Virus record (IMG/VR): IMGVR_UViG_3300039046_000040
Location: 1 to 32,060 of that record
Strand: one strand, 5' to 3'
Length of the DNA stretch: 32,060 nucleotides
DNA from: a virus
Both the position numbers and the translations under genes were made by a program. Shown here piece after piece: positions 1 to 32,060 of the stretch (position 1 is the first letter of the stretch; the number at the start of each line of letters is the position of its first letter). The notes under the pieces were generated by a model. The model was not told where the DNA came from. It saw nothing but the letters and a program-made list of their open reading frames with translations, and did not search any database.

Positions 1-98
1 TGGCAAATCAAGTTGCAGAAAACAATCAGCTTAGAATTAGATGGGGTGATTCTGTAGGCAATGCACCATCTGGAGAAGCACTTAAAATATTAGAAATT
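1..98. repeat. Terminal overlap, left copy (circular genome junction)
   Basis: The first 98 bases match the last 98 bases of the window (31963-32060) except for one base: T at 26 against C at 31988. The repeat lies inside the portal gene, and the difference is synonymous (AAT or AAC, both Asn). This is what a circular or circularly permuted genome looks like when the assembler leaves the overlap in place. It is not a repeat in the biological sense unless the phage has fixed short terminal repeats, which the position inside a gene makes unlikely. Confidence 0.95.
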
Positions 99-467
99 GA
101 AAATCTTGAGGCGAGAGAAAGTGATATTGCAATCTTCAGAGATTGGGAGCATGATAGATACAAAATTGATAAAAGAATATTAGAAGTACATAATGCAATG
201 AATTTGCCTGATGAATATACGGTTGATTTTGCTGAGACAAGTTACCCAATGAGTACAGATCAAGAATTAAAATTACTTGATTGGAAACTAGCTAATGGAG
301 TAATGACTCAAAAAGATATATTATTATATTTTAATAAAGATATGAGTGATGCAGAACTAGAAGAAAAACTAGGTGAAATACAAGAAGAACAAGCACCACC
401 TGAACCACCACAACCACAATCAACATTTCAAAGAATACTAAATGGCACAACCCCAGTCGGTAGTTGA
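3..467 (+). CDS. Portal protein, C-terminal part (gene continues from 31062)
   Basis: This is the 3' part of the portal gene that starts at 31062 and crosses the circular junction. Codons here are in phase with that gene through the 98-bp overlap, and no start codon is needed at the left edge. Joined, the protein is about 455 aa, a normal length for siphovirus portals. The visible part continues the segment SMANQVAENNQLR and then has an acidic, helical stretch typical of the portal wing and stem, ending in a Pro/Gln-rich tail. The last 26 bases overlap the head-morphogenesis gene at 442. A Met at 198 is internal and should not be taken as a start. The portal forms the dodecameric DNA gate at one capsid vertex and docks the terminase. 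Confidence 0.85.
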   Translation, partial: ANQVAENNQLRIRWGDSVGNAPSGEALKILEIENLEARESDIAIFRDWEHDRYKIDKRILEVHNAMNLPDEYTVDFAETSYPMSTDQELKLLDWKLANGVMTQKDILLYFNKDMSDAELEEKLGEIQEEQAPPEPPQPQSTFQRILNGTTPVGS

Positions 468-1137
468 TAGGTTTATATCAGAGATAGGTACATTAGAAAG
501 TTCATTTAACTCAAACTTATCAAGGGTGGTAGATGGCTTAAGTGGATTAAGTGACAGGCAATTAATAGATGCCATAGGTCAATTAAATCTGTTTGATGAA
601 CTAATAAATGCTGGATATGGTGATGCCTTAAATAATTTAGAAAATGGATATGGTGAACTATTGCAAGATTCAATTGCTTTGGCACAATCAAGAGGAATTG
701 CATTTACTGTTGGTGAAGGGTTGCAAGGACTTCAAACATTACAAGAATTAAAAACTGCTGAGTTATTAGGAAAGGCACAGGAACATTCAACCACATTAAC
801 TAATTTAATATTTGAAAACTTATATAATGGCAGACCATCAAACGAGGTTGTTGATTTATTATCTCAAACTAAACTTGCAGATTATCAGTTAAATGTTGCT
901 GTAGATACTGCAATTAAAACCTTTGATGACACTGCAAGGTATCAAGTATTTAAAGGACAAGATGTAAGATGGACATATTTCGGACCAAATGATACAAGAA
1001 CAAGGGATATATGCAAACAAACAATATTAAATGAACCAGCAGAGGGATATACTGAAGAAGAAGTAAATAATTTAAAAACTCCATTTGGATTAAGGGGCGG
1101 ATTTAATTGTAGGCATAGTTGGACACTTAAAGCATGA
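442..1137 (+). CDS. Head morphogenesis protein (SPP1 gp7 / Mu gpF-like minor head protein)
   Basis: This 231-aa protein follows the portal, the usual place for the SPP1 gp7/Mu F-like minor head protein. The C-terminus carries the family signature: DTRTRDIC at about residues 183-190, an acidic stretch, then GGFNCRHSW at about 219-227. The conserved Arg, Cys and His residues are all present. The N-terminal two thirds is helical and rich in Leu and Asn. Family members sit inside or on the procapsid near the portal and influence DNA packaging or ejection. The start overlaps the end of the portal by 26 bases, with no obvious Shine-Dalgarno, so it is probably translationally coupled. The last codons overlap the next gene (ATGA). 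Confidence 0.82.
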   Translation: MAQPQSVVDRFISEIGTLESSFNSNLSRVVDGLSGLSDRQLIDAIGQLNLFDELINAGYGDALNNLENGYGELLQDSIALAQSRGIAFTVGEGLQGLQTLQELKTAELLGKAQEHSTTLTNLIFENLYNGRPSNEVVDLLSQTKLADYQLNVAVDTAIKTFDDTARYQVFKGQDVRWTYFGPNDTRTRDICKQTILNEPAEGYTEEEVNNLKTPFGLRGGFNCRHSWTLKA

Positions 1138-1601
1138 AAGTAAAATTTAGAAACTTATTACAAACAAAGAAAACACAGTGGTTGGTGCTTGGTGGTAAAC
1201 TTGTTACTAAAATATTACAAGATACAGTGAAAGGAATTAGCCAAGATGGTTCTGGTAAAAGTAGAGATTTCCCAGAATATAGTTTTAAATATGCTTTAAG
1301 AAAATCACAAGGAAAAGCAACATCAAAAGGCAAGGCAGAAAGTAATCAAACATCACCTCCAGATTTAAGATTAACTGGCAAAATGTTAAATTCAATAAAA
1401 GCACAAAGAGCAACAAACATAAGTGTAGAATTAAATTATAGAGAAGCTAAGAAAGTAGAAGATAATGCCAAGATGGGTAGAAATATTTTTGGATTGAATG
1501 ATAAAAATGAAGATTTTGTACAGGATTACTTTGATAAAATTATTGATGAAAGAATAATTAAGTTTGCCAAAAAAGATATTATTATATCTACCAAACAATG
1601 A
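1134..1601 (+). CDS. Putative neck / head-tail joining protein
   Basis: This 155-aa basic protein starts within the stop of the minor head gene (ATGA overlap), so the two are probably coupled. Residues around 80-92 read PPDLRLTGKMLNSI, which resembles the Leu-x-x-Thr/Ser-Gly-x-Leu motif of phage virion-morphogenesis and HK97 gp10-like tail-completion proteins. No enzyme motif is visible. Position between the minor head protein and the scaffold supports a structural role, but a siphovirus would usually place a gp10-like protein further downstream. The call is therefore tentative. Confidence 0.45.
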   Translation: MKVKFRNLLQTKKTQWLVLGGKLVTKILQDTVKGISQDGSGKSRDFPEYSFKYALRKSQGKATSKGKAESNQTSPPDLRLTGKMLNSIKAQRATNISVELNYREAKKVEDNAKMGRNIFGLNDKNEDFVQDYFDKIIDERIIKFAKKDIIISTKQ

Positions 1602-1657
1602 TGATTTTAAATTATATATATGTTAATGTAAATTTTAACAAGTAAAAGGAAGGCAGA
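1602..1657 (+). promoter_or_regulatory. AT-rich intergenic region before scaffold, possible promoter
   Basis: This 56-bp gap contains ATTTTAAATTATA at 1604-1616, a 13-mer found again at 28616-28628 ahead of the packaging genes. A good Shine-Dalgarno (AAGGAAGG) precedes the ATG at 1658. The shared element could be a late promoter, but it has no clear -35/-10 pair and AT-rich matches are easy to get in this genome. Confidence 0.35.
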
Positions 1658-2197
1658 ATGTCTGAAACTACAACAGAAACAGTACAAGATAACGTACAAG
1701 AGGTGGCAACTAATAGCCAGGAACAAGTTACCGAATCGCCTGATGTTGGTAACTTAATTGCAGAAAGCAAAAAGTACAGAACAAGGGCTCAAGAAGCAGA
1801 ATCTAAACTTGCTGAGTTACAATCTTCTTTAGAAAAGAAAAAAGAAGAAGAACTTGCTGAGCAAAACAAGTGGGAAGAATTAGCAACAAAAAGACAATCA
1901 GAATTAGATTTAATAAAAACTGATTATGAACGCTTAAAAGGTGCTGAAGAAGCTTACAAAGAAGAACTGCTTAATTCATTAGGTGAGGAAGAAAGAGAAA
2001 CATTTAAAGATTTATCTGTTTCACAATTAAGAACCTTATCTGAAAAACTTAAAATTGAAGTGCAAGAGAAAGTACCAGATACAAGCTCAACACCTTCTGC
2101 AACTGTCAATACTAACAATAAAAGTTGGGTTGATATGTCTAACGAAGAGCGTAGGGCTAATTGGGGTGCTATCTTGCAGTCATACGTTAAAAGGTAA
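1658..2197 (+). CDS. Capsid scaffolding protein
   Basis: This 179-aa, highly charged protein sits directly upstream of the major capsid gene, the standard place for a scaffold. Residues about 30-110 are Glu/Lys/Ala/Leu-rich with heptad character and predict a long coiled coil. A Ser/Thr/Asn linker follows at about 145-158, and the C-terminus is short and basic (ending in YVKR), as expected for the segment that contacts the coat protein. Scaffold proteins guide procapsid assembly and are then removed. No protease gene is visible, so the scaffold would leave intact or be cut by something not recognised here. Strong ribosome site at 1646-1654. Confidence 0.8.
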   Translation: MSETTTETVQDNVQEVATNSQEQVTESPDVGNLIAESKKYRTRAQEAESKLAELQSSLEKKKEEELAEQNKWEELATKRQSELDLIKTDYERLKGAEEAYKEELLNSLGEEERETFKDLSVSQLRTLSEKLKIEVQEKVPDTSSTPSATVNTNNKSWVDMSNEERRANWGAILQSYVKR

Positions 2198-2202
2198 ATA
2201 AA

Positions 2203-3099
2203 ATGGCAAAAATGTATCAAGGTAGTGCTACAACAGCCACTACTGATAGTCACTTTATTCCAGAAATCTGGGGTGAAGGAATCTATAAATACTTTGATAG
2301 AAATACTGTTTTTAGAGGATTGATTGATGATTACTCTGCAGTATTTTCAGGCGCTGGTTTCGGTGATGTTCTACATATTCCAGAAATTAGTTTAATAAGT
2401 GCTTCTGATAAATCTGCAGGATCTGACGTAAGTTATGATGCAACTGCAACAACAGAGACACAACTTACTGTTAATAAGCATAAGTATGTAGCAAAGTTGT
2501 TTGAAGATGTGCTTGAAATTCAGTCAAATGCTGATATGGTTGAAAGATATTCAAGAATGATGGGTGAAGCGCTTGCAAGACAAGTTGATTCAGATATTTA
2601 TTCTGAGTTAAGTAATCTTGAATTAAGTTTAAACTTATCTGCAGATGATACGTTAACAGCGGCAAAGTTTGAAGAAGCTTTGGCAACACTAGGTGATAAC
2701 AGTATCCCTTACATGGATGGGGATGTTGCTATGGTTGTTAACCCAAAGTTATTTGCAGACATTCTTAATCCTTCTGCTGGTATAGCACAGTTCTTTATTA
2801 GAAATGATGCAGTTGGTGAAGGTAACAGAGGATTAAGGTCAGGAATGGTAGGATCACTTTACGGTATGGATGTATATATGTCTAATACTGTATCAAGCGG
2901 TGGTGATTCAAACACCATTTCAGGAGTTATCTTTCACAAAACAGCATGTGCATTTGCGGCACAGCAAGAAGTTAGAGTTCAGTCAGAATACTCTATAGAC
3001 GCACTAGGCACCAAGGTAGTAGCAGATTTGCTCTACGGAGTCAAAAGAATAGACGACACTGATAACAAGAAAGGTATCAAAATCAGAAACGTAGATTAA
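2203..3099 (+). CDS. Major capsid protein (HK97-like fold expected)
   Basis: This 298-aa protein follows the scaffold and is followed by an intrinsic terminator, a typical arrangement for the most highly expressed virion gene. Visible signature stretches are FIPEIWGEGIYKYFDRN near residues 18-32, then GFGDVLHIPEIS, then NKHKYVAKLFEDVLEIQ, and later a DVAMVVNPKLF beta segment and a C-terminal VRVQSEYSIDALGTKVVADLLYGVKR. This order matches coat proteins of marine siphoviruses and podoviruses with the HK97 fold. The mature N-terminus is probably close to residue 1, because no long cleavable delta domain is present. Five bases separate it from the scaffold. Confidence 0.88.
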   Translation: MAKMYQGSATTATTDSHFIPEIWGEGIYKYFDRNTVFRGLIDDYSAVFSGAGFGDVLHIPEISLISASDKSAGSDVSYDATATTETQLTVNKHKYVAKLFEDVLEIQSNADMVERYSRMMGEALARQVDSDIYSELSNLELSLNLSADDTLTAAKFEEALATLGDNSIPYMDGDVAMVVNPKLFADILNPSAGIAQFFIRNDAVGEGNRGLRSGMVGSLYGMDVYMSNTVSSGGDSNTISGVIFHKTACAFAAQQEVRVQSEYSIDALGTKVVADLLYGVKRIDDTDNKKGIKIRNVD

Positions 3100-3111
3100 T
3101 CTACAAAAAAG

Positions 3112-3141
3112 ATAGGGGTAAGGTTTTCTTGCCCCTATTTT
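3112..3141 (+). terminator. Intrinsic terminator after major capsid gene
   Basis: ATAGGGGTAAG (3112-3122) pairs with CTTGCCCCTAT (3128-3138), an 11-bp stem with one G-T pair and a five-base loop, followed directly by TTT. It lies 12 bases after the capsid stop. Such a terminator would cap the head transcript or act as a partial stop that lowers expression of the genes downstream. Confidence 0.82.
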
Positions 3142-3153
3142 GAAAGGTTAAAT

Positions 3154-3372
3154 ATGGAATATTGGCATAGAAAGTTAGATAATAAACTTGAAAGACTTGA
3201 AAAAGAACAATTAGAAAAACACCCTGAATTAGTTGGTTTTTTGCAAAGTAAAGGATATGTTCGGGTAAACAGCGAAACCGACCTTGAACCATATAAAAAA
3301 CCAGTTAAAAAGGCATCAATTAAAAAAGCAGTAAAAAAAGTTGCTAAGAAAGTAACAAAAAAGAAAAAATAA
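3154..3372 (+). CDS. Small protein with histone-H1-like lysine-rich tail
   Basis: This 72-aa protein has an AAAGG ribosome site six bases before the ATG. The first 40 residues are mixed charge and helical. From about residue 48 the chain is almost entirely Lys, Ala and Val with periodic Pro (KKPVKKASIKKAVKKVAKK), like the tail of histone H1 or algal and bacterial HU-like proteins. A DNA- or RNA-binding or packaging role is plausible. No family is recognised. Confidence 0.65.
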   Translation: MEYWHRKLDNKLERLEKEQLEKHPELVGFLQSKGYVRVNSETDLEPYKKPVKKASIKKAVKKVAKKVTKKKK

Positions 3373-3377
3373 ATATA

Positions 3378-3403
3378 CAAAGCACGGTTCCGTTCATGCT
3401 TTG
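3378..3403 (+). other. RNA hairpin in gap before 3429
   Basis: CAAAGCA at 3378-3384 pairs perfectly with TGCTTTG at 3397-3403 around a 12-base loop. No T-run follows, so it is not a classical terminator. It may affect mRNA stability or processing between two structural genes. The ribosome site of the next gene (AGGAAGGAAG) lies downstream and is free. Confidence 0.45.
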
Positions 3404-3428
3404 CTATTAGCTTAGGAAGGAAGAAAAA

Positions 3429-3773
3429 ATGGCAGACTTACACACTTATTCAGTTCAAGAATCATTGAACACTACAGTTGGAGGTACATGGACTGTTGCC
3501 TCGGCTGGAACTGCTGGAAGTTCAGCAGATGTAAATAACACAACCCACAAATTATTATCAAGTAGTTCTGGAACAATTGGAGTTCATTCGGCAGTAGAAA
3601 TACATTTTAATTTCACAACAAGTGAAACAAATGTAAATGCTAGTAATGATATGATATTACCAAAGAATACATTGACATTCTTAACAGTACCTAGAGGGTT
3701 AGGGAACACAATATATTTCAATTATAATTCTACAAGCACTACAACTGGTGCTGTAAGAATAGTGGAGGTATAA
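3429..3773 (+). CDS. Putative virion protein (small beta-rich, decoration-like)
   Basis: This 114-aa protein is rich in Ser, Thr, Gly and Asn with alternating hydrophobics, and has no cysteine. The composition fits an all-beta structural protein. It lies between the capsid and the tail fibre, has a strong ribosome site, and its stop overlaps the tail-fibre start (TAATG). A head-decoration or fibre-accessory protein are both possible. I recognise no specific family. Confidence 0.5.
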   Translation: MADLHTYSVQESLNTTVGGTWTVASAGTAGSSADVNNTTHKLLSSSSGTIGVHSAVEIHFNFTTSETNVNASNDMILPKNTLTFLTVPRGLGNTIYFNYNSTSTTTGAVRIVEV

Positions 3774-6700
3774 TGCAGAGTTCAATGTTAAAAGCTATTG
3801 TTGAGGACTTTGGCAATGGTGGTACAATAGATGGTGATTTAGTAGTATCTGGCGACTTAACTGTATCTGGAGGTGGTAGTCTTAGTTTTGATGAGATTAT
3901 AGAAGGTACACAAGTAATAGATGTCACTAGCACAGAAGCCTTGCTTGTACGTAAGAACGGTGATGGCGGTGATGTATTCAAGGTGGATACACAAAATACA
4001 AGAGTAGGTATTGGTTCTACATTTTCACCAAGTTACCTACTGCATTTAAAAAGTGGCGATAATGTAATGGCATCATTTGAATCTACTGATGCTAATGCAA
4101 GTATATACTTAGTTGATAGCAACACAACTGCTGATGCTACATTAAAAAGAGTTACAAATGATTTAATTTTGCTTGAAAGCGGAGGAAGCGTTGGTATAGG
4201 TGCATCGCCCACAAATAATCTACACATCGAAGCAGACTCTGGTGATGAAGGTATAACTATCCATAGTGCTGGGGACACATCAAATGCAGTTATATTAGAT
4301 GCAAATAGGTCAGGTGCAGATAGTGGTATTGGTAATATGCTTGGTAAGTGGAATGGTACTCTGATTGGTTATATGGGATTTTTTAGTGGTGCAGATACTA
4401 CTAATAAAGATGATGGTGTAATTAAATTTGCTACAACTCCATCTGGTGGCTCTGCTACTGTTGCACTTACCATAGACTCAAGTCAAAATGCTACTTTTGG
4501 TGGTGATGTTGGTATAGGAGTCACACCAACTAAGAGGTTAGAATTGGGTGGAGGTACTTCTGGACAAACATTATTATTTTCTAATACTGGCGTAAATACA
4601 ACTAACGGAGCAAGAGTTCAAGCAAATATTAGATATAAAACTGGTTCTTATGCTGGACAAAACACTATTCAGATTGTGACAGAAACACAATTTGATGATA
4701 GTTCAGCAGTGGTTTTTAATACTGGTGGGAGCAGTGCAGAAAGATTACGAATAACAAGCGGTGGAAAAATTGGTATAGGTACAAATCTTCCGTCAGGTAA
4801 GCTAACTTTGTCAAATGGTTCAGCATCTGCACCTTTGAGTATTACAGCAAGTAATTCATATATACAATTAGGCAGTGAAGATTTTGGTAGTGGTGGATTA
4901 GGTAAGTTTATGATTGGCTTTGGTTATACCGATGTACTAACCAATACAAACGCTCCAGCATATATAGGTTTTGAAGAAACATCTACAAGTGGAGATACCA
5001 AAGGTGATTTAACATTCTATACAAGAGATGTAACTACAGATACTGCACCTACAAAAAGACTTACTATTGGTGCTGATGGCAATGCTACTTTTGCTGGTGA
5101 TGTATTTATTAGCAACTCAACACCAATTTTACGATTGGATGATTCTGATGTAAGTACAAATGTTTCATTAGATGGTTCTGGTGGTATAGTAAAACTTGCA
5201 AGTCACGCTGGTCAAACTATTAGATTTTTAATTGGTAGTACAGAGGTTTCAAGATTTGACTCGTCAGGAAGATTAGGTATAGGAACAAGTTCCTTATCAG
5301 ATAAGTTAGAGATAGCTGATGGTGCAGTAAATGGTTCAACATATATGAACCTTAACAACAATCACGCAGACCAGTTTTTATCATTAGGAATTAATGGAAA
5401 TGTTGGTGAAATAGCAGTTGACAATGGAGATAGTTTAAGTTTTGGAACATATACAAATAAGTCAACTAAAACTTTAACTACTGCACTTACCATAGACTCC
5501 AGTCAAAATATTGGTATAGGTTCAACTCCCAAAACTCACTTAGACGTTCAAAGCTATCAAGCTGATGGAATCACCATTGGTGCTGATAATGATGCTAACA
5601 GGACAAGAACAAATAGCACATCTAAGAGTGGTGGCATAACTGGTGTTCATTATACCAATGCTGAAGAAAGCATAAGATTAATTGGATATTCTTCTTCATC
5701 TTCAGCTAATACACTTCTTCTTGGTGGTGGTAATGGTGATTGGAACTCAGCAACTAATATAAACTTTTATGTTGGTGCAAACACTACAACTACTGCTGGT
5801 GACTTAAGATTTAAACTTGATACCAACTCCAGAATCTCCATATCTAATAATGATAGTGGTACACTAAATACAGTCTTTGGCTACCAATCTGGTACTGCAC
5901 TTGCATCTGGTTCTACTGAGAATACAGTTTTTGGACACCAAGCTGGGTTAGCACTTAGTACAGGAGATTACAACACAGCAGTTGGTGCATTAGCCCTGAA
6001 AAGTGAAGATGGTGGAAATAGAGCTGTTGCAGTTGGAACATCTTGTATGTTTTCCCAAAATGTATCTGATCAATCAAGAAATGTTGCAGTAGGATTTGCG
6101 GCAAGTTATCACAATGTTACAGGAGTACAGAATACAGCAGTTGGATATGAAGCATTAGGTGGTTCATCTGGGAATAGTCACGATAATAATACTGCAATTG
6201 GATATGATGCTCTTCATTCAGTTAGTACAGGAAGGCAAAATGTTGCAGTCGGTTCTGCTTGTGGGGATGCTATTACTGCTGGTGTTCAGAATGTTATTGT
6301 TGGAGCAGATTCAGATATTAGTGCTGTAGATGCTGGTAATGAAATAGTATTAGGATATGGGGTAACTGGACAAGGCTCTAATAAAGCAACAATTGGTAAT
6401 GCAGACATTACTGATGTTTATATGGCATCAGATAGTGGTGCTACAGTTCATTGTGCTGGTATTCAATTTCCAGCAAGTCAAGTAGCAAATGGTGGGGCAA
6501 ATGTACTTGATGATTACGAAGAAGGCGAACATACATCAGTTATTACTTGTGGTAATTCTGGAACTGTTACTCTTGATGGTACTAATAACAAATTATCTTA
6601 TGTAAAAATCGGAAGTATGGTAACTGTTAATGGCTTACTAAGTGTCAGTTCTGTAAGTAGCCCAGATGGATATTTTACATTTAGCGTACCATTTACACTC

Positions 6701-6913
6701 GGAGATGGAACTGGGCTTTCAAAAAGGTGTAGTGGTAGTGTAACAGTCTATGGGGTTTCTGGGCTTGATGTAAACCAATTTGTTGTAGTTGGCATTGAAG
6801 CTGAGGCAAGGATTCGTGTTTATGCAGGTAACGCTACTTCTATAGTGAATGATTCAGCAAATGCACTAGTTGCTTCCTCAGCTATATTAGTAAGTATAAC
6901 ATATTTTGTATAG
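3773..6913 (+). CDS. Tail fibre / receptor-binding protein with GIG repeats
   Basis: This 1046-aa protein is the largest gene. After an N-terminal region with DGDLVVSGDLTVSGGG (about 20-35), it carries six copies of a module whose core is GIG-x(3-6)-P-x-x-x-L-x-(I/L/V), at roughly residues 78, 140, 246, 333, 501 and 580. Between them are AL-T-I-D-S-S-Q-N stretches. This is typical of trimeric beta-rich fibres in marine phages. Residues about 700-860 change to N-T-A-V/I-G-x-x-A-L repeats like the head of trimeric autotransporter adhesins. The C-terminus has a LDDYEEGEH motif (about 925-933) leading to a 110-aa beta domain, probably the receptor-binding tip. No S74 chaperone is seen. A GGAGG site inside the preceding gene drives translation. 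Confidence 0.85.
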   Translation: MQSSMLKAIVEDFGNGGTIDGDLVVSGDLTVSGGGSLSFDEIIEGTQVIDVTSTEALLVRKNGDGGDVFKVDTQNTRVGIGSTFSPSYLLHLKSGDNVMASFESTDANASIYLVDSNTTADATLKRVTNDLILLESGGSVGIGASPTNNLHIEADSGDEGITIHSAGDTSNAVILDANRSGADSGIGNMLGKWNGTLIGYMGFFSGADTTNKDDGVIKFATTPSGGSATVALTIDSSQNATFGGDVGIGVTPTKRLELGGGTSGQTLLFSNTGVNTTNGARVQANIRYKTGSYAGQNTIQIVTETQFDDSSAVVFNTGGSSAERLRITSGGKIGIGTNLPSGKLTLSNGSASAPLSITASNSYIQLGSEDFGSGGLGKFMIGFGYTDVLTNTNAPAYIGFEETSTSGDTKGDLTFYTRDVTTDTAPTKRLTIGADGNATFAGDVFISNSTPILRLDDSDVSTNVSLDGSGGIVKLASHAGQTIRFLIGSTEVSRFDSSGRLGIGTSSLSDKLEIADGAVNGSTYMNLNNNHADQFLSLGINGNVGEIAVDNGDSLSFGTYTNKSTKTLTTALTIDSSQNIGIGSTPKTHLDVQSYQADGITIGADNDANRTRTNSTSKSGGITGVHYTNAEESIRLIGYSSSSSANTLLLGGGNGDWNSATNINFYVGANTTTTAGDLRFKLDTNSRISISNNDSGTLNTVFGYQSGTALASGSTENTVFGHQAGLALSTGDYNTAVGALALKSEDGGNRAVAVGTSCMFSQNVSDQSRNVAVGFAASYHNVTGVQNTAVGYEALGGSSGNSHDNNTAIGYDALHSVSTGRQNVAVGSACGDAITAGVQNVIVGADSDISAVDAGNEIVLGYGVTGQGSNKATIGNADITDVYMASDSGATVHCAGIQFPASQVANGGANVLDDYEEGEHTSVITCGNSGTVTLDGTNNKLSYVKIGSMVTVNGLLSVSSVSSPDGYFTFSVPFTLGDGTGLSKRCSGSVTVYGVSGLDVNQFVVVGIEAEARIRVYAGNATSIVNDSANALVASSAILVSITYFV
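4462..4509 (+). repeat. Fibre DNA repeat, first copy
   Basis: Bases 4462-4489 (coding ALTIDSSQN) recur at 5482-5509 with one mismatch. The adjacent 4487-4509 recurs at 5081-5103 with one mismatch. Near-identical DNA inside a diverging repeat protein indicates recent duplication or recombination between modules. Confidence 0.8.
5081..5103 (+). repeat. Fibre DNA repeat, second copy of 4487-4509
   Basis: This 23-base stretch matches 4487-4509 with one mismatch and encodes the same N-A-T-F-x-G-D-V turn between fibre modules. Confidence 0.75.
5482..5509 (+). repeat. Fibre DNA repeat, second copy of 4462-4489
   Basis: This 28-base stretch matches 4462-4489 with one mismatch (C for A). Both copies lie in the same reading frame and precede a GIG module. 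Confidence 0.8.
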
Positions 6914-6925
6914 TGGATACTATAC
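6908..6925 (+). other. Hairpin over tail-fibre stop codon
   Basis: GTATAGT (6908-6914) is the perfect inverse of ACTATAC (6919-6925), with a GGAT loop. It overlaps the stop codon and has no T-run. It could be an mRNA stability or coupling element. The AT-rich arms make it weak. Confidence 0.3.
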
Positions 6926-6946
6926 TGGAACTAACAAGGAGTTAAA

Positions 6947-7207
6947 ATGGCTTTAGAAAAGAAAAAAACATACGATTATGAAGTGCGTGGAGAATACAAG
7001 TGTATTCAAGAACGCTGTAAAACATCTATAATGGAAGATGGTGAAGAAATATCATACTCATACCATAGAAAGGCATTTATGCCAGATGCAGATGTAAGTG
7101 GTGAGAGTTCTGAATTAAGAGCATTAGCTGGTGCATTATGGACAGATGAAATTAAGTCTGCTTATGCAGATAGCATCGTTGAACCAGAAGAAGAATCTGG
7201 AGAATAA
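6947..7207 (+). CDS. Hypothetical protein, YDYEVRGEYK family
   Basis: This 86-aa protein has a strong AAGGAG site. It starts MALEKKKTYDYEVRGEYKCIQ, a pattern I associate with small proteins placed after tail fibres in marine phages, but no function is known to me. The N-terminal half is predicted beta, the C-terminal half helical and acidic, ending in a Glu-rich tail. The last codons supply the ribosome site (GGAG, 7199-7202) of the tiny Cys-rich ORF that follows. Confidence 0.6.
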   Translation: MALEKKKTYDYEVRGEYKCIQERCKTSIMEDGEEISYSYHRKAFMPDADVSGESSELRALAGALWTDEIKSAYADSIVEPEEESGE

Positions 7208-7208
7208 T

Positions 7209-7247
7209 ATGTGTAAATGCTGTAATTGTAAAAATTGTAATTGTTAA
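7209..7247 (+). CDS. 12-residue Cys-rich micropeptide
   Basis: The ORF encodes MCKCCNCKNCNC and stop. Six of twelve residues are cysteine, in the order C-x-C-C-x-C-x2-C-x-C, which resembles a metallothionein metal cluster. A GGAG Shine-Dalgarno at 7199-7202 sits six bases before the ATG, a spacing as good as that of real neighbours. The next gene starts 19 bases after the stop with its own site, so this ORF fills an otherwise empty gap. It might bind Zn, Cu or Fe-S, or act as a leader. Translation is not proven by sequence. Confidence 0.5.
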   Translation: MCKCCNCKNCNC

Positions 7248-7265
7248 CTAAACAGGAGAAAGAAA

Positions 7266-7496
7266 ATGGCTAAAAAACAAAATCAAAAGCCAGTCTTATT
7301 AATGTTAAATGGTGTTGAATATGACGTCAATAAGGACTTTAATGATGAACAAAAGCAAATGTATCTTCACTTGCAAAACATAGAGGATAAGATAAATTCT
7401 AATAACTTTATTCAACAGCAACTAGCTGTAAGTAAAGATGGGTTTATTAGGTTGTTAGAAGAATCACTTGCAAAAGGACAAGCAGAAGAAGAATGA
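7266..7496 (+). CDS. Small protein, DUF6447-like
   Basis: This 76-aa protein has an AGGAG site. The pattern LMLNGVEYDVNKDF, then a helical stretch and LAVSKDGFIRLLEESL, resembles the short DUF6447-type proteins of marine phages and cyanobacteria, which have an N-terminal G-x-x-Y-D beta turn followed by two helices. Function unknown. It overlaps the next gene by four bases (ATGA). Confidence 0.55.
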   Translation: MAKKQNQKPVLLMLNGVEYDVNKDFNDEQKQMYLHLQNIEDKINSNNFIQQQLAVSKDGFIRLLEESLAKGQAEEE

Positions 7497-7783
7497 TCAT
7501 CAGATGTGCCTATGACCATGATGTAGTAATCCACTTTAATAATAAAAAAGGGATGATTAAAAAAGTGAAGTTGGCTGATGGAACTTTTACTACATTAACA
7601 TATCCAGGAAGTAAAAACTACTTTCTTAGAAATGGTGAGAACATTATTAAAAAAAGTGACTCATTTAAAACCATTGAAGAAGCATATGTGAAGGAGTGTG
7701 AAAATTTAAAAGACTCTGATGGTCATGGTCGCATTGATATTGTAAAGCATAAGATAGTTAATCACAAGGTGGTTGAACGATGA
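7493..7783 (+). CDS. Hypothetical protein
   Basis: This 96-aa protein is coupled to its neighbours by ATGA overlaps on both sides. It is Lys-rich and probably mixed alpha/beta. It contains YDHDVVIHF near the N-terminus and a C-terminal run of His/Lys/Val (DIVKHKIVNHKVVER). No family is recognised. Confidence 0.55.
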   Translation: MIIRCAYDHDVVIHFNNKKGMIKKVKLADGTFTTLTYPGSKNYFLRNGENIIKKSDSFKTIEEAYVKECENLKDSDGHGRIDIVKHKIVNHKVVER

Positions 7784-8070
7784 AAAGCCCTTTATCAAAA
7801 CTTGTATCTTGGCAATTAAAAACAGGGCAACTTGATGGATGGACTTCCTACCACATTGCCGCTGGGGCATTTCTATGTAAAGTATTCCAGTGGTGGGGAT
7901 GGTCTGATTTTTGGTGTGTGATGGGTGTATTTATTATTGGTGTGTTATGGGAAGTTTTTGAATACTATATAGAAAATTGGAAACCTTATGGAAGTAAAAG
8001 AAGATGGGTATATAATACCCTTGCAGATATTATTGTTGAAACTAGCATGGCATGGTGGATGGTTATATGA
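7780..8070 (+). CDS. Integral membrane protein, two or three helices
   Basis: This 96-aa, Trp-rich protein has hydrophobic segments at about residues 24-40, 43-62 and 80-96, separated by a KPYGSKRRW basic loop. The pattern of conserved-looking Glu/Asp/His inside the membrane (W-E-V-F-E-Y, L-A-D-I) recalls VanZ-like and related small membrane families. It opens the lysis-like cluster, so a holin or antiholin role is possible. It overlaps its upstream neighbour by four bases. Confidence 0.55.
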   Translation: MKSPLSKLVSWQLKTGQLDGWTSYHIAAGAFLCKVFQWWGWSDFWCVMGVFIIGVLWEVFEYYIENWKPYGSKRRWVYNTLADIIVETSMAWWMVI

Positions 8071-8091
8071 ATATTGAATATGAAGTAGATT

Positions 8092-8325
8092 ATGAAATTA
8101 GTACAAGTTATGATATTTCTGTTGTTTACACTTTCATCCCTTAATTGTTCTGGGGGTTGGAGTGTTGGAGGTTGGGAAATAACACCAACAGATACAAATA
8201 CAGTTTTTATAGAAATAATGGACAAGGATTCTATATTGCATTATTACCATCATAGATTGTACCCAACTCAAAATTGGTGCTGGATTCATAACCAGTTTGA
8301 GGATGTTGTAAGAATTGAAAACTAA
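8092..8325 (+). CDS. Putative small secreted or lipoprotein
   Basis: This 77-aa protein begins MKLVQVMIFLLFTLSSLNCSGG: a short positive end, a hydrophobic core and then Cys19 followed by Ser/Gly. The Cys is preceded by S-L-N, so the lipobox is imperfect (Asn instead of Gly/Ala at -1). The mature part is rich in Trp, Tyr and His. Next to small membrane proteins and a lysozyme-like gene, an outer-membrane spanin-type role is possible but unproven. A competing 25-aa ORF at 8067-8144 overlaps the start in another frame. Confidence 0.5.
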   Translation: MKLVQVMIFLLFTLSSLNCSGGWSVGGWEITPTDTNTVFIEIMDKDSILHYYHHRLYPTQNWCWIHNQFEDVVRIEN

Positions 8326-8593
8326 AACATTGAATGATGAGTTACAAATTCACATATCAGTTAAGTGGATGGTACAAATACTTATTATGGTGTTTACACT
8401 AACAGGAGCATGGTTTACAATTAATGCAAACATAAATGATAATACAAAAGAAATAGAAAGCATCAAAGAAGCACTAATTGAATTTGAAGAAAATCTTGAT
8501 GAAAGAATGAAACCCTTGGAAGCAGAAAGAGAACAAAGATTAACAGAAATGAATAAAAGTTTACTAGATAAAGTATTGAGGAAGAATAATTGA
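8315..8593 (+). CDS. Membrane protein with coiled coil, TTG start
   Basis: This 92-aa protein starts at TTG (8315), overlapping the previous gene. No in-frame ATG lies upstream of the membrane segment, so the TTG is needed, though TTG at 8330 is an alternative. One membrane helix spans about residues 17-37 (MVQILIMVFTLTGAWFTI), followed by a Glu/Lys/Leu-rich coiled coil to the end. This architecture fits a holin, an inner-membrane spanin or a similar lysis partner. It overlaps the next gene by four bases. Confidence 0.55.
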   Translation: MKTKTLNDELQIHISVKWMVQILIMVFTLTGAWFTINANINDNTKEIESIKEALIEFEENLDERMKPLEAEREQRLTEMNKSLLDKVLRKNN

Positions 8594-8910
8594 TGGATTT
8601 CATGGCAGTATATGGTGAAGCTGGAATGATAGGTGTAGTTGGTGCTATGTTTGTTTATTTAGTAATTAGTATGTCAAATAAATCAGCTAAGCAACAAGAA
8701 GAATTAGAAGCATTGAAAGTCGAAAATAGAGGGCAATCTGAAACACTTGAAAACATGGAAGGGATGATTATTAAACTTATAAATAGATGGAATCAATCAG
8801 ATGATAAGTTAGATAGAAAATTTGATGCAATGACATCTAGCATCAATGACTTAGATAATCAAGTGTCAAGAATAGATGGAAGTTTGTCTAGGATCAATGG
8901 AAAACACTAA
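8590..8910 (+). CDS. Holin-like membrane protein with coiled coil
   Basis: This 106-aa protein has an N-terminal hydrophobic helix at about residues 10-28 (EAGMIGVVGAMFVYLVISM) and then a long coiled coil with a heptad-like pattern to the C-terminus. Phage holins of the single-helix type and tail-associated membrane anchors look like this. It sits between two other one-helix proteins, so the three together are candidates for the lysis timing apparatus. Which is the actual holin cannot be decided by eye. Confidence 0.55.
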   Translation: MMDFMAVYGEAGMIGVVGAMFVYLVISMSNKSAKQQEELEALKVENRGQSETLENMEGMIIKLINRWNQSDDKLDRKFDAMTSSINDLDNQVSRIDGSLSRINGKH

Positions 8911-9203
8911 TGGCTAAAGATCCTAGATTAAAAAGGTTTGGTTTGTCTGGTTATAACAAACCTAAGAGAACACCAAGACATAAAACTAAATCTCATGTTG
9001 TACTTGCAAGATACAGGAAGGGTGGCAGAACTGTTACTAAGTTAATTAGGTTCGGTCAGCAAGGAGTCAAAACAAATCAAACGGTAGCACAAAGAAAAGC
9101 TTTTAAATCTCGACATAGAAAAAACATAGCGAAAGGTAAAAGTTCAGCGGCATGGTGGGCAAATAAAGTTAAATGGTCACCTAGTAAAACTAGGAGTAAA
9201 TAA
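8910..9203 (+). CDS. Basic protein, DUF6321-like
   Basis: This 97-aa protein is very basic. It contains RLKRFGLSGYNKPKRTP near residue 6, then SHVVLARYRKGGRT, LIRFGQQGVKT, and RHRKNIAKGKSSAAWWANKVKW near the C-terminus. That string of motifs matches the DUF6321-type proteins that I know from marine cyanophage and pelagiphage genomes. Function unknown. A nucleic-acid or virion interior role is suggested only by charge. It begins on the last base of the upstream stop (TAATG). Confidence 0.7.
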   Translation: MAKDPRLKRFGLSGYNKPKRTPRHKTKSHVVLARYRKGGRTVTKLIRFGQQGVKTNQTVAQRKAFKSRHRKNIAKGKSSAAWWANKVKWSPSKTRSK

Positions 9204-9204
9204 G

Positions 9205-9408
9205 ATGGATTATGAAACAATAGACGAATATAGAAGCAGTGTTAAAGAAAGATTAGCAAGGATAGAATCTATTTTGCAAAGAGAATTGCCAGATATAAAA
9301 GAACAACTTAAAATATCTAATGGGAGAACCAGATCACTTGAAAACTGGAGAAATTACATCTTGGGTGGTATGGCTATATTAATTTTTTTATTCACTAATC
9401 TAAAATAG
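9205..9408 (+). CDS. XhlA-like membrane-anchored coiled-coil protein
   Basis: This 67-aa protein has a coiled coil at about residues 8-45 and one membrane helix at the C-terminus (residues 48-66, YILGGMAILIFLFTNLK). This order is that of the XhlA/haemolysin family, which assists lysis in several phages by working with a holin and an endolysin. The lysozyme-like gene lies only 236 bases downstream, which supports the call. Confidence 0.6.
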   Translation: MDYETIDEYRSSVKERLARIESILQRELPDIKEQLKISNGRTRSLENWRNYILGGMAILIFLFTNLK

Positions 9409-9417
9409 GAGTCAATA

Positions 9418-9645
9418 ATGAATATAAAGTCAATGCTAGTAAAACTTGCTGAAGAACAAGCTGAAAAAATGCAACAAGAAGCAATTAATCATTTAGGTTC
9501 TGATGAGATGGCAAAAAATATTGCTAGTGCTATAAACAAAAGAATTGATATTCCATTTGTTTCAGAAGAAAAAGAACAAATATTCTTTGAAAAAATCGTA
9601 GATGTAGTAACTGATATTCTTGAAGGTGTTTTTAAAGGTAAGTAA
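9418..9645 (+). CDS. Hypothetical helical protein
   Basis: This 75-aa protein is acidic and predicted all-helical, with no membrane segment or cysteine. It has a good AGGAG site and abuts the lysozyme-like gene with a one-base overlap (TAATG). It may be a lysis accessory or regulator. No family is recognised. Confidence 0.55.
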   Translation: MNIKSMLVKLAEEQAEKMQQEAINHLGSDEMAKNIASAINKRIDIPFVSEEKEQIFFEKIVDVVTDILEGVFKGK

Positions 9646-10133
9646 TGATTGACTCAATACAAATGCTTACAGTCATAAAGGATACCCTTGAAAAGATGGG
9701 ATCTAAATATGCTAGTCATGATGCACAAATGCTAGTATATAGAACTGGCTTAGTTGAATCAAAATATAAATATATTATGCAGAAAGGTGGCTCAAATATA
9801 GCCAGAGGATTTTGGCAGTGTGAACCATGGGTGATGGTTTCTTTGTGCAATGATTACTTGCAATACAGAAAAGACCTTCTAAAAAAAGTTGCTGAGATAT
9901 GCTATCTTGATTGGAGTTTTTTTACTGCACCTGAAGAAGATAAGTGGAGGGATATACTTACAACCAACCTTATTGCCGGTATTGTTGCTTGTAGGCTTCA
10001 TTATTGGAGGGTACCACATTCTATGCCTAAAACACTTGACGACCAAGCCAAATACTGGAAAAGATGGTACAACACATCAAAAGGCGCTGGTACTGAAGAA
10101 CATTTTAAAGAAATAGTTATGAAATATGGCTAA
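9645..10133 (+). CDS. Putative endolysin (lysozyme-like muralytic protein)
   Basis: This 162-aa protein belongs by its motifs to a group of marine and alphaproteobacterial phage proteins with a lysozyme-like layout: TGLVESKY at about residues 34-41 with Glu39 as the likely catalytic acid, ARGFWQCEP at 53-61, RLHYWRVP at 117-124, and YWKRWYNT...GAGT at 137-150. The Glu followed by a Gly-Phe-x-Q segment is common to GH23-like and related folds. No signal peptide is seen, so export would depend on a holin, in line with the membrane proteins upstream. Annotation as a virion-borne transglycosylase is an alternative, since neck genes follow. Confidence 0.68.
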   Translation: MIDSIQMLTVIKDTLEKMGSKYASHDAQMLVYRTGLVESKYKYIMQKGGSNIARGFWQCEPWVMVSLCNDYLQYRKDLLKKVAEICYLDWSFFTAPEEDKWRDILTTNLIAGIVACRLHYWRVPHSMPKTLDDQAKYWKRWYNTSKGAGTEEHFKEIVMKYG

Positions 10134-11172
10134 TGATGTTGTCCAAGATGTTGATGGTAATATTATAGGATGCAGATATTGTGGTAGTAGAAGTATTAGG
10201 AAGCATGGTTATTTATATAGAGCAAAATCTAAAAGGCAACAATGGATGTGCAATTCATGCGGTAAAAGAACTGTTAATCCAAGCATACTTGAAAAAGCAA
10301 AATTTGTAAAAGAGATAACTGATCCTGATTATATTCCTATAGAAGAATTAATCGAACACAGAAAAAGAAAATACTCAGTAAAGGTAAAGGGAAAAGAATC
10401 AAGAAGATTAATTAATATTGATATTAAAACTGAGGGTGCTATTGGGATTTGCCATTTTGGTGATCCTCATATTGATGATGACGGAACAAACATTGCTGAT
10501 GTTTATGCTTTATGTGATTTGATAAATAAAACAGATGGAATGTTTGCTGGAAATTTAGGCGATGTACAAAACAACTGGATTGGTAGATTGTCTTTTTTAT
10601 ATGGACAGCAATCAACAACAGCCAAAGAATCATGGCGACTTACAGAGCATTTTGTTAATAGTGTAAATTGGCTATATCTAGTTGCAGGAAATCACGATGT
10701 CTGGTCAGGTGATGGTGACCCTTTAGATTTTATTATGCGAGATCATAAAGGAGTTTATGAAAAATGGGGAGCTAGATTAAATCTTAGATTTCCAAATGGA
10801 AAAGAAATAAGGATTAATGCAAGGCATACCTTTAAGGGGTATTCAATGTGGAATACTGCTCATGGTGTTGCAAAGGCGGCTCAAATGGGTTGGAAAGATC
10901 ATATTTTGACTTGTGGGCATATTCATGTTTCTGGTTATCAAGTTTTAAAAGACCCAGCGTCTGGGTTAATTTCACACGCACTACAAGTAGCAAGTTTTAA
11001 AATTATGGATAGTTATGCAGACAAATTAGGTTTAGACGATAAAAACATTTTTAATGCTCCGGTTACAATTATTGATCCGAAGTATGAAGATGACGATAAT
11101 AGATTAATTACTACAATTTTTAATGCCTATGAAGGCGCTGAATATTTAAAATGGAAAAGATCAACGAAATAA
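10126..11172 (+). CDS. Zinc-ribbon metallophosphoesterase
   Basis: This 348-aa protein fuses two parts. Residues 16-45 form a zinc ribbon (C16-x2-C19 and C42-x2-C45) resembling the ribbon of IS1 InsA-type DNA-binding proteins. Residues about 105-330 are a calcineurin-like phosphoesterase: GDPH at 112-115 (D113, H115), GNLGDVQN at 142-149 (D146), GNHD at 188-191, H234, and GHIH at 264-267. In the usual GD-x-x-D/E motif the last acid is Asn149 here. All other metal ligands are present, so an active enzyme is likely. Members include nucleases (SbcD/Mre11) and protein phosphatases. The ribbon points to a nucleic-acid substrate. It lies oddly between the endolysin and the neck genes. Confidence 0.8.
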   Translation: MANDVVQDVDGNIIGCRYCGSRSIRKHGYLYRAKSKRQQWMCNSCGKRTVNPSILEKAKFVKEITDPDYIPIEELIEHRKRKYSVKVKGKESRRLINIDIKTEGAIGICHFGDPHIDDDGTNIADVYALCDLINKTDGMFAGNLGDVQNNWIGRLSFLYGQQSTTAKESWRLTEHFVNSVNWLYLVAGNHDVWSGDGDPLDFIMRDHKGVYEKWGARLNLRFPNGKEIRINARHTFKGYSMWNTAHGVAKAAQMGWKDHILTCGHIHVSGYQVLKDPASGLISHALQVASFKIMDSYADKLGLDDKNIFNAPVTIIDPKYEDDDNRLITTIFNAYEGAEYLKWKRSTK

Positions 11173-11378
11173 CTACTAAAAATAATAATGGTGCAAATGC
11201 CTTTGATATTATTATGGAATGTAAAAATCTTGCTAATTGTATTGATTTAACAAACATAATAATAGATAATACAAGTATTGACGAGAAAGAAATGTTAATA
11301 AAAATTGTTGAAAACATTAGAAATTTAGAATTAGAAATTATTGAACAACCATTTTTTATACCAGAGGCAAAAGCATGA
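11151..11378 (+). CDS. Hypothetical protein
   Basis: This 75-aa protein is Ile/Asn-rich and acidic, mostly helical. It overlaps the phosphoesterase end by 22 bases and the next gene by four (ATGA). No clear ribosome site precedes it, so it is probably coupled to the upstream gene. No family is recognised. Confidence 0.5.
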   Translation: MEKINEITTKNNNGANAFDIIMECKNLANCIDLTNIIIDNTSIDEKEMLIKIVENIRNLELEIIEQPFFIPEAKA

Positions 11379-12364
11379 GTACATATCAACCATCTTATTG
11401 CAACACAACCACAGACCTTACGTTTATTGAACCTTATTTAGGCGAATTTGACCATAAAAAGGTTTTATCTAGTAATTGGGTTGCCTCAGGTACATCTCAC
11501 CTATTTTACCTATATAATACAGGAGATTGTAGTGGGCAAGTTTATAAAGATGGTAAAGAACTAACAGTAACAACAAGTCAACCAAGTTCAGATGATCAAT
11601 ATAGATATACAGCATCTACTGACTTACTTGAGTATTATCTTCAAGGTACAAGTGTTAATACATTGAATAGTAGTGTGTTTGAGGCATCCAGAGACTGGAA
11701 TGATTTAAAGACAGAAGCAGTCAAGCGTGCCAGTGACTTTGTTAGAAGTTACCTCCCCTTTCCTATATACCCGAACAAAGGAGTTGGCACTGCGGATGCC
11801 GTTGGAAATGACTACCCTGAAATTATTGTAAGAAGTACAGCAATTATGGCAGTTGAGAGCTTAGTTCGCCCACATGATTTTGAAAAAGCAGATCAAATAA
11901 AATCACAAGCAATGAATGATGATGAAACTGGTTTTTTAGACAGGTTACGAAAAGGTGAAATAACTTTATATCAACATGAAGATGAAAATAAATATAAAGG
12001 TATTTTAAGGCCTGTTTCAATTAATGCAAATACAACTGGGGGTATAGTTGATATTAAAGGAAAATCATCGTATCCTTGGGATTTAATTAAAATTATTATA
12101 AGTAACGGAGGAACATTTACAGCAGGTGTTGAAAATACAACGGTAAAATTTAATACGTTCATTGGAAATGAAAATGGGTTGAAACTTGAACAGATGGCGA
12201 TAAATGAAATAATAGACGGATACTGGCAACTAATTGGTCATAATATGTATGTGAGATTTTCTCCTGGATTATATACAACATCAGATGAATGGGAACTTGA
12301 AGTAAGCGGAGAACTTGATCAAAGATTGACTGCAATAAAAACTGTAAGGACTATTAGACAATAA
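11375..12364 (+). CDS. Head-tail connector / adaptor protein
   Basis: This 329-aa protein precedes a tail-completion candidate and the tail tube, the place of siphovirus connector genes. Residues about 105-215 contain a helical block (DWNDLKTEAVKRASDFVRSYL, then YPEIIVRSTAIMAVESLV, and FLDRLRKGEITL). This resembles gp36/DUF1320-type and HK97 gp6-like head-tail adaptors, which begin with a helical bundle and end in R-x-G. The flanking beta-rich segments are extra. The Arg-Lys-Gly-Glu at about 198 is the classic end of an adaptor core. Confidence 0.65.
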   Translation: MSTYQPSYCNTTTDLTFIEPYLGEFDHKKVLSSNWVASGTSHLFYLYNTGDCSGQVYKDGKELTVTTSQPSSDDQYRYTASTDLLEYYLQGTSVNTLNSSVFEASRDWNDLKTEAVKRASDFVRSYLPFPIYPNKGVGTADAVGNDYPEIIVRSTAIMAVESLVRPHDFEKADQIKSQAMNDDETGFLDRLRKGEITLYQHEDENKYKGILRPVSINANTTGGIVDIKGKSSYPWDLIKIIISNGGTFTAGVENTTVKFNTFIGNENGLKLEQMAINEIIDGYWQLIGHNMYVRFSPGLYTTSDEWELEVSGELDQRLTAIKTVRTIRQ

Positions 12365-12789
12365 TGCCTGTAGATTTTACAAACGTCTTTTATGATAACA
12401 TTATGGAGAGTCTTGCTACTGTCATAAATGGTGAATTTAAAACACCAGTATATTATGATAGTCATAAAGGCAATCAATCATTTTTACTAAGTCCTGTTGC
12501 AGACAATTTTATTACTTTTTTGTCAACTGGACAGCAGAGAGAATATGAAATACAAATTTCATATCAATTAAAAACCGGCGGTCAATATACCAAGCTAAAT
12601 ATAAAGCAAGTCTCTTTGATAATGGAAAGATTAAAAAAATTAATATATAATAACAAAATTTATAATAATGGTTCTGTATGGTTTGATGCTCATTTACCAT
12701 CTATTGAATACCTACGAGATGAGGACGATGATACATTACTAAAAGGCATAGCAACTTTTAATTGCAATAGTATAGAGGTTATAACATGA
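12364..12789 (+). CDS. Tail terminator / tail completion-like protein
   Basis: This 141-aa mixed alpha/beta protein lies between the adaptor and the tail tube. Size, position and layout (N-terminal helix FYDNIMESLATVI, beta strands REYEIQISYQL, helix, and a final strand GIATFNCNSIEV) fit the tail terminator and tail completion family (lambda gpU-like). No direct sequence signature is recognised. It overlaps the adaptor stop by one base. Confidence 0.5.
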   Translation: MPVDFTNVFYDNIMESLATVINGEFKTPVYYDSHKGNQSFLLSPVADNFITFLSTGQQREYEIQISYQLKTGGQYTKLNIKQVSLIMERLKKLIYNNKIYNNGSVWFDAHLPSIEYLRDEDDDTLLKGIATFNCNSIEVIT

Positions 12790-12974
12790 AAATTAAAGGC
12801 AAATTAAATAAATTACACAGGGTAAACCCAAATGGTGTGCTTTGTGGAAGTGGTTCATTAGATAAACTCAGGTCTGGTGAAGTCATAGAGGCAACTGAGG
12901 AAGTAGCTCAAGAACTTCTTGATATGGGAGTTGTTGAGAAAGTAAAAGGAAAATCAAAGAAGGAGGCTAAATAA
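12786..12974 (+). CDS. Small structural or accessory protein
   Basis: This 62-aa protein has a beta-turn pattern (KLNKLHRVNPNGVLCGSGSLDKL) and a short helix ending in a Lys/Glu-rich tail (KGKSKKEAK). Comparable small proteins sit before tail-tube genes in many siphoviruses without a known role. It overlaps the upstream gene by four bases and supplies the AGGAGG site for the tail tube. Confidence 0.5.
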   Translation: MKIKGKLNKLHRVNPNGVLCGSGSLDKLRSGEVIEATEEVAQELLDMGVVEKVKGKSKKEAK

Positions 12975-14056
12975 TGGCTGATACACGAGTGCTTCCAATT
13001 AGTAATGTCAAATATGGCTTAAAGGCAGAGACAACTTTTGGAGTAGGATTAGATAGTTCAGGTAATGATGGAACAGCATACATTACACAACCAGTGGTAC
13101 AAGCAAGTAAACCAACATTTAATATTTTAAGAGAATCAAGATTATTAAGTGGTAGGGGTCTTGTCAAAAATGCAAGTGATACTATAGTAAATACAAGAGG
13201 CGGTACAGTTACTATGCCTTTTGATATGATAGCAACACCAAAAACATTAGTTCAACACGCTATGTTGGTTGGTCAAGAAAATGGACAAAGTGGCTCTATT
13301 TTGCATGAAATGGAAATTGATGGAACAAGCAACCCAGCTTCAATAGGTGAAGCAATAGGAGGTGATGCAATACCTCACAGTGTGAACTTAGCTTACTATC
13401 CAGCCGCTGGTGAGGGTATAAAGTTATGTGGTGTTGTTGTAAGTGATTTAGCTATTGCTGGAGATGTTGGAGCAAATAATGGATTGGTTTCTATTAGTGG
13501 TAATTACTTTAGTGGATTCAGCAATCCTGTAAGCACATCAACAGTTTTAGAACAAACATTTGATGGAACTTGGGTTGATCCTCAAACTACCTATTTTAAT
13601 GTAATGGACTTTGATACAAGAACATTAGATGTTGATGGGCAAGATAATAGAAGCTTTATCATGAAAGCATTTTCTTTTAATATCTCAAATGGTGTTAATA
13701 GAGTTGGTGCTGATACAAATGGCAATGCTGAATTATATGCTTTTCCTGAATATGTGGTGACTGGTTCTATTACTATTAAGTTAGATGATGAATTTGACTA
13801 TGGTGCAGATAATAATGTGATTCAAGACTTCTTAGATGGTGACACAATGACATTAAATTTAATTTGTGGAGATAGTTCACCAAATGCTTCAGGTGAAATG
13901 GAAATAACAGCAGAAGTACAATATACTGGTGATCCTGGTCAAGATATTTCTGAAAATGGTATATTTCACACGCTTGAATTTGAATGTGTACAGAATGGAA
14001 GCAATGAAGCATTTAAACTAGAAACATTTGAAAATACTGCATTAACAGCAATGTAA
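12974..14056 (+). CDS. Major tail tube protein
   Basis: This 360-aa beta-rich protein has a strong AGGAGG site and precedes the tail-assembly chaperone pair and the tape measure, which fixes it as the tail tube by position. Residues 10-25 contain YGLKAETTFGVG, a start commonly seen in phage tail proteins. Later segments alternate beta strands with Gly/Asp turns. The protein is long for a simple tube subunit (often 150-250 aa), so it may carry an extra surface domain, perhaps at about 150-260. Confidence 0.75.
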   Translation: MADTRVLPISNVKYGLKAETTFGVGLDSSGNDGTAYITQPVVQASKPTFNILRESRLLSGRGLVKNASDTIVNTRGGTVTMPFDMIATPKTLVQHAMLVGQENGQSGSILHEMEIDGTSNPASIGEAIGGDAIPHSVNLAYYPAAGEGIKLCGVVVSDLAIAGDVGANNGLVSISGNYFSGFSNPVSTSTVLEQTFDGTWVDPQTTYFNVMDFDTRTLDVDGQDNRSFIMKAFSFNISNGVNRVGADTNGNAELYAFPEYVVTGSITIKLDDEFDYGADNNVIQDFLDGDTMTLNLICGDSSPNASGEMEITAEVQYTGDPGQDISENGIFHTLEFECVQNGSNEAFKLETFENTALTAM

Positions 14057-14074
14057 TCTAATTGGGAGGTAATT

Positions 14075-14350
14075 ATGGTTGTTGATACACCACATGGTGA
14101 ATTTGAAGTAAAGGATATAACTAGGAAAGAAAGAAGGAAGTATTATAAGAAAGTAAAGAAAGTTTTTACTTCTGAAAATATTACTGAACTTCATGAACTT
14201 GGTGATGAATTTACTTTACTGGCTTTTGATAATGAAAAAAAAGCTGATGAAGCATTAGGTAATCTTTCAGCAGTGCAAGAAGATGAAGTGCTTACAGCAA
14301 TCATTGGTGCTTATATGGGATTAGATTTGGGAAACCTTACTGGCGATTGA
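14075..14350 (+). CDS. Tail assembly chaperone, short product (gpG-like)
   Basis: This 91-aa protein lies between the tail tube and the tape measure, the invariable place of the lambda G/GT pair. It is charged and helical (RKERRKYYKKVKKV near residue 17). Near its end codons TTG GGA AAC form the slippery heptamer GGGAAAC (14329-14335) in the correct phase. Some ribosomes should shift -1 there and continue to 14745, making a 223-aa fusion. The short form ends at TGA 14348-14350. The chaperones coat the tape measure before tube assembly. Strong GGGAGG ribosome site. Confidence 0.8.
   Translation: MVVDTPHGEFEVKDITRKERRKYYKKVKKVFTSENITELHELGDEFTLLAFDNEKKADEALGNLSAVQEDEVLTAIIGAYMGLDLGNLTGD
14329..14335 (+). 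promoter_or_regulatory. -1 ribosomal frameshift site GGGAAAC
   Basis: The heptamer fits X-XXY-YYZ exactly relative to the frame starting at 14075 (TTG GGA AAC). It is almost identical to the GGGAAAG slip of phage lambda G-T. After shifting -1 the reading continues CCT TAC TGG CGA TTG AGG without a stop until 14745. No strong downstream hairpin was found by eye. Confidence 0.82.
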
Positions 14351-14745
14351 GGACTGCGGTATGGTTCTCTAATTATGGAGTTCCTGAAAATAGGTTTGAA
14401 CTACCCTATGATGCCCAATCGCCAACATTGTTTGAGAGAGTTAGGTTTGAAAATAAACAGGACATTATAGATGAAGTTTATAGAATTATTAATGAATCAA
14501 CTGAAAAAGGGTTTGATGTAGGGCAAAGTATGTTTTATCAATTACCTTTTTTTTGTAATCCCTCTATTGTAATAAGTGATTGGTGTTGGCACATGATCAC
14601 TGACTATTTTTCTGTAACTAAATTTAATGTTCCTATTTCAAAAGACCTTGATTCAATGGATGCTTGGATGATGGATTGTTTTACTGTGATAGAAAACGAA
14701 ATACAAAAAATATCTAACCACGAAAGGAAAAAGAATGGCAGTTAA
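14335..14745 (+). CDS. Tail assembly chaperone, frameshift extension (gpT-like)
   Basis: This segment is in the -1 frame relative to the 14075 gene and is joined to it by slippage at 14329-14335, giving 87 + 136 = 223 residues. A TTG at 14347 could start a separate 132-aa protein, but it has no Shine-Dalgarno, while the slippery site and gene order match the lambda GT system. The extension is acidic and aromatic (NYGVPENRFELPYD, FFCNPSIVISDWCWHM). In lambda the T part contacts the tail tube protein. The 3' end overlaps the tape measure by 11 bases. Confidence 0.75.
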   Translation, partial: PYWRLRTAVWFSNYGVPENRFELPYDAQSPTLFERVRFENKQDIIDEVYRIINESTEKGFDVGQSMFYQLPFFCNPSIVISDWCWHMITDYFSVTKFNVPISKDLDSMDAWMMDCFTVIENEIQKISNHERKKNGS

Positions 14746-16537
14746 AAACCTTATATTAAAATTAGGATTAAAAGGTGTAAGGGGTACACAAAGTGGTTTA
14801 GGTGCTATTGATAGCGGTGTTAAAGGTATCACTAAAAGTGTATTAAAAGCTGGAGCAACTTTCTTTGCCGCCAAAGGTATCATTGAAGGTGTAAAAACAA
14901 CCATTGCTGTATCAAGTCAATTACAAGCTGTTAAATCTGGTTTTGATAATCTATCTCAAGGGATAGGAGGATCAGAAGATACTTTAAGAAAACTTCAAGA
15001 TGCAACTGATGGTACAATAGATAATATTGAATTAATGACTCAAGCAAATAATGCTATGTTGCTTGGTATATTTGAAAACAATGACCAGATGTCAGAAATG
15101 TTTGATGTGGCACAAAGGCTTGGTTCAGCACTTGGAAAAGACACTGCCTTTGGTGTTGAATCATTAGTTACTGGTATGGGTAGGCAATCAAAGTTGATGC
15201 TTGACAATCTTGGTATTATGGTTGATACTAATGAGGCAAATGAAAGGTTTGCTAAATCACTTGGCAAATCAACTAAACAATTAACTGATCAAGAAAAAAA
15301 ACAAGCATTTAACAATGAAACAATGCGACAAGCAAAATTACTTGTTGAAGGGTTGGGAGAAGAACAGCTTACAACATCACAAAGAATAGATATTTTAAGG
15401 TCATCTGCAACAAATTTAGCTGGTACATTAGGAACTGCATTAACCCCAGCATTTAATTCAGCATTAGATATTTTATCAAGTTTTTCAAGGGATGTATCAA
15501 GTGCAGTGAACTTTCTTGCTACCATTGATTTTAGTGCTACTGCTGAAAACATTAAAAACAATCTAACTGCACTTCTAACTGCTATAAGAGAGCAACTAAG
15601 AATTAATTTTGATGCTGTGCCTGAACTTTTTCAATTTGCACTTGGTAAAATAATTCCTATTGCTAGAAACATATTTACTAATTTAGTAGAAGGTATAAAG
15701 AATATTGCATCATTTTTATTTGAACCAGTGGTGATATTTGCACAAGTAGTTTCTGCAAAAGTTCAAAATATTTTTATTGGTATGTTCAATATTATTAAAG
15801 AACAATTTAATATTTTTGCAGATTCATTTTTAGGTGAGAAACTTGGCATAGAAAAATTAGAAATGTCTGATTTTATAGATGTTGATGCTATATCATCACA
15901 ATTAGCAGAAACAGATATTGCACAATTTTTTGGAGGTGAAAATCAAGTTCAGACTTTATCAGATTTTACAGAAAGGACTAAAGCAATATGGGGTGATTAC
16001 TTTAAAACAGTTGCAGTGTTATCAAAAGAATCAGGTGAGGTTGTGACCAAAAGTTTAGATGCAACTGGTAAATCTGCTGAAAAAACTGGTGACAAGGTTG
16101 AAGAAAGTGCTATAAAACAAGCAATAGCAACAGGGCAAAGTTCTGATAGTATTTTAGGAGCAGTTAGAAAAGTTATACAAGCAAGATTTGCACAAATGAT
16201 GGCTGATATACTAGCCAAAGAAATAGGTGGAAAAGGTCTTTTAGGCTTAGTAACTGGGGCGGCATTGGCGGCATCTGCTACAAAATTATTTGACAGTTTA
16301 GTTCCTAAATTTGCTGAAGGTGGTATAGTACAAGGATCAGGAAATCAAGATACAGTTCCAGCCATGCTTACACCAGGTGAGGTTATTTTAAATCAAGCAC
16401 AGCAAGAAAACCTTGCAAGTAATATGGGTCTCACTGTAAACATTTCAGGTGGCGTGGTTGATGAGTCTTATGTAAACAATGAACTTATACCAGCAATCAA
16501 TAAAGCTACCTCTTTAGGTGCTACGTTAAATGCTTAG
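14735..16537 (+). CDS. Tail tape measure protein
   Basis: This 600-aa protein follows the chaperones. It begins with a basic, amphipathic start and a hydrophobic stretch (VLKAGATFFAAKGIIEGVKTT near residue 31). A long helical middle follows, with hydrophobic segments at about 300-345. The C-terminus has the typical sequence GLLGLVTGAALAASATKLF, then PKFAEGGIVQGSG and PAMLTPGEVILNQAQ, a signature of tape measure ends. At roughly 1.5 angstrom per residue the tail would be about 90 nm. Overlaps the chaperone by 11 bases and the tail-tip gene by eight. Confidence 0.87.
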   Translation: MAVKNLILKLGLKGVRGTQSGLGAIDSGVKGITKSVLKAGATFFAAKGIIEGVKTTIAVSSQLQAVKSGFDNLSQGIGGSEDTLRKLQDATDGTIDNIELMTQANNAMLLGIFENNDQMSEMFDVAQRLGSALGKDTAFGVESLVTGMGRQSKLMLDNLGIMVDTNEANERFAKSLGKSTKQLTDQEKKQAFNNETMRQAKLLVEGLGEEQLTTSQRIDILRSSATNLAGTLGTALTPAFNSALDILSSFSRDVSSAVNFLATIDFSATAENIKNNLTALLTAIREQLRINFDAVPELFQFALGKIIPIARNIFTNLVEGIKNIASFLFEPVVIFAQVVSAKVQNIFIGMFNIIKEQFNIFADSFLGEKLGIEKLEMSDFIDVDAISSQLAETDIAQFFGGENQVQTLSDFTERTKAIWGDYFKTVAVLSKESGEVVTKSLDATGKSAEKTGDKVEESAIKQAIATGQSSDSILGAVRKVIQARFAQMMADILAKEIGGKGLLGLVTGAALAASATKLFDSLVPKFAEGGIVQGSGNQDTVPAMLTPGEVILNQAQQENLASNMGLTVNISGGVVDESYVNNELIPAINKATSLGATLNA

Positions 16538-18785
16538 TTTTGATACAGACCTTAGTAACAGTCTTAAAAATGCAAATACAACAGCATTTTGGGTAATCAA
16601 ATTATATTATAATGATGAATCTAATTTTATAGGTTTATCAGATATTGACAGACCAGATGGGGATGATATGTATTTTGGTCTTATATCAAGTTGGGGAAAC
16701 CTATCACAATCTTGTAATTTTTTTGACTTCAATACATCATCTAGTAATATGTCAATAAGAATTATAAATACAGAAAGATCAATACAAGGAGGAAGGTTTT
16801 CAGACCTTTTCGCAACTAATAATTTTGGTAATAGAAAATGGGAATTATTTTTAAATACAAATCAAACAAGCACTTTTGATACTTCAACAAGAATGATTGG
16901 AACAGGGATAATATCTGGTGATATAAATTATGATTATGACTCTTTAAAATTGACATTGTTGGATAAAAGTTCAACAGTTCATCAAAAGTTACCAACATCT
17001 ACTCTTGGCAACGGTGATGATATTCCATTATCAAACAGGAATAAACCTATACCAATGGCATATGGTGACTTTTACACTGGTGATGTAGGTACAATTCCAA
17101 CCACTCATTTTGATCGTATGAAGCCATTTTATAAAAGTGCATTTCCAGCAATCATAACAAATAAATTTAATGTTTCTGAATTGAAAACTTTTGCCAAAGT
17201 AGATAATCAAGCTATTCATACCTTAGATGCAGAAAATATATATTATTATAAAAATAACAAGTATGCTAATATTACTGGTTCAACTTCAATTTCTGGCAAC
17301 CCATCTGTAGGATTTGCAGATAATACTTGTAAAATTTATATACCCCTTACAACAACAAGCTTTACTACTTCAGGGTCTGGAAGTCAAACTAATGTTGCAA
17401 ATATGGTTGACGGAAGTTTTTCTACATCAGGCACATTGGTTGCTAATGCTGGAGACGGTTCAACAGCAAACACAAGAAGTATTTTTTTGGGTATTCCTAA
17501 AGTTCCTAAAATTGGAGAATGTATAAGCACTAAAGCAATTGCAAAATTAGGTACAATTTCTGGCAATGATAGTGTATTTGATTTTTTACAAATTGGTGCA
17601 ACTTCTCATGCCCTTGCTACTACAGGAAATAATGCTGAATTAGAATCTGTTGTAACTACAACTACTGATCAAAAAAGTTCATTTGACTTTGAAGGTCAAT
17701 TAGAAATAAAACTTTCAGCTCAGACAAGCCAGATAACAGTTGAAATTAAAGAGATTGGTTTTGTAGTTGAATTAAAAATTGATGGTATTGAACCATATAA
17801 TGAAATTGAATATTATGAAACAACAGTTGCTGAAGCTATACGAGGAAAAATAAACATTCCATCTTCAGAGTTATTAAATCGTGAAATAACACTTACAAGA
17901 ACAAAAACAATAAATTATCCAGTAGAATATGAATTTGTATATGTTTGTGGTCGTGGTAGAAAATATGGTGCATTTATCGATGCTGATTCAAGAAATAATG
18001 GTTTTAATGAAAATGATTTAATTGAAAACCCAATATACATAATTGAAGATATTCTAAGAACTGAACTTTCATTATCATCATCAGATATAGATTTTGCAAA
18101 GTTTGACACTGCTGGAAACACCACCAATGGACATATTGCAGAACCATTTAATGATTCAGTTACAGATATTAAATTTGCATTTAGTCAATATAAATTTATT
18201 AATTCTAAAGATTTGATAAATAGAATATGTAAACAGGCATTTAGTTACTTTTATTTTGGAGGTGATGGTAAGGCAAAAATTAGAACACTTATGCGACCAA
18301 CAGACTCATTTTCAAGAGATGTTATTATAGATTTTAATGATATAAATTTAAAATCAATATCTAGGACAAAATTAAACACAGTAAGAAATGAAATAAATGT
18401 TCATTATAATTATGATTATGGTTCTGGTCAAAATACAGAGATTGCAACCTCAAATGACTCTACATCACAAGGCACTACAGTAGATGGAAACAATCAAACT
18501 TTAATATTAAATGTTGATGCTGAAAACATTATTGATAATACCACTGCAACAAACATGGCAAATGGATACAAAGAAATATTTAAAGACAGAAAAATAAAAG
18601 TTGATTTTGATATATTAACTCCAAAACATAACGATTTAGAAATTACTGATCATTTTAATTTCACTAATTTTGATGAAAGTATTAAACTTTATGGAACAGC
18701 TTATAGCAATGATATATTTATGATAACATCTATATCTAAAACCCCTGAAGGTTGTTCAATAAAAGCTATAAAGGTAGATGACTAA
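16530..18785 (+). CDS. Tail tip / baseplate hub protein
   Basis: This 751-aa protein follows the tape measure. The first 200 residues are beta-rich and include WVIKLYYNDESNFIGLSD and IRIINTERSIQGGRFSDLF. The region around 185-215 has NKPIPMAYGDF followed by FDRMKPFYKSAF. The last third (about 550-751) contains alternating strands and KTPEGCSIKAIKV at the end. These features fit a central tail-tip protein that caps the tube (a Dit/Tal or lambda gpL/J equivalent), but I see no lysozyme or peptidase motif. Asn, Thr and Asp content is high, as in many marine tail proteins. Confidence 0.7.
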   Translation: MLSFDTDLSNSLKNANTTAFWVIKLYYNDESNFIGLSDIDRPDGDDMYFGLISSWGNLSQSCNFFDFNTSSSNMSIRIINTERSIQGGRFSDLFATNNFGNRKWELFLNTNQTSTFDTSTRMIGTGIISGDINYDYDSLKLTLLDKSSTVHQKLPTSTLGNGDDIPLSNRNKPIPMAYGDFYTGDVGTIPTTHFDRMKPFYKSAFPAIITNKFNVSELKTFAKVDNQAIHTLDAENIYYYKNNKYANITGSTSISGNPSVGFADNTCKIYIPLTTTSFTTSGSGSQTNVANMVDGSFSTSGTLVANAGDGSTANTRSIFLGIPKVPKIGECISTKAIAKLGTISGNDSVFDFLQIGATSHALATTGNNAELESVVTTTTDQKSSFDFEGQLEIKLSAQTSQITVEIKEIGFVVELKIDGIEPYNEIEYYETTVAEAIRGKINIPSSELLNREITLTRTKTINYPVEYEFVYVCGRGRKYGAFIDADSRNNGFNENDLIENPIYIIEDILRTELSLSSSDIDFAKFDTAGNTTNGHIAEPFNDSVTDIKFAFSQYKFINSKDLINRICKQAFSYFYFGGDGKAKIRTLMRPTDSFSRDVIIDFNDINLKSISRTKLNTVRNEINVHYNYDYGSGQNTEIATSNDSTSQGTTVDGNNQTLILNVDAENIIDNTTATNMANGYKEIFKDRKIKVDFDILTPKHNDLEITDHFNFTNFDESIKLYGTAYSNDIFMITSISKTPEGCSIKAIKVDD

Positions 18786-19849
18786 TGGCAAACATGGATA
18801 TAAAGACACCTAAATTTTTTACAGATCACATAAACTTTTTGATGACAACTGGAACTGCACAAAATGGAAACTTTGATGTAGTTAGTGGATCAAATTTAAT
18901 AACTGTTTTAAATGCTGGTAGTGAAGCAGAACTATTTGATATGCGACCAATGAACCAAGTTCATTTTGAAACTTCTGCAAGTGCCACCATAAGGGCGGAT
19001 CATGTATTAGTTAATTTAGATTTAGGTACTAACTTATTTAATTGTGACTTTATTGCCCTTTTAAATCATAATATGAAAAGTGCAGAAGCAAAGGTAAGAG
19101 TTGCACACAGTGGAACAGAAAGCAATGTGCAATCTGCTGATATGGGATCAGCAACAGCCATTTCTGGAGTATCTGAGGTTGTAAATGCTGATAATATTGG
19201 AAATAATGTTGTTGAACCAGCAACAGATGGATCAACCATTTTCACATTTAATTCTAGCACAGACCAATATTGGGGTATTCAATTTGAAGGCACTAATTCA
19301 CAAGGCAGTGTGGCGGCAACTAATGGTACTTTTAATTCTACCTATGATTTAAAAATTGGTTGCATATTGATTGGCGAATCATACACCATGCCTCATGCAC
19401 CAGATATTAGATTAACCAGAACAATACTATATGATGGGGTGTCAATACAAACTTCCAGGGGTGGTCAAAAGTTTGGTAATGCCTCACATTTAGGTAGAAG
19501 GTTTGCTAATGCAAGAAGTAAATCACCATTTGCAACTTCAACAAATGCCTTTGGTGTTTATGGGGGTAGAATAAATTATGATATGTCTTTTAGTTTTATT
19601 CAAAGCAGTGACTTAATGCCTACAGCTTATGATGCAGAAGTCACTGGAAGTGATACTGTTGTTAGTGACGTTTGGAATAGAACAAAAGGAAATTTGATAC
19701 CTTTTGTATTTTGTAGTGACTCAGCAGATGTTGGTGATGATGCAGAGCAATCTTATTTATTTGCAAGATTTAAAGATAATAAATTAAATATGTCTCAAGT
19801 TGCAGATAAATTGTTTAGTATAAAATTTAATATAGAAGAGGAGTTTTAA
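18785..19849 (+). CDS. Minor tail protein
   Basis: This 354-aa protein ends the tail module. It is beta-rich with few charged residues in its core and contains NFDVVSGSNLITVLNAG, ILIGESYTMPHAPDIRLTR (about 190-208), RGGQKFGNASHLGRRFA and a final DKLFSIKFNIEEEF strand. The pattern recalls tail-tip partner proteins with a galactose-binding-like fold found beside hub proteins in marine siphoviruses, but the family cannot be confirmed here. One base overlaps the upstream gene, and its end marks the end of the late operon. Confidence 0.62.
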   Translation: MANMDIKTPKFFTDHINFLMTTGTAQNGNFDVVSGSNLITVLNAGSEAELFDMRPMNQVHFETSASATIRADHVLVNLDLGTNLFNCDFIALLNHNMKSAEAKVRVAHSGTESNVQSADMGSATAISGVSEVVNADNIGNNVVEPATDGSTIFTFNSSTDQYWGIQFEGTNSQGSVAATNGTFNSTYDLKIGCILIGESYTMPHAPDIRLTRTILYDGVSIQTSRGGQKFGNASHLGRRFANARSKSPFATSTNAFGVYGGRINYDMSFSFIQSSDLMPTAYDAEVTGSDTVVSDVWNRTKGNLIPFVFCSDSADVGDDAEQSYLFARFKDNKLNMSQVADKLFSIKFNIEEEF

Positions 19850-19880
19850 TATATTTATATAATCGTTAATTTTTATCCCT

Positions 19881-19950
19881 ATAGGCAAGGATGTACAGGG
19901 CGATTACTCCATTTCGTCCTTATTCACATTATACTACCATCCTTGCCTAT
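19881..19950. repeat. Perfect 13-bp inverted repeat with nested stem
   Basis: ATAGGCAAGGATG (19881-19893) is the exact reverse complement of CATCCTTGCCTAT (19938-19950), 44 bases apart. Inside lies AGGGCG (19897-19902) pairing with CGTCCT (19915-19920), with one G-T pair. The arms are much richer in G+C than their surroundings. No T-run follows, so a classical terminator is unlikely. A structured RNA, a DNA cruciform, a packaging or replication site all remain possible. Confidence 0.7.
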
Positions 19951-20006
19951 TCCTACCCTATTATAACCCTTTAAAAATATAGTTGTACTATTTGCAAACT
20001 GTTATT

Positions 20007-20023
20007 AAGTTACATTGTGAATA
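20007..20023 (+). promoter_or_regulatory. Shared operon-leader element AAGTT-N5-GTGAATA
   Basis: The pattern TTAAGTT, five variable bases, then GTGAATA occurs here (from 20005) and again at 27363-27381, each time 24-30 bases before the first ATG of an operon with an AT-rich stretch downstream. It could be an early promoter or operator. No standard -35/-10 pair with 16-18 spacing is evident. Confidence 0.4.
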
Positions 20024-20046
20024 AAATAAATAATATGGAGTTATCA

Positions 20047-20439
20047 ATGAAACATGAGCAAAAAAACCCTGCTGACATTTGTAATAATGTTGTCATGGAT
20101 GTACATAGTAAACTTGACCGAGGTGTCTTTACTACAAAAGTAGCTAAGAAAGAGTCTATTGATATATGTAATAGAGCATATGATCAATTAAGAAAATTAA
20201 TTGAAAATCAAATACTTTCTATTCCGTTTAATATTAGAAATCCAAAAAAGCCAACAACTTTATCAACTATTATTGATGAGATGTATTGGGAGTTGCCTGG
20301 TTATGTTCATCAATGGAGACAAATGCATACTAACTTATACAAAGACAGCTTTGAAAATATAGTTGACAGAATTGAATTTTTAGCTGATTTTAAGCAAGAT
20401 GTAAAAGACACTGTAGTTGAAAAAGGAGGCGAGCAATGA
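20047..20439 (+). CDS. Hypothetical early protein
   Basis: I place the start at ATG 20047 because GGAG (20037-20040) lies six bases before it. An earlier in-frame GTG (20017) would fall in the shared promoter-like element, and ATG at 20035 has no site. The resulting 130-aa protein is helical and contains CNNVVMDVHSKLDRG, CNRAYDQLRKLIE and MYWELPGYVHQWRQMHTNLY. It is the first gene of the early operon. No family is recognised. Confidence 0.6.
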   Translation: MKHEQKNPADICNNVVMDVHSKLDRGVFTTKVAKKESIDICNRAYDQLRKLIENQILSIPFNIRNPKKPTTLSTIIDEMYWELPGYVHQWRQMHTNLYKDSFENIVDRIEFLADFKQDVKDTVVEKGGEQ

Positions 20440-20684
20440 AAAAAAGAGTACCACATGACTATATGTATCATGCTGAAATAATGTTTGAAGGCGAGATTGC
20501 AATGAGGTTTACTTGTGCAGTTGGCAATACTATGGAAGAACTAATTAAAGACATAGATAAAGAGTTTAAAGAAGTACAGCATAGGATGCCTGAAATAGTT
20601 GAAGCCTTAGCCTATCCAAATGGAATAAATAAAAACATAACCAATTTAGTAAATAGATTATATTATCAAAGGGGAGATAAATAA
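20436..20684 (+). CDS. Hypothetical protein
   Basis: This 82-aa protein overlaps the gene before it by four bases and has AGGAGG upstream. It starts with a basic stretch and beta-like HAEIMFEGEIAMRFTCAV, then two helices. No family recognised. It is the second gene of the early operon. Confidence 0.55.
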   Translation: MKKRVPHDYMYHAEIMFEGEIAMRFTCAVGNTMEELIKDIDKEFKEVQHRMPEIVEALAYPNGINKNITNLVNRLYYQRGDK

Positions 20685-21109
20685 TGCCAGTACCATTTTT
20701 GAAAAAACATTCTGAACAACAATATCTGTATCTTGAAACCTTTGCTTTAAATTTGTTTACTGCTGTTCAATCACTTATGACTATAACCGAAGGCGAAGAT
20801 TTAGATAACGACAATCAAAAAATAAATCATTTTGGGGCACTATGTATTAGAATTAATCAAATAGTGGAAGAGTACGCTCCTCAAGTCCAGAAGGTTCGTG
20901 GTGTCATGTTCAAAGGGGATTCCGCAACTACAAACTCGCCTTTGCCCGAACCTTCTGGCAACATTCAGATTACTTGTAATAAAGATGAATATGATTTAAT
21001 AATTGAAGCTCTTGATCATATGGGAAACAGTTTTCCTGATTTAAAAGTTTCGGATAAATTTCATAAATTAAGCAATGAAATAAAAAACATAAAAAGGAGT
21101 AAAAAATGA
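20684..21109 (+). CDS. Hypothetical two-domain protein with hairpin-coding linker
   Basis: This 141-aa protein has a helical N-terminal domain (residues about 5-75), a Ser/Thr/Pro linker (about 83-97, ATTNSPLPEPSG) and a small C-terminal helical domain. The DNA for the linker region (20887-20958) holds a perfect 12-bp inverted repeat with a nested stem. The linker thus looks tolerant of insertion. Function unknown. GGGGAG ribosome site and TAATG overlap with the preceding gene. Confidence 0.55.
   Translation: MPVPFLKKHSEQQYLYLETFALNLFTAVQSLMTITEGEDLDNDNQKINHFGALCIRINQIVEEYAPQVQKVRGVMFKGDSATTNSPLPEPSGNIQITCNKDEYDLIIEALDHMGNSFPDLKVSDKFHKLSNEIKNIKRSKK
20887..20958. repeat. Perfect 12-bp inverted repeat inside a coding region
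   Basis: CCAGAAGGTTCG (20887-20898) is the exact reverse complement of CGAACCTTCTGG (20947-20958). Inside, CAAAGG (20911-20916) pairs with CCTTTG (20939-20944). The spacing (48-base loop) and two-level pairing resemble the element at 19881-19950, although the sequences differ. It is more G+C-rich than the surrounding gene. Confidence 0.7.
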
Positions 21110-21345
21110 GTCAAAAAAAGCACATATTAAAATATCTTGAGTGCGGATATAGTATTTCAGGCATAAGTGCATTAGATAAATTTGGTTGCTATAGGTTATC
21201 TTCAGTTATTTTTAATCTTAGAAGTCAAGGTGTAAATATTAAAACTAGAATGGTCAAAAATAAAAATGGTCAAAAGTCATACGCTGAATATTATATTGAG
21301 AATCCGTCTGGTAACAAAAATCAATATTCTTTGGAATTGCAATGA
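21106..21345 (+). CDS. Helix-turn-helix DNA-binding protein (HTH_39-like)
   Basis: This 79-aa protein matches the pattern of small phage and bacterial HTH proteins: ILKYLECGYSISGISALDKFGCYRLSSVIFNLRSQGVNI (residues about 7-45), with the S-I-S-x-x-x-A-L turn and the R-L-x-x-x-I-x-x-L-R recognition helix, then a beta wing (YAEYYIE). Such proteins regulate early or middle genes. It follows three hypothetical genes and begins with an AGGAG site. Target sites are not known; the shared leader element is a candidate. Confidence 0.75.
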   Translation: MSQKKHILKYLECGYSISGISALDKFGCYRLSSVIFNLRSQGVNIKTRMVKNKNGQKSYAEYYIENPSGNKNQYSLELQ

Positions 21346-21488
21346 GATATTACTGGGAAGTTTTATTTAGCACAGAGTATTTTCCTTATTGGGAGTTTAC
21401 TATGCTAATGATGTTGGCATTAAACATAAGTACACTTTTTAGATTGAATAGAATAGAAAAGAAAATTGATAAAGATGATATTAATTGA
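21342..21488 (+). CDS. Tiny membrane protein, 48 aa
   Basis: ATG at 21342 overlaps the stop of the HTH gene (ATGA). The protein begins MRYYWEVLFSTEYFPYWEF, has a hydrophobic helix at about residues 18-36 (EFTMLMMLALNISTLFRL), and ends in a charged stretch (EKKIDKDDIN). It is the first of three consecutive one-helix proteins. The end overlaps the start of the next gene by 14 bases. Confidence 0.55.
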   Translation: MRYYWEVLFSTEYFPYWEFTMLMMLALNISTLFRLNRIEKKIDKDDIN

Positions 21489-21579
21489 TATTTCTGAACA
21501 TTTGCTAAATGCAATTTTATTTTTAATTATTATTCATTATATAATTTTTTTAATTAACAAATGCAAAAGGAGTAAATAA
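21475..21579 (+). CDS. Tiny membrane protein, 34 aa
   Basis: ATG 21475 lies inside the previous gene in another frame. The 34 residues are dominated by one hydrophobic helix (LLNAILFLIIIHYIIFLI, about 10-27) with a basic end (NKCKRSK), which predicts the C-terminus in the cytoplasm. Its last codons carry AAAAGGAG, the ribosome site of the next gene. The stop overlaps the next ATG (TAATG). No ribosome site is obvious for this one, so coupling is likely. Confidence 0.45.
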   Translation: MILIDISEHLLNAILFLIIIHYIIFLINKCKRSK

Positions 21580-21695
21580 TGTTAAATTTTATTGAAAAGG
21601 TCATTTTGTTTCTTGATGAATCATTACCTTTAATTTTAGCACCGGTCGTAATTGTGCTTTTAATTAGAATATTTTATCAAATAATTACATATTAA
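21579..21695 (+). CDS. Tiny membrane protein, 38 aa
   Basis: This 38-aa protein has a clear site (AAAAGGAG, six to eight bases before the ATG). It holds one hydrophobic helix (PLILAPVVIVLLIRIF, about 17-32) after an amphipathic start. The following gene begins ten bases later. Function unknown. Small membrane proteins in early operons can alter the host membrane or block superinfection, but this is inference only. Confidence 0.5.
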   Translation: MLNFIEKVILFLDESLPLILAPVVIVLLIRIFYQIITY

Positions 21696-21704
21696 GGAGA
21701 ATAT

Positions 21705-22214
21705 ATGTCTGAAAATAAACCAAGTAAAAAACTAGAAGTTGGAGAATCATTCACTGGTATTTTGATGTTTGATAAACCATTGAATGGAGAGGGGCCTTAT
21801 GGTCCTTATAATATGTACACATTTAACATAGACGGTACTGAGTTTGTACACTATGCAAGTGAAAATGCTCATAACACCTTGACTACATACAAAAAAGGAG
21901 ATCTTGTAAAAGTAAGTCATATTAGAAAAAAAGATGGTAATAGTGTTTATGTTGTTGATTTAGTTGGATCTGTTGGTGACGATATGCAAAACAAACCATC
22001 TGTTAATAAAAACACAGATACTGATCTTGCAATAAAGTGGGGCATGGCTTTTAATAATGCTACAAGATTAGTTTCATCTCTGCCTTTACATAATGATGAA
22101 GGTGACTTAAAAAGTAGAGTAAATGTGATAAAAAGTATTATGCCTGAAATGTTTTCTATTGCTTGCAGTATGCCAGCTCAAAAACAAGTAAATGAAGATG
22201 ATTTACCATTTTAA
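21705..22214 (+). CDS. SSB-like single-stranded DNA-binding protein
   Basis: This 169-aa protein has beta-rich residues about 11-95 that fit an OB fold (LEVGESFTGILMFDKP, MYTFNIDGTEFVHYA, KKGDLVKVSHIRK, VYVVDLVG). The end is a disordered stretch and the tail NEDDLPF, the acidic C-terminal peptide of SSB proteins (D-D-x-P-F), which recruits host repair and replication proteins. The internal region (about 105-150) is helical. It precedes HNH and replication genes, as expected. Good AAGGAG site. Confidence 0.72.
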   Translation: MSENKPSKKLEVGESFTGILMFDKPLNGEGPYGPYNMYTFNIDGTEFVHYASENAHNTLTTYKKGDLVKVSHIRKKDGNSVYVVDLVGSVGDDMQNKPSVNKNTDTDLAIKWGMAFNNATRLVSSLPLHNDEGDLKSRVNVIKSIMPEMFSIACSMPAQKQVNEDDLPF

Positions 22215-22573
22215 TGACAAAGGCTCAGAAAACTAAATTGCATAAGCTAGTTAGAGAATACGTTATTCTTAGAGATAAAGTTTGTTTAAGGTGCGGAAAA
22301 GATAAAAACCTTCATGCTTCTCATATTTATCCTAGAGGCAAATATCCTAAAATGCAATTTAATACTGATAATGTAAAAGCATTGTGTTTAGGTTGCCACT
22401 TATATTGGTGGCATAAACACCCTATACAGGCGAAAGAATGGGCGGATAATACTTTAGGTAAGCGTAGATTAAGTAAATTAAAAAAACTCGCAAATACCGT
22501 AAATAAAACGCCTTGGGATTATGAAACAATAAAAGATGAATTAAATAATAAAATAGGAGAATTTTATGGCTAA
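22214..22573 (+). CDS. HNH-type endonuclease / NinG-like protein
   Basis: This 119-aa protein has zinc pairs C24-x2-C27 and C58-x2-C61, the HNH-type core LHASHIYPRG (His34, His37), Asn53 and H62. The sequence CLRCGKDKNLHASHIYPRGKY then NTDNVKALCLGCHLYWWHKHP is very like NinG/Rap-type recombination nucleases and HNH proteins in marine phages. It may resolve branched DNA or nick. It follows the SSB-like gene directly (TAATG) and overlaps the replication gene. Confidence 0.72.
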   Translation: MTKAQKTKLHKLVREYVILRDKVCLRCGKDKNLHASHIYPRGKYPKMQFNTDNVKALCLGCHLYWWHKHPIQAKEWADNTLGKRRLSKLKKLANTVNKTPWDYETIKDELNNKIGEFYG

Positions 22574-23342
22574 AAGATTTATTGATACTAAACTATGGGA
22601 TAAAGCATGGTTTAGAAGGTTGTCGCCTAAATATAAAAGTTTTTGGTTTTACTTGTTAGGCAAGTGTGATCATGCAGGTATCTGGGATGCTGATTGGGAA
22701 GCGGCTGAATTTATGATTGGTGAAAAAATCATTTATGATGAATTACCTGCTGAAATTAAAAGTAAATTAAAAAAAATAAAAGACGATAAACAATTTTATA
22801 TACCTTCATTTGTTGAATTTCAATATGGAGAACTTAAGCCTCATAGCAAACCGCATTTAAGCGTGATAAAGAGGCTTGATGATAAAAACTTATTAAACGG
22901 TAACTTAAGTGTTAATGATACTCTTAAAGATAAATATAAATATAAAGATAAAGATAAAAAAAAAGATAAAGATGAACGAGAAAAAGATTTTATGAGTAAG
23001 TGTAAATCATTGCAAGAAAAAAATAATATTGATGATGTTATGCTTTTGAATTTTGTTGAATACTGGACAGAATCAAATTTAAACGGCAAACTTATGAAGT
23101 TTGAGATGCAAAAAACATTTGATATTAATAGAAGAATGGCAAGGTGGAAAAAAAATGATTTCGGTACAGTTACTAAATATAAAGAAAGTTTTGTCTCTAA
23201 ATTTAAAAAAACGCCAACTGGTTTGTTTAAAGCATGGTGTAGTAAGTGTGGTAAGCGTGAATTTCCTAATAATGAATGGCAACTTAAACAAGGATCAAGT
23301 TGCTGTGCTGTTGATTATGTTCCAACAAATATAAATGCCTGA
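22566..23342 (+). CDS. Replication initiator-like protein with C-terminal zinc finger
   Basis: This 258-aa protein opens with RFIDTKLWDKAWFRRLSPKYK and FWFYLLGKCDHAGIWDADWE, then FYIPSFVEFQYG and HLSVIKRLDDKNLL. These are the signature of winged-helix replisome-organiser proteins in Bacteroidetes and marine phages. A Lys/Asp low-complexity linker (about 122-140) follows, then a helical domain, then a probable zinc finger with C225, C228, C246 and C247. No polymerase or helicase is encoded, so it likely recruits the host replisome to an origin. AGGAG site; 8-base overlap with the HNH gene. Confidence 0.7.
   Translation: MAKRFIDTKLWDKAWFRRLSPKYKSFWFYLLGKCDHAGIWDADWEAAEFMIGEKIIYDELPAEIKSKLKKIKDDKQFYIPSFVEFQYGELKPHSKPHLSVIKRLDDKNLLNGNLSVNDTLKDKYKYKDKDKKKDKDEREKDFMSKCKSLQEKNNIDDVMLLNFVEYWTESNLNGKLMKFEMQKTFDINRRMARWKKNDFGTVTKYKESFVSKFKKTPTGLFKAWCSKCGKREFPNNEWQLKQGSSCCAVDYVPTNINA
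22925..22972 (+). repeat. AAAGAT-like tandem repeat with A9 run
   Basis: The linker of the replication gene is encoded by irregular copies of TAAAGA and TAAATA, including nine A in a row at 22956-22964. It encodes alternating Lys, Asp and Tyr. Such a run may slip during replication or translation. Confidence 0.65.
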
Positions 23343-23604
23343 TAAAGAAATTCATATTATTGATTGGATTTTAAAAAAAACTGAAGATAAACAGCAAAGA
23401 GATAAAATTAATGCACGAAAAAGAGCAAGAAGATTTGAGAATAAAAAATGGAGTGTTGATAATAATATTTTCTTTTGTGAGTCGTGTAGAACTTGTTGGT
23501 CAAATGTCACTAAATATATTGATGGGAGTAAATGGAAAAAATATCCAAAAGGGTTTATCCCATCTATAGGTAAAAAAAGAAAGGAGTGTCCTCATTGTGA
23601 ATAA
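23335..23604 (+). CDS. Small zinc-binding-like protein
   Basis: This 89-aa protein is basic. A C-E-S-C pair near residue 48 and a C-P-H-C pair at the end suggest one zinc site, split by a 35-residue loop. A helical basic stretch (DKQQRDKINARKRARRF, about 18-34) could bind DNA or RNA. It overlaps the replication gene by eight bases, and its own end overlaps the GTG start of the QueD gene. No family recognised. Confidence 0.55.
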   Translation: MPDKEIHIIDWILKKTEDKQQRDKINARKRARRFENKKWSVDNNIFFCESCRTCWSNVTKYIDGSKWKKYPKGFIPSIGKKRKECPHCE

Positions 23605-24040
23605 TAAATATTTTAGTACAAAAAAACTTATTTTAGGCAGTTGTGCTTTTAGGCAACCATTCGCAGACAGTCACTGCAAATTCATACACGGTTATTTATT
23701 ATATGTAAAATTTTGGTTTGAATGTAATGAGCTTGATAAGAATAACTGGGTTGTTGATTTTGGCAGTTTTAAAAAATTAAAAGATACTCTTGAAAATAAA
23801 TTTGATCATAAAACTTGTATTAGTGCAGATGATCCTGAATTGCATACATTTAAAGAATTAGACAAAAACAATTTAATAAGGTTAGAAATATTTGAGAACG
23901 GTGTTGGAATTGAAAAGTTTGCAGAATATTGTTACGATGTTGCAAATAAGTATATTAGAAATATAACTAATGAAAGGTGTTGGGTTGTAAAATGTGAATT
24001 ATGGGAACATAAAAACAACTCAGCAATAGTTTTAAGATAA
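23597..24040 (+). CDS. queD: QueD-like 6-carboxytetrahydropterin synthase
   Basis: This 147-aa protein starts at GTG (no ATG fits). QueD turns 7,8-dihydroneopterin triphosphate into 6-carboxytetrahydropterin. Family landmarks are SCAFRQ (15-20), HCKFIHGY (26-33), WVVDFGSFK (51-59), FDHKT (69-73) and the end region CELWEHKN (134-140) with Glu136. The usual HGH is HGY here and the usual A-A-H is C-A-F, so two of the three canonical zinc histidines are absent. His26, Cys27 and His31 remain as possible ligands. The context (QueE, FolE, QueC, QueF) makes the role secure, but the metal site needs checking. Ends on a TAATG overlap with QueE. Confidence 0.8.
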   Translation: MNNKYFSTKKLILGSCAFRQPFADSHCKFIHGYLLYVKFWFECNELDKNNWVVDFGSFKKLKDTLENKFDHKTCISADDPELHTFKELDKNNLIRLEIFENGVGIEKFAEYCYDVANKYIRNITNERCWVVKCELWEHKNNSAIVLR

Positions 24041-24648
24041 TGTTAAAAATAAGTGAAATATTTTATTCTTTGCAAGGCGAAGGACATAGAACAGGAGAAG
24101 CATCATTATTTGTAAGATTGCAAGGTTGCAGTGTTAAGCATGCTTGTTTTAAAAGCGGAGTGATTTGTGATACAGAATTTGAAAGCGGTCAAGAATTCAG
24201 TATTGATTATGTATTAGATTATGCAAAAAAAGTTGGAACAAAATGGATTACATGGACAGGCGGAGAGCCAACTGATCAACTTACTGATGAGATATGTTTA
24301 TATGTAAAGAAAAAAGGATATAAACAATCTATTGAATGTAGCGGTATAAAGCAACCGTCTATTTATATTGATTGGATTGCATTGTCTCCAAAAATTGCAG
24401 AGCATATCATAATTAAAAAATGGGAACAAGGTGAAGATGGTTTTCATTGTGATGAACTAAGATGGGTTCGGCATAAAGGTCAATCTATACCAAAAACTAA
24501 AATAAAAGCAAGAACATATTACTTGTCTCCTCATTCCGATGGTGCTAATATAAATACTGAAAATCTTAAACATTGTATTGATTTGTGTTTAAAAAATCCT
24601 GAGTGGAAACTGTCAACTCAAGATCATAAAATATGGAGCGTATTGTGA
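24040..24648 (+). CDS. queE: QueE radical-SAM 7-carboxy-7-deazaguanine synthase
   Basis: This 202-aa protein makes 7-carboxy-7-deazaguanine (CDG) from 6-carboxytetrahydropterin. It has SLQGEG (10-15), FVRLQGC (24-30), WTGGEPT (72-78), and the QueE end LSTQDHKIWSV (191-201). The cluster cysteines are C30, C36 and C43, just before the conserved D-T, giving C-x5-C-x6-C rather than the usual C-x3-C-x2-C. A loop has therefore been added within the Fe-S motif. The usual GGEP SAM motif is intact. The gene shares the TAATG junction with QueD, and its end overlaps FolE. Confidence 0.88.
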   Translation: MLKISEIFYSLQGEGHRTGEASLFVRLQGCSVKHACFKSGVICDTEFESGQEFSIDYVLDYAKKVGTKWITWTGGEPTDQLTDEICLYVKKKGYKQSIECSGIKQPSIYIDWIALSPKIAEHIIIKKWEQGEDGFHCDELRWVRHKGQSIPKTKIKARTYYLSPHSDGANINTENLKHCIDLCLKNPEWKLSTQDHKIWSVL

Positions 24649-25181
24649 ATGACTTAGAAAAAAATATAAAAAAAATGCTTTCATTAATTAAACAAGATCC
24701 TGAAAGAGAAGGACTTAAAGACACACCAAAAAGAGTGGCAAAGGCATGGATTGAACTTACAGATCAACAAAATTTCAATCTCACAACATTTTCTTCTGAA
24801 GGATATGATGAAATGATTATAAGCAGAAATATTAAATATTATACATTTTGCGAGCATCATTTATTGCCTTTTTTCGGAAAAGCTCATATAGGATATATTC
24901 CTGATAAGAAAATTGTTGGATTAAGTAAACTTGCAAGAACTGTTGAATATTACTCTAAAACATTGAACACTCAAGAGTACTTTACAGATAATATTGCTAA
25001 TAAAATTGAAAAAGCATTAAAACCAAAAGGTATCGGAGTTGTTGTCGAAGGAAGGCATATGTGTCAAGAAATGAGAGGTATAAAAAAAGAAGGCAATATG
25101 ATAACGAGTTGCTTGAAAGGCATTTTTAGAGATGATTTAAATGTTAAAAAAGAATTTTTGTCATTAGTTAAAGGAGAATAA
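24633..25181 (+). CDS. folE: GTP cyclohydrolase I
   Basis: This 182-aa protein converts GTP to dihydroneopterin triphosphate, the first step toward 7-deazaguanines. It shows all active-site motifs: EGLKDTPKRVAKAW (26-39), FCEHHLLPFFGKAHIGYIP (72-90) with zinc ligands Cys73 and His75/76, and GVVVEGRHMCQEMRG (135-149) with Cys144. The length is near that of the family's shorter members. The start may be ATG 24633 or GTG 24645; the latter gives the tighter GTGA overlap with QueE. A phage copy would let the pathway run without draining host folate enzymes. Confidence 0.93.
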   Translation: MERIVNDLEKNIKKMLSLIKQDPEREGLKDTPKRVAKAWIELTDQQNFNLTTFSSEGYDEMIISRNIKYYTFCEHHLLPFFGKAHIGYIPDKKIVGLSKLARTVEYYSKTLNTQEYFTDNIANKIEKALKPKGIGVVVEGRHMCQEMRGIKKEGNMITSCLKGIFRDDLNVKKEFLSLVKGE

Positions 25182-25182
25182 A

Positions 25183-25977
25183 ATGAAAAGAGCTGTTTTA
25201 TCGTTTAGTGGAGGCATGGATAGTACAGGTGTACTATTAAAATTGCTCAGTAAAAATGTGAAAGTAAAAGCAATAAGTTTTGATTATGGTCAAAAACATT
25301 TAATTGAAATAAAAAAAGCAACTGAATTAATATCTTATTTAAAAGAAAAAAATCACTTAGTTGATCATTCAATTATTAAACTTGACGGATTAAGTAAATT
25401 ATTAAGCAGTAATTTAGTACAAGGCGGATCAGAAGTTCCTGAAGGTCATTATGAAGACGATAATATGAAAATGACTGTAGTTCCTAATAGAAATAAAATT
25501 ATGAACAGTATTATACAAAGCATTGCCTTATCTTGGGCAAATTTGCATGATAAAGAAGTTTTTATTGCTATGGGCATACATTCCGGTGATCATCAAATTT
25601 ACCCTGATTGTCGTAAAGAATTTAGAGATGCAGATTATGATGCTTTTAGAATTGGAAATTGGAATAGTCATAATGTAAAACCATATACACCTTTTTTAAA
25701 TTTAGACAAATTTCACATTTTAAGTCAGTCATTTCGTATCTGCGAAGTGTTAAATATTGATTTTGATGAAGTTTTTAAAAGAACAAATACAAGTTATAAA
25801 CCAATAAATGAATATTCTGACTATAAGTCGGCAAGTAGTATTGAAAGAATAGAGGCATTTATAAAATTAGGTCATCCCGATCCTATACAATACGCTGATG
25901 AAACTGGATTGGTTGATTGGCAAACTGCAAAAAACCACGCTTTAAGCGTCTTACAAGAAGGACAAAATAATGAGTGA
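25183..25977 (+). CDS. queC: QueC 7-cyano-7-deazaguanine (preQ0) synthase, zinc site lost
   Basis: This 264-aa ATP-dependent enzyme makes preQ0 from CDG. The PP-loop SFSGGMDSTG is at 7-16. DYGQKH (34-39), VPNRN (100-104), GIHSGDHQIYPDCR (131-144) and the C-terminal ERIEAFIKLGHPDPIQY (221-237) are standard. The expected zinc-site cysteines of the segment T-x-S-C-Y...C-G-x-C-x-x-C are replaced: 201-205 reads TNTSY and 212-219 reads SDYKSASS. All four positions therefore lack Cys. This may define a cysteine-free clade. AAAGGAG ribosome site; eight-base overlap with QueF. Confidence 0.9.
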   Translation: MKRAVLSFSGGMDSTGVLLKLLSKNVKVKAISFDYGQKHLIEIKKATELISYLKEKNHLVDHSIIKLDGLSKLLSSNLVQGGSEVPEGHYEDDNMKMTVVPNRNKIMNSIIQSIALSWANLHDKEVFIAMGIHSGDHQIYPDCRKEFRDADYDAFRIGNWNSHNVKPYTPFLNLDKFHILSQSFRICEVLNIDFDEVFKRTNTSYKPINEYSDYKSASSIERIEAFIKLGHPDPIQYADETGLVDWQTAKNHALSVLQEGQNNE

Positions 25978-26377
25978 TACTAAAACATTAACACATTTAG
26001 GTAACCAAGGAACTAGTTATGAATATGATAAACCAAACTATGAATTGTTAGAAACTTTTGAAAATCAACACAGGGATATGTCATATACAGTATATATTAA
26101 CTCACCAGAGTTTACTTCTTTATGTCCTAAAACTGGGCAACCTGATTTTGCTACAATAGAAGTATGGTACACGCCAGACAAATTATGTGTAGAAAGTAAA
26201 TCATGGAAATTGTATTTAGGAAGTTTTAGGCAACATGGTGAATTTCATGAAGATTGCACAAATAGAATTACTAAGGATTTGATAAAATTACTGAATCCTC
26301 ACTACATAAAAGTAAAAGGTGATTTTAAACCAAGAGGCGGAATTGCATTTGTTCCTACTGTTGAATGGAAAAAGTAA
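25970..26377 (+). CDS. queF: QueF NADPH-dependent preQ0 reductase
   Basis: This 135-aa protein is a single-domain (type I) QueF, which reduces preQ0 to preQ1. Cys52 of FTSLCPKTGQPDF and Asp59 correspond to the catalytic pair. ESKSWKLYLGSFR (75-87) holds the E-S-K-x-x-K-x-Y QueF/NADPH motif, and the FHED (92-95) Glu contacts the base. The presence of the reductase motif argues for a true reductase rather than an archaeal QueF-L amidinotransferase. With QueF in the operon, the base put into phage DNA is expected to be preQ1. Overlaps QueC by eight and DpdA by 13 bases. Confidence 0.9.
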   Translation: MSDTKTLTHLGNQGTSYEYDKPNYELLETFENQHRDMSYTVYINSPEFTSLCPKTGQPDFATIEVWYTPDKLCVESKSWKLYLGSFRQHGEFHEDCTNRITKDLIKLLNPHYIKVKGDFKPRGGIAFVPTVEWKK

Positions 26378-27315
26378 AATATTATTTTTCAGATTCTAGT
26401 TTTAATGCTGATGATGAACTATTTTATTGCAAATATGCTCTTAACAGATTAATAAGTTATCATTATAAAACATCTTTATATAAATATATAGATATCTACA
26501 GAAAGTTACATGGTGAATATTTAGATTTAAATAACTATAATTTATTAATTGATAGCGGGGCGTATAGTATTTGGAATAGCGGGAAACCATCAATCAATGT
26601 TGAAGATTATAAGATATTTTGTCTTGAGTTATTAATTCATATTTCAGATATGCCTTTTAATAATATTGAATTTATAAATCTTGATAGTATTCCAGGAGAA
26701 AGAAATAGGCCCGTAACTGAGTATGATGTAAAAATTGCACAAGAACAAAGTTATGAAAATTATTTATTACTTAAAAATTATGTTCCAAACTTGTTGCCTG
26801 TGTTTCATCAAGGTGATAGTTTTGAATATTTGCACGAAATAGAAAAATATACTTTAAGGTATTGTGTAAGTCCTGCAAATGATAAATCTGTAAGTCAAAG
26901 GTTACTATGGATACAAGATGTATTTAAAGTGGCAAATCCAAATTTTAAACCGCATGGATTAGGATTTAGCAACGCTACAATAGCAAAAGCAAATCCATGG
27001 CATTCTTTTGATGCAAGTACTCATGCTTTAAGAGCTGGGTTTGGAGTCATTATGTATAAAATAGACGATAAACTATTAGACATTGTAGTAAGTGATGTAA
27101 GAACTCCTGAAACAACCGGAACTCATTTTAAAAACTTTACTAAGTTGGAGCAACAAAAAATTTTAAATGACTTACAACAAGTAGATGATAGATTTACTTA
27201 TGATAACATTGTAAAAGAAGGTAAAATTAGAAAAATGATTAATGTTTATAATGTTAGCAGATATTATGAATCATTTTCTAAACCAACCAATGTAATTCAA
27301 GAAACATTGTTTTAA
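26365..27315 (+). CDS. dpdA: DpdA-like DNA 7-deazaguanine transglycosylase
   Basis: This 316-aa protein resembles phage DpdA, a DNA relative of tRNA-guanine transglycosylases, which swaps guanine in DNA for a 7-deazaguanine. Motifs in order: LIDSGAYS (61-68, Asp63), NLDSIPGERNRP (105-116, Asp107), LPVFHQGDSFEYL (144-156), RYCVSP (165-170), KPHGLGFSNATI (195-206) and SFDAST (214-219, Asp216). These match the barrel positions of TGT-like nucleophile and base-binding Asp residues. No archaeal PUA or CRD domain is present. It is last in the deazaguanine block and overlaps QueF, so the pathway and the writer are transcribed together. Confidence 0.85.
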   Translation: MEKVKYYFSDSSFNADDELFYCKYALNRLISYHYKTSLYKYIDIYRKLHGEYLDLNNYNLLIDSGAYSIWNSGKPSINVEDYKIFCLELLIHISDMPFNNIEFINLDSIPGERNRPVTEYDVKIAQEQSYENYLLLKNYVPNLLPVFHQGDSFEYLHEIEKYTLRYCVSPANDKSVSQRLLWIQDVFKVANPNFKPHGLGFSNATIAKANPWHSFDASTHALRAGFGVIMYKIDDKLLDIVVSDVRTPETTGTHFKNFTKLEQQKILNDLQQVDDRFTYDNIVKEGKIRKMINVYNVSRYYESFSKPTNVIQETLF

Positions 27316-27362
27316 CTCTTATTATACTGTTAAATAACGGTTGCATCTTAACTTATATCTTG

Positions 27363-27381
27363 TTAAGTTGTAAAGTGAATA
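27363..27381 (+). promoter_or_regulatory. Shared operon-leader element, second copy
   Basis: TTAAGTT, five variable bases and GTGAATA lie 20 bases before the ATG at 27402. The same pattern precedes 20047. A nearby 6-bp inverted repeat (AACTTA 27350-27355, TAAGTT 27364-27369) overlaps it and could be an operator. The gap 27316-27401 otherwise holds no gene. Confidence 0.4.
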
Positions 27382-27401
27382 TTAATAGAATAGGAGTAAA
27401 C

Positions 27402-27752
27402 ATGAACCTAGTACAATGCAGTACACCTTCTTGTTATATACAAGAAAGAGCTGTTGTTGGTGTTGAAATTATTTGCCATGTTTGTGTAAATAAAGTTGAC
27501 TTGCAAATACAAAAACAACACCAAGATCAGATTAATCAAATAAAAACCAAGCCAACCAACACGCCTGTCTGCAAGCGTAAAAGATGGACAAAAACAGAAG
27601 ATGCTATTATTTACGATTTTGTCCAAACTCATAACATAGCGGAGCTTATGAAAATGTTGCCAGGTAGAACAGGGTACGCTGTTGAGAATAGAATATTTAA
27701 ATTAAAAGTTGATCATGTTGCTAAGCAAAAGTACGTTGATCAAATAAACTAA
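27402..27752 (+). CDS. Myb/SANT-like DNA-binding protein with N-terminal Cys pairs
   Basis: The AGGAG at 27392-27396 sets the start at ATG 27402 rather than the upstream ATG 27360, which lies in the leader element. The resulting 116-aa protein has Cys6, Cys11, Cys25 and Cys28, a plausible zinc site. Residues about 60-102 match a Myb/SANT-like helix-turn-helix: RWTKTEDAIIYDFV, then LPGRTGYAVENRIFKL. Phage regulators and host-takeover proteins use this fold. It heads a two-gene operon ending at the 28562 terminator. Confidence 0.65.
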   Translation: MNLVQCSTPSCYIQERAVVGVEIICHVCVNKVDLQIQKQHQDQINQIKTKPTNTPVCKRKRWTKTEDAIIYDFVQTHNIAELMKMLPGRTGYAVENRIFKLKVDHVAKQKYVDQIN

Positions 27753-27765
27753 AAAGGAGAAGAAC

Positions 27766-28539
27766 ATGACCCTAGAAAATGCAAATAAACTAAAAGACAA
27801 AATGCAAAAGTTACTTAATCATGCTACTAGTGCTGAAAAGATAGGTAACCAAGCAGAAGCAGAAGCGTTTATGAAGAAGTTAAATGCGCTTTGCTTAAAA
27901 CATAAAATCAGCATGGCAAACGTACAAGCACACGATCCAGACAACAGCGATGAAAGTATAACTAAAGAAGAAGTTGATAGAACAGAACATGGTTTGCCTG
28001 TACAATGGAAAGCACAGCAATGGATATGGAACTTAGCAAACGCTATTGCAAGTGCTAACAACTGTAGTTATCTTGTTGCTAATGGTTCAAACAGAATATG
28101 GTTTGTTGGAAGAGATCAAGACAGAAGGTTTGCTATACATATGTTTAGTTATTGCTATAAAACACTGTTGATAGATTGCAAAAAAGAATATGACAAGACA
28201 TATAATCATTTCTATGCCATGGGGCTCCAATCACAAGTAAAAGGTTTCCCGCAGTCATTTAAGAAAGGATTTGTTGCGGCGATAACTAAAAGGTTGAATG
28301 AAGCAAAAGAAGAAGTTAGGAAGACAACTGACGCTGAAACATTTGCACTGATTACTACAGGTCAAATGGTTGCAGTTCGTGAATATATGAATACAATGTA
28401 TACTAGGTCTGCTAGTTCGTTAGGTGGGTCAAGTTCTCATAATGTACATGGATATAATAGCGGAATGAAAGCAGGTAGTAAAGTTTCACTTGCGGTAGGT
28501 TCAGTTTCAAATGGAGGTACAAAGCAACTTACATCATAA
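27766..28539 (+). CDS. DUF2786 / DUF7168-type protein
   Basis: This 257-aa protein opens with the DUF2786 pattern: KLKDKMQKLLNHATSAEKIGNQAEAEAFMKKLNALCLKHKIS (residues about 8-49). The middle part (about 75-190) with QWIWNLANAIASANNC, WFVGRDQDRRFAIHMFSYCY and SFKKGFVAAITKRLNEAKEE matches the following DUF7168 region. The end is Gly/Ser-rich. The family is common in phages and plasmids, with no known activity. It has a strong AAGGAG site, 13 bases after the Myb-like gene. Confidence 0.78.
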   Translation: MTLENANKLKDKMQKLLNHATSAEKIGNQAEAEAFMKKLNALCLKHKISMANVQAHDPDNSDESITKEEVDRTEHGLPVQWKAQQWIWNLANAIASANNCSYLVANGSNRIWFVGRDQDRRFAIHMFSYCYKTLLIDCKKEYDKTYNHFYAMGLQSQVKGFPQSFKKGFVAAITKRLNEAKEEVRKTTDAETFALITTGQMVAVREYMNTMYTRSASSLGGSSSHNVHGYNSGMKAGSKVSLAVGSVSNGGTKQLTS

Positions 28540-28561
28540 AAAATAACTTGTAATTATACAT

Positions 28562-28591
28562 AAAGAGCCTCAGTTAATTCTGGGGCTTTTG
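28562..28591 (+). terminator. Intrinsic terminator after DUF2786 gene
   Basis: AAAGAGCCTCAG (28562-28573) pairs with CTGGGGCTTTT (28580-28590) around a TTAATT loop, with two G-T pairs, followed by TTTTG. It starts 22 bases after the stop and ends the short operon before the packaging genes. Confidence 0.85.
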
Positions 28592-28652
28592 TGTATTTTA
28601 TAAAAGACGTTTTTTATTTTAAATTATAATAATCAAATTATAGGAGTTCATT
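28592..28652 (+). promoter_or_regulatory. AT-rich region upstream of packaging genes, possible promoter
   Basis: The region holds ATTTTAAATTATA (28616-28628), shared with 1604-1616 before the scaffold, and a TATAAT at 28625-28630 that fits a -10 box. The base spacing does not give a good -35. The AGGAG ribosome site of the next small gene lies at 28642-28646. Confidence 0.4.
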
Positions 28653-28739
28653 ATGCCAGGGCATTACGGCAACAAGAAAAAGAAGAAAAAAGCTGTCAAA
28701 GGTAAAAAGAAAAAAATGAAATTTGGCAAAAGAAAATAA
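28653..28739 (+). CDS. 28-aa lysine-rich basic peptide
   Basis: This ORF begins with ATG 28653 and a good TAGGAG site, directly after the terminator. The peptide starts MPGHYG and continues as a near-continuous run of Lys with a few Gly, Ala and Phe. More than half of the residues are Lys or Arg. Similar short basic peptides are common before terminase genes in marine phages. It may bind DNA or RNA. Confidence 0.55.
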   Translation: MPGHYGNKKKKKKAVKGKKKKMKFGKRK

Positions 28740-28902
28740 AGGCATCACGCTTACTACTGAATTAGTAGGAATAAAGAATCTTAAAACAACTGGTAATTAT
28801 CGTTTAGAATTTGATGTCTACGAGATTGATACAGCAAAAGTCAAAGAGTTAATTGATAAACTTAATAAGGCTTTTGTTATGGCATTAGTAGAATATGATT
28901 GA
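28723..28902 (+). CDS. 59-aa small protein, TTG start
   Basis: An open frame from TTG (28723) to TGA (28900-28902) encodes 59 residues that read like a real protein, with alternating strands and one helix: ITLTTELVGIKNLKTTG, YRLEFDVYEID, then KVKELIDKLNKAFVM. The only in-frame ATG is near the end. The frame overlaps the basic peptide by 17 bases and the next gene by eight, so translation would be coupled. An unnoticed start is the main uncertainty. Confidence 0.5.
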   Translation: MAKENKGITLTTELVGIKNLKTTGNYRLEFDVYEIDTAKVKELIDKLNKAFVMALVEYD

Positions 28903-29236
28903 AGAACAAACACAGAACAAACATAAGCAACACAAACAAACCGGAGGCTTTGCTAAAGGAAACACCATAGGTAATAGGTGGAAAAAAGGCGAGTCAGGTA
29001 ATCCTAATGGTAGGAAAAATGCTTATACTGATCTGATCAAACAATTTAGTTTTACTAAAACAGGTGAAAAAGAACGAAGAGAAATAGTTATATCTAAGTT
29101 ATTTCAATTAGCAGAAAGAGGTGATTTAAACGCTATTAAATTTATAGTTGAGCGGCTTGAAGGCAAAGCACTGGAAAGACAAGAGCGTGTTAATAAATCA
29201 GAACCAATACAAGTAATGGTAATAGACGATGGCTAG
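28895..29236 (+). CDS. DUF5681-type protein, candidate small terminase
   Basis: This 113-aa protein has the DUF5681 signature GNTIGNRWKKGESGNPNGRKNAYTDLI (about 23-49): a Gly/Pro/Asn-rich basic loop before a helical part (KERREIVISKLFQLAERGDLNAIKFIVERLEGK). Such proteins are often found next to large terminase genes and are commonly treated as small terminase subunits. It overlaps both neighbours and lies about 0.6 kb upstream of the large terminase gene. No other small-terminase candidate is visible. Confidence 0.62.
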   Translation: MIEEQTQNKHKQHKQTGGFAKGNTIGNRWKKGESGNPNGRKNAYTDLIKQFSFTKTGEKERREIVISKLFQLAERGDLNAIKFIVERLEGKALERQERVNKSEPIQVMVIDDG

Positions 29237-29489
29237 AATATCTGTTAAAGTATCAAAAAGATTAGGAACATTAGCAAAAAAAAATAAAATAAAAAAATCA
29301 TCTTTAATGAAAGTGTATAGAAGAGGATTAGGTGCCGCTGTAGGATCAGGAACAAGGCGAGGCATGAACCCAAGTAGTTGGGCATCAGCAAGAGTCAATT
29401 CATTTATTAAAATAGTTAAAGGTAGAAAAAGAATCAAGCATGATCCTGTTCTTGCTAAAATGGAAAGAAAGAGAAGGCGTAAAAGATGA
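29229..29489 (+). CDS. Basic protein, DUF5824-like
   Basis: This 86-aa protein is strongly basic. The segment VYRRGLGAAVGSGTRRGMNPSSWASARVNSFIK (about 29-61) matches the DUF5824 pattern (K-R-G-x-x-A-x-x-x-G-x-R-x-G...Q/S-x-W-A-x-A-R-V-x-S-F-I). The end is KRRRKR. It is coupled to its neighbours (8-base overlap upstream). Role unknown. It occurs in many marine phages. Confidence 0.65.
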   Translation: MARISVKVSKRLGTLAKKNKIKKSSLMKVYRRGLGAAVGSGTRRGMNPSSWASARVNSFIKIVKGRKRIKHDPVLAKMERKRRRKR

Positions 29490-29659
29490 AAGTCAAAGGC
29501 GTATCTGTCAATGGATTAAATAAAAGACAGGTGTCTGCTATGAGAAGGCACGCTAAGCATCACACTAGAAAGCATTTAAGGGCAATGGTAACAGCAATGA
29601 GAAAAGGCAGTACATTTACTCAATCACATAAAGTGGCAATGAAAAAAGTTGGTGTATAA
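29486..29659 (+). CDS. 57-aa His/Arg-rich basic protein
   Basis: ATG 29486 overlaps the stop of the DUF5824-like gene (ATGA), and the frame ends on TAA that overlaps the next ATG. The 57 residues include NGLNKRQVSAMRRHAKHH, RKHLRAMVTAMRKGSTFTQ and a KKVGV end. Clustered His and Arg suggest nucleic-acid binding, and the sequence resembles short basic proteins seen beside terminase genes in marine phages. It fits the coupled gene order exactly. Confidence 0.6.
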   Translation: MKVKGVSVNGLNKRQVSAMRRHAKHHTRKHLRAMVTAMRKGSTFTQSHKVAMKKVGV

Positions 29660-29853
29660 TGCCAAGAAAGAAAAAAAAGATGAATAGAAAAGTTGCTAAG
29701 GTAAAAGGGTTTAAAAGCGTTCCTAAGAAATATGTTTCTGGATTAAAAGGATCAAAAAGAACTGCAAGAGCAAAAGATATTGCTAAAATGCAAAGATTAT
29801 ATAAAGCAGGTAAAAAGGTTCCTAGGTCATTATTTAAAAGAGTATTTAGTTGA
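29659..29853 (+). CDS. 64-aa basic protein
   Basis: This 64-aa protein is rich in Lys and Arg and has the segment KSVPKKYVSGLKGSKRTARAKDI (about 19-41), a recurrent pattern in small phage proteins whose role is unknown. Its stop overlaps the TTG start of the large terminase. It is the last of the small basic proteins before the terminase. Confidence 0.55.
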   Translation: MPRKKKKMNRKVAKVKGFKSVPKKYVSGLKGSKRTARAKDIAKMQRLYKAGKKVPRSLFKRVFS

Positions 29854-31052
29854 TTAACTGGACACTAGACAAGACAAGAAAAAGTATTCTGCAAGACAAT
29901 TCACGATTTAAAGTGTTAGTTTGCGGTAGACGATGGGGCAAGACTGTATTAAGTTTGATGTACTTAATGAAAGATGCCTTTGAATCTAATGAAAGAAGAT
30001 GGTTTATCACACCTACATACAGACAAGGTAAGATGATTGTATTTCCAATACTAAGGCAGATGTTTTCTAATTTTGAGAATGCTAAATTAAATGAATCAGA
30101 AATGAGTGTTATATTTAATAATGGAGCAGAGTTATCTGTAAAAGGTGCAGATAATGAAAATAATTTAAGAGGTGTTGAATTAACAAGAGCGGTCATGGAT
30201 GAAATGGCTTATATTAAACCTCATGTATGGGAAGAAATTATTATGCCTATGTTAGCCACAACACAAGGCAAATGCCTTTTTATTGGTACTCCTAATGGAT
30301 ATGATGCTATGTATGATTTATATATGAAAGGACAATCAGAGCCAGAATGGAAGTCATGGCAGTTTACAACTTTGCAAGGCGGATTTGTACCAAAAGAAGA
30401 GGTAGAACTTGCAAAAAGAACAATGGATTCTGTTGTCTTTAAACAAGAATTTGAAGGTTCATTTGAAACAACTGGTAATAGAGCGGCATGGAATTTTGAC
30501 AGACAAACACATTGCAAAAAAGCAAAAGAATTATCTGGTAAGTTATGGTGGGGTTGTGATTTTAATGTTGATTATAATACTGCTGTGTTATGTACAGAAT
30601 ACACTGATGGCACATTACACTTTTACGATGAAGTTAGATTAAAGAATAGTAATACAGAAGAGCTGGCATTAGCTATGAAAAAGATTGCTCCTAATACTGA
30701 AGTGTATCCAGACCCAGCTGGTAAAGCAAGAAGTACAACATCAAGACGAAGTGATCACCAAATACTAAGAGACCATGGATTTTTAATTAGGGCGAAAAAG
30801 TCACATCCTAGTCATATAGACAGGTTAAACTCGTTAAATAGAAAGTTAAAAGATGCTGAGGGTAACATTGGTATGACAATAGATCCTAAATGTATTTATT
30901 TAATAAAAGATTTAGAACAATGCCAACGGGATAAAAGAGGAGGTCTGGCAAAAGATAACATGGAATTAACTCATGCTTTGGATGCTTGCAGTTACGGAAT
31001 TGAATATAAGTTTCCAATAAGAAGGATGATTGGTTCATCAATGAAATGGTAA
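29850..31052 (+). CDS. terL: Terminase large subunit
   Basis: This 400-aa protein starts at TTG (29850), overlapping the previous stop. The first in-frame ATG lies past the Walker A motif, so the TTG is correct. ATPase motifs: CGRRWGKT (25-32), Walker B AVMDEM (114-119, Asp117, Glu118) and FIGTPNG coupling motif (144-150). The nuclease part holds Asp237 (WWGCDFNVDYN), Asp288 (VYPDPAGK) and Asp378 (HALDACSYG), a plausible RNase-H-like triad. It cuts and translocates DNA into procapsids. A headful cut would fit the circularly permuted ends. Confidence 0.93.
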   Translation: MINWTLDKTRKSILQDNSRFKVLVCGRRWGKTVLSLMYLMKDAFESNERRWFITPTYRQGKMIVFPILRQMFSNFENAKLNESEMSVIFNNGAELSVKGADNENNLRGVELTRAVMDEMAYIKPHVWEEIIMPMLATTQGKCLFIGTPNGYDAMYDLYMKGQSEPEWKSWQFTTLQGGFVPKEEVELAKRTMDSVVFKQEFEGSFETTGNRAAWNFDRQTHCKKAKELSGKLWWGCDFNVDYNTAVLCTEYTDGTLHFYDEVRLKNSNTEELALAMKKIAPNTEVYPDPAGKARSTTSRRSDHQILRDHGFLIRAKKSHPSHIDRLNSLNRKLKDAEGNIGMTIDPKCIYLIKDLEQCQRDKRGGLAKDNMELTHALDACSYGIEYKFPIRRMIGSSMKW

Positions 31053-31061
31053 GAGGCAAAT

Positions 31062-32060
31062 ATGTATAATTTTGGTAAATCAGTAAATAGAGTTGTTATC
31101 CCAGAGCTTTCAGAAATGACAGTTTTGCAAAGTATAAAGAAAGCAGGTCATAATAGAGTTGAGCAAGAAAACTATAATATGATGGAATCACTCGACTTTT
31201 ATTATAATGAAAATTTAGACAGTCACTTAGATCCTTGGTTTGCCAGTGAATCACTTAGTCAAGTGCCTCCGTTTATAAGTTCATGTGTTCCTAGATTTGC
31301 TAAGGCAAGAATGATGCTGTATAAACAACCGCCATTAAGATTAATTAATCGTGAGCAAAATGACTTATATAATGAAGTTGCATATAAGTTAAATACTAAA
31401 ACTCGAGAATATGCTGAATTAAGTTGGTTGCTTGGTTGTTGTTATATGAGAACAAGATATAATGAAAAAAAATTAAGATTAGAATATGAAATTTTACCAA
31501 AAGTGCATGAGTTTTATGTATATGGAGAAGATGAACCATTTGGTTATAGTTATGAAATAGAATCTATGGATGACTCAAATAAAAGGTATGTATTTTGGTC
31601 AGAGACAAGAGACGGAGTGCAAGGTATGCACTTTGAGTTTGATCAAAAAGGCAGAAGATACGCTGTAGGTTCAAATGTTGAAATGTTAAATCCTTATGAT
31701 ATTTTACCAATAAGTAAAGTAAAATTTTCTAAAAATAGTTACGATGTTACTAGAACCGCTTTGCATATAGCAATAGCAATGACTGAGATAGCATTAAGTG
31801 TACGATTTAGATTAGGACAAGCAGTATTTACAGGCATTGAAGATGGGCAAAGTAAACTGACTGCTGGGATTGATAATGCTTACATATTACCAGAAGGCGC
31901 CTCATTTAATTATGTATCGCCAGGAGGTAGTTTAGTTGAAATGATTGAAGCAACAAAATCAATGGCAAATCAAGTTGCAGAAAACAACCAGCTTAGAATT
32001 AGATGGGGTGATTCTGTAGGCAATGCACCATCTGGAGAAGCACTTAAAATATTAGAAATT
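31062..32060 (+). CDS. Portal protein, N-terminal part (gene continues at 3)
   Basis: The gene opens at ATG 31062, ten bases after the terminase, and is open to the window edge. The first 333 residues are seen here; 155 residues of the joined protein lie at the left edge (455 aa in total once the 98-bp overlap is counted once). It contains DPWFASESLSQVPPFISS, MMLYKQPPLRLINREQ, WLLGCCYMRTRYNE, LPKVHEFYVYGED, YDILPISKVKFSKNSYD and the helical stem region TALHIAIAMTEIALSVRF. This is the layout of SPP1/HK97-type portals. Confidence 0.88.
   Translation, partial: MYNFGKSVNRVVIPELSEMTVLQSIKKAGHNRVEQENYNMMESLDFYYNENLDSHLDPWFASESLSQVPPFISSCVPRFAKARMMLYKQPPLRLINREQNDLYNEVAYKLNTKTREYAELSWLLGCCYMRTRYNEKKLRLEYEILPKVHEFYVYGEDEPFGYSYEIESMDDSNKRYVFWSETRDGVQGMHFEFDQKGRRYAVGSNVEMLNPYDILPISKVKFSKNSYDVTRTALHIAIAMTEIALSVRFRLGQAVFTGIEDGQSKLTAGIDNAYILPEGASFNYVSPGGSLVEMIEATKSMANQVAENNQLRIRWGDSVGNAPSGEALKILEI
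31963..32060. repeat. Terminal overlap, right copy
   Basis: These bases repeat 1-98 with one mismatch (C at 31988 for T at 26). See the left copy. Removing one copy gives a unit genome of 31,962 bp with the portal gene intact. Confidence 0.95.

Follow-up and report, generated by a model that had tools for sequence, protein, structure and literature searches.

The hairpin at positions 20887-20958 of the stretch analysed here, a 32,060-base virus record with 32.6% GC that we call the window, is a real structure and not a chance repeat. It lies in frame in the coding sequence of gene 20684, and the best reading of the comparative data is that a structured RNA, embedded in this coding sequence, would be made in the direction of the gene. 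A partner hairpin at 19881-19950 lies upstream of UTR1, its proposed target. Comparison among related phages shows coupled change of the partner hairpin with UTR1, along with the structure and its conservation; repression as the outcome, action in trans and any processing are what we infer from these patterns.

The mechanism that we favour, at somewhat better than an even chance, is a C4-like pair of phage antisense RNAs, one copy of which would be embedded in coding sequence. Both hairpins would expose short antisense segments in their loops, and these would pair with early phage mRNAs at the 5' end, the Shine-Dalgarno (SD) sequence and the start codon. Such pairing would occlude ribosome binding and so repress the early genes, in a way similar to c4 RNA in phages P1/P7. 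Transcription of gene 20684 from the UTR1 promoter, if it occurs, would make the embedded copy a source of feedback, more early mRNA giving more antisense. If this mechanism holds, marine phages would time early genes with same-strand antisense hairpins, one DNA stretch would both encode a protein and regulate genes, and the co-changing hairpin and UTR sequences would be ready-made compensatory mutants.

The hairpin in gene 20684 and its relatives

The features of the coding hairpin in the window are the following.

20684-21109, plus strand: gene 20684 (141 aa, from the list of open reading frames), containing the hairpin in frame
20887-20898, plus strand: 5' arm of stem P1, CCAGAAGGTTCG (inverted repeat; covariation)
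20947-20958, plus strand: 3' arm of stem P1, CGAACCTTCTGG (inverted repeat; covariation)
20899-20946, plus strand: conserved loop, the proposed antisense surface (loop conservation; antisense weak in the window itself)
20903-20911, plus strand: loop segment GTCATGTTC, start-codon complement
20919-20923, plus strand: loop segment ATTCC, SD complement with one G-U
20925-20929, plus strand: loop segment CAACT
20911-20944, plus strand: inner stem P2, CAAAGG (20911-20916) with CCTTTG (20939-20944), present in the window and not general in relatives

Arms CCAGAAGGTTCG and CGAACCTTCTGG are perfectly complementary over 12 bp and enclose a loop of 48 bases, as the original prediction had described. Repeats of this kind (perfect 12-bp arms, loop of 3-75 bases, at least 6 G/C) occur in the whole window only at 20887 and 19881, and 200 dinucleotide shuffles gave a mean of 0.005: one of them contained a single such repeat and no shuffle contained two. 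It was its stem, GC-rich against an AT-rich genome, that made the hairpin stand out; structured RNAs of bacteria and phages are mostly sought between genes. The inner 6-bp stem of the prediction is present in the window, but many relatives have no CAAAGG/CCTTTG; in these a shorter P2 is possible, typically GGGG with CCCC-like partners, and 83% of its cells were paired in 18 sequences.

Counted by gene order from the inferred UTR1 promoter, gene 20684 comes third. It had no PHROG family match and no tblastn match to annotated phages; its N-terminal domain had no relative in genome_contigs, and blastn of the hairpin element against annotated phages found none. In IMG/VR, relatives were found at 7 loci with the whole protein as query and at 32 loci with the N-terminal 65 residues, a query that excludes the element; these 32 loci are the set free of DNA-pattern ascertainment.

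Of 31 related contigs, 27 have the coding hairpin, always in this gene and at the equivalent position. This count comes from covariance model R2 of the coding element (E below 1e-4), which 17 of the 27 matching contigs had also served to build, and the contig of the N-terminal set left out of the search was L034/L001, which carries the window's element. L063 and L065 were missed by R2, yet have 9-bp perfect arms at the same place. The helix starts in an identical codon phase in all 27 elements read, so the reading frame is kept, and in L005 (5001-5459) an in-frame insertion adds 48 bases to the loop in comparison with that of the window and leaves the stem intact.

The hairpin lies in a protein linker, as predicted, though few parts of the protein are as well conserved as this linker. 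Comparison of the linkers of homologues gave, among the loci examined, no case of the same linker lacking pairing. The opposite case was found in L062-L065, where the linker peptide is partly or largely different and the stem is retained (arms AGCAGGGAG/CTCCCTGCT in L062 and ACAGGAGGT/ACCTCCTGT in L063). Two of the 32 loci, L060 and L061, have a homologue of gene 20684 (at about 3001) with a different linker and no clear hairpin, and their intergenic hairpin is present. Element codons with a conserved amino acid were unusually fixed, with a mean entropy of 0.29 (9 codons) versus 0.98 elsewhere (36 codons; p 0.003), in a test that, like sequence set A4, includes in part sequences found by DNA pattern. 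Set A4 omitted L005 (insertion), L041 and L062-L065 (register shifts), L060/L061 (no clear hairpin) and near-duplicates.

The covarying pairs looked for after the original prediction were found in the stem. Over the whole structure 92.6% of cells paired in 18 sequences (96% in P1), and six pairs had changes on both sides, with 20 such cells against 6.7 in shuffles (0/500). The covariation score was 0.333 versus 0.197 in shuffled alignments (0/500), and slid controls gave 0.03-0.11; the shuffle tests, like the swap tests below, ignore relatedness. The count of further pair types was not above that of shuffles (141/500). Beyond the counted helix, the outer stem re-forms with other bases and bulges (CCAG/CTGG, CACTGA/TCAGTG, CCAAC/GTTGG).

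On the gene strand, P1 had 21 G-U cells and no A-C cells (pairs 8-18). The gene strand also folded lower in 17/24 coding elements and in 17/19 intergenic ones. Taken together, these two biases are as expected for an RNA made in the gene direction. One-strand scoring by R2 was dropped as evidence of polarity, since a sequence-bearing model would favour that strand regardless.

It had also been suggested that the hairpin might be an inserted element. Rickettsia palindromic elements are mobile palindromes inserted in frame, and the window's hairpin resembles them in being in frame and GC-rich within an AT-rich genome. Mobile palindromes have many dispersed copies; here the pattern and model searches gave one strong match per record, always at the same place of one gene. 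A DNA pattern for the core GGRGAYTCCGCAACTACA found 25 stretches, 22 of them within the gene 20684 family; the other three are unrelated stretches on contigs of 43-60% GC with no comparable hairpin. A mobile origin is highly improbable, and this part of the prediction is not supported.

Rfam 15 models, including riboswitches and ribozymes, gave no relevant match at the gathering threshold or at E up to 10. A frameshift stimulator was set aside by eye because there is no conserved slippery site upstream of the stem, and an internal start codon was set aside because several relatives, L023, L028 and L033 among them, have no ATG. Two further repeats were seen in these searches. The window has a weak match to R2 at 8925-9002 (17.6 bits, E 0.13), probably by chance. 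L012 has at 4324-4407 another GC-rich 9-bp inverted repeat with a 66-base loop, which is absent among R1 (the intergenic model, below) and R2 matches at E up to 1.

The intergenic partner and UTR1

The partner hairpin and the start regions considered as its targets are listed here.

19881-19950, plus strand: partner hairpin, between structural and early genes
19881-19893/19938-19950, plus strand: its stem P1, 13 bp
19897-19903/19914-19920, plus strand: its stem P2
19906-19912, plus strand: its loop segment ACTCCAT
19920-19928, plus strand: its next segment, TTATTCACA
19983-20011, plus strand: putative UTR1 promoter TTGTAC - 17 - TAAGTT (weak match, read by eye)
20016-20049, plus strand: UTR1, proposed target of the 19881 hairpin, with TGTGAATAA (20016-20024), ATGGAGT (20035-20041, SD) and ATG (20047)
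27375-27404, plus strand: UTR2, a second site with the same 5'-end motif, with GTGAATA (27375-27381), GGAGTAA (27393-27399) and ATG (27402)

Model R1, built from 17 intergenic elements, found the intergenic element at E below 1e-3 in 25 of the 34 records searched. At this threshold there was no match in L004, L006, L016, L041, L056-L058, the record of L015 and HTVC131P, and some of these records do not include the region upstream of the gene. L016 has at 9286-9338 (minus strand) a diverged intergenic-like hairpin (E 0.53), with no usual UTR in the following 275 bases. In P1 of the 19881 hairpin 7 of 10 pairs had changes on both sides, and the intergenic inner hairpin carries RCUCC in its loop, followed by UAUUCAYA.

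The original prediction that the coding hairpin copies the design of the 19881 element agrees with what divergent phages have. There the coding hairpins share a CUCC ... UAUUCACA motif with the intergenic one (CUAUUCACA in L062, UGUUAUUCAC in L063, CUCCGUUAAUCACA in L064), and R1 weakly matches the L063 coding hairpin (E 0.035). Because of this common motif and the weak match, we treated coding and intergenic hairpins as versions of one motif, which for the window's own pair would hold by extension from these relatives.

On the 3' side of the intergenic hairpin, and in several genomes at another site too, a promoter-like stretch precedes TRTGAATA, GGAG and a start codon, in this order; before UTR1, boxes resembling TTGAC and TATAAT occur in relatives with comparable spacing. 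The UTR motifs are the complements of the motifs of 19881-type hairpins. The pattern TGAATA-N6..34-GGAG-N3..10-ATG was found in 23/26 records at 46 places, some of them inside genes and not of the promoter type, and the reversed control gave 3. The gene after UTR2 (27402-27752) weakly matches phrog_323, a family of D5-like transcription regulators (E 2e-6).

The coupling of the 19881 hairpin with UTR1 appears strong. Across 19 phages, 293 of 323 hairpin-UTR1 positions were in standard pairs, versus 268 +/- 4 with UTRs swapped (0/20,000 swaps reached it), in a count that ignores relatedness, for which segments were read by hand, six of the 19 rows are identical, 30 positions are unpaired, and the phages omitted include L028/L050 (register shift), L064 (different motif), L005 and L031. 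A CAACUA/UAGUUG pairing, probably upstream of the transcription start, was excluded from the counts. L028/L050 match in a shifted register, CACAACUAUA/UAUAGUUGUG, and in L064, which lies outside the first UTR pattern, hairpin UAUUAAUCACA matches UTR1 UGUGAUUAAUA over 11 bp. The second segment co-changes with the SD region (CUCCAU/AUGGAG, CUCCAA/UUGGAG, CUCCGU/ACGGAG), with exceptions. On a tree of gene 20684 that excludes the element, parsimony placed two changes between CAC/GUG and CAU/AUG, each on both sides together, and one joint change of hairpin and UTR that gave GAUUCAC/GUGAAUC (L033). A third position changed jointly at least twice; there hairpin and UTR also change alone.

Among the 32 gene starts of the window, UTR1 has the longest run against the 19881 hairpin, 9 bp, plus 7 bp over the SD; by chained score it ties with four other starts. 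A duplex-energy scan of whole loops in the window did not single out the UTRs. Over all phages UTR1 was strictly best for the intergenic hairpin by chained score in 14/22 (Fisher 1e-5, with a wrong UTR1 in the window's row). In L064, UTR1 was not best by chained score for either hairpin (0.2 each). A second site at 2459 of L064 (GTGATTAATAA) matches its intergenic loop over 11 bp, as long as UTR1 does.

Coupled change could also arise in DNA. TGTGAATA, just downstream of the -10, may be a double-stranded operator and the 19881 hairpin a reversed operator, both changing together through a DNA-binding repressor. In many phages the spacing between the motif and the inferred promoter is indeed similar, and a reversed operator would appear complementary. 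An operator does not account for a second segment that co-changes, exceptions aside, with the SD, an RNA signal, nor for segments placed within a covarying hairpin, nor for G-U pairs and strand bias in folding, and we regard it as improbable. The 19881 hairpin might instead work only in cis, folding onto UTR1 in read-through transcripts of the late genes and stopping early translation. The distance from hairpin end to UTR1 motif, about 65-90 nt in the phages read, would suit this. The window and several relatives have the 5'-end motif again at another start, kilobases away, and in the window UTR2 pairs 7+7 bp with the 19881 hairpin; action in cis only also leaves the copy inside gene 20684 unexplained. 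It seems unlikely, at perhaps one chance in a few, and is compatible with the other readings, including the antisense pair.

Complementarity of the embedded loop

For the embedded hairpin, pairing with early-mRNA starts is supported only in some clades. In 24 phages the coding 5' loop matched loosely defined UTR-motif starts better than other starts (KS 2e-8; 15/24 below 0.1) and matched its own UTRs better than swapped ones (p 2e-4), both tests being uncorrected for relatedness. Over the start codon the loop matched 12 bp in L007, 11 bp in L006 and 9 bp in L004; over the SD it matched 11 bp in L023/L029 and 9 bp in L025/L031. The loops of L041 and L007 differ; in both phages the match to the respective target is 12 bp long. 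Matches were 9+9 bp in L062, 10 bp in L063 and 11+6 bp in L065. In L064 three matches, of 9, 8 and 7 bp, fall on 5' end, SD and start codon in that order; two loop bases belong to both the first and the second. In L010, ATCCTCCTTT from the 3' part of the loop is the complement, over 10 bp, of AAAGGAGGAT, where a gene of that locus is predicted to start.

In the window itself the coding loop matched 7 bp at 20047 and at 27402 and 9 bp at 27766, which is within the range of other starts. The last of these was the longest among 32 gene starts and could be due to chance.

27762-27770, plus strand: GAACATGAC, at the start of gene 27766, the 9-bp match of the 20887 loop

By chained score over all phages, UTR1 was strictly best for the coding loop in only 4/21 (Fisher 0.25), and another UTR-motif start was best in only 2/9. 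No clear target matches UCCGCAACUACA, a segment that hardly varies within the window's clade.

The coding hairpin may instead be a conserved RNA structure with another role, such as a protein-binding site, a processing signal or a translational pause between protein parts, its complementarity being a by-product. The near fixation of UCCGCAACUACA without a matching target, the window match within background and a UTR1 chained score that lacks significance across the full set of phages are what this account would expect. It does not explain why the clade-specific matches of 9-12 bp vary with the target (L041 versus L006/L007, L023/L029, L062-L065), or why the motif is common with the 19881 hairpin, which is strongly coupled to UTR1. 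We give it about the same low odds as action in cis only.

Returning to the antisense pair, we hold it slightly short of an even bet that the coding sequence doubles as a trans-acting three-part antisense RNA, with targets re-tuned by clade and an intergenic sister as its pair. That the loop formed by in-frame codons would cover 5' end, SD and start codon, in a c4-like system spread over a coding gene, belongs to this reading and stands at the same odds. As for the regulatory structure in the early mRNA that had been proposed, the structure stood, with a covarying stem and a conserved loop; regulation itself would be a deduction from it.

Comparison with known systems

The c4 RNA is encoded on the same strand as its target, the ant (antirepressor) operon, and has three stem-loops (P1-P3) that are processed by RNase P to about 77 nt. 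Loops complementary to the start of a target mRNA are also known from IS10, where the hairpin RNA-OUT, made from the opposite strand, has a long overlap with RNA-IN. The hairpins described here resemble RNA-OUT in the complementarity of the loop to a target mRNA start and differ from it in that the complementarity is same-strand, short, split and at a distance.

The c4 RNA of P1/P7 is a phage hairpin RNA of about 77 nt in which one loop partly covers the ribosome-binding site, another confers specificity by pairing upstream, and a few changes in the specificity segment separate the types (PMC5320573, PMC12197685). It is listed together with the motif c4-a1b1 (PMC2864571). The 19881 hairpin resembles c4 in having two short segments complementary to the ribosome-binding site and upstream sequence of its target; for the coding hairpin this two-segment complementarity is clear in certain clades alone and does not hold across all phages. 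The c4 model (RF01695) had no covariance-model match to the phage hairpins at E up to 10, and only P1 and P2 were seen here in contrast to the three stem-loops of c4. Further differences are a second copy inside coding sequence and first genes after the UTR motif that vary between phages; in the window this first gene (20017-20436) matched only an unknown PHROG. The nearest precedent is c4 of P1/P7, yet we do not file the hairpins as RF01695 members because there is no model match and there are two stems, not three.

The bacterial RNA FtsO acts as a sponge for another small RNA. It is an E. coli regulatory RNA embedded in coding sequence (PMC7815308), and it is in this ORF-internal position that the coding hairpin is like it. 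The proposed targets here differ in being phage mRNA start regions, and the hairpin covaries. Among the matches listed in a search limited to open PubMed Central papers, there was no account of such an element in pelagiphages.

Among the genes of the window are those for a major head protein, a terminase, tail proteins and a tape-measure protein, together with a cluster of queuosine type. When its first 8,000 bases were compared with annotated phages, the only matches were to two Pelagibacter phages (138 bases, 70% identity), and for this reason we guess at a SAR11-type host. The queuosine/7-deazaguanine genes at 23597-27315 comprise QueD-like, QueE-like, two GTP-cyclohydrolase-type, QueC-like and tRNA-ribosyltransferase-like genes, and this cluster perhaps serves DNA modification.
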